Assembly (NCBI GenBank): GCA_013288335.1
Contig: JABDCC010000004.1
Location: 1 to 64,000, forward strand
Origin: Alphaproteobacteria bacterium
Lineage (GTDB): Bacteria > Pseudomonadota > Alphaproteobacteria > Rickettsiales > JABCZZ01
Length of the DNA stretch: 64,000 nt
Direction of reading: 5' to 3'
Positions 1 to 64,000 of this stretch are shown here, piece after piece. Each line of letters opens with the position of its first letter. Position 1 is the first letter of the stretch. Under the pieces are notes generated by a model that worked only from the letters and a program-made list of their open reading frames with translations, was not told the origin of the DNA and made no database searches. The position numbers and the translations under genes were made by a program.

Positions 1-1402
1 TAAAATTTATTCTGCGGCTACTATTTTTATATTTGCTATCAATATAGCTGTAGCGGTATTTTTATTCCCCTCATCTGCATTTGCAGTCCCTGCTTTTGCC
101 AGACAAACAGGGCTGGAGTGTACCATGTGCCACGTTGGCGCCTTTGGCCCGCAGCTCACCTCTTACGGACGTAATTTTAAGCTCAACGGATATGTGTGGG
201 GTGATGAAAAAAAGAGTGTGCAGGATTACTTAAAAGGTTTTTCTGCCATGGCAGAAGGTGGGTATGAGCATAGTGATGGCGATTTACGTAAAGGTGCGGG
301 CTTAGAGCTTGATTCCACTGCTAACCCACCCGACAACAAACAAGCCCGTTATCATACTAATGACAATGTCACGGTTGATCAGATATCAATTTTCTACGGC
401 GGTCAGGTTTACTCCAATGTAGGTATGCTTGCGCAGGTAACCTATAATAACGCGACCGAACAGGTTACATGGGATAATAGCGATCTCCGTTACGCAAATG
501 GAACGCAACTTGCCGGCAAGAATCTGGTTTACGGCGTTACCGTAAATAACAATCCTTCCGTGCAGGATGTATGGCAGACAACACCAGCATGGGGATTTCC
601 TTATATTTCCTCCGCTTTTCTGCAAACCCCAACCGCGTCTCCTTACATATCCGGTATGGCTGGCACGGTTGCGGGTGCAGGTGTATATGGTTTATGGAAT
701 GACTTAGTATATGCTGAGATATCCGGCTATTCCACACTTCCAAACAGCGCACAACATGCAGTTGGCATCACCGGGCCGGATCAAAGTGATCATTTAAGCA
801 GCACTGCACCTTATTGGCGCTTGGCACTGCAACATGACTTTGGTTCGCATTATGTTGAATTGGGCACCTATGGTATTTACGCTGACCGTTATCCAGGCAA
901 TGTGCGCGATTCCGGCACGGATAATTTCCTGGATTATGCACTTGATGCCACGTACCAATTCACCTCCGCCGATGGCAAACATAATGTTTCAGTATATGGA
1001 ACGGCACTTCATGAACGCCAAAACCTTGCAGCAACATTTGCTTCAATGGGATCGGCAAATCCGACCGATAACCTCACCAGCCTGCGTGCAAGTGCATCTT
1101 ATTACTACGATAATACTTATGGACTTACTTTTAGCCCCTTCAGTATTACGGGCAGTGCAGACTCCGTGCTGTATTCAAACCCGACGAATAGCAAACCCGA
1201 TACTACCGGCTGGACTCTGCAGGCAGACTATACGCCAACTGGCAGAGAGAGTTCGTTTGGGTACCCTTACCTGAATGTTCGCTATTTTGTACAGTATACT
1301 GCTTACAGTAAGTTCAATGGTTCAAGCAGTAATTATGATGGAACAGGACGCAATGCATCCGACAATAACTTGTTCTTTACGGGTATGTGGTTTGCCTTCT
1401 AA
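1..1402 (+). CDS. Cyc2-like monoheme cytochrome c-outer membrane porin fusion (5'-partial)
   Basis: Frame 2 is open from the window edge: hydrophobic signal, then AVPAFARQTGLECTMCHVGAFGPQLTSYGRNFKLNGYVW (one CxxCH) followed by ~400 aa of beta-barrel-like sequence ending in ...FTGMWFAF. No in-frame ATG/GTG/TTG before 125, so the real start lies upstream of the window. Confidence 0.75.
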   Translation, partial: KIYSAATIFIFAINIAVAVFLFPSSAFAVPAFARQTGLECTMCHVGAFGPQLTSYGRNFKLNGYVWGDEKKSVQDYLKGFSAMAEGGYEHSDGDLRKGAGLELDSTANPPDNKQARYHTNDNVTVDQISIFYGGQVYSNVGMLAQVTYNNATEQVTWDNSDLRYANGTQLAGKNLVYGVTVNNNPSVQDVWQTTPAWGFPYISSAFLQTPTASPYISGMAGTVAGAGVYGLWNDLVYAEISGYSTLPNSAQHAVGITGPDQSDHLSSTAPYWRLALQHDFGSHYVELGTYGIYADRYPGNVRDSGTDNFLDYALDATYQFTSADGKHNVSVYGTALHERQNLAATFASMGSANPTDNLTSLRASASYYYDNTYGLTFSPFSITGSADSVLYSNPTNSKPDTTGWTLQADYTPTGRESSFGYPYLNVRYFVQYTAYSKFNGSSSNYDGTGRNASDNNLFFTGMWFAF

Positions 1403-1432
1403 GGACATGAGAGAAAGAGGCGTGACTATGAA

Positions 1433-2188
1433 TCAAACATTCCTGCGTGTGGTAGCTTTTTCGCCAATAACTTGATGGGTCTGGCAATCTTCAGCGACGG
1501 AGCAATTAGCACAGACATAGCGGTCGATGCCCCCTAGATCATGAATAGCTACATGGGTGCCGTTCACAGTGATACCATGTTCTTTGAGTTTAGAAAGTGT
1601 ACGCGAAAACGTCTCCAGCTCCATACCAAGCCGTGAAGCGATTAAGGTTTTGCTGTAAGGCAGTTCAAAACCGCACGGATTAAAATCATGCAAGATACAC
1701 ACACGTTGGATAAAGCAGGCAACGAGTTGTGCAGATGACATAGTCGCCTGATGTTCGGCTTCGATTTCCGCCTCGCGCGCATTACGTGAAATGGCAGATA
1801 ATAAATTAAGTGCAAATGCACTATGTTTCTTTGCGCTTTCCTTAAGCCATACCATAGGAAATTCCATGACCACCACATCATCCGCAGCAATAGCATTCAC
1901 CTGATGTACTCGTACCGCATCAAAAATTTCAGTTTTTGAGATGGTCTGGCCTTTAATACGCACATCTGTAGTTTTTTCACGTCCGCCAGGATTCTCACGG
2001 AATAATTGTACCGTGCCATTGCAAATAATATAGAAATATCTTATCGGATCGCCATGCAGGAACAAATGCTCCCCTTTCATGAAATGACGAATATGCCCAG
2101 CTTTGAGCAAAATATCTTTCTCCTGCTCGGTTAACCCCGAAAACAGCGGAAGCGTTTTAAGAATATCGGGCGAAAGTGTCTTTGGCAT
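1433..2188 (-). CDS. Crp/Fnr family transcriptional regulator
   Basis: cNMP-binding fold (LPLFSGLTEQEKDILL...GEHLFLHGDPIRYFYIICNGTVQLF) plus Crp-type HTH (YSKTLIASRLGMELETFSRTLSKLKEHGI); C-terminal CANCSVAEDC. Confidence 0.88.
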   Translation of the reverse strand: MPKTLSPDILKTLPLFSGLTEQEKDILLKAGHIRHFMKGEHLFLHGDPIRYFYIICNGTVQLFRENPGGREKTTDVRIKGQTISKTEIFDAVRVHQVNAIAADDVVVMEFPMVWLKESAKKHSAFALNLLSAISRNAREAEIEAEHQATMSSAQLVACFIQRVCILHDFNPCGFELPYSKTLIASRLGMELETFSRTLSKLKEHGITVNGTHVAIHDLGGIDRYVCANCSVAEDCQTHQVIGEKATTRRNV

Positions 2189-2347
2189 AACTACCTACTT
2201 TTAAACTATAAGTTGCAGCAAATCCAGCCTCATTAATAACCGTTTAATTTTGTTATATTTTTTAATTCTGCCGTTACAATCTCCAAGGGCATTGTCTGTG
2301 CTGAGTAAACCTGTATTAAATATAGTGAAGCAGTAAATGGGGATTAT

Positions 2348-2809
2348 ATGCAGGAATTTTTGTTAGCAGGATTATTAGGGATTTTTCTTATAACAGTCTG
2401 TTGCCTGAATATTTACGAATTACTACGCCATATATGGAACATCTTGCCGAATCTTACCATGCCGCATCGTCTGCGTGTGCTGACTGTAATTGGCTGCATA
2501 TTTATAGCACATATTATCAATATATGGTTATTTGGACTCACCTATTACATCTTGCATTATTTTAATCTTGGTACATTAACCGGTGGAGGCATGGAACACG
2601 GCCAATATACGCTGGATGTTTTTGGCTGCTTGTATTTTTCTTCTGTAATTTATAGCACTTTGGGGCTTGGCGATATCTCACCGGTGGGAGCACTGCGTAT
2701 GATCACCGGTGTTGAAGCGCTGACCGGTTTTATTCTCATTGGATGGACTGTATCCTTCACCTTCCTTGCCATGCAGAGATTTTGGGAACTGCCGCATAAC
2801 AGAAAATAA
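2348..2809 (+). CDS. two-TM ion channel (Ion_trans_2-like)
   Basis: Hydrophobic helices flanking a pore-loop motif FSSVIYSTLGLGDISPVG. Confidence 0.7.
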   Translation: MQEFLLAGLLGIFLITVCCLNIYELLRHIWNILPNLTMPHRLRVLTVIGCIFIAHIINIWLFGLTYYILHYFNLGTLTGGGMEHGQYTLDVFGCLYFSSVIYSTLGLGDISPVGALRMITGVEALTGFILIGWTVSFTFLAMQRFWELPHNRK

Positions 2810-2840
2810 ATCCGACTCACATAAGCACAGAGGATGCGCT

Positions 2841-3716
2841 TTAAGTATTTTCATTATGTAATGCAAGCGTAGTTTTTAAAGATTCTTCTGCTCGCTTTTT
2901 TGCTATTAAATACGTTTCATCAGGCAAAGTATTCTTATTATTTCCGCCAAAGATAATTTCCCAGCTTTGCCATTTCTGATCCCACTCTTTATTACGATTA
3001 TTAAATTCCTGAATCACTTTTTCATCATGCACCCGATTGATACCAAGGTTTTTTGCAATTTGCTCCGCATGTGCAACTCTTTCGGGAAATTTAGCAATAA
3101 AAAAATCCATCCAGAACCGTAAATCACGTAACCGTTTGGTGGGCTCTTTGCGCGGACCACCAACCGTTATAGGTATTACTCTATGGGATAGGCCATGAAC
3201 TAAAGTATCTAATTCTCTTAACCATGTATCGTCAAACCAGAACGGAAAATATTCTGTAAAAATTGAACCCGCTGCTTTATACCATTTTGCTGTTATTATC
3301 GGCATAGTTAGCTGAACACCGCCATTTTCACCGGGCATATTCCACCAGAAAATACCATCGTCTTTACTGCTTAAACCTTGTGCCAGAAATTCATCCCAAT
3401 ATTGTGTAAGCGGAATAACTCTGTCAGTGAGCCCACAAAACGCATCAACATCAGGCATCCGCTCTACCACATGCCTCGCCATATTGTTGGAGAGTTCGCC
3501 TAGGGTTACCGGACGTTTTCCAGCGATGGATTCTATCTTCATACCGTAACCCTCAAGTCTTTTGATGGCTTCTCCTGTCGCAATATCATCTGCATCCCAA
3601 GAGACGAAATAGCGTATTTCGTTCATTCCGGAGCTAAGAAAGTAAGCCGCAGAGAGCATTGTTTCTAATCCATGAGGATTTCCACGTGAATTCGCAAAGA
3701 AAGCAATTCTTTTCAT
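2841..3716 (-). CDS. glycosyltransferase-like protein
   Basis: N-terminal MKRIAFFANSRGNPHGLETMLSAAYFL; DAFCGLTDRVIPLTQYWDEFL parallels the neighbouring 212-aa protein. Confidence 0.4.
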   Translation of the reverse strand: MKRIAFFANSRGNPHGLETMLSAAYFLSSGMNEIRYFVSWDADDIATGEAIKRLEGYGMKIESIAGKRPVTLGELSNNMARHVVERMPDVDAFCGLTDRVIPLTQYWDEFLAQGLSSKDDGIFWWNMPGENGGVQLTMPIITAKWYKAAGSIFTEYFPFWFDDTWLRELDTLVHGLSHRVIPITVGGPRKEPTKRLRDLRFWMDFFIAKFPERVAHAEQIAKNLGINRVHDEKVIQEFNNRNKEWDQKWQSWEIIFGGNNKNTLPDETYLIAKKRAEESLKTTLALHNENT

Positions 3717-3796
3717 GTTTATACTCTTTCCATAGAGATTTCTAAATTATGATTGAGTGTAAAAGATTTAATATTCTGATTGCTATTATGAATTTT

Positions 3797-4435
3797 CTAT
3801 CCACGCGCTCGTGCTAAAGCCGCTGGCATCTCATATTGCATAAAATGTAGGTAAGCCGCTTGATCCTTATTAGTATCTGGTTGGTTAGCATACGTGTGAT
3901 CGAGCGGAGCTTTCTGATTCATCACATGATGATGCATCATTCTGACTTCGGGGAGATAAACCCCTACTTTCAATTCATCGGCAAGTATTTTCCATACATT
4001 ATCGATGAACCAATGCTGCACTCCGGGTACCGCCCACCAACCAAGCTTACGTAACAATTCTCCGCCAATAAACGGATGAGTTGGCAAACGTTCATTCTGT
4101 ATCCCATCAAACCCCCATGCTATTTTATTGGGAAGACATGCATCTCTGAGTTTTACGTCCCAGTGCGGCGTCTCCGGCACCAGATCATCCGCCACAACAC
4201 CATAAAAAGCTTCGTTCGGGAAATTATGAAATATAATCCGGTAAATATCACCAAGCCTTGTGCCTGCAGGGACAGAAGTTCTTTTAAAATGCTTGGGAAC
4301 ATCCACATTCACATAATTATGCGCATCGGCTGCATCAAATATAATATAAATGGGAATGGTGGCCTCAGTCGCGAGGTAAGTATCCACGAATCTTTTAAGA
4401 TTGTGTGGGCGTCCCATGGTTGGCAAAATAAGCAT
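3797..4435 (-). CDS. GT-A-like glycosyltransferase
   Basis: MLILPTMGRPHNLKRFVDTYL N-terminus and VVADDLVPETPHWD, typical of GT2-like folds. Confidence 0.5.
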   Translation of the reverse strand: MLILPTMGRPHNLKRFVDTYLATEATIPIYIIFDAADAHNYVNVDVPKHFKRTSVPAGTRLGDIYRIIFHNFPNEAFYGVVADDLVPETPHWDVKLRDACLPNKIAWGFDGIQNERLPTHPFIGGELLRKLGWWAVPGVQHWFIDNVWKILADELKVGVYLPEVRMMHHHVMNQKAPLDHTYANQPDTNKDQAAYLHFMQYEMPAALARARG

Positions 4436-4470
4436 ATCTCAAGTCTCCTGATATTTTATGTATTATAGTA

Positions 4471-6624
4471 TTATTCTGCAATTTCTAAATCGGGCAAGAT
4501 ATTAAACGGACGCGGAGTTGTTTTTTCTTGGTGCAATTTTGCAGCTTGTTGATAAGCAGCTTCAAGCGCGCGCGTGGTCGCCATAGTGTTAAAAAGCGGA
4601 AAACTTTTACGCCCTTCCGCGAGATGCCTTTTCATGCGAACAAGTTTCTGTGGGTTAGTCGCAAGTTCAACTGCAAGCTTTTCATAATCAGCCAGATTTT
4701 CTGTAATCAATTCGGGCAAATTCACCGCATGCAGCAAACTTGCCGCCACGCGACTTATGAACGATTCTCCTGCCATTGTAACCACTGGAACGCCACACCA
4801 TAACGCATCACTTGCGGTGGTATGGCCGCAAACATGCGCAGTATCAATCACCAGATCGGCATGAGCATAGCGTGGAAGATGTTGTGCTTGCGCAGCAAAC
4901 GGTGCCATAATAATGCGGCTCGGATCAACACCATTTCTTTGTGCTTCGCGTTGCAGGTTTTTTGTAGCCTCAGAAGTAGATTCCGAAAGCCAGAGCACGC
5001 TGCCTTCTATCGCTAATAATAATTTCATCCATACAGCAAACATTTCAGGAGTTATTTTATAAGCAGTATTAAAATCGCAAAATACAAACCCCTCTTCCGG
5101 CAATCCATATGCGCTGCGTGATAAAATTTTCTCGGGCAAAGGACGTAAAGAATCATTCATTTGGTAGGAATAGGGAAAGCGTATAAGGCACTCGGAAAAT
5201 ACAGCATCTGCGCCTTTTGGCGAGACAATGTGGTCACTGATAAAATAGTCTATAAAGGGTGCGCCGGTTGTGCCGGGGAATCCGAGATAGTGCATTTGTA
5301 TAGGAGCTGCGCGTGGCGCCATAAGGCTGAATCGGTTGTCTTTCGTGTAGCCTTTAATATCTACTAATATATCAACCCCATCCTCCGCAATGAGAGCGCA
5401 AGCTTCTTTATCACTTATAGCGCGCACATCACGAAACCCATCCACCGCCCGCATGATACGGGCACGGGCTTTGCTCGTATCCTCCTTACCAGTAGAATAG
5501 GCAAAGATTTTGAATTTATTTCTATCATGTAGTTCAAATAATTCGCTGATAAGATGTGTAGTAGCATGCTCGTGAAAATCGCTGGAAACATAGCCTATAT
5601 GCAATCTTTCATCGTTGCGTTTTGATGCTGGCAAAATAAAATCCGGGTTATATGCCTTCCCTTCGGGATATATTTCCTTTGCAAATTTCCTGGCATTCCT
5701 AAATTGCAACGTCGCCAAAGGAAACATGGTAATCGCAGTAAAAGGTTTAACGCGTTTTTTCCCCTTTTCTATAAATTCCAGAATGGCTACTTTTGCAGCT
5801 TCGGATTTGGGCCAATCACAATTCTGGCATAATAGATGCCATAAATTGCAAAGCACATCGATATTAGCCGGATCCATAGCAAGCACCTGTTCATGCGCTT
5901 TTATGGTTTCATCATAAAGATGTAATGCATAGCATAGGTTTCCAAGATTGATTGCGGCAGGCAGATAATCCGGTGCATGAGCCAACACTTGACGGTAAAC
6001 AGCAATCGCTTTCGCGTTACGCCCAGTATCCTTATAAATGGTGCCAAGCGTGTTAAGCGCATCCGCATGCCATGGTTTTACTTGTAGGCAATGAAGCAAT
6101 GTCTCTTCTGCCTCTGCAAGCTGCTGCATATAATATTGAGCTATACCAAGATTGGTAAGTGCCTCCGGCAGATCCGGCTGAAGTGTAAGAGCTTTGCGAA
6201 ATGCAGAGGCAGCACCGTTTGGATCGTTCTTTTTCTGCAAATCCTCACCTTTATGAAACCATTCTTTTGCTTTTTTTGCGTCTGAAGGACTTACAGGATT
6301 AATTTTTACAGGAGCATAACTCTGCTCGATTTTCAGAAGATATTCATAAAATTTTACGGCCAGTAAAAGCTGGCCAGTTTCTTCAAGTGTGCGCGCGAGA
6401 TCGGCACAAGCTTCAGCAAAATCTGGCTTGTATTTGAGTGCCTGATTATAGCAAGCGATGGCATTTATTTTATCACCCTGTTTTGAAAAAATTTTACCCT
6501 TTAGGTGCCACGCTACAGGATTTTCTGGCTGCTCTTCAAGCAACGCACTTACCGAGTTCCATGCCTCCTCAAGCTTTCCTTCTGCAATCTGAATATTGAG
6601 CTTTAGTGCAGAGCTTTCAACCAT
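4471..6624 (-). CDS. TPR protein with SPINDLY/OGT-type (GT41) O-GlcNAc transferase domain
   Basis: Multiple TPRs (ALTNLGIAQYYMQQLAEAEE..., ALNTLGTIYKDTGRNAKAI...) then LHIGYVSSDFHEHATTHLI...DILVDIKGYT...PIQMHYLGFPGTTG...FCDFNTAYKITPEMF...HTTASDALWCGVPVVTMAG. Confidence 0.9.
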   Translation of the reverse strand: MVESSALKLNIQIAEGKLEEAWNSVSALLEEQPENPVAWHLKGKIFSKQGDKINAIACYNQALKYKPDFAEACADLARTLEETGQLLLAVKFYEYLLKIEQSYAPVKINPVSPSDAKKAKEWFHKGEDLQKKNDPNGAASAFRKALTLQPDLPEALTNLGIAQYYMQQLAEAEETLLHCLQVKPWHADALNTLGTIYKDTGRNAKAIAVYRQVLAHAPDYLPAAINLGNLCYALHLYDETIKAHEQVLAMDPANIDVLCNLWHLLCQNCDWPKSEAAKVAILEFIEKGKKRVKPFTAITMFPLATLQFRNARKFAKEIYPEGKAYNPDFILPASKRNDERLHIGYVSSDFHEHATTHLISELFELHDRNKFKIFAYSTGKEDTSKARARIMRAVDGFRDVRAISDKEACALIAEDGVDILVDIKGYTKDNRFSLMAPRAAPIQMHYLGFPGTTGAPFIDYFISDHIVSPKGADAVFSECLIRFPYSYQMNDSLRPLPEKILSRSAYGLPEEGFVFCDFNTAYKITPEMFAVWMKLLLAIEGSVLWLSESTSEATKNLQREAQRNGVDPSRIIMAPFAAQAQHLPRYAHADLVIDTAHVCGHTTASDALWCGVPVVTMAGESFISRVAASLLHAVNLPELITENLADYEKLAVELATNPQKLVRMKRHLAEGRKSFPLFNTMATTRALEAAYQQAAKLHQEKTTPRPFNILPDLEIAE

Positions 6625-6628
6625 ATGT

Positions 6629-7255
6629 CTATCGCATCAATTCTTTCAGTGCTTCAGGATTGTTGCGCAATTTATCTTCTTCACCGGATTTTGGCACAGA
6701 AACCAGCTCTACTTTACAATCGAGCATATCTAAGGTGGTTTGTTTATTATTAAAAACAACATGTGCCTGACAATGACTATCCGCGCTAGTGCGGCTATTA
6801 ACCGATGTTCCACCAAAATAGGATATGCCATCCCCCCAGGCAGTTGCACTGAATGTGATATCTGCAGATTTTCTATCTATGTTCAGATTAAATTCCTCAA
6901 GGCTGGCATTAAAATAATAATCATTGAGAGAATATAATGTATTATCAATAAATGATATGAACGAACTTTTTTCAAAATCTTGGGAAATAACCGGGGAATT
7001 TTTTTGCATCATGGCATAAAAAGTCACTTCCAGTTTTATTTTACTTTGCTCCGTGAGTAGATTCTTTAAATAGTCACTGATTTTTGCACGATCTTTGGTT
7101 GCAATGACCTGAGCAAACTCATCCAGTGATTTTTGGGTCTGACGTTTTAGCACTTCCGGAGGATATATATAAAAATAATACCCTCCCCCTGCTAATGCGA
7201 GGAACAATAAAGCAAGTGCTATAATATATTTATACGAGCTTAGCATATCATTCAC
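6629..7255 (-). CDS. membrane-anchored protein of unknown function
   Basis: N-terminal TM (YIIALALLFLALAGGGYYFYIY) then soluble domain; stop lies 5 bp before the TPR-OGT start. Confidence 0.6.
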   Translation of the reverse strand: MNDMLSSYKYIIALALLFLALAGGGYYFYIYPPEVLKRQTQKSLDEFAQVIATKDRAKISDYLKNLLTEQSKIKLEVTFYAMMQKNSPVISQDFEKSSFISFIDNTLYSLNDYYFNASLEEFNLNIDRKSADITFSATAWGDGISYFGGTSVNSRTSADSHCQAHVVFNNKQTTLDMLDCKVELVSVPKSGEEDKLRNNPEALKELMR

Positions 7256-7359
7256 AGAATATATCTATTTCAATACGTTAATATGACCGGAATTCGTCTT
7301 AAAATGCAATATTTATTATAACCTTACAATTTGATACCGACTGCTTCTCGCATCCTTAT

Positions 7360-7382
7360 GGTATAATTATTATAATTATACC
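7360..7382. promoter_or_regulatory. 23-bp inverted repeat ggtataatta-tta-taattatacc
   Basis: Perfect 10-bp arms 25 bp upstream of the ATG at 7408; operator-like. Confidence 0.4.
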
Positions 7383-7407
7383 AGACTCGTTAAAGTGTGA
7401 GGTTTTT

Positions 7408-8253
7408 ATGAGTGTTAGTGCAATAAGTCCCATTTCAAATTCTGTAATTTTTACACCCGCCAATAATGTCAGTGCTGCGAATGATAATGCGGCGGCAGTG
7501 AATAATGCCAATTTTGCTTTGCTTCTGGCCGACAGCATCACCAGCGCTTCGGATACGGGGCTTAGCCCGGATGTCACTGCGGCAACAACGCAAGGGGATA
7601 CATCACTGCTTGATATAGTGGATTTAAGTCCAGATGCGCAAAATATTCTTGATGCTATTAGCGGAAATCCAACTAATAATGTGGATATTACGGATACACT
7701 GCCATTAACTGCGGCTCAGCAAACTCAGGTGAACAATATATTTCAGCAATTTGAGGGGGTGCCGTTTTCTGAATCCGTGTTTGTCCAAATAGAAACTGAA
7801 TTACAAAATGCCGGGCTTTCTCCCGAACAACTTCTTATAGAACAAGCCTTGTCTAACATGCAGCCTGGCCAGACCTTGCTGGATGCCTTAAATGGAATAC
7901 TGGTAACTGCAAATAATTTTAATAATACCGGAGTACTTCTTACCGCTCAAGAGCAGCAACAGGAACTGAATACTATTCTCAGCCAATTCAATGGGCTTGC
8001 TGTGACACAGAATTTGTTTACCACAGTCTTAGCCGAGCTCAATGCCGCAGGGATATCTCCTGCTCTTGCATTGCAAAATTCATTAGGATATACTGACCCA
8101 AATCAGGCGCTTCTAAACCAGATATATGCTCAGAATAACAGTCTAAATATAGCGTATTCTGCTAATAATCCCGAGGAAGAGCCTATTATTAATGGGTATA
8201 CTCAACAAACACTGAATTTTGAACATAAGAAGAAATTGCATGACGATACATAA
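7408..8253 (+). CDS. Ala/Asn/Gln-rich protein with two internal repeats
   Basis: 281-aa ORF; LTAAQQTQVNNIFQQF... and LTAQEQQQELNTILSQF... repeats; no recognised domain. Confidence 0.6.
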   Translation: MSVSAISPISNSVIFTPANNVSAANDNAAAVNNANFALLLADSITSASDTGLSPDVTAATTQGDTSLLDIVDLSPDAQNILDAISGNPTNNVDITDTLPLTAAQQTQVNNIFQQFEGVPFSESVFVQIETELQNAGLSPEQLLIEQALSNMQPGQTLLDALNGILVTANNFNNTGVLLTAQEQQQELNTILSQFNGLAVTQNLFTTVLAELNAAGISPALALQNSLGYTDPNQALLNQIYAQNNSLNIAYSANNPEEEPIINGYTQQTLNFEHKKKLHDDT

Positions 8254-8268
8254 CACGAAGGGAATCTT

Positions 8269-8526
8269 ATGAAAAAACTAATCATGGCTTCTGTTATGAT
8301 TTTATTGCTGAGTAACGCAGCATACAGCGAGGAGCAGAAACCTGATCTGGATATTTCAAACGATTCCTCTTACCCAAAAAGCAATCAATTGAGCGCTCCG
8401 CCAAATGAACCGGATCACGTTTTCGGAAGATCCACTCATAATTTACCATCTGGCGAACCTGCAACCAGTGGAACCAACTCGGACCCAAGCATGGATAAAG
8501 AGGATAATGATCCTGCAAAGGACTAA
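8269..8526 (+). CDS. small secreted protein
   Basis: Signal peptide MKKLIMASVMILLLSNAAYSEE; 85 aa; RBS gaagggaatctt. Confidence 0.55.
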   Translation: MKKLIMASVMILLLSNAAYSEEQKPDLDISNDSSYPKSNQLSAPPNEPDHVFGRSTHNLPSGEPATSGTNSDPSMDKEDNDPAKD

Positions 8527-8555
8527 AATCCACGTGCATTTAAAGGTGGAAAACT

Positions 8556-9014
8556 ATGGATATTTTTACCTTAATTTCCGAAGATCATGGCTATATACAA
8601 GATTTACTTGAACAGATTTGTTTGATAAATCCGCGCAATCATGAATATAAAATTGCTTCCTTTATGAAACTCCGGGAAGCCGTGATTGCACATAATGAAG
8701 CTGAAGACGGCACTTTATATATTGCATTAAATGCTTACCCCGCCACGAAAGAAACGGCCAAACTTTTATACAACGAACACGAAGAGATAAATGCTGCAAT
8801 GTCGGCGTTGTCAAATGCAGCCCTTACCCCTCATGAATGGAGAAAGAAATTCTCACAGTTCAGACACATGTTACTTGCACATATCGCTAATGAGGAAAAC
8901 AAAGTATTCACAGAAGCACATCATGTCATTTCTCCCGAAATGGCCCAAGAACTGAGAATTTCAATGGAAGAAATGAAATATATAAAACAGGAGTTATTTC
9001 ATAAAGCCAGTTAG
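8556..9014 (+). CDS. hemerythrin HHE domain protein
   Basis: LISEDHGYIQDLLEQI...HNEAEDGTLYIAL...EHEEI...HMLLAHIANEENKVF. Confidence 0.8.
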   Translation: MDIFTLISEDHGYIQDLLEQICLINPRNHEYKIASFMKLREAVIAHNEAEDGTLYIALNAYPATKETAKLLYNEHEEINAAMSALSNAALTPHEWRKKFSQFRHMLLAHIANEENKVFTEAHHVISPEMAQELRISMEEMKYIKQELFHKAS

Positions 9015-9196
9015 AGGGGTGGTAAATTACCTTTACCGCCTGCTGCATAATGGCGGATCAGGCTTATGATAAATAACACGATGAAAATCACAGCAATGAT
9101 TTGCGCAATTTGCGAGAAGGTGCCGGCAAGGCCGCCAAAACCTAAAAAGCTTGCAAGTACTGCTAACAGAAAAAAAGTGATTACATAATTTAGCAT
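9011..9196 (-). CDS. DUF1328 small membrane protein
   Basis: MLNYVITFFLLAVLASFLGFGGLAGTFSQIAQIIAVIFIVLFIISL. Confidence 0.88.
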   Translation of the reverse strand: MLNYVITFFLLAVLASFLGFGGLAGTFSQIAQIIAVIFIVLFIISLIRHYAAGGKGNLPPL

Positions 9197-9224
9197 TGGA
9201 ATTCCCTCTGTATGGTTAAAAATA

Positions 9225-9259
9225 AACCAATAGCAACCCTTTAAGGGTTGCTATTGGTT
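9225..9259 (-). terminator. 35-bp perfect palindrome, likely intrinsic terminator
   Basis: aaccaatagcaaccctt-t-aagggttgctattggtt; on the minus strand followed by a T-rich tract, just after the 9287-9469 gene. Confidence 0.7.
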
Positions 9260-9286
9260 GTAAATTATTCATTTCAAAATTACTGA

Positions 9287-9469
9287 TTAACGATTTTCGC
9301 TACCAGTTTTTTTGAAACCTGACTGACCTGAGGAAGAAGATGAACTTCCTGCTTGGTTTTTCTGCTGATCAGCATTCTTCTGGCCCTGTTCAGCATTGCT
9401 GCGGTTCTGATTGCTACCAGTCTGGCTGCTTCCAGACTGACCACCTTTATATTGATCCTGATTAGACAT
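9287..9469 (-). CDS. small Gly/Ser/Gln-rich hydrophilic protein
   Basis: MSNQDQYKGGQSGSSQTGSNQNRSNAEQGQKNADQQKNQAGSSSSS; internal ATG preferred over the ORF-track start (RBS aggaat). Confidence 0.5.
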   Translation of the reverse strand: MSNQDQYKGGQSGSSQTGSNQNRSNAEQGQKNADQQKNQAGSSSSSSGQSGFKKTGSENR

Positions 9470-9594
9470 AACATTATTCCTTTCAAAATTGTTAACTTCA
9501 AAACAAACCCAAATCATCTTGGGTTCAGCTGGAGTATTGAGGAAACAACATCTAATTTGTAGACGACAATGAAGCCAAATTTATAAAAATCACG

Positions 9595-9786
9595 TTAAAG
9601 GCGAAATATTGCACCCAATACATACCCTGCCGCTAAAGCAATCAGAGTTGAACGTATAGGATGATTATGGATATCATTTTTCAGATGCACAGTACTATCG
9701 CGCGCCGCTTCATACAGATTGCAATCATGATGTGCGGTTTCGCAATCTGTATCTTTAAGATTTTTCTTATTCTTTGAATAAAACAT
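9595..9786 (-). CDS. DUF883/YqjD-like small C-tail-anchored protein
   Basis: C-terminal IHNHPIRSTLIALAAGYVLGAIFRL. Confidence 0.65.
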   Translation of the reverse strand: MFYSKNKKNLKDTDCETAHHDCNLYEAARDSTVHLKNDIHNHPIRSTLIALAAGYVLGAIFRL

Positions 9787-9813
9787 AAAATAGACTCCTT
9801 AAAATTATTGAGG

Positions 9814-9891
9814 TTAAATAACATGAAAAATGTAAAGTAATATAATAACAGGTATAGGAATACCAATTAGCCATAGCAGTACACCGCGCAT
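9814..9891 (-). CDS. 25-aa hydrophobic microprotein
   Basis: MRGVLLWLIGIPIPVIILLYIFHVI with RBS aggaaagag upstream; absent from the ORF track because of length. Confidence 0.45.
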   Translation of the reverse strand: MRGVLLWLIGIPIPVIILLYIFHVI

Positions 9892-10499
9892 AAAATCTCT
9901 TTCCTAATAAAATAATAAATAAGCGTTATCGCATTTAAACGACAACCACATTTGGATTATAGGGAGTGAAATATAAAAATATTGTGTGGCGCTTAAATCA
10001 TAAATATTTTTTATAAGTAAATTATGGAAACCCATTATGGGCTGCATATCTTTCTAATAAAAATATTTTTAAAATCTGCTTTGTAATATCGTTTAAGAAA
10101 GCAGGATATTGATATGAACTCTCAACAGCAAAAGCACCAAAAAACTCAAAATGACCATTATACAAATCAGGATGACAGGCCCAATAAAAATCTCTAATCC
10201 GAATCCTGAAGTAGTACCGGATAAATCGCCCTCTTCTGCACCCGAACATATTCCCATAGAAATCCCCAATCAGTCCCCAAACGTCATTTTCCCGCCTGAA
10301 AAGGCGTAAAATTAATAGCATTTAATTGCAATTCTGATGAATAAATTCATAAGCTTAACTTATGAATTCTTTATATTTATGGCAGCAGCTCATGAGGGTT
10401 TCTTTATACCCCGCTTGTTAAGGCTATACATAGGCTCGGAGTGGCTATATAATATGCTCCCACATTAAATTAACGGACTTTTTAGGTCAGGAACATAAA

Positions 10500-11228
10500 A
10501 TGCACGAGAAAAAAAATACCATTCTTATTGTGGATGACGAACCCCAAATCCGTAAAATGTTAAATATATATCTTGAAGCTTCCGATCTGAAGATCGAAGA
10601 AAGCGAAACCGGAAAACAGGCAGTGCGCATGTGCGCATCCATTAAACCGGATCTTATCCTGCTCGATCTCGGCCTGCCTGATATGGACGGCAAAGACGTA
10701 ATAACTGCTATACGCGAGTGGTCACAAGCCCCAATTATTGTACTCACTGTGCGTTCAGACGATGAAGAAATAGTGGCAGCGCTCAATATGGGTGCTGACG
10801 ATTACATCATTAAACCGTTTAATGCAGATGTTCTGATTGCGCGCATTCATGCTAATTTGCGCAAAGCTGCAATCAAAGAAGCAGGCGAGCCCGAAATCGT
10901 CAATGGCTATATACGCATGGATCTTGTGCGCCATGAAGTCTATCTCCAGGGTGAAAAGATTACACTGACACCAAAAGAATATGAACTCCTACGCTATTTT
11001 ATTATCAATCGTGGTAAAATGCTTACCCATAAGCAAATACTCAAAGAAGTCTGGGGACCAGCGCATCATGATGATTTACAATATCTGCGCGTTTATGTCG
11101 GGCAGTTGCGTGAAAAACTGGAAAATGGTACCCCTGTGCCAAAGCTGATCGTTACAGAACCAGGTGTAGGTTACCGGATGGAAGTAATCCATCAGGAAGA
11201 ACCTGTAGCCAAAGCAAAAATTGCGTAA
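10500..11228 (+). CDS. KdpE-like OmpR-family response regulator
   Basis: Receiver domain (ILIVDDEPQIRKML...DLILLDLGLPDMDG...ADDYIIKPF) plus winged helix (LTPKEYELLRYFI...VTEPGVGYRM). Confidence 0.88.
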   Translation: MHEKKNTILIVDDEPQIRKMLNIYLEASDLKIEESETGKQAVRMCASIKPDLILLDLGLPDMDGKDVITAIREWSQAPIIVLTVRSDDEEIVAALNMGADDYIIKPFNADVLIARIHANLRKAAIKEAGEPEIVNGYIRMDLVRHEVYLQGEKITLTPKEYELLRYFIINRGKMLTHKQILKEVWGPAHHDDLQYLRVYVGQLREKLENGTPVPKLIVTEPGVGYRMEVIHQEEPVAKAKIA

Positions 11229-11344
11229 TAACAAAGGCAATTTTTCTCACTAAAAGATTATTTATATAATTTTTATTTTTATGTTCCCCTCTCGGGATCG
11301 TAATTTTATGGCCGTTTGAATACCATCTGCTCATCAATTGAAAT

Positions 11345-11551
11345 TTGAAGAGAGAAGCTATGATTAATTGGATTATTACGTTTTTTGCACTTGCTATTTT
11401 GGCTGCACTTTTTGGGTTTGGCGGATTAGCGGGAACTTTTGCGGAAATCGCAAAATTCATTTCTGTGGTATTTGTCGTGCTGTTCGTGGCAAGCTTGGTT
11501 TACGGCTTAGTTACTGCGCACGACCACCATACTAATCCACCTGCTGTATAA
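11345..11551 (+). CDS. DUF1328 small membrane protein (second paralogue)
   Basis: MINWIITFFALAILAALFGFGGLAGTFAEIAKFISVVFVVLFVASLVYGL. Confidence 0.85.
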   Translation: MKREAMINWIITFFALAILAALFGFGGLAGTFAEIAKFISVVFVVLFVASLVYGLVTAHDHHTNPPAV

Positions 11552-11587
11552 ACATCCATCTCAAACTCCCACTTTGGATGTCATTTG

Positions 11588-11613
11588 GGGGATCGAAAGA
11601 TCCCCTTTTTTTT
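11588..11613 (+). terminator. intrinsic terminator
   Basis: ggggatc-gaaa-gatcccc followed by tttttttt, between convergent genes. Confidence 0.85.
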
Positions 11614-12391
11614 ATGTATAACTCTGTTCGGGAAACAAAAGGGTGAACTTTGCACCGCCGTTTGAATCATTCGTCACCGTAGCCATACCGCCTAACAAAC
11701 GCATTATTTCACGGCAAATAGCAAGGCCAAGCCCTGTGCCTGCGGATTGCTGGTCGCTTTTTACAAAGCGCGTATATTTTGAAAATATATTTTCCATATT
11801 TGCTTCTGCAATCCCTCTGCCATTGTCATACACACATATCTGAAATTTTCCCGATACATCTTTGCCATACGTAATGCGTATAGTAGAAGGATTTCCGCCG
11901 TATTTCACCGCATTATCAATTAGCAAAGAAAGTGCACGGCACACAAGCGACGCATCACTTTTTATTTTCATATCACCGGATAATGGTTCTATCGTTACAT
12001 CACTGCCCCGCAAACGATTATCTAAATTAGTGAGGCAATCTCTGAGTAGTATTCCAACATCAAACGATTCTGATCTGATTTTGACCATGCCACTTTCTAA
12101 CTTCGCCATATCAAGAATATTGGTGACAAAATTATCCAGGCGGTAAGCTTCCTGCAATGCCGTGGCAATAAGCAGTTCCTTCTTATCGAGGGTCAGCTTG
12201 TCTTTCATTCTTTCGTAGATTTCCAGAGATCCAATCATGGAAGCAAGCGGCGTTTTCAAATCATGTGACAATGAAGAAAACATCTGGCGCTGCATTTTTT
12301 CTTTTTCTTTATCAAAAGAAGTTACATTGGTCATACCAGTATTTAGTTCTTTTGATTTCATTTTATTTTTGTCCCAAAAAGATTTAGCCAC
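11612..12391 (-). CDS. KdpD-type histidine kinase core without sensor domain
   Basis: HisKA FSSLSHDLKTPLASMIGSLE; HATPase DNGRGIAEANMENIFSKYTRF...[18 protein letters not shown]; only ~35 aa precede the HisKA. Confidence 0.82.
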   Translation of the reverse strand: MAKSFWDKNKMKSKELNTGMTNVTSFDKEKEKMQRQMFSSLSHDLKTPLASMIGSLEIYERMKDKLTLDKKELLIATALQEAYRLDNFVTNILDMAKLESGMVKIRSESFDVGILLRDCLTNLDNRLRGSDVTIEPLSGDMKIKSDASLVCRALSLLIDNAVKYGGNPSTIRITYGKDVSGKFQICVYDNGRGIAEANMENIFSKYTRFVKSDQQSAGTGLGLAICREIMRLLGGMATVTNDSNGGAKFTLLFPEQSYT

Positions 12392-12430
12392 GACAAATTA
12401 TACCACAAAAGCACCAAAGAGAATGAATAA

Positions 12431-12682
12431 TTATTCTGCGGTATTATGCTTTATATCATCACCCGTATCTTTAACAGCATCACCAATTTTCTGTCCGGGC
12501 GTCCTGTCCTCTAACTGACGTGCAGCCTTATCGGGACCATTGGGCAGCTCATGAATCGCATCTCCCAATTTTTGCATACCATTTCTATCATCAGGCATCG
12601 TTAGGATGGCATATCCAATAATTACCACAAGCACGGTAACTGCTAATATAATCAATCCATTTCCTATAGTTGGTTTCGTCAT
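12431..12682 (-). CDS. small single-TM protein
   Basis: LIILAVTVLVVIIGYAIL then a charged tail; 83 aa. Confidence 0.5.
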   Translation of the reverse strand: MTKPTIGNGLIILAVTVLVVIIGYAILTMPDDRNGMQKLGDAIHELPNGPDKAARQLEDRTPGQKIGDAVKDTGDDIKHNTAE

Positions 12683-12690
12683 ATATTTTC

Positions 12691-13188
12691 CTAACTGGCT
12701 TTTTTCTCTTCTGTGTTTTCATGACAGAAAATATGTTCAACACTGGGTGCAACTTCATCAATGCGGTGGATAGCTTTAATAAGCTCTTCTGCTTTTGCAA
12801 TTTGTTCCGCCGTCGCGGGATTACCGCCCTCACCTTCTAGCCTTTGTAATTCGTCAGCAGCAAGCTTAAGCCTTTCTCGCAAGTCATTGAGCCAAGTTAT
12901 TCCGTTCTGTGATAGCTTGTAAGCCGCAGCTAACCCGCGACGATATGACTCCATCCACCGTTCTAATACTTCAATTTGATGTTTTATACCCTCTTGCTCT
13001 AATAATGTTTCGTGGCGAACTAACAGACGCTTTAACTCATTGGTCAGCGCCTCAACTTCTTCCAAAGAAGCATTGGAATTTAAGACAATATCAACTGCAT
13101 TATCTGCATTATCATTATCATGAGTGGTATCATATGTTTGAGTCTGCATAGCGATTCTCCTCATTATTTTATTAAATAAGTAAATCAC
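12691..13188 (-). CDS. coiled-coil protein of unknown function
   Basis: 165 aa, heptad-like (LEEVEALTNELKRLLVRHETLLEQEG); start possibly at the internal Met at 13152 (MQTQTYDTTH). Confidence 0.5.
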   Translation of the reverse strand: MIYLFNKIMRRIAMQTQTYDTTHDNDNADNAVDIVLNSNASLEEVEALTNELKRLLVRHETLLEQEGIKHQIEVLERWMESYRRGLAAAYKLSQNGITWLNDLRERLKLAADELQRLEGEGGNPATAEQIAKAEELIKAIHRIDEVAPSVEHIFCHENTEEKKAS

Positions 13189-13263
13189 TTTTTATGTAAG
13201 AATGTTGTCGTAGAATCTCATTTAAATATAAATAAGATATAAAAAACCCAATAAAACCCTCAG

Positions 13264-14865
13264 TTAGGACGACTTCATAAAGCTGGTAAGTTTCTTAAGT
13301 TTTTGCGCCAATATTTCAGGATGAATTGGCTTGCTCATATAATCATCCATGCCTGCCTCTAAACAACGTTCACTGTCCCCGGCAAGTGCATGGGCAGTAA
13401 CTCCCAGAATTGGCTGTCTGAATTTTTTATCATTTTCCAGCAAACGTATACGGCGAGTTGTTTCTAAACCATCCATGTCATACATCTGCACGTCCATTAA
13501 GATAGCCGCATATGGACGATTTCTGGTTTGTATCAATTCCAGGGCAGCTTCACCGGATGATACATCCTCGACTAAGAAACCCAAATTTTCAAGCATCATA
13601 GATGCTACGAGTACATTAGGTGCATAATCTTCAACTAACAGAATCGTTCCTTTTGTATCTGCTTCTATGTCATTGACGCTATTCTTTGGACCATGCAATG
13701 ATTCATCAGATAACCCTATTTTCATTGGTATCTGTAATGTAAATACAGATCCTTTATTTACACCGCTTTCTACAGAAATATCCCCATTCATCATTTGCGC
13801 AAGCGATCTACATATGGCAAGACCGAGCCCTGATCCACCAAAACGACGGGTTATCGTTTGATCCGCTTGGACAAATTTATCAAATATCAAATCAAGCTTA
13901 TCGGGTGATATACCAATACCGGTATCGGAAACAGTAATGCGTATTTGTGCTAAATCCTTACTCAGAATATCCGATGTTGCAGAAACCGTAATACCGCCTT
14001 TAGCAGTAAATTTAAGCGCATTGCTTATAAGATTAGTCAATATCTGCTGGATACGTGTTTTATCGCCTATGAATAATTGGTTGTTGGTAGAATCTTCCAA
14101 CAAGAAAGATAATGATTTTGCACCAATCTCCGCAGAAAACATATTTTGCAAATCTTTCAAAATATCCGTCATAATAAACGGGTGCTCTTCAAAATATACC
14201 TGACCTGACTCGATACGACTTAAATCAAGCAGATCATTAATTAATCTAAGCAGAAGATCCGCACTGGAAAAAAGTGTGTCGACCATTTCACGCTGCTTGG
14301 GGTCAAGATCGGTTTGTGCCAGTAACCGCGAAAGGCCAATAACCGCATTCATTGGCGTTCTGATTTCATGGCTCATAGTGGCTAGGAAATCGGTTTTTGC
14401 CTGGTTGGCTATTTCCGCTTTCTCTTTAGCGATAATAAGTTCCTGCCTCTGTCTTTCATTTTCTTTCGCCAACCGATCTCTGGTGATTGCCTCCTGCATT
14501 ATAGCAGGCAGGATTTCCAGATAAAATTGGCCTTCATCTTTCAGCGCATAATCCGCAGCACCATTTTCCAGAGCAAGTAGCGCAACCCGTTCATCACCGC
14601 TTGAGGTAAGCAAAATAATTGGCGGACAGTCAGAAACGGGAGCTAGCCGTTTCATTACTTCCATTCCATTCATGTCAGACAAGCTGTAATTAAGCAGAAC
14701 AAGATCATAGGAATGCTTTTTAAGCTTTGCTATTCCCGCCTTACCACTTTCGGCAATATCCACCGCAAAGCCAGATTTCTCCACGCGCTTCTGCAGAAGG
14801 AGCGCTAGCTCATTATCATCTTCAATATACAGTATCTTTTTTAATATATAGGACGATTGAGGCAT
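13264..14865 (-). CDS. hybrid histidine kinase (REC-HisKA-HATPase-REC)
   Basis: [59 protein letters not shown]-terminal [10 protein letters not shown]...[12 protein letters not shown]...DDYMSKPI. Confidence 0.92.
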
Positions 14866-15032
14866 ACATTACTGGCTGTTTGGAAGTTTGATCGCAGACA
14901 GTATAAACCATAGCGCCTTCTTGCAAAGAAACTATAAGTAGATTTACAAAAAATATAAATAGCCCATAAAGATGAGGAATGCTGTGGCCTACTGTAATTA
15001 AAAGATATTCTTACAGAGCCACAGAAATTCTC

Positions 15033-15320
15033 TTACAATTTACGAAACAAAGTGCCTATTATAAAACCAACACCAAGAGCTATAAGACTGGATTGGACGG
15101 GGTTACTGCGAATCTGTGTGCCCACCACTTCCGAGGCGTGAGTAATCTCACCGGATGCAGAATCCACTAATCCACGCACACGACGACCTGTGCGGGCCGC
15201 TACATCATGCAAATCTTCTTTTACATCATACAGAGTGTCACGGGCTTCATTTTTGATGTTGTTTGCTGAGCCTTTAATATCATTGGCGGCATTGGGGGTG
15301 TTTTCTTTTGTAGTATACAT
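15033..15320 (-). CDS. DUF883/YqjD-ElaB family protein
   Basis: Amphipathic N-terminus plus C-terminal IRSNPVQSSLIALGVGFIIGTLFRKL. Confidence 0.8.
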   Translation of the reverse strand: MYTTKENTPNAANDIKGSANNIKNEARDTLYDVKEDLHDVAARTGRRVRGLVDSASGEITHASEVVGTQIRSNPVQSSLIALGVGFIIGTLFRKL

Positions 15321-15538
15321 AGCAAAATCTCCTTAAATAATTTCGTATTAAAAATATTCGACGCCATTTCACTTTCACGGTATTCTTGTAAGGAAACTAT
15401 CTGCAAAACATTATTCCACATAAATAATAAATAAATTATTGTATTTATAGGATTTTTATTAAAAAATAGTTGTTCCATAGCGGTTTTTAATTTGTATTAT
15501 TGTCTACTAGTCACTATTCAACTTAAGGGAGCTTTGTT

Positions 15539-15967
15539 ATGAGTGAGATAAAGATTATGAGATCGTTACTATTTACTGCAATAGTAACTACATTGTTTGC
15601 TGGCACTGCTGTATATGCCGACGATCACCTTCAGGCCGTGGGATTGCAACCGGTGCAAGTAGGCGACGTAACTTATGTAACCGGCGGAATAGGCGATGAT
15701 GAGCGCAGCGCAATAGAATCAGAAAAGAATAATTATAATCTGCATATCATGAGTGCAATGAAGACCGGCGAATTCGTTAGCGACACCACTATAGTCATAC
15801 GCAATAAGCAAGGTGAAGAGTTGCTAAATACCACTTCGGGACCATTATTCTATGCTAATATTCCCGCCGGAAATTATACAGTGGAATCCACTAATGACGG
15901 TCAGACCAAGAGTCAGAAGATTGCCATTAGAAAAGGCGGATCGGCTCACGTGCATTTTGGGTGGTAA
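15539..15967 (+). CDS. periplasmic protein of unknown function
   Basis: Signal peptide LLFTAIVTTLFAGTAVYADD; small beta-rich C-terminal domain. Confidence 0.55.
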   Translation: MSEIKIMRSLLFTAIVTTLFAGTAVYADDHLQAVGLQPVQVGDVTYVTGGIGDDERSAIESEKNNYNLHIMSAMKTGEFVSDTTIVIRNKQGEELLNTTSGPLFYANIPAGNYTVESTNDGQTKSQKIAIRKGGSAHVHFGW

Positions 15968-15982
15968 ATTTATATTACTTAA

Positions 15983-16013
15983 AAAGCCCGGTATTACTTA
16001 CCGGGCTTTTTTA
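15983..16013 (+). terminator. intrinsic terminator
   Basis: aagcccggta-ttac-ttaccgggctt then a T-run. Confidence 0.8.
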
Positions 16014-16171
16014 TTGTCGCAATTCCTCATATCTTAAATAATATTCCTAGTTCAAGTACTTATCTGTTATTTATACAAACGCACTTTCTCCCATACAGAA
16101 AATTTGTTTTTTCTGGTGCACATTGCACCTGCAACTAACAAAACTATTTTTTAATCCTTACAGGAGTTATT

Positions 16172-16528
16172 ATGAAAAAACTTATTACCACTGTGGCGCT
16201 TCTTAGTGCATTTGCCCTTGCGGCCCCAGTATTTGCGCAGACGGATGTCAAAGACGATGCACAAAATGTCGAATCCGACGCGAACGCTGTCAATAAAGAC
16301 AACAGTGCACTCTCTAAAGATCAAGCAACTTTGCAGAAAAATCGTGATGCTAAAGCTGCCGATAAAGCAAATGGCAATTATGGCAAGCAAGCTGTCGACA
16401 GCGTTAAAATAGGCGCTGACCAGACAGCAATCGGTGAGAAAAAGGCTGAAAAGAGTGTGGACAAGAAAATCCTCACCCATCACCAAAAAGAGTTAAATGA
16501 AGACGCTGATGATTCAATGAATAAATAA
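16172..16528 (+). CDS. periplasmic Ala/Lys/Asp-rich protein
   Basis: Signal MKKLITTVALLSAFALAAPVFAQ; low-complexity helical body. Confidence 0.55.
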   Translation: MKKLITTVALLSAFALAAPVFAQTDVKDDAQNVESDANAVNKDNSALSKDQATLQKNRDAKAADKANGNYGKQAVDSVKIGADQTAIGEKKAEKSVDKKILTHHQKELNEDADDSMNK

Positions 16529-16546
16529 CTGCAATTATCGTCAAAC

Positions 16547-16580
16547 AAAAAACCCACCTACTTATCCGGGGTGGGTTTTT
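16547..16580. terminator. intrinsic terminator, possibly bidirectional
   Basis: aaaaacccacc...ggtgggttttt between convergent genes. Confidence 0.75.
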
Positions 16581-16603
16581 CATTGGGTTATAATTTTATA
16601 ATA

Positions 16604-17038
16604 TCAGGCAGCTATTTTCAGATTCTGATCATTTACCTTAATATCAACTTTGATATTGCCACGGGTAGCCTTAGAATAAGGGCAAATCTTGTGTGCTTCC
16701 TGAACAATCTTTTCGGCAACGTCACCCGCAACTCCCGGCAAGGTAACACTCAGCAATACATTCAGAAAAAAACCGCTATCATCTTTATTGAGCGTCACTT
16801 CCGCGTCAACGGTAACATTATCCGCAGCGACTTTCTCGGCTTTTGCCTTAACTTCCACGGCGCTACCAAAACAAGCAGCATAACCACATGCAAATAGTTG
16901 CTCAGGATTCGTTGCACCAGCTTTTGAAGCTGCGCCGGGGCTCGCCAAATCCAACTTTAAAACCCCATCATCACTTTCTACATGACCATTGCGACCCTTT
17001 ACTGCTTTCACACGAGCAGTATAAATTTTCTCACTCAT
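16604..17038 (-). CDS. ohr: organic hydroperoxide resistance protein (OsmC/Ohr)
   Basis: GATNPEQLFACGYAACFGSAVE and ...HKICPYSKATRGNI: the two conserved Ohr cysteines. Confidence 0.9.
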   Translation of the reverse strand: MSEKIYTARVKAVKGRNGHVESDDGVLKLDLASPGAASKAGATNPEQLFACGYAACFGSAVEVKAKAEKVAADNVTVDAEVTLNKDDSGFFLNVLLSVTLPGVAGDVAEKIVQEAHKICPYSKATRGNIKVDIKVNDQNLKIAA

Positions 17039-17056
17039 AACTTTCTCCTATGTTGA

Positions 17057-17317
17057 TTAATTGTCGGCTAATCCCGGATTTTCATCTTCAATATTATTGG
17101 GTTTTGCATCACTCTTTATATTATCCCATTTCTCGGGATATAAAACACGACCGTTCGTCTCAGCTGTGGCACCGCGCACACCATCGCTGGCAGCAAACCC
17201 TTCATTATAGGCACGTTGCAAATTGCCAAATTTCTTTTCGATTATCTCATCAACGGCAACCAGTGTTTCAGTATTACCGGTATTTTTATCTTGTTCATAA
17301 TATGCAACTTTACGCAT
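17057..17317 (-). CDS. hypothetical protein
   Basis: 86-aa ORF upstream of ohr on the same strand. Confidence 0.4.
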   Translation of the reverse strand: MRKVAYYEQDKNTGNTETLVAVDEIIEKKFGNLQRAYNEGFAASDGVRGATAETNGRVLYPEKWDNIKSDAKPNNIEDENPGLADN

Positions 17318-17543
17318 AACACCTCCTGATACTTAGGCTTGAGAGCTATACTAAGCACAAAACAGTAAAGCTTCCATAATATTCCAGACATTGCTCATAA
17401 AGAAATCATAAATGCGTCAGAATGAGATTCTTGGAAATAATATCACATCCTTATAATTCCGTAACCTTAAAGCATAGTCTTTTTATCCGATGTTATTCAA
17501 TCTACCTGTGAGACTAATATCAAACCATCTTAAGGAGCTTAAA

Positions 17544-17702
17544 ATGAAAAAATTTACTATAGCAACTATCAGCAAAATAGCTTTGTTCTCAGTTACTCTG
17601 GCGATACTTTCTGCTTGTTCTGCAAGCTGCCATTGCCCTACTTGCCCTAACCAAAGCCAAACACCGACGACGACTATTATTCACGAACCAAACGGCTACT
17701 AA
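17544..17702 (+). CDS. small lipoprotein
   Basis: MKKFTIATISKIALFSVTLAILSACSASCHCPTCPNQ: lipobox LSAC; RBS aaggagc. Confidence 0.5.
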   Translation: MKKFTIATISKIALFSVTLAILSACSASCHCPTCPNQSQTPTTTIIHEPNGY

Positions 17703-17744
17703 TATTTTATTAGCAGCACAATAACGCCATTTTGAAAGATTTTT

Positions 17745-17897
17745 ATGTCAACTATTTTACTCGTTATTTTGATTTTAATGCTAATTGGCGTCCTTCCGAC
17801 TTGGCCACATAGCCAAAACTGGGGTTATTATCCAAGTGGTGGTTTGGGCTTAGTTCTTATCATATTACTAATACTCATGCTAATGGGACGAATATAA
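17745..17897 (+). CDS. DUF3309-like 50-aa membrane protein
   Basis: MSTILLVILILMLIGVLPTWPHSQNWGYYPSGGLGLVLIILLILMLMGRI; not in the ORF track. Confidence 0.75.
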   Translation: MSTILLVILILMLIGVLPTWPHSQNWGYYPSGGLGLVLIILLILMLMGRI

Positions 17898-17918
17898 ATA
17901 AATAACAAGGAGATTGTC

Positions 17919-18119
17919 ATGAAAATTATAAAAATTGCGAGTGCACTGATAGTGCTGAGCAGTCTCTCTGGGTGTTATGTGGCCCCCGCCCAACCAGCGT
18001 ATGTTGCACCTGCTCCTTATCCTGGCTATTACGCTTACCCCGCCCCAGCATATTACGCAGCGCCAGTTTCCCTGGGCGTAAATGTAGGTGGTGGCGGTGG
18101 CTACTGGCGTCGTCATTAA
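17919..18119 (+). CDS. small Pro/Tyr/Ala-rich lipoprotein
   Basis: Lipobox LSGC then YVAPAQPAYVAPAPYPGYYAYPAPAYYAAP. Confidence 0.6.
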   Translation: MKIIKIASALIVLSSLSGCYVAPAQPAYVAPAPYPGYYAYPAPAYYAAPVSLGVNVGGGGGYWRRH

Positions 18120-18142
18120 ATCAATGATTGTAGGGATATAAT

Positions 18143-18700
18143 ATGAAGTCCGCACAGATTATAAAAACAGATCAGCCATTTTTGACAGACGTAAGAGAAT
18201 TGCGCGCTCAGGCACGTAAAAACATCGACGATGGCGCCATTACGCTTTCTTACCAAGGCGATGTCAAGCAAGCTATCGCAATTCTCCAGAACGTTCTTGC
18301 AACAGAGCTCGTATGTGTCTTGCGCTACACTATGAATGCTATTGCCGCCACTGGCATAGCCAGTGAAAGCGTTAAGAAAGAGTTTGAAGAGCATGCACGT
18401 GAAGAGCAGGAGCATATGAATTTAGTGGCTGAACGCATCAATCAATTAGGCGGCACTCCTAATTTAAACCCTGAAGGACTGGCATCAAGATCCGCATCAC
18501 AATATGTGGAAGCTGAAAAGCTTGTAGATATGATAAAAGAAAACCTTATTGCCGAAAGGATTGCCTGCGAGCATTATCGTGAATTGATTCGCTTCTTTGC
18601 CGACAAAGACCCGGTAACAAGAATACTGATGGAATCTATTCTCAGCAAAGAAGAAGAGCATGCAAGTGACATGCTGGATCTACTTAAAGCACATTCCTAG
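18143..18700 (+). CDS. ferritin-like / bacterioferritin-like protein
   Basis: Four-helix di-iron pattern: LATELVCVLRY...FEEHAREEQEHMN...LIAERIACEHYRELI...SKEEEHASDM. Confidence 0.8.
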   Translation: MKSAQIIKTDQPFLTDVRELRAQARKNIDDGAITLSYQGDVKQAIAILQNVLATELVCVLRYTMNAIAATGIASESVKKEFEEHAREEQEHMNLVAERINQLGGTPNLNPEGLASRSASQYVEAEKLVDMIKENLIAERIACEHYRELIRFFADKDPVTRILMESILSKEEEHASDMLDLLKAHS

Positions 18701-18705
18701 CAAGT

Positions 18706-19524
18706 TTATTTTACTGCTTGAGCGGCAATATCTTCATTGGTTTTAAACGTCATAGCCCATGAATATAAGGCTACGAACATCAATACATCCAGTAATAATC
18801 CGAAAAGCAAATACATCACGGGCATAAATAACGGGCTGATTCCTATTATCAGACTATGCAGCAAAAACTGGAACGGCAGCGCGATGATAAAATACATAAT
18901 TATCATCAGAGTAGTGACCAGTTTATTAAAAAATGCAAAATCAAAAATATAATATATCAGCGCAAGTAATGGAGATATCAGAAATAAAAGATAAAACCCA
19001 AGTGCCATAACACCATAGAGATAATTAGACATGTCGTAAGGTACTTTATCAGGGTGGATGAAAAAATAAATGGAGGCAGAGAACTGAATCACCAATGCCG
19101 CGCGCAGCAAATAAATGGCCGGTAAATATTTCTTAGGAAGAAAATCCGTTATAACCATAATGAGTATACAGGCTATCAGATTGATCCAAACAGCACTATG
19201 AGAAGGTGCCGCAAGCGGCACTTCCGGCACCGGTATAAAAAGTGTTTGTCCGAGCAGAGATATATCCATATACGACAAATGCCCGTGCGGATTTATGCGT
19301 GAAATCCAGAAATTCATTATATTAGCCCAGAATAATGTAATTGAGCTCAGATTTGCGTATAGTATGAAATCAAAGAGCAAAGGCAGCAGCATAATACTTA
19401 AGATAATCGAAGGAGTAAAATCAATACTTCGCATGGAGCGATGCATTCTGATGAGCGTGCCTTGCGCGCTGGTTTTTCTGCTTTGCTGAATTTTAGCCGC
19501 TAATTTTTTTTGAGTCTTCATCAT
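18706..19524 (-). CDS. multi-spanning membrane protein in exopolysaccharide-like operon
   Basis: Several hydrophobic helices; starts 2 bp after the upstream barrel gene ends. Confidence 0.6.
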   Translation of the reverse strand: MMKTQKKLAAKIQQSRKTSAQGTLIRMHRSMRSIDFTPSIILSIMLLPLLFDFILYANLSSITLFWANIMNFWISRINPHGHLSYMDISLLGQTLFIPVPEVPLAAPSHSAVWINLIACILIMVITDFLPKKYLPAIYLLRAALVIQFSASIYFFIHPDKVPYDMSNYLYGVMALGFYLLFLISPLLALIYYIFDFAFFNKLVTTLMIIMYFIIALPFQFLLHSLIIGISPLFMPVMYLLFGLLLDVLMFVALYSWAMTFKTNEDIAAQAVK

Positions 19525-19525
19525 A

Positions 19526-20656
19526 TTAAAAATCCTTAAATATGCCTAAATTAATGCCGGTGCGGTCATAATTCGGATTGTGATATTGCTCACCACGCGC
19601 ATCAAATCCCCAGTCGTCATTAAGCCACTGACGCCATTCGAGCGAAATAGTCTGACTGTTAAAATCGCTGAGGGCCTGACCGGGACCAATAATCTGATAG
19701 GCTTCTTCACCCCATCCATAGCGCAAAGTAACTAAATGCTTCTTCTGTTCACCCTCGGTCACTGCAACAAATTGTGAATTAGAATTTACACCACCCGGAT
19801 GGCTATTATTAAATCGGATACCGCCCTGCACAACCCATAATTCCGGGAAATAATATGTGGCGCCAAAGAAAATGCTTTGGTCGTTATGCACGTCCATCGC
19901 TTTATAATCTCCGAATCCGATGGTCGTGATCAGTTGACGATCTTCTAACCATTTACGGTTTAAGAATGCATCTACACGATAGCGCGGCAAGTATAAGCCA
20001 CCTTCTGAGCCACCAATATTGATATTACTGAACCAGTCTTCATTAAAATCATGAGTATTGCCAATGGCGCCATATACTCCGGTCTGCCTGAAAGCTGTCA
20101 GATTCAGAAGTTCAGCATTCCAGCGATTATTGGGATCAGTCTGAATTTCGCCTTTTACATATTCTCCATACCAGTTACCGTAATCATGGGTAACCGCAGA
20201 AAAATCACCACCAGCTTCTACATAGCCTGATTGCTTAAATGGCGCTGCTGGTCCCGGTGTTCCCGGTGCGCCCGGAGGTCCTGCAACCGGCATTGCCGGC
20301 GCAGAAGGTTGCGCTATACTAGTCACATTAGGTGTACTTGGAACCGTAGCAGACAGCTCTGGAGAGGCAGTATTATAAGGAGTAGTAACGGCGGGCTGCA
20401 CAATGTTTACTTTGGCCGGCGCAATAGGTGCAGGTGTAGGTTGCGGCACGGCAATTTCAGTTTCAGTTGGCTCAGTTACAGCCGCCATATTTACCGGAGC
20501 CGGCTGTGGAGATGATGCATTACCACCATCCGATGCAGAAATGGTAGACATATCCACTTCAATTTCCGAAGAATCAAGCGGAATAGCCTTTGCAGTGCCA
20601 ACCGACATTAGCAAAATCAGGATAGATGAAATTATAAATTTATGCAGCATTTGCAT
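19526..20656 (-). CDS. YaiO-family-like outer membrane beta-barrel with Pro-rich N-terminal linker
   Basis: Signal peptide, PTPAPIAP linker, then alternating barrel strands ending GINLGIFKDF. Confidence 0.65.
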   Translation of the reverse strand: MQMLHKFIISSILILLMSVGTAKAIPLDSSEIEVDMSTISASDGGNASSPQPAPVNMAAVTEPTETEIAVPQPTPAPIAPAKVNIVQPAVTTPYNTASPELSATVPSTPNVTSIAQPSAPAMPVAGPPGAPGTPGPAAPFKQSGYVEAGGDFSAVTHDYGNWYGEYVKGEIQTDPNNRWNAELLNLTAFRQTGVYGAIGNTHDFNEDWFSNINIGGSEGGLYLPRYRVDAFLNRKWLEDRQLITTIGFGDYKAMDVHNDQSIFFGATYYFPELWVVQGGIRFNNSHPGGVNSNSQFVAVTEGEQKKHLVTLRYGWGEEAYQIIGPGQALSDFNSQTISLEWRQWLNDDWGFDARGEQYHNPNYDRTGINLGIFKDF

Positions 20657-21875
20657 ACGTTACCTCTTTAAGTTTTTTTTTAAGTAAAATATTGCAAATA
20701 CTATCTGCAGTCGTTCCGTCACCAAATGGATTTTCCGCGTTACACATAGCATTATACATATCAACATTTGTGCGAAGGCTATTCACCTCAGCTATTATAT
20801 TATTCTTTTCAGTTCCGATTAACTTGCCCGCCCCTACTTCTATAATTTCCTGACGCTCGGTAGTATCGCGCAGCACAAGCACCGGGGTATTAAGTGCCAC
20901 AGCTTCTTCCTGTATTCCGCCAGAATCAGTCAGCGCCATCCAGGAATTCTTGAGCACCCAGAGTAAAACCGGGTAACTCAGAGGCTCAGTTAAATGGAGG
21001 CGACTGGAGATATCTGCTTGCAGATTGGCAAATGATTTATGTACCACCTCTTTTACTTTAGGATTGGGATGAACAGCCCAAACTACGATCATATCATCAT
21101 GTTTCTTGAGTAATTCAACGATGGCCTGAGCAATCGATTGTATGTTGTTTCGTTCCTGATTCTCGCGACGGTGTACCGTTACCATTACTATTTTATGTGA
21201 CTCAGTTCTTGAACTTAATTGATCAACCAAATCAGATTCTGTGCCCTGAATTTTATTTTTATGCTCTAATAATTTCTTTGCGCCCATTCTGGCGGCTTCG
21301 ACAATAGTATTGCCCACCATATAAATATCAGACTCAGCAACACCCTCACTCAGCAAATTCTGCTTGGCACGTGCACTCGGTGCAAAATGCCATTTGGCCA
21401 ACTGCGCAATCAGCACGCGGTTCTTTTCTTCCGGAAATGGATCATATGCGTTATGCGATCGCAAGCCCGCTTCAACATGCGCTACCGGTATTTTCTGATA
21501 AAATGCAGCCATCGCCCCCATAAGTGCACTGCTCGTGTCACCATGTACCAGCACCATAGAAGGATTCACTTCCATCGTAACTGCTGAAATCTTGTGTAGC
21601 AAAAGACTACTGAGCACCGCCAGGTCAGAGGCTTTTTCATTTCCGTTAGCAGTGGTGGACTGCGTGCGATCCAAATCAATACTGTAATCGGGAGTAACGC
21701 CAAATAAATCATAGAGCGAATCCGCCATATCACTATGCTGCCCGGTATGAAGTAAAACAGGCTGCACATTACGTCTCTTGAGTTCAAAATATACCGGCAG
21801 CATTTTGATTATTTCCGGCCTTGTACCCATAGACAGGAGAATTTTTTGTGTACTCATAATTCTCCTCCCACGCAT
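20640..21875 (-). CDS. wecB: UDP-N-acetylglucosamine 2-epimerase (non-hydrolysing)
   Basis: KILLSMGTRPEIIKMLPVYFEL...VHGDTSSALMGAMAAFYQKIPVAHVEAGLRSHN...FPEEKNR...TVHRRENQ...TDSGGIQEEA. Confidence 0.92.
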   Translation of the reverse strand: MRGRRIMSTQKILLSMGTRPEIIKMLPVYFELKRRNVQPVLLHTGQHSDMADSLYDLFGVTPDYSIDLDRTQSTTANGNEKASDLAVLSSLLLHKISAVTMEVNPSMVLVHGDTSSALMGAMAAFYQKIPVAHVEAGLRSHNAYDPFPEEKNRVLIAQLAKWHFAPSARAKQNLLSEGVAESDIYMVGNTIVEAARMGAKKLLEHKNKIQGTESDLVDQLSSRTESHKIVMVTVHRRENQERNNIQSIAQAIVELLKKHDDMIVVWAVHPNPKVKEVVHKSFANLQADISSRLHLTEPLSYPVLLWVLKNSWMALTDSGGIQEEAVALNTPVLVLRDTTERQEIIEVGAGKLIGTEKNNIIAEVNSLRTNVDMYNAMCNAENPFGDGTTADSICNILLKKKLKEVTYANAA

Positions 21876-22858
21876 GGTATTTTTTTGTCGTCACCGGTTA
21901 CATGCATGTGCAATTTTACCGCTTGCAAAGTCACCTCTTCGAGCACATTCCAGTGTACACTATAACGCATTGGTTCTGCATGGCTCTGCCAGCAAAGCGC
22001 AGAATAGTTATCACCCATGTTAAGTGAAGCAATGGCAACCAACCCCCAGGTATAGTCAACAATTCTCTGCGTCATCCATTCCTTGCCGTTAGACTTAATC
22101 CATTTCCAGTACACATTCTGTTCAACGAGATTATCTTGCAAGGGGTAAAGTAAAGGATAAATCTGAGCGACCTTATCCGGATAAAACTTAACTTCCGTTC
22201 TTGGCTGAGTGGATATCAGAAACTTATCGCTATTTTTTTGCTTAAATACATTGAGAATATTATTTCCTAAATCTTCGGCCTTCTCATTATAAACTTTTGC
22301 TTCTTTTTCATTACCAAAACGCTTCTGTTGCAAGGCAATGCTCTTAAAAGCCGCATACACTTCTACATTGTCCATCAGCAAGCCAACGGAGAGTTTTTCT
22401 GAAATATGATATATTCCAAGCTCATCATCATAAAGAGCAGCCAATTGTTCTTCTGCCGAATCGACACTCTTTTTCCATGCTTCTGGCAAGCCACTGTCAG
22501 GTGCTAAGCGATACAGTAATTCCACCCACATAGCAGAGATAGCGTCGTCCGCATCAGCAGGCGCATAAATATGCCAGTAACCTTGATTATCGCGTTTGTA
22601 GCGCTCAAACAATCCATCGTTTCTCTGTGCATGGATTGCCCATTTTACCCAGGCTTTAGCAGGCTTCTGAATTTTTAATCCCGCATCCTGTGCAGTAAGT
22701 AAAGCCTTAGTGGCAAAATACGGATCAACTGTATCACCTTTATATCCATTGGTTATTGCACCATCCTTATCTTGATATCCGGAAATATCCAGATCCTCTG
22801 CAATAGCTCCAAAAGGTAGGCAGATGAGTGTTATGATGGATAGTAAGCCGAATCTCAT
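21854..22858 (-). CDS. periplasmic alpha/alpha-toroid-like protein (candidate glycosidase or lyase)
   Basis: Signal peptide MRFGLLSIITLICLPFGAIAED; repeating helical Trp/Tyr-rich pattern; position in a polysaccharide operon. Confidence 0.5.
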   Translation of the reverse strand: MRFGLLSIITLICLPFGAIAEDLDISGYQDKDGAITNGYKGDTVDPYFATKALLTAQDAGLKIQKPAKAWVKWAIHAQRNDGLFERYKRDNQGYWHIYAPADADDAISAMWVELLYRLAPDSGLPEAWKKSVDSAEEQLAALYDDELGIYHISEKLSVGLLMDNVEVYAAFKSIALQQKRFGNEKEAKVYNEKAEDLGNNILNVFKQKNSDKFLISTQPRTEVKFYPDKVAQIYPLLYPLQDNLVEQNVYWKWIKSNGKEWMTQRIVDYTWGLVAIASLNMGDNYSALCWQSHAEPMRYSVHWNVLEEVTLQAVKLHMHVTGDDKKIPCVGGEL

Positions 22859-23964
22859 GCAGCAACCTTTTTATAGGCTGTAGCGGAATTTCTTATAACA
22901 TCGGCAGTTTCATCCGCCCATATCGTACCGTGCGCAACCACTCCGCTCATCACTTTTATAAACAGCGCACTGACTGTGGTTGGGTTTGCTTCAGAACCAA
23001 TCCTGCTTCCGCTTTCAATCAGAATCGTATCTTCGGCGACAACTGGACCATTAACATGGCAATTCGTTTCCATGTGAATATCACCCGCGCTAAAGAGAGA
23101 ACCCTCTATCGTAACACCGGTATAAAGATACATATCCTGATTGCTTTTGACGCTGCCTTTAATATGCGAGCCAGCACCTATCACTACATTTCCCGTAGCA
23201 ACAAGATCGCCATCAAAGAAACTATTTGCCTTAATGTGAATATCTCCATCAATCAGCCAGCGCCTTTCGTATCTGTCTTTTACGTTAGGAATTTCGGTGA
23301 TCGTTGTAAGACCGGTATTTTTGTGTTCCAATTCACGCGCCGGCTCCACATTCCCAAAAAGTATAATCGGGGCATTGAGCCTTTCAAAACTGCAACTCTC
23401 GGCAATAGTGATAGAATTATTTGCTGTTGCACGTCCATATAAATGGCTCTCTTCTTTCACGCTCAATGAAGCATTACTATGCACCCAACGCAGAATATTG
23501 CAGCCTTTGCCGATTTCAATGTCACCCTCTGCCATCAATGCACGCAGACGGTTATTATTCCCAGATTTAATGGTTTCGTAGCCATATATTTCTGTTTCAT
23601 AAAACATGTTATCGGGCAGAGTCAGTGCAAAAGCCCCAAGCAATAGTTTTTTGGTATCGGCGCTATTGATTTCTTTCTGTTCAAATATTGGCAATCCCTG
23701 TTTGCCAATTATCTGAAACTTGGTTCCATTTGCAAGTTCACCTTCCTGGAATTTTACACCTGCTTTGTCGCGGGTAGAAAAGAAACTATCAAAATTCTTT
23801 TCAAGATATAACCGGAATCCTGTGGCAAAATATTTAGGATCGGTGTCGTATTCCTGAATCACCCGAAGTGGCTTTGCATCACTTGCCACAGCGAGTTCCG
23901 CAAATCCTGGCAGCAACGGCAAAGTAAATATAATCAATGTTATAATGATGAATAATAAAATCAT
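22855..23964 (-). CDS. polymer-forming (bactofilin-like) beta-helix protein with N-terminal membrane anchor
   Basis: N-terminal hydrophobic segment; C-terminal hexapeptide-like repeats IDGDIHIKANSFFDGDLVATGNVVIGAGSHIKGSVKSNQDMYLYTGVTIEGSLFSAGDIHMETNCHVNGPVVAEDTILIESGSRIG. Confidence 0.6.
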   Translation of the reverse strand: MILLFIIITLIIFTLPLLPGFAELAVASDAKPLRVIQEYDTDPKYFATGFRLYLEKNFDSFFSTRDKAGVKFQEGELANGTKFQIIGKQGLPIFEQKEINSADTKKLLLGAFALTLPDNMFYETEIYGYETIKSGNNNRLRALMAEGDIEIGKGCNILRWVHSNASLSVKEESHLYGRATANNSITIAESCSFERLNAPIILFGNVEPARELEHKNTGLTTITEIPNVKDRYERRWLIDGDIHIKANSFFDGDLVATGNVVIGAGSHIKGSVKSNQDMYLYTGVTIEGSLFSAGDIHMETNCHVNGPVVAEDTILIESGSRIGSEANPTTVSALFIKVMSGVVAHGTIWADETADVIRNSATAYKKVAA

Positions 23965-23968
23965 GTAA

Positions 23969-25252
23969 TCATTCCTGCTCTATTACGAAGTTATTATCTC
24001 TGAACCGCGGGGTTTTCACCCAGGTTCTTGGATGGCATCCGTTAGCGCCACTGAGTAACTGTGCAATAGTGGCAATAGAAACGGTTACCGCGCTGATTAA
24101 AAAATTAAAGAGGTTGAAAGGCAAAAGCAGTACGCGTTTTTTACCGCCGTCTAAATGCACTGCTGAGGTGATTTCAAAAAACGCTGCGAAATTGCCGATA
24201 GTGCCAAATGCCGTAATAGCAAATAAGGCCAACGATCCCACCAACAGATTATTCTCACCCATATAAAATAAGAGAATCGCAATCGTCCAGCCTAACATAA
24301 CGATAGGCGACATCATATACACACCAAGCAACAATATACTGTCGATTTTTTCTGAAAGGCTCACTTTCTTGGTAGCAAAACATTGGAAGGTATAACGGCA
24401 CATGGACTGGTTATGCCCTTTAGCCCAGCGCGTAATCTGATTCATGCGCACCGGCCAGGTTTCCGGCGCTTCTTCGTAGCACTCGGAGTGATTCTGATAG
24501 ACCGACTTCCAACCTTTTAGAATCGTGCGATACGTAATATCCGTATCTTCGGCAAGCGTATCTTCCAGCCAGCCGCCAACGCTTTCAAGCGCAGCTCTTC
24601 TAACACCACCCACTGTGCCGCCATATTGTGGAACAAGGCCAAGATTCATACGTGCCTGCTGGTCAACCTGATAACCGCCCGCACGTTCCAGATCTAAAAG
24701 ACGGGTAAGCAGATTATAACCGGTATTAACCGGAACAACGCGCCCCATCACTAACCCAACTTCCGGATCAAAGAATGGCGCAGCAAGCTGCTTTATGAGG
24801 CCGAGGCCGGGAATGTAATCCGCATCAAATATAATAATAATTTCACTATCGATATATTGCGTCGCATCCCTAAGCGCGGAAGCTTTTCCAGGATGATCAT
24901 TTTCTTTACGGTGTAATACTTTTATAATCTCGGGATAGCGCGCAGCAAAATCGTCAATGATTTCGGCAGTGCGATCGGTGGAGCGATCATTTGCTATCAT
25001 TATTTTGAATTTATTGCTGGGGTAATTGACCCGAAGCAATGCTTCAATTGAATTTTCGATAACTGCTTCTTCATTATGCGCAGCGACCAGCACCGTAACA
25101 TTCGGCCAACTGGCGGTATCTATATTGATGTAAGGATGTCTTTGTCTGCCAAATAACCTGTTCAGGGTAAATGTATAGTGCCTGATGGTGTAGACGAGGA
25201 TCAGCCCTATGATTACGAACAGTGTAAATTTTAATACGAGTACAAACATCAC
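23969..25252 (-). CDS. processive family-2 glycosyltransferase (membrane)
   Basis: VTVLVAAHNEEAVIENSIEALL...IANDRSTDRT...IIIFDADYIPG...LAEDTDITYR...ETWPVRMNQITRWAKG (QxxRW) and C-terminal TMs. Confidence 0.92.
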   Translation of the reverse strand: MMFVLVLKFTLFVIIGLILVYTIRHYTFTLNRLFGRQRHPYINIDTASWPNVTVLVAAHNEEAVIENSIEALLRVNYPSNKFKIMIANDRSTDRTAEIIDDFAARYPEIIKVLHRKENDHPGKASALRDATQYIDSEIIIIFDADYIPGLGLIKQLAAPFFDPEVGLVMGRVVPVNTGYNLLTRLLDLERAGGYQVDQQARMNLGLVPQYGGTVGGVRRAALESVGGWLEDTLAEDTDITYRTILKGWKSVYQNHSECYEEAPETWPVRMNQITRWAKGHNQSMCRYTFQCFATKKVSLSEKIDSILLLGVYMMSPIVMLGWTIAILLFYMGENNLLVGSLALFAITAFGTIGNFAAFFEITSAVHLDGGKKRVLLLPFNLFNFLISAVTVSIATIAQLLSGANGCHPRTWVKTPRFRDNNFVIEQE

Positions 25253-25417
25253 TGACTTTCTTTAACAATAGTTAACAATTGGTTAAGCTTATAAGATTAT
25301 AATCCATTATAAGTCAATATGTACTTGGCTTATAAGCTAAAAAACAGCGTCAGTATAAATTAAAATCATAGCCAAATATCTAAAGATATTATGAGGTATA
25401 TATCTGAAATTGTTTAA

Positions 25418-26314
25418 TTAATTATTTGGATTTGGATTTTTTATCATGGCCGCAACCAGCAACGGCACGTTATGCTTGAACATACTCATATAATCAGGCG
25501 CATCACCGCCCGATGCCGATAAAGCATCAGAATAAAGCGTACCACCCACAAATGCACCTGCATCAGCTTCCAATTGTTTAATGAGCCGCGAGTCGGTCAT
25601 ATTCTCAAAAAATACCGCAGTAATTTTTTGCTGGCGAATCTGGTCAATAAGTTTTGCCATATCGGCAGCCGTTGCTTCGCTTTCTGTACTCACACCAAGC
25701 GGCGCGATAAATTCCACACCGTAAGCATGCGCAAAATACTGAAACGCATCATGAGTACTGATAACTTTGCGTTTTGTGGGCGGCACCGTGTTTATTTCTT
25801 CCCTCACCCATTTGTCCAAATTATCCAACTTATTCAAATAAACTTTTGAGTTATTCTTATATTGTGATGAATTAATTTTATCAGCAAGTGCCAGCGCATC
25901 AGTAATATTGCCAACATAAATCTTTCCATTTTCTATATTTTGCCAGGCATGTGGATCAAAAGCCTTGCTGCCACGTTCCAATGAACTAAGCGGCGTGATT
26001 CCTTTGGTTACGACAATCACCTGTCCTTTATAACCCGATGACTTTATCAACCGCTCCATCCAACCCTCAAGGCCAAGCCCATTGATAAAAACCAGATCGG
26101 CATTGGCAAGCGATTTGGCATCAGCCGGGGTGGGATCATATTCATGCACATCACCGTTTGGACCAACCAGTACTTTCAACTCAACATTATCACCAGCGAC
26201 TTGGCCTACCATATCGCCGAGTATACTGAAGCTCACCACCACCTTAAGTTTTCCATCCGCATGGGCAGCAAAAGCCGTACAACATATCATGAGTATCAGA
26301 ACTATTTTGCGCAC
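25418..26314 (-). CDS. znuA: zinc/manganese ABC transporter substrate-binding protein
   Basis: LKVVVSFSILGDMVGQVAGDNVEL...GPNGDVHEYDPTPAD...DPHAWQN...STHDAFQYFAHAYGVE; GTG start at 26314 avoids the overlap with the permease gene. Confidence 0.88.
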   Translation of the reverse strand: MRKIVLILMICCTAFAAHADGKLKVVVSFSILGDMVGQVAGDNVELKVLVGPNGDVHEYDPTPADAKSLANADLVFINGLGLEGWMERLIKSSGYKGQVIVVTKGITPLSSLERGSKAFDPHAWQNIENGKIYVGNITDALALADKINSSQYKNNSKVYLNKLDNLDKWVREEINTVPPTKRKVISTHDAFQYFAHAYGVEFIAPLGVSTESEATAADMAKLIDQIRQQKITAVFFENMTDSRLIKQLEADAGAFVGGTLYSDALSASGGDAPDYMSMFKHNVPLLVAAMIKNPNPNN

Positions 26315-26322
26315 GTTCAAAC

Positions 26323-27192
26323 TCAGTGAAAATGTTTGCGGGGAAAGAAGCGTGCCAGCACGCCACCGGATACACCTAAGAATACCGAAAACAAATACCA
26401 TGCACTTGCAGTAAGCACGATGGCGGGCCCCGAAGGAAGGCTGAAATGATAGGAAAGCAAAAGCCCAATAGTCGCCGAAAGAATACCAAAAACTATACTG
26501 AGAGCAATCGCTATATCGATATTCTTTGTCCAGAATTTTGTCGCGATGGCAGGCAAAACCATAATACCCACCGCCATCAAAGTGCCAAGCGCCTGAAAAG
26601 AGGCAACGAGATTAAGTATGACGAGTACCAGAAATAACTGATGGTACATCGCGCCCCTGCCCTGCTGGACTTTTAAGAAACCAGGATCAAAACATTCCAT
26701 TATCAGCGGACGGTAAATGATCGCAAGCGTCAGCAAGCTGAAAGTAGCTATGCTGTTTACAAGCTTCAGTGAATCATTATCCACCGCCAGAACATTACCA
26801 AATAATATATGGAGTAAATCAATCGCGCTGCCCTTCAGCGAAATAATCATGACACCAATGGCAAGTGACGTTAAATAGGCCGCAGTAAAACTTGCATCTT
26901 CTTTGAGCGTGGTGATGCGGGTGATAACTCCGGCGATAAGTGCCATCAGCAACCCGGCAACAAGTCCGCCGATTGTCATTGGCCATAACGCAACGCCGGC
27001 AAAAAGAAAAGCAAGCGCAGCACCCGGAAGAATCGCATGGGAAACAGCGTCGCCCACCAGTGCCATGCGACGCAATACCAGAAATACCCCAAGTGGTGCG
27101 GCACTTGCTGCCATGGTAATGCAGGCGGCCAATGCCCGGCGCATGAAGCCGTAATCGACAAAAGGTTGAATCACTGCCTGATATATTGTCAT
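26323..27192 (-). CDS. znuB: zinc ABC transporter permease
   Basis: ABC-3 family: PLGVFLVLRRMALVGDAVSHAILPGAALAFLFAG. Confidence 0.9.
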   Translation of the reverse strand: MTIYQAVIQPFVDYGFMRRALAACITMAASAAPLGVFLVLRRMALVGDAVSHAILPGAALAFLFAGVALWPMTIGGLVAGLLMALIAGVITRITTLKEDASFTAAYLTSLAIGVMIISLKGSAIDLLHILFGNVLAVDNDSLKLVNSIATFSLLTLAIIYRPLIMECFDPGFLKVQQGRGAMYHQLFLVLVILNLVASFQALGTLMAVGIMVLPAIATKFWTKNIDIAIALSIVFGILSATIGLLLSYHFSLPSGPAIVLTASAWYLFSVFLGVSGGVLARFFPRKHFH

Positions 27193-27953
27193 ACGTGGGT
27201 CGTTTCCGCGCTGTGATCATGCAAATCACACGTTGCTAAATCCTGAGGAGTCGCTTCACGGAAAAACCGCGCGTTAAATAAATATTCAGGTTGCAACACT
27301 TCGTGAGATTTACCCCAGGCAATACATTCGCGCGCGAGCAATAAACAATCAGTAAAGTTTGCTTTTATCTGCTCAAAATCATGCAGCACACAAATCACGG
27401 TACGGCCTTCTTTGTGCCATTGTTTGATGACACTCAGCAATGCGTCGGTCGTGGTGGAATCCACAGCGGTAAAAGGCTCATCCAGCAGAATGAGTTTTGC
27501 ATCCTGCACGCAAACCCGTGCAAATAATGCTCGTTGAAACTGCCCGGCAGAAAGACTATCAAGCGTACGGCTCTCAAAACCATGCAACCCTACTATTTGT
27601 AATGCATTGATGGCTTTTTCTTTCTGAATACGCGTTATTCCCTGAAAACCATTGCGCTCATGCCAGAAACCTGATGCCACCATTTGTAAAACACTGATAG
27701 GAAAATCGCGCTGTAAATCGGCTGCCTGCGGTAAATACGCAATGTCTTTGCGGGTAATGCCGCAAAATTCTATGGAACCTTCAAAGACCGGTAATATTCC
27801 AGCGATGGCTTTGAGTAATGTGCTTTTGCCTGCACCATTGGGGCCAGTGATTGCTGCAAGTACGCCGCTGACAAACTCACCTTTGATGTGATGTACCGCA
27901 GGGCGGCGGTTGTAAGCAACCGTTAGATCATGGAGTTTAATTGCAGCACTCAT
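27189..27953 (-). CDS. znuC: zinc ABC transporter ATPase
   Basis: Walker A GPNGAGKS; signature LSAGQFQRALFARV; Walker B LILLDEPF; start assigned at MSAAIKLHDLTVAYN. Confidence 0.9.
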   Translation of the reverse strand: MSAAIKLHDLTVAYNRRPAVHHIKGEFVSGVLAAITGPNGAGKSTLLKAIAGILPVFEGSIEFCGITRKDIAYLPQAADLQRDFPISVLQMVASGFWHERNGFQGITRIQKEKAINALQIVGLHGFESRTLDSLSAGQFQRALFARVCVQDAKLILLDEPFTAVDSTTTDALLSVIKQWHKEGRTVICVLHDFEQIKANFTDCLLLARECIAWGKSHEVLQPEYLFNARFFREATPQDLATCDLHDHSAETTHV

Positions 27954-28054
27954 TGGGTGTAACTTCCCGAAGCCGCCCAAAAGGCAATCAGCCATAATAC
28001 GCCAATCAGCAAAGCAGCAGCGCCAACGCGGGCATATGCGCTCCAGTAATACAT
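27950..28054 (-). CDS. 34-aa single-TM microprotein between zur and znuC
   Basis: MYYWSAYARVGAAALLIGVLWLIAFWAASGSYTQ; 1-bp overlap with the zur stop (TAATG) and ATGA overlap with the znuC start. Confidence 0.6.
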   Translation of the reverse strand: MYYWSAYARVGAAALLIGVLWLIAFWAASGSYTQ

Positions 28055-28464
28055 TAGCTTTTGCCTTTCGATTCATCGCAATCGAGGCAGATTCCCACCA
28101 GTTCGATGACTTCGCTTTCTACTTTGAAACGATGCGCACTGCTCACATTCTGCAACGCTTTGCGTATGCTCTTGTCTTGAATTTCTTCTACATTCTTGCA
28201 ATTTTTACAGATAGCGAAGCTCACGAAATCATGCGCGTGACCATGATCATCATGACAAGCAATGTAGGAATTAAGTGAGGCTATGTGATGCGCAAGACCA
28301 AGCGCTTTAAGCCGTTCCAACGCACGATAAACGGTTGGAGGACCAGTAATGCCTTTTTCCCTGAGTTCTGCCAGAATCTCATATGCTCCCATTGGCTTGT
28401 CGCTTGCAGCAAGCACATCGAGCACGAGACGGTTGGGGCCTTTAATAGAATCACTATTAATCAC
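28054..28464 (-). CDS. zur: Fur-family regulator, Zur-like
   Basis: GPPTVYRALERLKALGLAHHI; CHDDHGHAHDFVSFAICKNCKNVEEI; C-terminal CLDCD; heads the znu cluster. Confidence 0.85.
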   Translation of the reverse strand: MINSDSIKGPNRLVLDVLAASDKPMGAYEILAELREKGITGPPTVYRALERLKALGLAHHIASLNSYIACHDDHGHAHDFVSFAICKNCKNVEEIQDKSIRKALQNVSSAHRFKVESEVIELVGICLDCDESKGKS

Positions 28465-28550
28465 ATATTTACTCTGGAATTGTTACAGTATAACATATCG
28501 CAGGTTTTTATAGAATAATGGCCATCCTGTAAAGAAGATAATATCCGCAG

Positions 28551-29117
28551 TTACTTGAGTGCTTTGGCGGCATCCTTCATATTATTAAGATAACGCTCGA
28601 CTGCATTGAGCTGTTTACCGGAAAACGTACCCGTTCCCTCCAATATTTTTATAACTGCGGGGATGGTTTGATTAGGATGGATTTCAAGTTTCCCTATTAA
28701 TTCCGCAGTTAAAATCGGTATGGAAGTATGTTCGTGTTCAATTCTTACTTCTTTAATGGCATCAATAACTGCCTCAAGAGTCTTTAATATTTTTTCCGAT
28801 TCTTTGTGATCTTGCAGCTTAATGGTAAAATTCTGTCGGGTCTGACCATAAGTGGGAGATATTTCAGGGATATCAGCTTCAATTCCACCTGTGACAAGCA
28901 ACGACCTAAATGCTTCTACACATTCTTTAATTACGGCCTTCTTTGTATTACCCACACCCGTAATTTCTTGGATTGAAATAGTATGATTACTATCAATTCT
29001 TCGTATAATTGATGGCTCTCCAAATAATATAAAACGATTAAAGTTTTTATTTTCAGCAGCAAGATTTCTTACTGCATCCTTCAATTTTTCTTTATCCACA
29101 ACAAAATCACCAGCCAT
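28551..29117 (-). CDS. hypothetical protein
   Basis: 188-aa ORF between zur and thiL; no recognised domain. Confidence 0.5.
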   Translation of the reverse strand: MAGDFVVDKEKLKDAVRNLAAENKNFNRFILFGEPSIIRRIDSNHTISIQEITGVGNTKKAVIKECVEAFRSLLVTGGIEADIPEISPTYGQTRQNFTIKLQDHKESEKILKTLEAVIDAIKEVRIEHEHTSIPILTAELIGKLEIHPNQTIPAVIKILEGTGTFSGKQLNAVERYLNNMKDAAKALK

Positions 29118-29174
29118 TGCAACCCCTCACATTAATTTTATGAAGCATCGTAATACAAATTCATTAATATTTAC

Positions 29175-30203
29175 TTAACAAAAATGCTTAAACCCTTTTT
29201 TGCCTAAATTAATTTCTTTGCCACTATCATGCAATAATTTTACATCACCATCCATCTGTATTTTACCAATAAATGTTATTTTTACATTTGAACGTTCAGC
29301 CAATTTATTTAGTGTTTCGGCATCAGAAGATGCGGTGGTAAACAATAATTCGTAGTCGTCCCCTCCTGCAGCAATAGCCTCATAATGATTGGGAATTTCT
29401 GGCAATATTCTTTTTGCTGCCTCCGACAAAGGTATCTTATTCCAGTCAATCGTAGCACCAACATTTGAGCATTCTGCAATATGCCCTAAATCCTGCATGA
29501 GCCCATCCGAAATATCGATGCAGCTTGTGGCAATGCCCTGTAGTAATTGCCCAAACTTTACACGTGGCTGGGGTAAGCGATAGCGCTCAATAAGATATTC
29601 TTCAGCATTTGCGTGGGGACGCGGAGGAGTACTATACGACGACTTCGCAGGGGAAGCTGCGCAGAGCGCAGATGGGGGCAGCGTGCCCCCCGAAACAATT
29701 CTTAATCCTATTGCAGCATCGCCTATTGTGCCAGTCACATAAATATCATCACCTGCTTTTGCACCGCTGCGTTTAAGCGCCTTACCAGCAGGCACAAAAC
29801 CCATAGCCGTTATTGACATGGAAAGTGCACCTCCCGTAGCAACCGTATCACCTCCCAAGAGTGTAATGCCAAATTCATTCTGGTCGCCCTGCAGCCCACT
29901 CGCAAAAGCTTTTATCCAATCCTCATTCACCGTTTTAGGTAACATAAGTGCCAGAAAATAGCCGTAAGGTTTTGCACCCATAGCGGCTAAATCCGAAAGA
30001 TTTACCCTGAGCAGTTTGCGCGCGATTAAATCCGGTGATTCATCACCAATAAAATGCACACCCTCGACTATGGCATCTTTGGTGACTACCAATTCATGAC
30101 CTTCAGGAACTTTGACAATCGCCGCGTCATCTTTGAGCCCAAGCGCAGCTTTATCGGACGCAAGTGGTGTAAAATATTTTTTAATGAGATCGAATTCGTC
30201 CAT
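29175..30203 (-). CDS. thiL: thiamine-monophosphate kinase with an internal palindrome-rich insertion
   Basis: DEFDLIKKYFTPLA...LGLKDDAAIV...DAIVEGVHF...LGGDTVATGGALSMSITAMG...CIDISDGLMQDL...GGDDYELLFT. Confidence 0.92.
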   Translation of the reverse strand: MDEFDLIKKYFTPLASDKAALGLKDDAAIVKVPEGHELVVTKDAIVEGVHFIGDESPDLIARKLLRVNLSDLAAMGAKPYGYFLALMLPKTVNEDWIKAFASGLQGDQNEFGITLLGGDTVATGGALSMSITAMGFVPAGKALKRSGAKAGDDIYVTGTIGDAAIGLRIVSGGTLPPSALCAASPAKSSYSTPPRPHANAEEYLIERYRLPQPRVKFGQLLQGIATSCIDISDGLMQDLGHIAECSNVGATIDWNKIPLSEAAKRILPEIPNHYEAIAAGGDDYELLFTTASSDAETLNKLAERSNVKITFIGKIQMDGDVKLLHDSGKEINLGKKGFKHFC

Positions 30204-30214
30204 AAAAGACCAAT

Positions 30215-30847
30215 CTAAATTGTCTTATGTTTATATTCGCACCATTTATTGATTATGCATACTGCGCATTCCGGTGTACGCGCCTTGCAGACATACCGTC
30301 CGTGCAGAATAAGCCAATGGTGGGCATGTTGCTTATATTTAGCCGGTATAATTTTTTCAAGCTGCTGCTCGCATTGCTCAGGGGTTTTGGCGTTTGTCAA
30401 ACCTATGCGATTAGAAACTCTAAACACATGCGTATCCACCGCTATTGTATGTTCGCCGAGCGCACAGTTAAGCCATACATTCGCTGTCTTGCGTCCAACT
30501 CCCGGCAAGCTTTGCAGCAACTCGCGTGTGTGAGGAATTTTGCCTTTGAATTCTTCCAACAACTTTACTGACAGGCCAATAATATTTTTAGATTTGGAAT
30601 TAAAAAGTCCGATAGTTTTGATGTATTTCTTTAAACCTTCTTCGCCAAGCGCCACCATCTTTTTTGGTGTATCGCACACTTCAAACAACGCTGGCGTTGC
30701 CTTGTTCACTCCGGCATCGGTCGCTTGTGCGGAGAGTACAATGGCTACCAGAAGCGTATAAGGATTGGTGTAATAAAGTTCGGTTTTGGGCTCGGGATTG
30801 ATTTTTTGTAAACTGCTAAAGATTTTATTAACGTCAGCAGATTTCAT
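30215..30847 (-). CDS. nth: endonuclease III
   Basis: LLVAIVLSAQATDAGVNKATP...LPGVGRKTANVWLNCALGEHTIAVDTHVFRVSNR, C-terminal FeS C-x6-C-x2-C-x5-C; start set at MKSADVNKIF (ATGA overlap with the upstream gene). Confidence 0.93.
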   Translation of the reverse strand: MKSADVNKIFSSLQKINPEPKTELYYTNPYTLLVAIVLSAQATDAGVNKATPALFEVCDTPKKMVALGEEGLKKYIKTIGLFNSKSKNIIGLSVKLLEEFKGKIPHTRELLQSLPGVGRKTANVWLNCALGEHTIAVDTHVFRVSNRIGLTNAKTPEQCEQQLEKIIPAKYKQHAHHWLILHGRYVCKARTPECAVCIINKWCEYKHKTI

Positions 30848-31428
30848 ACCGCTTTCTCTGTGCTGTAACTCCACACTCTTGCAGGAGGAAAATTGCGCCA
30901 CACACGCTTGGCAATCCGCCCATGAATGCCGATAGAACGCTGATGGCTAACAGGCACCGGAGAAAGCAATCCATACGTATATTGTATAAACAAGCCATTG
31001 GGTTTTATTATATCAAATGCTTTGTGAACAATGGCGTGACGCACTACATCTGGCATGGAAAGCAGTGGCAAACTGGAGATAACCGCAGCTATCTGCTTGA
31101 TGCCACGCTGATGCAGTAATTCACTCATATTGCGTGCGTCACCTTGCAGAATAGTGACATGCGGAAAATCATGCTTCAATTTATCAATGAAACCCGGCTC
31201 ACGCTCAATAACAATGAGTTGTTTCTCACTGATTCCAGCCGTAAGGAGTGCACGCGTTACAACACCGGTGCCAGGCCCAAGCTCTACGACATATTCATTT
31301 GGTAAGATAGAAGATAACTGCGCTGCCATAGCACGGCCCAAACCAAGACTACTCGGCACAGGCACACCTACACGCAGGGGATTATTAAGCCACCGCAGGA
31401 AAAACAAACGTCTTTCGCGGGAGAGCAC
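30844..31428 (-). CDS. phosphatidylethanolamine N-methyltransferase-like SAM methyltransferase (PmtA type)
   Basis: VVELGPGTGVVTRALL...VIEREPGF...GDARNM...AVISSLPLLSMP. Confidence 0.75.
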   Translation of the reverse strand: MLSRERRLFFLRWLNNPLRVGVPVPSSLGLGRAMAAQLSSILPNEYVVELGPGTGVVTRALLTAGISEKQLIVIEREPGFIDKLKHDFPHVTILQGDARNMSELLHQRGIKQIAAVISSLPLLSMPDVVRHAIVHKAFDIIKPNGLFIQYTYGLLSPVPVSHQRSIGIHGRIAKRVWRNFPPARVWSYSTEKAV

Positions 31429-31431
31429 TAC

Positions 31432-31557
31432 CTAGCCCTGGCGCGCTTTGAAACGCGGATTGGTTTTATTGATGACATAAACGCGGCCTTTGCGGCGAAC
31501 CACACGGCAATTCTTGTCGCGTTTTTTGGCAGATTTCAGAGAACTTAATACTTTCAT
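31432..31557 (-). CDS. rpmJ: 50S ribosomal protein L36
   Basis: [41 protein letters not shown] (41 aa); not in the ORF track. Confidence 0.93.
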
Positions 31558-31646
31558 AACACTTCCTTTTAGGTCAGAGGCGGCTTTCTACCTGTAACCG
31601 CTGATTCTGTCAATTAAAAACCTGTTTATAGCACCAAATTGCTATT

Positions 31647-32141
31647 TTAATGCAATTTCCGCTCTAATTCACTCGCAGTCTGCTTAATTATTTCGTCATT
31701 TCCGGTGTTTACCAGATAATCGTTAATAATGGCGCGGGCGGCAGCAATGGCGATATCAACCACATGATTTTGTACATCTTGCAGTGCTTTGGTCTCAGAC
31801 TGGGCGATTTTTTCCATCGCCGATTTCATGCGTTTTTCCACCGCCTGATTAATGTCATTCTCAGACTGTTTGGAAATAAGAGCCACCTCTTCTTTTGCAG
31901 CCGCCAGGATTTCATCTGCTTCACGCAGTGATTCCTGTTGCTTTTTCTGGTAAGAAGCAAGGAGCGCCTGGGCTTCTTCGCGCAAACGTCTTGCTTCGGC
32001 TAATTCTGAGGCAATTTGTGCGGAGCGGGCATCAAGATGTGTAGCAATAGCCTTAAAAGTCGGACGAAACGCCAGCAACACGAACCCTATGAAGGATACG
32101 GTTACCCAAAACTCTGCATCCAGATAAAATGGCTCGCTCAT
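31647..32141 (-). CDS. atpF: F0F1 ATP synthase subunit b
   Basis: N-terminal TM plus long amphipathic helix (SAQIASELAEARRLREEAQALLASYQKKQQESLREADEIL). Confidence 0.88.
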   Translation of the reverse strand: MSEPFYLDAEFWVTVSFIGFVLLAFRPTFKAIATHLDARSAQIASELAEARRLREEAQALLASYQKKQQESLREADEILAAAKEEVALISKQSENDINQAVEKRMKSAMEKIAQSETKALQDVQNHVVDIAIAAARAIINDYLVNTGNDEIIKQTASELERKLH

Positions 32142-32632
32142 ACGGAAGTTCCCTTACCAAGCTTTTTAATGATTTTATCAAGATCGCCTGAATCCGGTTT
32201 ATGCTTTACCAATTTTTGTACAATCTCTGCAGCCAGATCACTTACTACCGGTGAAAGTTTGTCCATTACCGTCTTTTTGGCAGTGGAAATACCTGCTTCA
32301 GATTCGGAAAGTTTTTTCTCAATCACCGCATCTAGTTCAGCTTGCTTGGAAGCTGCTGCCGCCGCCATTTTGCCTTGCGCTTCAGAAATTATGGATTTGG
32401 ATTTAGCGCGCACGTCCGCTAAACCTTTTTCATAAATTTCCTGCACGCGCTTGGCTTCGGTTTTAAAACTTTCAGCCTGCGCAACGTCGCCTTCTATGGT
32501 CTCTGCACGCACTTCCAGAACATGGTGTACACGCGGCAGAAAAAAGCGTGCAAGCACCACATATAAAGCGACAAAGAAAATTGTCAGCCAGAAAAGTTGT
32601 GAAGAAAAACTTGCAGGATCAAGTTGCGGCAT
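32138..32632 (-). CDS. F0F1 ATP synthase subunit b'
   Basis: MPQLDPASFSSQLFWLTIFFVALYVVLARFFLPRV; second b-type subunit as in alphaproteobacteria. Confidence 0.88.
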   Translation of the reverse strand: MPQLDPASFSSQLFWLTIFFVALYVVLARFFLPRVHHVLEVRAETIEGDVAQAESFKTEAKRVQEIYEKGLADVRAKSKSIISEAQGKMAAAAASKQAELDAVIEKKLSESEAGISTAKKTVMDKLSPVVSDLAAEIVQKLVKHKPDSGDLDKIIKKLGKGTSV

Positions 32633-32651
32633 TGTTCAAACCTTACGGGTG

Positions 32652-32894
32652 TTATTTTACTACGTAAAGGATGAGAATGGTCACCACGAAAGAGAGCAAA
32701 CCCATGAATTCTGCCAGTGCCATACCCATGAAAGCAAATGCTTTGATTTTGCCTTCCTGAGCTGGGTTGCGGGCGATTCCGTGCAATGCTGCCGCGAAAA
32801 TGAGACCGATACCGATAGCAGCGCCCGCCATACCAGCAGTGGTAAGACCTGCGCCAAGATATTTTCCAAGAAGTTTAAGTGCCTCTGCGTCCAT
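32652..32894 (-). CDS. atpE: F0F1 ATP synthase subunit c
   Basis: LGAGLTTAGMAGAAIGIGLIFAAALHGIARNPAQEGKIKAFAFMGMALAEFMGLLSFVVTILILY. Confidence 0.95.
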   Translation of the reverse strand: MDAEALKLLGKYLGAGLTTAGMAGAAIGIGLIFAAALHGIARNPAQEGKIKAFAFMGMALAEFMGLLSFVVTILILYVVK

Positions 32895-32927
32895 GAATTT
32901 AGTCCTTTCGTGAGTAGTGATTAATGA

Positions 32928-33671
32928 TTAGTGCATGTTAAGGGCGTCATTGAGATAAAGGCTGCAGAGCAATGCAAAAATATACGCTTGCAGGCATGCA
33001 ACAAATAGCTCAAAACCGGTGAATATCAATAAAAAAGCGAAGGGAAATATTCCGAATAACCCAACACCTACGAATGAGGCCATAATTTTTAACAAAATAT
33101 GCCCTGCAGTCATGTTTGCAGCAAGACGAATGGAAAGGCTGATGGGTCTTGCAAGATAAGAGAAAAATTCAATCACGATCATGAATCCGGCAAGGATAAT
33201 TCCGCCGATTCCGCCGGGCAAACCTTTGGGAACGAAGAAGTGAAAGAAATGCATGCCGTGCTTATAAAAACCGATAAAAGTAACACCGGTAAACACAAAT
33301 GCAGCAAACGCAAATGTCACGATGATGTGGCTGGTTACCGCGAATGAATAAGGAAAATTACCCATCAGGTTGCAAAAAAGAATAAAAATAAACAGGGTGA
33401 ATATGATGGGAAAATACTTGACCGCTTCGTGCCCGGCATTTTCGCGCACCGTATTAAGCATAAATTGGTAAACCAGTTCAACCATGGACTGAAAACGCCC
33501 TGGTACCAATGCTTTTTCCTGCGATCCAATGCCGATAAACAATATAATGGCAAGTACCACCAAACCCATGCAAAGTGAGGCATTGGTAAACGCAATATTA
33601 TAACCCGAAACATGCGGAAAAGAGAATAAATCTTTTACTTCAAATTGTTCTACCGGATTTGTTTCAGCCAC
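32928..33671 (-). CDS. atpB: F0F1 ATP synthase subunit a
   Basis: FLIFILFCNLMGNFPYSF; FSYLARPISLSIRLAANMTAGHILLKI. Confidence 0.95.
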   Translation of the reverse strand: MAETNPVEQFEVKDLFSFPHVSGYNIAFTNASLCMGLVVLAIILFIGIGSQEKALVPGRFQSMVELVYQFMLNTVRENAGHEAVKYFPIIFTLFIFILFCNLMGNFPYSFAVTSHIIVTFAFAAFVFTGVTFIGFYKHGMHFFHFFVPKGLPGGIGGIILAGFMIVIEFFSYLARPISLSIRLAANMTAGHILLKIMASFVGVGLFGIFPFAFLLIFTGFELFVACLQAYIFALLCSLYLNDALNMH

Positions 33672-33672
33672 G

Positions 33673-33990
33673 TTATCCCACCTTTTTATTGTCTTCAGTA
33701 TTACTTAATGCTTCCGCTTCTTTCATCGTCCGCATGAGCGTTAAAAACCCGCCCGCAGAGCCAAAAAAGAAACATATGATGAACAGAACCGGCGAAGTAT
33801 TTAACCATTTGTCCAAATACCAGCCGAGCAATGCCCCCACAAAAGCACCCGAGAGAAGTTCCGCCCCCATCCGCATGACCATGCCAACATTGTTCTGGCT
33901 TGGCGTAGTTTTTGGGGCAACCCGTTCATTCAGCGAGCGAATATCTTTTTCAAGCTGCTCGAGCGAAGGAAGATCGTCCGGTTGCTTCAT
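33673..33990 (-). CDS. atpI: ATP synthase protein I
   Basis: MGAELLSGAFVGALLGWYLDKWLNTSPVLFIICFFFGSAGGFLTLMRT; immediately upstream of atpB. Confidence 0.85.
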   Translation of the reverse strand: MKQPDDLPSLEQLEKDIRSLNERVAPKTTPSQNNVGMVMRMGAELLSGAFVGALLGWYLDKWLNTSPVLFIICFFFGSAGGFLTLMRTMKEAEALSNTEDNKKVG

Positions 33991-34055
33991 ACCCGTTCTT
34001 TCATGGTGGCACCTAACTAGCAGTTAACAAATACCTGTCAAGTATTTTGGATAAA

Positions 34056-34715
34056 TTATTTCTGCCCGGCATCAGTGAGCGCAATATCAATGAGCTTGCT
34101 CATATTTTCCACATCATGATTACCTTGTGAAGGCTTGCCATTGATAAAGAAGGTGGGCGTAGATTGCACCTTGTAATCATCCTGCGCTTCTTTAGCACTT
34201 GCCAAAATAGCCTTTTCAATCACTGCATCTTTCATGCAAGCTTCAAATTTCGCTTTATCAATTCCGCCGAGTGCCGCAACGTTGGCGAGCACATCTTTGT
34301 AATTAGCGTCATACGCCCATTTTTCCTGAGTATTAAACAATACTTTCAAAAACACATGGCGACGATCGGGATCAGCGCATTGCACGAGTTCTGCTGCTTT
34401 TAAGGCAGGAGCATTTAGCGGGTAATCGCGGTATACGAGTTTCACCTTGCCGGTATCAATATATTTTGTGGTCAAATCCGGCAGCACAGTATTATAAAAA
34501 TGGCCACAATGCGGGCAAGAAAGCGATGCATATTCCACCATGACCACCGGTGCAGTGTCTTTGCCCATCACAATATCGGTAGCTTTCGGTGTATATACAA
34601 ATGGCTTAGCTGGAGTTTCTGGCACTGGTGCGGGCTGCGCTTGTGGTGCAGCGTCATCAGCAAAAACAGCGGAGGCAAATAAGAGTGTGGTAATGATAGT
34701 GAGTGCGCGGATCAT
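34056..34715 (-). CDS. DsbA-family thioredoxin-fold protein
   Basis: Signal peptide; VVMVEYASLSCPHCGHFYNTVLPDL (CPHC); QSTPTFFINGK. Confidence 0.88.
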   Translation of the reverse strand: MIRALTIITTLLFASAVFADDAAPQAQPAPVPETPAKPFVYTPKATDIVMGKDTAPVVMVEYASLSCPHCGHFYNTVLPDLTTKYIDTGKVKLVYRDYPLNAPALKAAELVQCADPDRRHVFLKVLFNTQEKWAYDANYKDVLANVAALGGIDKAKFEACMKDAVIEKAILASAKEAQDDYKVQSTPTFFINGKPSQGNHDVENMSKLIDIALTDAGQK

Positions 34716-34769
34716 GAGAAGAACCTTTCAAGATTTAAGGATGCAGACGCCTAATATACAGTCTCGCGT

Positions 34770-35321
34770 TTATTTTTCAACTACGCTTACGTGAGCCCCG
34801 AGCGACAATAATGCAGCACGCAAATCCGCATCCTCACATTCAGCAACCATGCTTTGCAATGCTTCGGAAGCCTCATGTTGTTTGGGTTTTTCTTTTTTTG
34901 CGCCTTTGCGAAAAATATCACTTCCCGTCTGCACAAATTTAAGTTTGGCAACGGCCTTATAGCCAAAATAAGTAGAAATATTATCAATGATCATCGGCTG
35001 CATATGCTGCAATTCGAGTGCACGCGCACTTGCTACTAATATATGCAATGTGCCGCCTTCTTTCTTGTTTTGTGGCATAACGAGCTTTTGCGGAATGGAA
35101 TAGGTAGAAAGTTTACTTCCCACAATTGCCGGCCATTCGCTTAAGATGCGATGCTCAGCAAAACCATGTTTTTTATAGACCGGCTTGAGCAGTGGCTCCA
35201 AAGATTTTCCTAAAGCTTTTGGAAAAATTGAATAACGACGATTCCCGTCATTCCCGCGTAGGCGGGAATCTTCGCTAAGACCCCCGCCTTCGCGGGGGTG
35301 ACAATCTTCTTGGTTACTCAT
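34770..35321 (-). CDS. DUF721 (DciA-like) protein with an N-terminal palindromic-repeat insertion
   Basis: LEPLLKPVYKKHGFAEHRILSEWPAIVGSKLSTYSIPQKL core; residues 6-27 encode CHPREGGGLSEDSRLRGNDGN. Confidence 0.75.
   Translation of the reverse strand: MSNQEDCHPREGGGLSEDSRLRGNDGNRRYSIFPKALGKSLEPLLKPVYKKHGFAEHRILSEWPAIVGSKLSTYSIPQKLVMPQNKKEGGTLHILVASARALELQHMQPMIIDNISTYFGYKAVAKLKFVQTGSDIFRKGAKKEKPKQHEASEALQSMVAECEDADLRAALLSLGAHVSVVEK
35247..35302. repeat. dispersed palindromic element (two 8-bp-stem hairpins, gtca...tgac ends) inside a coding region
   Basis: attcccgc-gtag-gcgggaat and acccccgc-cttc-gcgggggt, both perfect. Confidence 0.85.
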
Positions 35322-35920
35322 GATGCTTCCAGCAATTTTCGAATCGGGGCAAACGAGCGGCGATGATACGGCGTTACACCAAACTGTGCAAGCCCCTCCT
35401 GATGCTTTGCGGTGCCGTAACCTGCATTATGTTCCCAGCCGTAATGCGGAAATTCCTTTGCTATTTCCGCCATCATCCGGTCACGCGTGACTTTGGCGAC
35501 GATGGAGGCTGCTGCGATCGAAATGCAAAGCCCGTCACCGCCCACCACCGCTTGCATTTTGCAGGGGAGTTTTGGTAGCTGATTGCCGTCCACGAGGGCG
35601 ATGTCAGGTTTAAGGGATAATCCCTCGTATGCTTTGAGCATGGCTCTTTTGGTAGCACCCAGTATGTTATGTTCGTCGATTTCTTCCGGGCTGCATATGC
35701 CAACACCTACTACGGCTTCCTGCATAATCACTTCAAACATCGCTTCACGCTGAGGCTTTTTGAGTTGCTTGGAATCATGAATTCCCATGAGAGGTTTTCG
35801 CTCACGGAAAATGACCGCGGCTGCAACCACTGGCCCCGCCCACGGCCCGCGCCCGGCTTCGTCAATCCCCGCGATAACGCCTTCGTAGTGAGACTCATGC
35901 TTAAAATCTAGAAATTTCAA
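35318..35920 (-). CDS. rnhB: ribonuclease HII
   Basis: VIAGIDEAGRGPWAGPVVAAAVIF...DSKQLKKPQREAMF...IALVDGNQLP...SIAAASIVAKVTRDRMM. Confidence 0.95.
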   Translation of the reverse strand: MKFLDFKHESHYEGVIAGIDEAGRGPWAGPVVAAAVIFRERKPLMGIHDSKQLKKPQREAMFEVIMQEAVVGVGICSPEEIDEHNILGATKRAMLKAYEGLSLKPDIALVDGNQLPKLPCKMQAVVGGDGLCISIAAASIVAKVTRDRMMAEIAKEFPHYGWEHNAGYGTAKHQEGLAQFGVTPYHRRSFAPIRKLLEAS

Positions 35921-36003
35921 TTAGTTGTCCTTTCCGTGCCCCGAGTAAGGAAATCTTAATGATTTGCTGATAGATTTAAAGGGAAATATAATAATTTAGA
36001 TGA

Positions 36004-37068
36004 ATGGCTATGGGAATTTTTGATTATTTTAGAAAAACAAAAGACAACTCCACAAAACAGCAGGATGCCGTCGATACGATATCACGTGCTGAATTTATAA
36101 GCATTATGGGAATATTAGGTGGAAGCCTAGCACTTAAAACTGAGCCAGCAAAATTTTTATCTGAAATTACTGTACCCAAAGAATTGTTTGGGGAAAAACA
36201 AAAAGCGCTTGGCTATGTTGCCAAAGTAATTGATGAGGTTAAACTATTAATGGGTAGCCATCTTAAGCACCATATTAATTCCTCCCGAGAACATGAAAAA
36301 GCGTTGTCTATAATAAACTCAGCTAAAGAATTCTTAAATCGGCCGGAAAATATGTCTTCCTTAAGAAACCGCTTGCAAGCAACAAAGAATTTAATTGGTG
36401 AACATTTAAACAACATAGAAACACTTGCTTCAGATGCTCAACAAGCTTTAGCCGACATTTCAGAAGATGAAATACATTGGGGCGTAAATGAGTTTCTTGG
36501 ACTTCATGATAACAGTATACTGGGTACCCCGGGTAAAAGTATATTTAGCCCATATGAAACAGAGCTTTATCACAAAACTGCAAGCGAGGGATTAATATCC
36601 ATAAAAAATGGAACTTACCAGGGACAATTTGTGAATCCCATAAGAAAGGGATTAAATAGTTTTGAACATCTCACAAATATGAAACTCGAACAGCTACAAA
36701 AAATAGAAGGAAAGAAATTGGAAGCAATCGAGCGAAAAGAATTTTTCTTTGATGAAGACATAGTCATCTGGAAAAAAGTCAATCTGCCGCATAAGCCAAA
36801 CGGCTATAATCTGGAAGTCAAAAGGCTTGAAGAAGAAACTAACAAACACTGGTGGGATCGTACAGAAAAACTCGCCGAAGATTTAAAGGATAAATACGGC
36901 AACAACATCGAAATTCCACATAAGAGTTTTAAAGATGGCAACATTGTAGTGTATGTAACGCCGCATACTAAGGATAATCCCAATATAGCAGATTTAGAGT
37001 TAGGATATTTAGCCGAGAATTACGAACGCAATAATCCGGGTAAGTTATCTCGGCGTAGTGGAATTTAG
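36004..37068 (+). CDS. helical protein with Tat-like signal, unknown function
   Basis: 354 aa; TISRAEFISIMGILGGSLAL near the N-terminus; no recognised domain. Confidence 0.6.
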   Translation: MAMGIFDYFRKTKDNSTKQQDAVDTISRAEFISIMGILGGSLALKTEPAKFLSEITVPKELFGEKQKALGYVAKVIDEVKLLMGSHLKHHINSSREHEKALSIINSAKEFLNRPENMSSLRNRLQATKNLIGEHLNNIETLASDAQQALADISEDEIHWGVNEFLGLHDNSILGTPGKSIFSPYETELYHKTASEGLISIKNGTYQGQFVNPIRKGLNSFEHLTNMKLEQLQKIEGKKLEAIERKEFFFDEDIVIWKKVNLPHKPNGYNLEVKRLEEETNKHWWDRTEKLAEDLKDKYGNNIEIPHKSFKDGNIVVYVTPHTKDNPNIADLELGYLAENYERNNPGKLSRRSGI

Positions 37069-37076
37069 AAATAAGT

Positions 37077-38081
37077 ATGGAAGAAGATAAAAAAGATAAA
37101 AATCAACCCACAGAATTGCCGATGAATGCGAGTAATATGTCGCGCAGAAATTTTTTAAGGGCTGCGGGAATTGGTGCTGCAGCACTACAGTTTATGCCCT
37201 CTCGGATGATTCTGGAACCATTACCTGTTGCAACTGAAACTGCAATATCAACGGCGCCGCTATATGATTTATCTAAATTTGATTTTATCCCTTTTAATTT
37301 CGAGTTTGCAAAACTAAAGGCATTTAATGGCCTCACAAAGAGCGTGGCACATAATATCAGGGAGGAACTCTTAAACTCGAATGATTTATCATCTATAAAG
37401 CAATATTTAAGCGAAGAAAGAATTGGGTTTAATGCATCATTAGATGAATTAAAAATAGCAGCATCACAATTTGCAGATTATGAAAAGGCTATATTCAATA
37501 ATGCTCCTGACAGTGTGATTATTGATCGCATAACTAATTTCTACAAAGAAAATCCCGGATATCTGCCAGCAGTATATAACCCCGAACGTAATCCGGAGTA
37601 TATTCAGAAAGTAATAGACACCGCATTATCTATTAAAAACGATACTTATACAGAAAAATATTTTGAAACAATGCTTGATACATGGAAAGAATTAGAACTA
37701 TTTGCCGAACAAAGAATTATAAGTTTAGAAAATAATATCGAAGAGATAAAAAAATCTTTTTCTGAAAGTATGGAAGCTTGGGGCGCATATGTAGAAATGG
37801 ATGAACAAATGGGTTACGGCACAAGATCTCCAAGAATCAAAATCGACAAACCATTCTTACACGATACAGACACCAACAACGCAATGAAAGAGATAAATGA
37901 TTTCATTAATGGTGACACAAAGTCCAACATACCGGCGTTATTTGGTGAAGACTTAACCTCAGTCAAACTGAGCAACAGCTTGTTGCTAAAAATAAATTAT
38001 GATTCACCTGCTGCAGAACAAATTATTGATTTTTTAAAAACCTTCACTCGAGAAAAACCCCAAGAAATTTCGTTTTATTAA
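37077..38081 (+). CDS. Tat-exported protein of unknown function
   Basis: Canonical twin-arginine motif SRRNFLRAAGIGAAALQF; 8 bp after the preceding gene. Confidence 0.65.
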   Translation: MEEDKKDKNQPTELPMNASNMSRRNFLRAAGIGAAALQFMPSRMILEPLPVATETAISTAPLYDLSKFDFIPFNFEFAKLKAFNGLTKSVAHNIREELLNSNDLSSIKQYLSEERIGFNASLDELKIAASQFADYEKAIFNNAPDSVIIDRITNFYKENPGYLPAVYNPERNPEYIQKVIDTALSIKNDTYTEKYFETMLDTWKELELFAEQRIISLENNIEEIKKSFSESMEAWGAYVEMDEQMGYGTRSPRIKIDKPFLHDTDTNNAMKEINDFINGDTKSNIPALFGEDLTSVKLSNSLLLKINYDSPAAEQIIDFLKTFTREKPQEISFY

Positions 38082-38113
38082 TCATGTTCCCAGCACGACA
38101 AGTTGCGAAAAAT

Positions 38114-39256
38114 CTAATTATTTAAATCAGCGGATTTATTTTTGAGCATAGCAATACGCTCTGCGGTTACGCCATAGCGGGGCCACTGGCCTTCTCCGAC
38201 CATCGCAAGTGAAGGCGAAGTGCTGCCAAGTAACTCTGAATAGACCCAGTAATTTCCAATCACATTTAACACGTAATCACGAGTGGAGCCGTAAGGAATT
38301 GATTCGATAAACAATAACGGGTCGTCACTGGCAATGTGGTTGCGCCATCTGGCGAGCGTTCCGGGACCTGCGTTATAAGCAGCAGTTAAAAACACCAAGT
38401 TGTTTCCGATGGAAGGAAATGCCATGAGGCTTGCAATATATTTTTGCCCCAGAGCCATGCTGATTTCTGGGTTAATGTTGGAGCCGAACAATCGTAAATT
38501 ACGCGCCATTTCATGCGCAGTGGAAGGCATAAGCTGCATCACGCCAATCGCCCCGCTGGAACTTTTTGCACGTGGATTAAAGCCCGATTCCTGACGCATA
38601 ATAGCAAACAGCAATGCCTGTTCCACCTTATAACCTGCCGTAGGTTTCCAATGCGGCATAGGGTAGAGTTTTGCCGCCTCATTGCCACCATTTGCTAACG
38701 CAATATTTATTTGCGTATTCGGTCCAGCCGTTTCCTTGCTGATGATATGGCGGGCAAGCACACTGTAAAAACTGGGCGCCTCGTTTGCCGCTATCTGTGC
38801 GTATTTAAACGCTTCATCTTTATCGCCGCTTGCAAGTATGGCGCGATATGCCCAGAATGCAGTCGCAGCATAATCCTCAGAAGAAAGACTATTGCCATTT
38901 TCTAAAAGTTTGCGGAAATTCTCAGAAGCCTTAGCCATATTGTTTTTGCGGTACTCTGCAATTCCGGCTTTCCAGTAACCGCTCGTTCCACGATCCGCGA
39001 TTTCCTGAGCATCAGCAGAATCTTTAGGCGCGTTTACAGAGTCCTGAACAGAAGGATTCAATGCTAAAATCGGCGGAAGGGCATTTTTAGATTGAATTGC
39101 TTCTGACTTTAAATCATCAGGATCATATGCTGAAAACACCGAGATATCTGTGCCAATGGCTAATAGCAAAACTACGCTTGCAATTACTAAAGAAAACCGG
39201 TGCCATTTAGCAAATGATATATCAGCGAATATTTTATCGCTCAATATTTTTAACAT
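38114..39256 (-). CDS. slt: soluble lytic murein transglycosylase
   Basis: FAIMRQESGFNPRAKSSSGAIGVMQLMPSTA...YNAGPGTLARW. Confidence 0.88.
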   Translation of the reverse strand: MLKILSDKIFADISFAKWHRFSLVIASVVLLLAIGTDISVFSAYDPDDLKSEAIQSKNALPPILALNPSVQDSVNAPKDSADAQEIADRGTSGYWKAGIAEYRKNNMAKASENFRKLLENGNSLSSEDYAATAFWAYRAILASGDKDEAFKYAQIAANEAPSFYSVLARHIISKETAGPNTQINIALANGGNEAAKLYPMPHWKPTAGYKVEQALLFAIMRQESGFNPRAKSSSGAIGVMQLMPSTAHEMARNLRLFGSNINPEISMALGQKYIASLMAFPSIGNNLVFLTAAYNAGPGTLARWRNHIASDDPLLFIESIPYGSTRDYVLNVIGNYWVYSELLGSTSPSLAMVGEGQWPRYGVTAERIAMLKNKSADLNN

Positions 39257-39347
39257 CTTACATTTATATAATTACAAAGAGTAAAGAACATATACGGAAA
39301 TTGCCGGAATGCAACCCCTAGCGAAAACATCATTACTATTCAATACA

Positions 39348-40598
39348 TTACTTGCTAAATTCGGCCACCATTTCGAGATGAGAGCTATACACAAATTGGT
39401 CAATCGGGGTTAATTTGGTAAGGTTATAGCCGCCCTCTTTTAATATACGTGCATCGCGGGTAAAGGTCGCAGGGTTGCATGATACCATCACGATTTTTGC
39501 GATGTCCGAGCTTGCAAGCTGTTCGCATTGTGCTTTTGCTCCTGCACGCGGCGGGTTGATGGCTACTGCGTCATATTCATTCAGCTTTTCTGTGGGGAGC
39601 GGATTATAAAATAAATCACGCTCCTCAGTTTTAATCTTTCCCGATTTTTGCATCGCCGCGACCATTCCCGCATCACCTTCCATTGCAGTTACTTCTGCAT
39701 TTTTAGAAAGAGGAAAACTATAGGTTCCAATGCCTGCAAATAAATCGAGCACTTTGGACGCGTCTTTTACTGCACTTGTTACCAGATCCGTCATAATGGC
39801 TTGCGCCTCGCGTGAAGCCTGCAAAAATGCGCCAGGCGGAATCTCAATAATTGCATCGCCAAGTTTTATGGTGACATCAGAAGTTTGAAACACCGTCTGC
39901 AAGTCCGCGCTTTTTCTTATAGAAAATCTTTTAATAAGCGGGAGATCGCGCAGTTCAAGCTTGAAACTATCTTCGCCTTCCATGACCACATCATAGCCAT
40001 CATCCACACCGTTAATCTTGATGGTACTTATATTAATATTCGGGAAAGTGGGGAGTTTGCGGATTTTATCTTTAAGCTGCATCACCAACGCAAAGAGTTC
40101 CGGCTCAAGCACTTTGCACTCTAATATATCCACTAACTGGTGGCTGCGTTCAGAGAAATACCCAATCTTACCACCCTTCACCTTAAGCTCAGCGCGCCTA
40201 CGCGTTGCGGCGGGTAGTGTGATCATGGATGCGACCATATTTGTATCATAACTAGCTTTGCGCACTGCTTCGCTTGCCATCTGCTGCTTGAACTCTTTAT
40301 ATAGTCTATGCTCCAGATGCTGAAGCGAGCACCCCCCGCATTTACCAAAATGGAAACACACGGGCTCTATGCGTCCCTGCCCCGGCGTTATAATGGATTC
40401 AATACTGGCATAGGTCGCGTCTGCAGTTTCTTTCTTTATCCGCGCACGAATAACATCACCTGCGATAGTATAAGGCACAAAAACCTTGGCTCCGTCATGC
40501 GAGCCTACGCCATCACCGAGGCCTGCGAGTTTATCTATTTTTAATGTAATTATTATATCTTGCACGACATTGCCCTCTATATTATAGGGTGCATCCAT
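39348..40598 (-). CDS. 23S rRNA (uracil-5)-methyltransferase (TrmA/RlmD family)
   Basis: TRAM-like N-terminus, CFHFGKCGGCSLQHL (FeS cysteines), VLDLFAGIGTYSFPLS, NPPRAGA, VSCNPATFTRD. Confidence 0.9.
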   Translation of the reverse strand: MDAPYNIEGNVVQDIIITLKIDKLAGLGDGVGSHDGAKVFVPYTIAGDVIRARIKKETADATYASIESIITPGQGRIEPVCFHFGKCGGCSLQHLEHRLYKEFKQQMASEAVRKASYDTNMVASMITLPAATRRRAELKVKGGKIGYFSERSHQLVDILECKVLEPELFALVMQLKDKIRKLPTFPNINISTIKINGVDDGYDVVMEGEDSFKLELRDLPLIKRFSIRKSADLQTVFQTSDVTIKLGDAIIEIPPGAFLQASREAQAIMTDLVTSAVKDASKVLDLFAGIGTYSFPLSKNAEVTAMEGDAGMVAAMQKSGKIKTEERDLFYNPLPTEKLNEYDAVAINPPRAGAKAQCEQLASSDIAKIVMVSCNPATFTRDARILKEGGYNLTKLTPIDQFVYSSHLEMVAEFSK

Positions 40599-40815
40599 AA
40601 CCTAAATAGGGAATAAATCAACGCTTCATTGGCAGAATAATTGCCTGATAGAATTAGATAAAATCGTGTAAATAAAACAATTTACAAATCAGATGCATTT
40701 TTCCTTTGCATTTGCATAAGTTTCGGCTATAAGACACAACCTTATTTCAGAAGTATGCTCGCGTGCGAACTACAACCGACTGAAAAATATTGAATAATTT
40801 ATAGAGGTGTACCAC

Positions 40816-41190
40816 ATGTCTTCCAATCTCGCACAAATCGTCGATAATCTCTCAGCTCTCACTGTTATTGAAGCTGCTGAACTTTCCAAAATGCTCGAAG
40901 AAAAATGGGGCGTTTCTGCTGCTGCTCCTGTAGCTGTTGCCGCCGCTGGCGGTGCCACTGCTGCCGCTGCAGAGGAAAAAACTGAATTTGATGTTATTCT
41001 GACCGAAGCTGGTCCGAACAAGATCAACATCATTAAAGAAGTCCGCGCAGTAACTGGCCTTGGCCTCAAAGAAGCCAAAGACCTTGTTGAAGCAGCTCCA
41101 AAGGCTGTTAAAGAAGGTGTCAGCAAAGAAGACGCTGCCAAAATCAAGAAGCTGTTGGAAGACAACGGCGCCAAAGCGGAAATTAAGTAA
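40816..41190 (+). CDS. rplL: 50S ribosomal protein L7/L12
   Basis: [42 protein letters not shown]...[71 protein letters not shown]. Confidence 0.97.
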
Positions 41191-41211
41191 TCCTTTTAGG
41201 ATACCGATTTT

Positions 41212-41261
41212 GCCGGAGTGCCCGAAGCCATTCATGAAATGGTTTAGGGTCTCCGGCTTTT
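41212..41261 (+). promoter_or_regulatory. rplL-rpoB intergenic hairpin (candidate attenuator)
   Basis: gccggag...ctccggc followed by tttt, with an inner ccatt/aatgg stem. Confidence 0.6.
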
Positions 41262-41347
41262 CCGCTTCAAGTGACTTGATGATTTTTACCAACGCTTTCC
41301 GCGTTTAACTGCAAAATGAAACTATAAATATTATAGAAGGGGTTACC

Positions 41348-44300
41348 ATGGTGCAATCCGCAACCGCCGTTTCCAGCCATTCCTTCACTTCTCGTAAGCG
41401 CATACGTCGCTCTTTCGGGCGCATCGCATCCATTACCACCATGCCGAATCTCATCGAGGTTCAGAAAAACTCTTATGAGCAGTTCCTGCAACGTTTTGTT
41501 ACGAATGAAAAACGTCGTGAACAAGGATTACAGACCGTATTCAAAGGTGTGTTTCCTATTAAAGACTTTGCTGAAACCGCAACGCTTGAATTCGTAAAAT
41601 ATGAATTCGATGAACCTAAATATGACATCGAAGAATGCCGTCAGCGCGGTATCAATTACGCCGCACCATTGCGCGTTACTCTTCGTTTAATCGTCTGGAT
41701 TGTTGACGCTGATACCGGCGCACGCGAAATCAAAGACATCAAAGAACAAGATGTTTACATGGGCGATATCCCGCTCATGACCGATAACGGCACTTTCGTT
41801 ATCAATGGCACCGAACGCGTGATTGTATCACAGATGCATCGCTCACCTGGCGCATTCTTTGATCATGACAGTGGCAAATCACATAGCTCCGGTAAAATTT
41901 TATTCTCCGCCCGCGTGATTCCTTACCGTGGTTCATGGCTTGATTTTGAATTCGACGCCAAAGATATCGTTTATGTGCGCATCGACCGTCGCCGCAAATT
42001 GCCAGTGACCTCGCTGCTTCGTGCACTGGATATGTCTACCGAAGAAATCCTGAGCCTGTTCTATAATAAAGTATCGTACAAGCGCCATAAAAACGGCTGG
42101 ACAACCAAATACCTTCCAGACAGCTGGAAAGGTGTTAAACTTTCACACGATCTTCTTGATGCTAAAACCGGCAAGAAAGTTCTCGAAGAAGGCAAAAAGA
42201 TCAATTCCCGTATTGCAAAGAAACTTGCTGAAGACGGTTTGAAAGAAATATTGCTTTCCGATGAACAGCTTGTTGGCAAATACTTTGCAAGCGATATCAT
42301 CAATGAAAAGAACGGCGAAATTTATGTAGAGGCAGGCGATGAGCTTACCAAACAGAAAATTGCTATTCTTGATGATAACGGCATCAAAGAAATTCCTATC
42401 CTTGATATCGATCACGTAAATATTGGGCCCTATATCCGCAACACATTGGTGCTCGATAAAAACACCACACGTGAAGAAGCGCTGATTGATATTTACCGCG
42501 TTATGCGCCCAGGTGAGCCTACTACACTTGAAGCAGCAGAGACTTTATTCAAAACACTGTTCTTTGAACCCGATCGTTATGATCTCTCCGCTGTAGGTCG
42601 CGTAAAGCTCAACGCACGCCTCAACTTAAACTACCCTGAAGAACTTGGCACGCTAACCAAAGATGACATTACTGGTGTCGTAAAAACGCTCGTTGCATTA
42701 AAAGATGGAATCGGCGAAATCGACGATATTGATCATTTGGGTAACCGTCGCGTTCGCTCAGTTGGTGAATTGATGGAAAATCAATATCGCATCGGACTGC
42801 TCCGTATGGAACGCAGCATCATCGAACGTATGAGTTCCGTAGATATCGACACTGTTATGCCGCATGATTTGGTGAATGCCAAACCTGTAGCTGCTGCAGT
42901 TCGTGAATTTTTTGGATCTTCGCAGCTTTCACAATTTATGGATCAAACCAACCCGCTTTCTGAGATCACTCACAAGCGCCGCCTTTCGGCCCTTGGACCG
43001 GGCGGTCTTACCCGCGAACGCGCTGGCTTTGAAGTGCGTGACGTGCATCCCACCCATTATGGTCGTATCTGCCCGATTGAGACCCCTGAAGGTCCGAATA
43101 TTGGTCTGATCAATTCAATGGCAACCTATGCACGCGTTAATAAATACGGCTTCATTGAGACTCCATATCGCAAAGTAAATAACACTAAAGTAACGGAAGA
43201 AGTAATTTACCTCTCCGCTATTGAAGAAGGTAAGTACACAATCGCGCAGGCAAATTCACCGCTTGATAAAAACGGTAAATTTACTGACGAATTGATCTCT
43301 TGCCGTAAAAGCGGTGATTTCGTTATGGCAGCCCCCGATACTATTGACTATATCGACGTTGCGCCAAAACAGCTTGTTTCCGTTGCTGCATCGCTCATTC
43401 CATTCTTGGAAAACGATGACGCTAACCGCGCGCTGATGGGTTCAAACATGCAACGCCAAGCAGTGCCGCTCATTCGTACCGAAGCTCCACTCGTTGGAAC
43501 CGGCATGGAAGACGTCGTAGCGCGTGATTCTGGTGTGACCACCGTTGCAAAACGCAGCGGTATCATCGATCAGGTTGATGCGGCGCGTATCGTTATCCGT
43601 ACTACCGGCGAAGATAAAACCGGCTCTCCGGGTGTTGATATTTATAACCTGCTTAAATTCCAGCGCTCCAACCAGAGCACTTGTATTAACCAACGCCCAC
43701 TTGTGCGTGTAGGTGATGTAGTAAAAGCTGGCGATATTATCGCAGACGGCCCATCGACTGACCTTGGCGAACTCGCACTTGGTCACAACGTGATGGTCGC
43801 TTTCATGCCATGGAACGGTTACAACTTCGAAGATTCTATTCTTATCTCCGAAAAACTCGTAGCTGAAGATGTATTCACTTCCATTCACATTGAAGAATTC
43901 GAAGTGATGGCGCGTGATACCAAACTCGGCAGCGAAGAAATCACTCGCGACATTCCAAACGTCGGCGAAGAAGGCCTGAAAAACCTCGACGAAATCGGCG
44001 TAGTGCATATCGGCGCAGAAGTAAAAGCCGGTGATATTCTTGTTGGTAAAGTAACACCAAAGAGCGAATCACCGATGACACCGGAAGAAAAATTGCTTCG
44101 TGCAATCTTCGGTGAAAAAGCTTCCGACGTTCGTGATTCTTCACTGCGTTTGCCTCCCGGTGTTACCGGAACCATCGTTGGTGTTCGTATTTTCTCACGC
44201 CGCGGCATTGAGAAAGATGAACGCGCTCTGGCGATTGAAAAAGCAGAAATTGAACGCTTGGCAAAAGATCGTGACGATGAACGTACTATTGTTGAACGCT

Positions 44301-45463
44301 ATGTATATAGCCGTCTCAAAGAACTGCTCATCGGCAAAAAAGTAGTAAGCGGTCCAAAAAACTTCAAAGCCAAAACGGTTACTGAAGAAGTATTTACCAG
44401 CACTGCTAAAGGTCAGTTGTGGCAGATAGTAGTGGATAACAATAAATCCATGAAAGAAGTCGAAGAGCTTAAAAAGCAGCTTGATAACGTGGTTGGCCAG
44501 CTCAATGCCCGCTTTGAAGAAAAAGTCGGCAAAGTGCAAAGCGGTGACGATTTACCTCCAGGCGTTCTCAAAATGGTAAAAGTGTTCGTTGCAGTAAAAC
44601 GCAAACTCCAGCCAGGCGACAAAATGGCCGGACGTCACGGTAACAAGGGTGTTATCTCGCGCATTCTGCCAATCGAAGACATGCCATATCTTGAAGACGG
44701 CACCCCGGTGGATATCGTACTTAACCCGCTCGGCGTTCCTTCACGTATGAACGTGGGTCAGATTTTAGAAACCCATCTTGGCTGGGCATCCGCAGGTTTA
44801 GGACGTAAAATCGGTCACATGCTCGATAATATGTCCGCTAAAAATGCCGTATCCGGTGTTCGCGATATGCTCATTAATACCTATGATGAAAAAAGCATTG
44901 GTGCCGAAATCAAAGGCATGAATGACAATGAAGTTATGGAGCTTGCCGGTAACTTGCGTAAGGGTATTCCTTTTGCAACTCCGGTGTTTGATGGTGCAAA
45001 AGAAGAAGACATCGTGCATTGGCTTGCCAAAGCCGGGCTTGATTCTTCCGGTCAGGTACAACTGATTGACGGACGCACGGGTGAACTGTTCGATCGCAAA
45101 GTGACTGTGGGCTATATCTATATGCTCAAACTGCATCACTTGGTAGATGACAAAATCCATGCGCGTTCCATCGGGCCATACTCGCTCGTAACCCAACAGC
45201 CTCTTGGCGGTAAATCACAGTTCGGTGGTCAGCGCTTCGGAGAAATGGAATGCTGGGCATTGCAAGCTTACGGCGCGGCCTACGCGTTGCAGGAAATGCT
45301 CACGGTTAAATCCGATGACGTTGCCGGACGCGGTAAAGTGTATGAATCTATTGTTCGTGGTGATCACTCATTTGAATCCGGTATTCCGGAATCATTCCAC
45401 GTGATGGTGAAGGAATTACGCTCACTGTGCCTCAATGTCGAACTCGAAGAACGTCAAGCATAA
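41348..45463 (+). CDS. rpoB: RNA polymerase subunit beta
   Basis: 1371 aa; [68 protein letters not shown] and [15 protein letters not shown]. Confidence 0.98.
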
Positions 45464-45468
45464 GATTG

Positions 45469-45509
45469 GCTCTCAAGGCGCTTAAGTAAATACTTGAGCG
45501 CCTTAGAGC
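45469..45509 (+). promoter_or_regulatory. strong rpoB-rpoC intercistronic hairpin
   Basis: gctct-c-aaggcgcttaag / taaata / cttgagcgcctt-agagc: 17-bp stem with one bulge and one wobble. Confidence 0.7.
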
Positions 45510-45516
45510 TTTATAA

Positions 45517-49713
<4,197 letters not shown>

Positions 49714-49738
49714 TTCTTGTTGGAATTCTAAAGAAAAA

Positions 49739-49765
49739 GGCTGCTCAGATTGGGCAGCCTTTTTT
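49739..49765 (+). terminator. intrinsic terminator downstream of rpoC
   Basis: ggctgc tcagattgg gcagcc then ttttttat. Confidence 0.85.
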
Positions 49766-49768
49766 ATA

Positions 49769-50488
49769 TTACAACCCGCCAGCCAAGCTAATCACCTGCC
49801 CGGTTACGGATTTTGCGTTCAAAAGATAATGTACTGCATCGCACACTTGCTGCGGCGAGCTTATGGTTCCAAGCGGTACAAGTTTTTTTAACTTTATAAA
49901 TGTATCGGGTTTATCCTGTTTGCCCTCTAAGGTTGGCCCCGGTGCAACGGCATTGATGCGGATTTTTGGTGCCAGTTCACGTGCCAGCAATTTGGTCGCT
50001 TCCGCTAAACCCATTTTACTCAAACTATAGGAAAGAAATGCAGGTGATATACTCCAGCCTGCCATTCCATCCGTGATATTAATCACATTCCCCTGCCCGC
50101 CCTTATACTGAACGGAAAAATCACGAATCAATTGCAGCGGCGCAAAAAGATTTATGTTCATATGATTTTGCCAGCTTGCTGGTGTAATATCAACAAGACT
50201 ATCTTTCTCAAAAAGAGCGGCATTATTGATGAGACAATCCAGTTTTATATCTTGCTTCGCAAGTGATGGAATAATCGCTGAAACTGCTTTGGCATCACGC
50301 AAATCTGCTTTTACTGTATATGCTTTGCAGTTCTTTTTGGTTATTTCTGCTGCAAGTTTTTCTGCAGGCTTTGCAGAATTATTATAATGGATCACCACAT
50401 CCCAGCCTTTATCTGCAAAGGATAATACTATTTCTCTGCCGATCCGCACCGCTCCGCCTGTTATCAGGACTGTTTTAGATTTTTGCAT
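49769..50488 (-). CDS. short-chain dehydrogenase/reductase (pteridine reductase-like)
   Basis: VLITGGAVRIGREIVLSFADKGWDVVIHYNNS; NNAALF; YSLSKMGLAEATKLLARELAPKIRINAVAPGP. Confidence 0.88.
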   Translation of the reverse strand: MQKSKTVLITGGAVRIGREIVLSFADKGWDVVIHYNNSAKPAEKLAAEITKKNCKAYTVKADLRDAKAVSAIIPSLAKQDIKLDCLINNAALFEKDSLVDITPASWQNHMNINLFAPLQLIRDFSVQYKGGQGNVINITDGMAGWSISPAFLSYSLSKMGLAEATKLLARELAPKIRINAVAPGPTLEGKQDKPDTFIKLKKLVPLGTISSPQQVCDAVHYLLNAKSVTGQVISLAGGL

Positions 50489-50553
50489 ATTATTTTAGTT
50501 TTACATTAATTTCTGCTATAAGGCCTAACATATATAAAAAAGTAAAAAATGCC

Positions 50554-52329
50554 ATGCCAGAAACACACCCGATACAACTTGTTATAGTTTTGCTCGCTGC
50601 GGCTATAGTGATTGTTGCGCTGTTTCGCAGACTCCGCGTGAGTCCGGTACTCGGTTATCTAGTTGCGGGAGCACTCATTGGCCCCGGTGGCTTCGGCATA
50701 GTCACCGATATTGGTGGCACCAGCGCCATTGCTGAACTCGGCGTGGTGTTCCTGCTGTTTATTATCGGGCTAGAACTTTCCTGGGAACGCTTGACCGCTA
50801 TACGCAAACAGGCCTTTGCGCTGGGATTTTTGCAAATTGCTATCACGAGCGGTGTGATCGCTAGCGCTTTATATGTTAGCGGATTTACCATTCAGGCTGC
50901 CATTGTGGTAGGCGGCGGTCTTGCGCTTTCTTCCACTGCTCTGGTCTTACAACTCATCGCCGAATATAATCAGAAAGCCTCGCAGTTAGGAAGGTTGTCG
51001 CTTGCCGTATTGCTCATTCAGGATCTGGCAGTGGTGCCACTACTGGTGCTTGTCCCCGCACTTGCCAATAAAACACGTTCCCTTGGAATGGAGTTTGCCG
51101 AAGTCGGCGTGAAAGCCACGCTCGCGCTTCTGCTGATTTTCTTTTTAGGGCGTGCCATATTACGCCCGTTGTATCGCATGGTGGCATCGCTTAATAATCC
51201 CGAGATTTTTACCGCACTCACATTACTCGTAGTGCTTGGAACTGGCTGGATAACCTATAGTGCGGGCCTTTCCCTCCAGCTTGGCGCGTTTATGGCAGGT
51301 TTGCTCATGGCGGAGACCGAATACCGCCATCAGGTGGAAGCCGACGTTCTGCCTTATAAGGGATTGCTACTCGGGCTGTTCTTCATGGTAGTGGGAATGT
51401 CGGTTGATCTTCACATGGCGTTGCATAACTTGCCAAAAATTATTTGCCTTGCCCTGCTTCTTATGTCGATTAAGGCTATTTTTATTATGGTGCTTTGTCG
51501 CTTACTTGGATTTGCGCAAACAACTTCAATCCAATCCGGATTGTTACTCGCGCAAGGTGGTGAATTTGCTTTTATTCTGTTTAATCTGGCTGCCGATAAT
51601 AATTTTCTTGATCAGGATACCGCGCAATTATTGATGATTATAGTGACGGTTTCCATGGCGCTCACACCTTTCTTTGCAGCGCTTGGCCGCAAACTTTCCA
51701 GCCGGATTGAAAATAAACGCCGCCGCAAAGCCGAAGACTCTGCATCGGAAATCATCGATGTGCGTGATCACGTGCTCATTCTCGGTTTTGGTCGTGTTGG
51801 ACAGACTATAGCCAAACTGCTTTCAGCAGAGGATATTAATTATATCGCACTGGATATGGAAATAAGCACCGTCGCAAAAGCCAAGAAAATCGGTCTGCCG
51901 GTTTATTATGGTGACAGCTCGCGCCGTGAAGTGTTGCATGCCATCGGCGTGGAACGCGCTAGCTCTGCCATCGTCACCATTAATGATTCGATTGCCGCTG
52001 AGAATGCCGTCCGCGCTATCAGAGCTGCCTCCCCCTCCATTCCTATTATCGCACGCGCGTTTGATTTAAAAAGCGTGCTGAGACTGGAAGAGGCAGGTGC
52101 CAATGTGGCTGTATCCGAAATGTTTGAAACCAGCCTGCAATTAGGTGGTGCATTGCTTAAAGCAATAGGAATTGCCGATCAGGAAATCCAGCGCATCATC
52201 GAAATATTCCGCGACCGCGATTATTCACTGGCACGCGGTACGCTGGAAATTACTGGCGGGCATACCGCATATAATAAGATGCTTGCGTTCCAGAAAGCCG
52301 TAGTAACTGGCGCCGTATTAAACGACTAG
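50554..52329 (+). CDS. Kef-type monovalent cation:proton antiporter with TrkA-N domain
   Basis: CPA2 core (VLGYLVAGALIGPGGFGIV...LGVVFLLFIIGLELS) and VLILGFGRVGQTIAKLLSAEDINYIALDMEI. Confidence 0.92.
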   Translation: MPETHPIQLVIVLLAAAIVIVALFRRLRVSPVLGYLVAGALIGPGGFGIVTDIGGTSAIAELGVVFLLFIIGLELSWERLTAIRKQAFALGFLQIAITSGVIASALYVSGFTIQAAIVVGGGLALSSTALVLQLIAEYNQKASQLGRLSLAVLLIQDLAVVPLLVLVPALANKTRSLGMEFAEVGVKATLALLLIFFLGRAILRPLYRMVASLNNPEIFTALTLLVVLGTGWITYSAGLSLQLGAFMAGLLMAETEYRHQVEADVLPYKGLLLGLFFMVVGMSVDLHMALHNLPKIICLALLLMSIKAIFIMVLCRLLGFAQTTSIQSGLLLAQGGEFAFILFNLAADNNFLDQDTAQLLMIIVTVSMALTPFFAALGRKLSSRIENKRRRKAEDSASEIIDVRDHVLILGFGRVGQTIAKLLSAEDINYIALDMEISTVAKAKKIGLPVYYGDSSRREVLHAIGVERASSAIVTINDSIAAENAVRAIRAASPSIPIIARAFDLKSVLRLEEAGANVAVSEMFETSLQLGGALLKAIGIADQEIQRIIEIFRDRDYSLARGTLEITGGHTAYNKMLAFQKAVVTGAVLND

Positions 52330-52330
52330 A

Positions 52331-53002
52331 TTAGAATTTAAATTCTGCGGCTTTTTTAAATGGTGCAAGCAAAGCCACATTTGCATCATGCAAAACCGTT
52401 TTGCCAAGGCTACCACGAACCTTGCGATACTCGACTAATTTTCCAAGACCGGTTCCGGAGAGCTTTGCTCCGGTTTTATGTTCTACTGCCAGCACCCTTC
52501 CCCCTTCACGCAATTGATCAATCAAGGTCTGCGGAACAACTTCTACCGCACCCTCTATGAATATCACGTCGTAAGGCGCATTGCTGCTGGAGCCTTGCAC
52601 AAGAGGTGCGTTCACCAACTCAATATTTGCGTAAGCAGAAAGCAACGACTTAGCTTTATCTGCAAGTTCTTTAACTTCCTCAACGGCTACTACTTTCTGC
52701 GCGAGCTTTGAAAGCACCGCAGAGGAATAACCCGTGCCGCACGCAACATCTAACACTGTTTCATTTGCTAAAATTTCAGCATATTTAAGCATACGCGCAA
52801 AAACCAGTGGCTGCATGAGGAACCGCCCAAACCCCAGCGGAACTTCCTCATCAATATAAGCAACGCCCTTCAGTGAATCTGGCACAAACAGCTCGCGCGG
52901 AACACTCGTTAATGCCTCTAAAACTCGTGAATCCAGGACGTTACCGGTGAGTATCTGCCCGGTTAGCATGTTTTCCATGGGTTTCTTTTGCAGCGCTGTC
53001 AT
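52331..53002 (-). CDS. pcm: protein-L-isoaspartate O-methyltransferase
   Basis: VPRELFVPDSLKGVAYIDEEVPLGFGRFLMQPLVFARML...VLDVACGTGYSSAVLSKLA. Confidence 0.88.
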   Translation of the reverse strand: MTALQKKPMENMLTGQILTGNVLDSRVLEALTSVPRELFVPDSLKGVAYIDEEVPLGFGRFLMQPLVFARMLKYAEILANETVLDVACGTGYSSAVLSKLAQKVVAVEEVKELADKAKSLLSAYANIELVNAPLVQGSSSNAPYDVIFIEGAVEVVPQTLIDQLREGGRVLAVEHKTGAKLSGTGLGKLVEYRKVRGSLGKTVLHDANVALLAPFKKAAEFKF

Positions 53003-53128
53003 ATCAATCCACTTATTTATTTAATTTCTATTGATATGACACAGGCTTGCACTATTTGCAATACTTGACCATAGGCAGGTTAAACGATATATAGCCATGC
53101 TCGTTTATATAAAAATCTGCAGATTTTT

Positions 53129-53203
53129 GGCTGGGTAGCAAAGTGGTAATGCACGGGACTGCAAATCCTGTATTCGGGAGTTCGATTCTCCCCCCGGCCT
53201 CCA
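53129..53203 (+). tRNA. tRNA-Cys (GCA anticodon), CCA encoded
   Basis: GGCTGGG/CCCGGCC acceptor stem, anticodon loop CTGCAAA, TTCGATT T-loop, U73 discriminator, CCA. Confidence 0.95.
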
Positions 53204-53309
53204 TTTCATCATTTCTCTACATCTCGTAAAATCTCAAAAATCAGCTTGAAACCAAGTAAATAAGCCATATGATGGTGATCATATCATCTCATGATGTTTT
53301 ACGACAGCA

Positions 53310-53340
53310 TGGGTACATATGGGTACATTTATGGGTACAT
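53310..53340 (+). repeat. three direct gggtaca iterons downstream of tRNA-Cys
   Basis: tgggtacatatgggtacatttatgggtaca. Confidence 0.6.
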
Positions 53341-53368
53341 TTTAATATCCACTTGGGAGATTCACTTT

Positions 53369-53434
53369 ATGCTTCTAACCAACATTGAAGTTAAAAACGC
53401 TAAACCTGGAGATAAACCCTATAAGGGTGATTAG
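53369..53434 (+). pseudogene. N-terminal remnant of a P4-type tyrosine integrase (DUF4102)
   Basis: MLLTNIEVKNAKPGDKPYKGD* matches the start of tRNA-targeting integrases (..T..xIxNAKPGxKPYK..) and then stops; directly downstream of tRNA-Cys. Confidence 0.7.
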
Positions 53435-53603
53435 AGAGTCCGGAGAAATGCAATTGCCATCTTCCTAATCCAAACCTCCGTAATTAAGATATTATCATCT
53501 CACCCCATCTCAATAAACCGTGAGTTTATTTGTGGGTAACTGAAAAAATGATAGCAGGAATTAAATAATATAATCAGTGAGTTATTTCTTTAATGTGAGC
53601 CCT

Positions 53604-53713
53604 AGTCCCCTACAATCTTTATAATCACGGGTACTTATCTGGGTATTTCTGTAAATCTTATTTGATATTGCACTAATAATCAATTGCTTGCCAAGAAAGT
53701 CTGTAGCCACCCT
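53604..53713 (+). repeat. att-like direct repeat, copy B
   Basis: agtcccc...cgggtacttatctgggtatttctgtaaat...aatcaattgcttgccaagaaagtc...gccaccct; aligns with copy C. Confidence 0.65.
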
Positions 53714-53727
53714 AGTTTGAGTAAAAC

Positions 53728-55650
53728 TTACGAATTTCTTGCAACAAAAGTATCGGTGTTTCTTTCTCTATAATCTGCAGCGGTTTTACCTTCAGTAATC
53801 TCCACGTCTTTTACATGATCGCGAATTGCATGATCGAATAAATTTCTCACGGTCGCTGGGTCAAATTTTTGCCTTGTTTTACGAATACGCTCTCCTTCAT
53901 CGTTATATTTATTAATAGCCCGGTTACCATAAGTCTCATTTAAAGCTTTTTTAAACAAATCACTGATTTCTTTTACAAGCGCCTTGATCGTTTTTTCATC
54001 GTCATTTATTATTTCGAACGTTCTTAAAATGGGTTTTCCGCTTTTCTCTTTAAATTCAATAAAGTCATTTTCTGATTTGCTGCCTCGTTGCAAACAAAGC
54101 GTAAGCATCTTTTTTCCATCTATTATTGGTTGATGCTTAATGGCTACCTGGAAATTTTGCTTTGGGTTGGGCATATCTTCAATAAAATGATCTAATGTTT
54201 GTGGATGAGGGTCACGCGGGATGACTTTTGTGTCTGCTTCACGTAAAATGAGCTCACCATTGGTTACACCTTTCCAATACCATTCCGTATCGGGATATTC
54301 CGTACGCATTTTCTTAAAATTATTAATTAAAGATTCTAACGCTTCATGTGCACGTATTTGCGCGGCCGTCTCATCGGCCGTGTGCAGGTTCATGCTTGCC
54401 TGATAATGCATAGCTTCTTGGGGTTTTGTAAAATCCAAACCCACCACATCGAATGTTAGCATCAATCGCCAAATAGGGTTAGGATTTTTTATGCCGCCTT
54501 CTAAACGAAGATAGGCATTTTTAATAAAGGTGGACTGGTGCTTTTTGGCAGGAAAATCAACCGATATACCGTGGGGATTATCGGTTTCTGCTTTAAGTCT
54601 GTTAAAATAAGGTATTTCCAGATTTTTCTTTTCATCGATCTGCCAACCTTGCGTAAATTCAACATTTAAAGAAGATTTTCCTGTTTCTTTAACGGCATAT
54701 TTTAGATTTTGCACTACTTCACCCAATGTTTCCCAGCGGTCATTAAAAATAAGATCATAAATATGCTCTTCTAGGTGGTCCAAACGGGCCTTGGCTTCTT
54801 GGGCTATAACCATAGCTCTTGGTTCATATTTGATGCCAAGCGGTATCACAATTTGCTGCGTATCTTTTGGAGAATCCCCCTGAAATAGAAAACTTGCCGC
54901 ATAGAAATCGCCATAATTGATCAGCTCCATTTTATCAGGCTGGCGGTTAGGCATGAATGTATCGTTATTATCATCCGCTCTCTCTGATTCTCCTACCTTA
55001 TGTAAACGCAACGGAATAATCGATGGGTGATTGAGTATATGGCTCTGAATCGCTTTCTTAAGCTCAATCGCCTCATCTAAATTTTCTGTATGGGAACTGA
55101 CATAAAATTCCTGCGTATCGCCATGAGCACTGCGAAGTATAAATCGTATTGGAAAATTGTTAGTTTCTCCATGGTCACCTAAAACAAGGCTACATTGAAA
55201 CTGGTTGCAAGGTGGGTTGTAGACCAAGGCTTGCGCAAGAAATGGTCGCACTGCTTCAATGAGCTGCTGCTCTCGTTCAACTAGCTTATCATTAGTCAGT
55301 AATTTTGGTTTGAATTGCCATAAAGATAAATCAAGGGTAGGAAATTCGGGTGATTTCGGTTTTGGGGTTTCGGTTTTTTGTACAACTTGTGCAACCAATG
55401 CCGGAGGTTCTGTAACAATGGGTGGCGAGGGTTGAACATCTGTGGGAGCTATTTCTACAGGAGTGGGCGGTGGCGTTATAATCTCTTCAGCAACAGGGAA
55501 CATTTCTGTAGGTTCAATTTCTTCTTCAGGCACTTCTTTTTGCGCGGTTGGCTTTTTTAACGCAGGGGTTTTAACACCTGCTTTATTTAATAAATCAAAA
55601 GCAAGTTGCAGCCTATCTAAGGATGAGTCGTTTATAGGTTCATCACTCAT
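53728..55650 (-). CDS. 640-aa protein of unknown function, Pro/Glu-rich N-terminal linker
   Basis: ORF with RBS caggaggtgccgcttt-ATG; ATGA overlap with the upstream 1124-aa gene. Confidence 0.75.
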   Translation of the reverse strand: MSDEPINDSSLDRLQLAFDLLNKAGVKTPALKKPTAQKEVPEEEIEPTEMFPVAEEIITPPPTPVEIAPTDVQPSPPIVTEPPALVAQVVQKTETPKPKSPEFPTLDLSLWQFKPKLLTNDKLVEREQQLIEAVRPFLAQALVYNPPCNQFQCSLVLGDHGETNNFPIRFILRSAHGDTQEFYVSSHTENLDEAIELKKAIQSHILNHPSIIPLRLHKVGESERADDNNDTFMPNRQPDKMELINYGDFYAASFLFQGDSPKDTQQIVIPLGIKYEPRAMVIAQEAKARLDHLEEHIYDLIFNDRWETLGEVVQNLKYAVKETGKSSLNVEFTQGWQIDEKKNLEIPYFNRLKAETDNPHGISVDFPAKKHQSTFIKNAYLRLEGGIKNPNPIWRLMLTFDVVGLDFTKPQEAMHYQASMNLHTADETAAQIRAHEALESLINNFKKMRTEYPDTEWYWKGVTNGELILREADTKVIPRDPHPQTLDHFIEDMPNPKQNFQVAIKHQPIIDGKKMLTLCLQRGSKSENDFIEFKEKSGKPILRTFEIINDDEKTIKALVKEISDLFKKALNETYGNRAINKYNDEGERIRKTRQKFDPATVRNLFDHAIRDHVKDVEITEGKTAADYRERNTDTFVARNS

Positions 55651-58600
55651 AAAGCGGCACCTCCTGACTGGGATTGGTCAATAATAAGGGCTTCACGGGC
55701 ACGCCAGTCAGCAGTTTCTTCTGGCATAGTACCCAACCTATCTTTATGATCGTCACGCAACTTGCGCACATCAGGATCGTTACCAAGCGTTGCTACAATA
55801 AGGGTTGGTGATTTAAATAAATAATTTTTGATTTCTTCATTACTGCCTGATTCATCCGCAAAGAAAGCCGAAATCACTTTTTGTGCCTGGGCTTGAAACC
55901 CTTCGGGATGAGGACGTAATTTATCTTCGGAACTCGGTATTTTGCAGGCATATTCTGCGCGGCGCAGAGTGCTTTCAGCGAATAATATATCCGCTAATGC
56001 TTTATGTCCGGGCAGTGTTATATCAAATAATTTGTTTAAGGGTTCAATTTCTTCTTTATTGAGATAATACATGCGAAGGGATAATTGTTTTTCTGCTTCT
56101 TGCGCATTTTTATCTTTAATACCCTGCCAATGTTTAAGCTCCGCTTTGCCGCTTCGGTTAATAATACGGCCATAGACGGTACCTTCTATATTATCGATAA
56201 CATAGCGAGTATTTGGGGGTTTTTCTTTTTTAATAAGATCATCTTTTTTAAGCGCCTTCTCTTTTGCAAGAGTTGCAGCCGTTACTAAATACTCCACTTT
56301 CTCCAATTCATCTGGCCAGAGAAAGACCTTGGTTTTTAAAGCTTCAAGTTTTTGCATTTGCAATTCTACCTCGGCAAGCTTTTCATCCGATATGTTTTTC
56401 TTTTTATTGAGATAATCAATACTATTATATATAGCAGCCGCAAATATTTGATCAGCACGTGGCGTGCTATAATTATATTTGCCGTCATTGGCTTCATCGA
56501 CATGCAAATTCTTAAGTAATGCTAGCGGTAAAGTGCCTTCCGCATAAGATCGCAAAATATTGGTTTCATTGGGCACTTGCAGCGGATTTTTTGGAACTTC
56601 ATTATTAAGCAGCTCTTCTTCATGAGGCAATATTATGGGGGGGCGCGGCGAATTTATAAACCCGAGCATCATTTCTTGTGTAATATAGTTTAAATATTCT
56701 TTATTTTCCGTAGTAGATTGTGCACTCTTAGTAATTGCACTTCTATATAAAGGCGGCTGCTGTGCAGGGTTTCCTGGCATTTCTTTGCGCATAGCATTCT
56801 TTACTACTTTTGATTTTTGGCGCATTCCATCTAAACCGTAGGCGAAAATAGCCATCAATTGCCGCGCACAAAAACGAAATTGTGCATTAAATTCATCTGG
56901 TGTTACCCCCAATATTTCCACTGTTTTATTGAGTTCCTGAAAATAATCTTGCTGCGGCAGAGTTAATGTTTCTGTTTGAATGGCAAATGCCTTTGCTGAA
57001 GCCTCTTGCATTGGCAAAGTCGCACCACGTAAAATACTATTGGCTTCTTGTTTGAGATTATAATCATATTTATGGTTAGCAAGCGTAGTAAGTGGCAAGT
57101 ATTGGCGGAGTTTTTCCGGCTCTTCATATGCTTTTAAATTTAGGTTTTTAGGATCCTGGACCCAACTACTTGGCAATTGCTTATAATTCTCTACAGTTTC
57201 TTGTTCTACTGCTTCCCATAACTCTTTTGCGTAAGGATATTTTGTATCATCAAACGCACATAATAATGCGTGATCACGCAATACATAGTCTATACGCGGA
57301 TCTTCTAGCGCCGTAGGGCTCACGATAATAATATTTTGTCTTTGGTTTTTTGTAATCGTGGGCTCAGGATCAGCAGGATTTAAAATGAATTTTGTGCCTG
57401 AACGTTTAATAACCACGCGAGCTGGCTCGTCCATCTCATCATAAATATGTTTTAATGCAGCTATAGTATCTTGATGTTCAGGAAGTTCTACAATGTCTTT
57501 TTGCTGCTTTTGCGCTTGGGCAAACCATTCATCTGCATGTTGTTGGATTTTGCTAAAATATTCATCTGTATTTAAAAGACTGCCATTTTCAAGGCGCAAG
57601 GTAACACCATTTTCCTTCATTATTTTTTTGCGTTTCTCTATGGTATTTAAGAAACTGTCTTTATTTTGCAAAGCAATTTTATCGAAGCTAGCCAATAAAT
57701 AAGCGAGGCTTAGAGAAGAATCTGGCGTTGTATTGATAAGCGATTTTGTGTCTTGTAATGTTAGATAATGATATTTACCGGTTTTTTCAGCTTGATTAAC
57801 ACAAGCTGACGTAAGCAATAACCCGGAATAGGGTTCAATGCTGGTAGTAGCAGCTATTTTTTGTGGAATTTCTGGTTCGTTGTTTTTTGCAAATGTATAA
57901 TATTTAGGGGTGAATATATCCTGATTATTTGCTTTTTCTGCACTATAGGTTCGCGCTAAGGCGCCCATAAAATTAACATAAAAACTTTCCGCTATAGGTT
58001 GGTTTCTAAATTCCTCTTCACCTGCTATTCCCAAATAGGTATTATAGAGTGCGTTGTTGCACTTATCAGCAAGTCCCCGAGAACTGGGTCTTTTAACTCT
58101 ATAAAGCAAACCAGGAAAAAACTCTCTTTCATGGTCTACTTCGACTTTTGCAATGGCTCGGTTATGATGAAATACTCCCCCGCAAGCCGTCGTAATAAGA
58201 TCCATCCCCACGCATTTTTTATCAGCAAGATGTTCATTTCTTATAAGTATTATATCGTCATCCACCCCCTTACCTTGTATTAAATCGGTATTTAACCACC
58301 ATTCTTTATTTTCATTATTTTTATCTTTCTTCTGGTTTAAAATAATTACAGGGAGGCGTTCTTTACTAATGGCTTGCAACAATGGATCAGGAACAAAATC
58401 GCGGGCGCTGCGTAAATTATACTCATAAATTTTTAAATCGTTGGGAGAGGTTTCCGGAGCAGGTCTATGTTTATAAATGAAATTAAACATCGCAATAGTA
58501 GCTATTGGATTGGCTTCCATCATATCTAATGTGTTCAAAAGATTTTCTACCGTTGCTTGGGTATTTTTATTAATAAAATCAGGAAGATTTTTACCTGTAA

Positions 58601-59021
58601 TTTCAGCTCTTTTATCCTTTTGTATCGTTTCTTGTAAAAATTTCTGCGCATCAGTTGCCCAAATGCTCCTGGGTTCATCCTTTGCAACTTCGTCAGGCTT
58701 CTTTTGGTTTTTAATCAGTGTATTTTTAGCAAACTCAACCAGTTCAGGTGCCTGCTTACGCGCTTGTGCTATTTTCTTTAAGAGAATATTTCTGGCATCA
58801 CTGGAATACATTTCATCGCGGCTTAAAGCAAATGGCGCAAATCGGATTGACTCAATGGCGGGCTGGTTACCCATAAAATGCCCAAAAGCAGATTTCACTC
58901 CTCCAACAATGTCTAAATATACATCGTTGCCGGCAAAAATACGCAAAGGTACGTCGCGTTTATCATCCGGGGAGATTATTTTTAATTCGTTATCTGGCAT
59001 TATATATCTCGCTTTTAGCAC
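55647..59021 (-). CDS. 1124-aa protein of unknown function
   Basis: Long ORF (start possibly at internal MPDNEL); no recognised catalytic motif; translationally coupled to the 640-aa gene. Confidence 0.75.
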   Translation of the reverse strand: MLKARYIMPDNELKIISPDDKRDVPLRIFAGNDVYLDIVGGVKSAFGHFMGNQPAIESIRFAPFALSRDEMYSSDARNILLKKIAQARKQAPELVEFAKNTLIKNQKKPDEVAKDEPRSIWATDAQKFLQETIQKDKRAEITGKNLPDFINKNTQATVENLLNTLDMMEANPIATIAMFNFIYKHRPAPETSPNDLKIYEYNLRSARDFVPDPLLQAISKERLPVIILNQKKDKNNENKEWWLNTDLIQGKGVDDDIILIRNEHLADKKCVGMDLITTACGGVFHHNRAIAKVEVDHEREFFPGLLYRVKRPSSRGLADKCNNALYNTYLGIAGEEEFRNQPIAESFYVNFMGALARTYSAEKANNQDIFTPKYYTFAKNNEPEIPQKIAATTSIEPYSGLLLTSACVNQAEKTGKYHYLTLQDTKSLINTTPDSSLSLAYLLASFDKIALQNKDSFLNTIEKRKKIMKENGVTLRLENGSLLNTDEYFSKIQQHADEWFAQAQKQQKDIVELPEHQDTIAALKHIYDEMDEPARVVIKRSGTKFILNPADPEPTITKNQRQNIIIVSPTALEDPRIDYVLRDHALLCAFDDTKYPYAKELWEAVEQETVENYKQLPSSWVQDPKNLNLKAYEEPEKLRQYLPLTTLANHKYDYNLKQEANSILRGATLPMQEASAKAFAIQTETLTLPQQDYFQELNKTVEILGVTPDEFNAQFRFCARQLMAIFAYGLDGMRQKSKVVKNAMRKEMPGNPAQQPPLYRSAITKSAQSTTENKEYLNYITQEMMLGFINSPRPPIILPHEEELLNNEVPKNPLQVPNETNILRSYAEGTLPLALLKNLHVDEANDGKYNYSTPRADQIFAAAIYNSIDYLNKKKNISDEKLAEVELQMQKLEALKTKVFLWPDELEKVEYLVTAATLAKEKALKKDDLIKKEKPPNTRYVIDNIEGTVYGRIINRSGKAELKHWQGIKDKNAQEAEKQLSLRMYYLNKEEIEPLNKLFDITLPGHKALADILFAESTLRRAEYACKIPSSEDKLRPHPEGFQAQAQKVISAFFADESGSNEEIKNYLFKSPTLIVATLGNDPDVRKLRDDHKDRLGTMPEETADWRAREALIIDQSQSGGAAL

Positions 59022-59164
59022 TAATAGTTCTTAGCTAATTTAACAGATAACATACCCTAATTGTGTTAAGATTGTGTTAAGGCTGGGATATTTTATAGGT
59101 TGGGTGTTGTGGAGATTTTTAAAATATATGACTTAGAATCAGTTAGTTATATAAATTAGGTAAC

Positions 59165-59280
59165 AGTCCCCACCCCACGTTAAGAATTATGGGTACATAC
59201 CCGGGTACTTCTATAAACCTCATTTGGTATTAGTAATAACAATCAATTGCTTACCCAGAAAGTTCCGTTGTCACCCCCGC
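59165..59280 (+). repeat. att-like direct repeat, copy C
   Basis: agtcccc...atgggtacatacccgggtacttctataaacct...aatcaattgcttacccagaaagttcc...gtcaccccc. Confidence 0.65.
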
Positions 59281-59342
59281 AATTTTTGCCACTTGATTAA
59301 TCAAATAATATAGGACGTTTCCTTTGAAAGTGTAATAATTTG

Positions 59343-60164
59343 TTAACACTTACATGCTATTATTGGGGGTAATAAAGCGACTTTACCATAACAATAAAAG
59401 CAATATTCGCATGAGTACAGATGACAAAACGATTGAGGAATTAAAGAACGGTGTAATTCCGGATCATGTGAGCGAGGGCTTACCTTATAGTGCAACCCGA
59501 AAGGTTCATTTTGCATGACCACTACAATGGGACGTTCATTGTGCAGATAACTACTGGTGCTGGCTATATCAAACAATATCTTGCGTATATGAGTATTATC
59601 GTGATCCGGATGCACGAAAAAATGAATAACACAGAGCAAATCTTTATTACCACTGGTGGCATTGATAAGAGGTGTATGCCATAAGGTGCTGTGCGGGATA
59701 CTTACATCATTAGCATCTGCTGTACGAAGTTTTACGGTACGCAAACCCACTTCTATTACTTCCCCGTAAGTATCATCAATCTGTATCCAGTCTCCTACAC
59801 GGTAAGCCCGTTCAACAAGCAATATAAATCCTGCAAAAATGCAATTGATGTAATCCTTAAGCACAAAACCAATTGCAAGCGCTGTTGCCCCTAGCAGGAT
59901 CAGTACATTCTCCCGTGTCGGTATAATAACAAAGGGAACAATGAGTATTGCAGCCCCAAGAATTATTATAAGACGCAGTATGGGAATCCATGGAAGTATA
60001 TAAAAACGGTCATGAGGATAGAACTTTGCCGTAATACTGGGAATCAAGTGCCGGATCGATTCATAAATTCCTACTGCAGCCAATATAATCAATAAAATGT
60101 GAACATGTTCATTCCCATTCCATTCGCGCAGCATGTCCATCCAGTTGTCCGACATATTGACCAT
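59343..60164 (-). CDS. MscS-family mechanosensitive channel with apparently degenerate C-terminus
   Basis: ILLGATALAIGFVLKDYINCIFAGFILLVERAYRVGDWIQIDDTYGEVIEVGLRTVKLRTADANDVSIPHSTL; last ~45 aa (SPRSHDPELHRSLIPQSFCHLYSCEYCFYC...) do not look like MscS. Confidence 0.75.
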   Translation of the reverse strand: MVNMSDNWMDMLREWNGNEHVHILLIILAAVGIYESIRHLIPSITAKFYPHDRFYILPWIPILRLIIILGAAILIVPFVIIPTRENVLILLGATALAIGFVLKDYINCIFAGFILLVERAYRVGDWIQIDDTYGEVIEVGLRTVKLRTADANDVSIPHSTLWHTPLINATSGNKDLLCVIHFFVHPDHDNTHIRKILFDIASTSSYLHNERPIVVVMQNEPFGLHYKVSPRSHDPELHRSLIPQSFCHLYSCEYCFYCYGKVALLPPIIACKC

Positions 60165-60388
60165 CCCTTACCTCTTATAATGTTATAGCGATAATGTGTA
60201 ATTCTTAGAATAGCGTAGTAAAAAGGCAGTAGCCTAGGTACTGTCCAATTCTTATAATATCTTTATTTTCGTCATACATAAGGACAAGTATAGATTGTAA
60301 TCAAAACGCTCGCGTGGTGTAGTGTATACTGCGCTAAAGAGATATGATAGTTAGGATATGATTTATTAGTATCACCACATCTCAACAC

Positions 60389-60487
60389 CTCACGGGTATA
60401 AGTATGGGTACTTGAGAAAAACCAGCGATTGAATCCACTTTATAATCAGTTGCTTACCTTAATGACTGACGAGTCCCCCCGCCTCCA
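60389..60487 (+). repeat. att-like direct repeat, copy D, with tRNA-Cys 3'-end-like core
   Basis: acgggtataagtatgggtactt...ataatcagttgcttacc...gacgagtccccccgcctcca; compare tRNA ...gattctccccccggcctcca. Confidence 0.6.
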
Positions 60488-60542
60488 ATAATTTATATCT
60501 CTTGGCTGCCTCTAACCTCATGATATTCGGTATTATGATCAT

Positions 60543-63500
60543 TTAGAACGCTATTTTGATTCCGAGCTTAGCGTCATTTATAGTTTCATTGCTGCTGCGG
60601 GAATATTGGTAATCCACATAAGCACTGGTACTGTTAGTGAGTGCAAAATTAAATCCTATTCCTGCGGTAGCAAAGGTCTGATCGGCAGTATCAAGACTCA
60701 AATCAAAATTGTCACCGGTTGCGAAATCACCACTGAAGTTTCTCTTAGTAGTGGACAATTCACGATAAACTCCAAGGTTGAAGCTTGGACTAAATTTAAT
60801 ATCATAGCCGGGTATGTCGAGTCCTGGCCCATTATAAAAAGAGAATCCGGCAGAAGGCACAAGCGTGCCATAATCAAAACTATTTATACTGACTTGTGAT
60901 GCTCCGCCGTCTGTTTCGCTAAATCCGCTGGTGAATACATGTATATACTCCATGCCCACTTTTGGCATTACATACCAACCGTCGCTCGTAATTTGTTTAC
61001 GCGCGCCAAGTTGCAAGGTAGTGCCCGCTTCATAAGAATTAGAATTGGAATTAGCAACAGACACGGTACCGCTATTACTGACAATACGGTTATTGGCAGA
61101 GCGATCATAGCCAGTTATCACACCCAAAGTTGCGAATCCGCTCCAATCGCTGACAGGCTGAACATAAGTTCCATACACTGTTCCAAAAGCACCGTTGCCA
61201 AAGTCTTTTCCCGCGCCACCTTTAAGGTAAGTGCTGTTTTCTATATCCGCCAGAGCAAAACCTAATTTTACATTTTCCGATTTCGCAAATTCTCCACCAC
61301 CCGCCGTGCCATATATGTTGTCATTAAAGCCGTTATACAATCCGTTATCATTCCGATTATACTGACGGTAAATACCTTTTGCCCACCAATGATCTTCCGT
61401 ATCAAATGCATATTCGGAAGAAGTATCAAACATGGTGTTGGTAAATAAGAGTCCGTTTTCAAGTGCGGAAAGACTTGATGCGCTGAAATAGGAGGGACTG
61501 AGCAACGTTAAGGAAAGGCTACCCGCAGAAACTAATCCAGCGTTAGAATTATAGGTTAGATTTGCTGCAAGGCCGTTTAAATCAATATGATCAAATGTAC
61601 CTGTGAGTGTTCCGCCTGCCATGAGATAGGTAATGTTGCTTCCGGTGAAACCAGCAAGCGGAATGATGTCCAGCGTTGCATTGGGATCAATAGTAATATT
61701 ACCAGTAGCATTAAGCCTGTCAGCTGTAGTTCCTGCAACCTGTACCTGGAAAGTTGACCCACTACCGAATGTTGCATTGCCGACTACATTGACGGTTCCG
61801 ATGGAATTACCAGGCGCAAGCATCCCGCCATTGCCAATAATAAGATTTCCATTAAGCGTGTTGTTGCCACCAAACTCTCCACCACTTCCCACTGTAACAC
61901 TGGCAGCGTCAAAAACACCATTAACGTGAAGGCTGCCACCACTTAACGTAATTGCATCACCTGTAGAATCAATCGTACCATTGATAAGCGATCTACCAGT
62001 CAACCCAAATGTCGAAAACCCGTTCAGAGCATTACTACCTGATAAGGTGGTAGTCGTATCGTTCAGATTAAGCGTATTGCTTCCCGAACCAGGGTTAACA
62101 TTACCGTTAATGGCCACGGTTCCTGCAAGATTTAAAGTATTTCCAAGATTGCTCAAGCTGATTGCCGTACCACCTGTACCGGTTACGGAAACTGCTGAAG
62201 AACTTCCATCGAGTGTTACAGAGGACCGCGTGCCAGCGTCTGTACTAATACCGATATTGCCAGTTACAATACCACCATTGGTTACATTGATTGCTGTACT
62301 GGAACCGGTGTCGTTTATGGCATAAATAGCGTTTCCGCTTGCTCCGGTTACTTGCCCGCTTGTGGTTATTGTAAGTGAGCCAGTGCTTCGGTTTATAGCA
62401 TAAATACCATCAATAGCTCCAGTAATATTGCTACTGGTTCCTGCCGTAATATTTAAGTTGGCTCCATTAGAAGAGTTGCTGCCATAGACACCATAACCAG
62501 AAGTGCCGGTAATTGTACCATTAGCTGCGATTGTAAGTGTTCCAGTGCCATAATTTTTGGCAAATACGCCAACAGTATCTCCAGTAATATTACTGCTATT
62601 TCCTGTTGTGATATTTAGGTTAGTACCGTTAGAAGAATTTTTAGCATATACGCCACTTGCAGTCGTGCCTATAATATTCCCATCTGCGTTTATCGTAAGG
62701 TAACCCGTACCATTATTTTTGGCATAAACACCATTCGTGGTACCGGTAATATTACTGCTGGCTCCTGTTATAATACTGAGGTTGGTGCCATTGGAAGAAT
62801 TGTTGGCATGGATACCATCGTAATTCGTACCGGTTACGGCACCATAGGCATCAACGTTCAAAGCACCAGTACTGAGATTGTGAGCATCTATACCGTATGT
62901 ACCAGTAACATTGCTCGCAGCTCCAGTTATGATGGCTACGTTACCGCTGCTTGCAGCAGAATTGTAGGCTGCGATACCTGAACTTACACTGCTTGTTACT
63001 GTGCCATAAGCTGCGATAGTAACTGGGCCCGTGCCATAATTGAAAGCAGCAATACCTGCTTGATGACCGGTAATGGTGCTGCTTGATCCGGTTGTAATAT
63101 TTAAACTAGTTCCGTGGGAAGAATTATTGGCATATATGCCATAATCGTTTGTTCCGGTTACGGCACCATATGCAAATATAGCAAGCGCGCCCGTGCCATT
63201 ATTTCTTGCATATATACCAGTGGTACTGCCAGTAATATCGCTCAAGCTGCCAGAGGTAATGCGAATACCGGTGCTTGCACTGGTATTTTTTGCATAGATA
63301 CCCGATCCACTATTGCCGGTTACTGCGCCCCGAGCGTATATATTCGTGTAACCGGTACCTTTGTTTTTAGCAAAGATACCATCGGTGCCGCCACTGATTG
63401 TAGTTGAGCTTGCGCTTCCTACATACAGACTTGTACCAGCACTGCTGTTATAGGCATAAATACCGTGACTGGAGGTGCCGGTTACAGAGCCACTTGCATA

Positions 63501-64000
63501 TATATTTAAGATCCCAGAGCCATAATTTTTTGCCTGTATGCCATAAGTTCCACCGGTAATATTGCTCGATGGTCCTGTCGTAATATGTAGGTTTGTTCCA
63601 TTAGAAGAATTTCTGGCATAAATACCCTCTTGAGAGGTGCCGGTAACGTCACCCAACGTATCTATGTTGAGGTAACTATTTCCGCCATTTATTGCTTTAA
63701 TCCCAGAGGTGCTGCCGGTGATGTGACTTGCACTGCTGGTATAAATATTTACGTAAGTTCCACTAGTATTGTTATTGGCATTGATACCGACGCCATGTGA
63801 AGCGGTGACTGTGCCATAGGAATATATATTAATTCCCTCCGAGCCATTATTAAGCGCTTTAATACCATCAGCATAACCGTTTATGGTGCTTGCACTGCCC
63901 GTGATAATATTAATGCCGGTACCAGTAGTGGAATTTTTTGCATATATGCCATAATTATTTGTGCCGGTTACACTGCCACGGGCATTGATCTGAATTCCGG
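60543..64000 (-). CDS. type Va autotransporter (5'-partial, open at the right edge)
   Basis: Beta-helix repeat passenger, autotransporter linker (GGEFGGNNTLNGNLIIGNGGMLAPGNSIGTVNVVGNATFGSGSTFQVQV), C-terminal barrel ending DAKLGIKIAF; the frame stays open from 63656 to 64000, so the track start is not the real start. Confidence 0.92.
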   Translation of the reverse strand, partial: GIQINARGSVTGTNNYGIYAKNSTTGTGINIITGSASTINGYADGIKALNNGSEGINIYSYGTVTASHGVGINANNNTSGTYVNIYTSSASHITGSTSGIKAINGGNSYLNIDTLGDVTGTSQEGIYARNSSNGTNLHITTGPSSNITGGTYGIQAKNYGSGILNIYASGSVTGTSSHGIYAYNSSAGTSLYVGSASSTTISGGTDGIFAKNKGTGYTNIYARGAVTGNSGSGIYAKNTSASTGIRITSGSLSDITGSTTGIYARNNGTGALAIFAYGAVTGTNDYGIYANNSSHGTSLNITTGSSSTITGHQAGIAAFNYGTGPVTIAAYGTVTSSVSSGIAAYNSAASSGNVAIITGAASNVTGTYGIDAHNLSTGALNVDAYGAVTGTNYDGIHANNSSNGTNLSIITGASSNITGTTNGVYAKNNGTGYLTINADGNIIGTTASGVYAKNSSNGTNLNITTGNSSNITGDTVGVFAKNYGTGTLTIAANGTITGTSGYGVYGSNSSNGANLNITAGTSSNITGAIDGIYAINRSTGSLTITTSGQVTGASGNAIYAINDTGSSTAINVTNGGIVTGNIGISTDAGTRSSVTLDGSSSAVSVTGTGGTAISLSNLGNTLNLAGTVAINGNVNPGSGSNTLNLNDTTTTLSGSNALNGFSTFGLTGRSLINGTIDSTGDAITLSGGSLHVNGVFDAASVTVGSGGEFGGNNTLNGNLIIGNGGMLAPGNSIGTVNVVGNATFGSGSTFQVQVAGTTADRLNATGNITIDPNATLDIIPLAGFTGSNITYLMAGGTLTGTFDHIDLNGLAANLTYNSNAGLVSAGSLSLTLLSPSYFSASSLSALENGLLFTNTMFDTSSEYAFDTEDHWWAKGIYRQYNRNDNGLYNGFNDNIYGTAGGGEFAKSENVKLGFALADIENSTYLKGGAGKDFGNGAFGTVYGTYVQPVSDWSGFATLGVITGYDRSANNRIVSNSGTVSVANSNSNSYEAGTTLQLGARKQITSDGWYVMPKVGMEYIHVFTSGFSETDGGASQVSINSFDYGTLVPSAGFSFYNGPGLDIPGYDIKFSPSFNLGVYRELSTTKRNFSGDFATGDNFDLSLDTADQTFATAGIGFNFALTNSTSAYVDYQYSRSSNETINDAKLGIKIAF
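62358..63977 (-). repeat. 10 tandem 162-bp (54-aa) passenger repeats
   Basis: GxVTGTxxxGIYAxNSSxGTxLxITTGxSSxITGxTxGIxAxNxGTGxLxIxAx, ten copies, all exactly 54 codons. Confidence 0.92.

What the first reader, a model, noticed from the sequence alone, without database searches (positions are those of the whole stretch)
53604..59280. Two-gene cassette of large unrecognised proteins bracketed by diverged direct repeats at tRNA-Cys
Seen: two same-strand genes (1124 aa, then 640 aa) overlap by ATGA with a strong RBS, so their production is likely coupled. They lie between two homologous ~110-bp direct repeats (53604-53713 and 59165-59280), in an interval starting just after tRNA-Cys and an integrase remnant. 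Known: this architecture is typical of integrative islands that carry fitness or defence cargo. Inference: the pair is a dedicated module (effector/partner, defence or conflict system). I recognise no domain in either protein.
Basis: partly seen in the sequence, partly recalled or inferred. Interest (0 to 1): 0.8.

Follow-up and report, generated by a model that had tools for sequence, protein, structure and literature searches.

The report
Orphan protein pair in tRNA island
A bacterium of the Rickettsiales order carries, inside an old mobile-DNA insertion at a transfer-RNA gene, two large adjacent genes that are the two halves of one modular protein family found only in this order; the family matches nothing known, and what it does is still open.

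Summary
The two minus-strand genes (A, 1117-1124 aa; B, 640 aa) overlap by ATGA behind an AGGAGGT ribosome site and match no Pfam, NCBIfam, PHROG, PADLOC or PDB entry. The bracketing repeats are real, and there is a third copy at 60394-60458. One spaced motif occurs exactly three times in the 1.47-Mb assembly, all in this island. The third copy ends in a copy of the tRNA-Cys 3' end, so the repeats are attachment-site remnants of elements stacked at tRNA-Cys. The integrase is reduced to 21 codons. B belongs to a family restricted, in everything searched, to Rickettsiales: nine loci in eight of 341 genomes. Two other family members also lie between a tRNA gene and a copy of its 3' end (tRNA-Arg in this genome, tRNA-Asn in another). 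A-like sequence was found only directly upstream of B, and it is fused to B in three relatives, so A and B are probably subunits of one machine. Function is inferred only: a secreted, effector-like modular protein is my first guess, a nucleic-acid conflict system my second. The mobile-island reading is supported; the defence role is untested.

The parts
53129..53203 (+). tRNA-Cys (GCA), the integration target
   Evidence: ARAGORN and Rfam RF00005
53311..53338 (+). three GGGTAC motifs, probable integrase arm sites between tRNA-Cys and the integrase remnant
   Evidence: sequence; role inferred
53369..53434 (+). remnant of a P4-type tyrosine integrase, first 21 codons then stop
   Evidence: translation; resembles the N-terminus of the intact integrase on contig C25
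53604..53713 (+). attachment-site-like repeat 1 (motif 53629-53692)
53728..55650 (-). gene B, 640 aa: short helix, proline-rich linker (about 29-107), then the conserved C-terminal B domain (about 110-615)
   Evidence: family alignment A3; model with four beta-beta-beta-alpha units
55659..55665 (-). ribosome-binding site AGGAGGT for gene B, inside the end of gene A
55647..59021 (-). gene A, 1124 aa from GTG (ATG at 59000 gives 1117 aa); residues 399-1096 match the central part of a 2049-aa relative that also contains the B domain
59165..59280 (+). attachment-site-like repeat 2 (motif 59191-59255)
59343..60164 (-). MscS-type mechanosensitive channel gene, in a separate segment of the same island
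   Evidence: Pfam PF00924 E=3.4e-20
60394..60458 (+). attachment-site-like repeat 3, same motif and spacing
60474..60487 (+). TCCCCCCGCCTCCA, near-copy (one G missing) of the tRNA-Cys 3' end, taken as the far end (attR) of the island

Best explanation
SHOWN: 53204-60487 is an old, low-G+C island at the 3' end of tRNA-Cys. It holds three attachment-like repeats and an integrase reduced to 21 codons. Genes A and B fill the segment between repeats 1 and 2. INFERRED: elements inserted at this tRNA at least twice, probably three times, stacked end to end, and then lost their integrase while A and B stayed open. SHOWN: A and B are the two halves of one modular protein family. In relatives the A-like part and the B domain lie in one polypeptide, and the window's gene boundary falls at the proline-rich linker between them. 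INFERRED: A and B are made in step through the ATGA overlap and assemble into one complex. MOST LIKELY MECHANISM (weak): a cytosolic, order-specific modular protein spread as island cargo, in which the shared C-terminal B domain is a common carrier or docking part and the N-terminal parts and neighbouring genes vary. It may be exported by the Rickettsiales (rvh) type IV secretion system against competing microbes or protists.
For: Island: third repeat, and exactly three motif copies in the genome; tRNA 3'-end copy; G+C step; integrase remnant resembling an intact integrase in the same genome. Other family members in islands: own contig C10, where the 1738-aa gene and a 776-aa gene lie between tRNA-Arg and a copy of its 3' half; G010, where the 533-, 850- and 795-aa genes lie between tRNA-Asn and a 22-bp copy of its 3' end, with a truncated integrase. 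Four of the first eight B loci have a tRNA within 1.3 kb; rough chance 3e-4 to 6e-4. One unit: A 401-1096 matches 588-1303 and B 264-611 matches 1627-1995 of the G058 2049-aa protein; the end of A is fused to B in G003 and G010 and is followed by B in G264. A search of 341 Rickettsiales genomes finds A-like sequence only at B loci. Carrier reading: constant C-terminal domain, variable N-termini (three 365-aa repeats in C10) and varied neighbours. T4SS coupling protein in 7 of 8 genomes tested. Published work finds no verified effectors of classical Rickettsiales for the rvh T4SS of the basal families (PMC9352585).
Against: No secretion signal was shown. C-terminal tails are short, variable and only modestly basic, and no catalytic domain was found. 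Two relatives have an SF2 helicase next door, which fits an intracellular nucleic-acid role better than export. Three B loci (G002, G003, G264) show no tRNA site, and G058 has one only 6 kb away. The A model failed (pLDDT 34) and the B model is middling (pLDDT 68, pTM 0.42), with no significant PDB match. Rickettsiales generally carry the rvh T4SS, so its presence is weak evidence.
Confidence: 0.4

Rival explanations
1. An intracellular conflict or defence system: B binds nucleic acid through tandem beta-beta-beta-alpha units, and A and the associated helicases act on foreign DNA.
For: Two relatives (G058, G010) have an SF2 ResIII-type helicase directly downstream; the two are 27% identical. 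A third helicase of that family in G003 sits near an integrase. Islands at tRNA genes often carry defence genes (general knowledge). The B model shows four beta-rich units each closed by a long helix, and some weak viral fold matches are ERF/RAD52-type proteins.
Against: No PADLOC model hits A, B or relatives of B. The helicase is absent from the assemblies of the window's own genome, G002, G067 and G339, some of them incomplete. Fold matches have TM-scores near 0.1 and are not usable. No nuclease or ATPase family was recognised in A or B.
Confidence: 0.22
2. A core protein of the mobile element itself (excision, replication or packaging of a satellite-like element) rather than cargo.
For: The islands hold little except B and one to three partner genes, and lack a working integrase, as expected of an element moved in trans. 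Found in tRNA islands three times.
Against: At least three B loci are not in recognisable islands, and B is absent from 50,697 phage records, 72,556 plasmid records and IMG/VR. The partners differ between loci. The attachment repeats in the window have diverged by 22% while both reading frames stay open, which suggests selection on a host function.
Confidence: 0.15
3. Ordinary housekeeping or metabolic genes caught between chance repeats; the repeats have nothing to do with integration.
For: Some relatives lie between housekeeping genes with no island signs (G002, G003).
Against: Three motif copies in 1.47 Mb all lie here; tRNA 3'-end copies in three separate loci; integrase remnants in two; the G+C step matches the ends; only eight of 341 genomes of the order carry the family.
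Confidence: 0.05

Closest known systems
tRNA-integrated genomic islands and integrative mobilisable elements with tandem accretion (e.g. PMC4891358, PMC5704250)
   Same: tRNA target, copy of the tRNA 3' end at the far side, P4-type integrase N-terminus next to the tRNA, stacked attachment sites, G+C step
   Different: Integrase reduced to 21 codons; no conjugation or mobilisation genes in the segment; cargo is an orphan protein pair
Rickettsiales amplified genetic elements (RAGE)
   Same: Integrative elements of the same order that carry effector-like cargo (PMC11077975)
   Different: RAGEs are integrative and conjugative; this 7.3-kb island has no tra genes
cREM-5/cREM-5p two-gene candidate effector module of Rickettsia (PMC11077975)
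   Same: Two adjacent orphan genes without detectable domains, spread laterally within Rickettsiales
   Different: [quoted passage not shown] here B has relatives in five families of the order. Sequences were not compared
SWA (120_Rick_ant, PF12574) modular proteins of Rickettsiales
   Same: A shared domain joined to varying partners within the order, partly as mobile cargo
   Different: No PF12574 match in A, B or their relatives, and none in the window's own assembly

Membership tests
tRNA-integrated genomic island | Lies at the 3' end of a tRNA gene | tested here: met
   tRNA-Cys 53129-53203, island begins at 53204
tRNA-integrated genomic island | Copy of the tRNA 3' end at the far side | tested here: met
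   TCCCCCCGCCTCCA at 60474-60487, one gap against the tRNA end; weak alone (score 23, shuffle maximum 28) but next to the third motif copy
tRNA-integrated genomic island | Functional site-specific integrase gene | tested here: not met
   Only 21 codons remain; an intact P4-type integrase exists elsewhere in the genome. Called a decayed island for this reason
tRNA-integrated genomic island | Base composition differs from flanks | tested here: met
   38.5% G+C against 47.1% and 43.9%
RAGE (integrative conjugative element) | Conjugation (tra) genes | tested here: not met
   The only large ORFs in 53204-60487 are B, A and MscS
Known anti-phage defence systems | Match to a PADLOC model | tested here: not met
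   Nothing credible for A or B (best E 0.019) or for B relatives
rvh type IV secretion effectors | Host has the T4SS with coupling protein | tested here: met
   PF02534 at E=6.5e-145 in the own genome
rvh type IV secretion effectors | Translocation or binding to RvhD4 | not testable with these tools
   Needs a bench test; tails are not diagnostic
SWA / 120_Rick_ant modular proteins | PF12574 domain | tested here: not met
   No match in A, B or relatives
cREM-5/5p module | Sequence homology to cREM-5 or cREM-5p | not tested
   Sequences not at hand; the B search of 341 Rickettsiales genomes gives only very weak hits in the family that carries 120_Rick_ant (E about 1e-4 over at most 60 positions, judged chance)

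The most novel reading that the evidence does not exclude
An undescribed, order-restricted family of large modular proteins (constant C-terminal B domain, variable N-terminal modules and partner genes) travels between tRNA sites of flagellate, large-genome Rickettsiales as integrase-poor islands, and supplies the missing cargo of the ancestral rvh type IV secretion system.
Probability: 0.2. Interest if true: 0.8.

Novelty: new variant of a known kind. Interest (0 to 1): 0.5.

Why it matters
Published work on the deep-branching Rickettsiales found their type IV secretion system but no verified effectors for it (PMC9352585), leaving open what the system did before it was turned on eukaryotic cells. 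A family of large proteins confined to this order, mobile at tRNA genes, built from interchangeable parts and probably co-produced with partners is a concrete candidate list for that question. If instead it is a defence or element-maintenance system, it is a new one. Either way, the fusion evidence says A and B should be studied as one complex.

Tried and rejected
Domain searches of A and B in Pfam, NCBIfam, PHROGs and PADLOC: nothing credible; the FlgI hits (E 0.03-0.07) were rejected as chance. PDB by profile or sequence: nothing. Fold search of the B model: no PDB match below E 0.001; two viral matches below 0.001 had TM-scores of at most 0.18 and rmsd above 22, so they were not used. A structure with a two-row alignment: failed. 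Idea that A contains degenerate zincin-like domains (pattern of strands and helix around 530-590): no HExxH in A or B, and no usable model to test it, so dropped. Idea that A's N-terminus is the same repeat as in the C10 1738-aa protein: collinear by eye, but hhalign probability 0.35%, so not claimed. Weak B hits in two genomes of another family of the order (E 1e-4): helical proteins aligned in a linker, judged chance. Relatives in phages, plasmids, IMG/VR: none. 385 Alphaproteobacteria sampled evenly: only the own genus. Genome-contig scan with A found nothing; with B it found only UBA1002, the G067 locus. Integrase fragments in the C10 island: none found with one distant integrase as query. 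No flanking repeats found for G058, G002 or G003.

Full report
What is there. Two open frames run on the minus strand: A, 55647-59021 (1124 aa from GTG; the more likely start is ATG at 59000, 1117 aa), and B, 53728-55650 (640 aa). They overlap by ATGA, and B has a full AGGAGGT site eight bases before its ATG. Neither protein matches Pfam, NCBIfam, PHROGs, PADLOC or PDB.

The island. The two bracketing repeats are 78% identical over 92 bp. The shared motif, two GGGTAY boxes 12 bp apart and then AATCARTTGCTTRCC about 50 bp after the first, occurs exactly three times in the 1.47-Mb assembly, always here and on one strand, with no control match. Just after the third copy stands TCCCCCCGCCTCCA (60474-60487), which is the tRNA-Cys 3' end with one G missing. 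Alone that match is weak; with the motif next to it, it marks the far end of the island. Beside tRNA-Cys lie three more GGGTAC boxes and the first 21 codons of an integrase. An intact integrase on another contig of the genome starts with similar residues. G+C is 38.5% inside, 47.1% to the left and 43.9% to the right. The simplest reading is two or three elements inserted one after another at the same tRNA, whose integrase has since decayed. A and B fill the middle segment; an MscS channel gene lies in the last. Tandem stacking at tRNA genes is well known (for example PMC4891358).

Relatives of B. Searching genomes of the same order gave a family with a conserved C-terminal domain of about 500 aa: a second copy in this genome (contig C10, 1738 aa, 48% identical over its B domain), and proteins in G002 (899 aa), G067 (966), G003 (1101), G058 (2049), G339 (at least 615, contig end), G010 (850) and G264 (split over broken frames). 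That is nine loci in eight of 341 genomes. The order is taken to be Rickettsiales: the 120_Rick_ant domain, typical of that order, is found in two genomes of the same order and in none of 14 controls. No other genus was hit in an even sample of 385 Alphaproteobacteria, nor any phage, plasmid or IMG/VR contig. Relatives in the window's family have flagellar and Tad-pilus genes (by inspection), as described for deep-branching families such as Mitibacteraceae (PMC9352585); that placement is inference.

Other family members are also in tRNA islands. On contig C10 the 1738-aa gene and a 776-aa acetyltransferase/amine-oxidase gene lie between tRNA-Arg and a 45-bp copy of its 3' half, with G+C 38.5% against 45% and 42%. 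In G010 the 533-, 850- and 795-aa genes lie between tRNA-Asn and a 22-bp copy of its 3' end, with a truncated integrase. In G339 a tRNA-His lies 1.2 kb away at a contig end. Four of the first eight loci have a tRNA within 1.3 kb; a rough estimate from an assumed number of tRNA genes puts chance at 3e-4 to 6e-4. G002, G003 and G264 show no tRNA site, and in G058 the nearest tRNA is about 6 kb away, so the family is not always in an island.

A and B are one unit. In G058 a single 2049-aa protein contains the A-like part (588-1303) followed by the B domain (1591-2019). The last part of A is fused to B in G003 and G010, on weaker but consistent evidence (E 1e-5 to 1e-3). In G264 A-like and B-like sequence follow one another on the same strand (pieces searched apart). 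A profile of A run over the same 341 genomes finds A-like sequence only at loci that also have B, while B occurs without A. In G058 a proline-rich stretch separates the two parts, and in the window the gene boundary falls at that stretch. This is the classic fusion argument for physical partnership; the partnership itself was not tested.

Structure. AlphaFold2 with eight sequences gives B a middling model (pLDDT 68, pTM 0.42) with four beta-beta-beta-alpha units after a disordered linker. No solved structure matches. The A model failed.

Function. Nothing here shows an activity. Two readings fit. First, an exported, effector-like modular protein: constant C-terminal part, variable N-terminal parts, varied neighbours, a T4SS coupling protein in 7 of 8 genomes, no signal peptide apparent, and an order in which laterally moving two-gene orphan modules are already listed as candidate effectors (cREM-5/5p, PMC11077975). 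Second, a nucleic-acid conflict system: two relatives have an SF2 helicase next door. I rank the first slightly higher, with low confidence. The membership table keeps this apart from membership in any known family: the island fails the 'working integrase' feature, and the pair itself meets no family-defining test that could be run.

Verdict. The novelty is an uncharacterised protein family with an unusual genomic habit, not a new kind of mobile element.

Noticed in passing
L011 (contig C10) 9188-9409 and 17907-17951: The original tRNA-Arg appears split: its 5' half stands at about 9188-9228 followed by a GGGTAC box, its 3' half at 17907-17951, and a complete tRNA-Arg with a matching A-T for G-C change in the acceptor stem stands between them. 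The inserted element seems to carry its own replacement tRNA.
   Followed up: partly
L011 15257-17587: 776-aa fusion of a GNAT acetyltransferase and a flavin amine oxidase next to the 1738-aa B relative; a deoxyhypusine-synthase-like gene lies at 4637-5617, so polyamine chemistry is a possible theme.
   Followed up: no
L044 3796-8886 (G003): A tyrosine integrase, a 368-aa protein without Pfam match and a helicase related to those beside the G058 and G010 loci lie together: a probable separate mobile element.
   Followed up: partly
window 60543-64000, continuing in L004 8544-18383: A very long (3279-aa) repetitive autotransporter lies just outside the island.
   Followed up: no
window 59343-60164: The MscS-type gene in the last island segment ends in an odd C-terminus and may be truncated or frame-shifted near repeat 2.
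   Followed up: no
L061 8573-12863 (G264): The A-B relative is broken into three overlapping frames: a decayed gene or sequencing errors.
   Followed up: partly
L003 15828-19001 (G058): A HlyC-type acyltransferase gene and a large following gene lie just beyond the 2049-aa relative, on the opposite strand.
   Followed up: no
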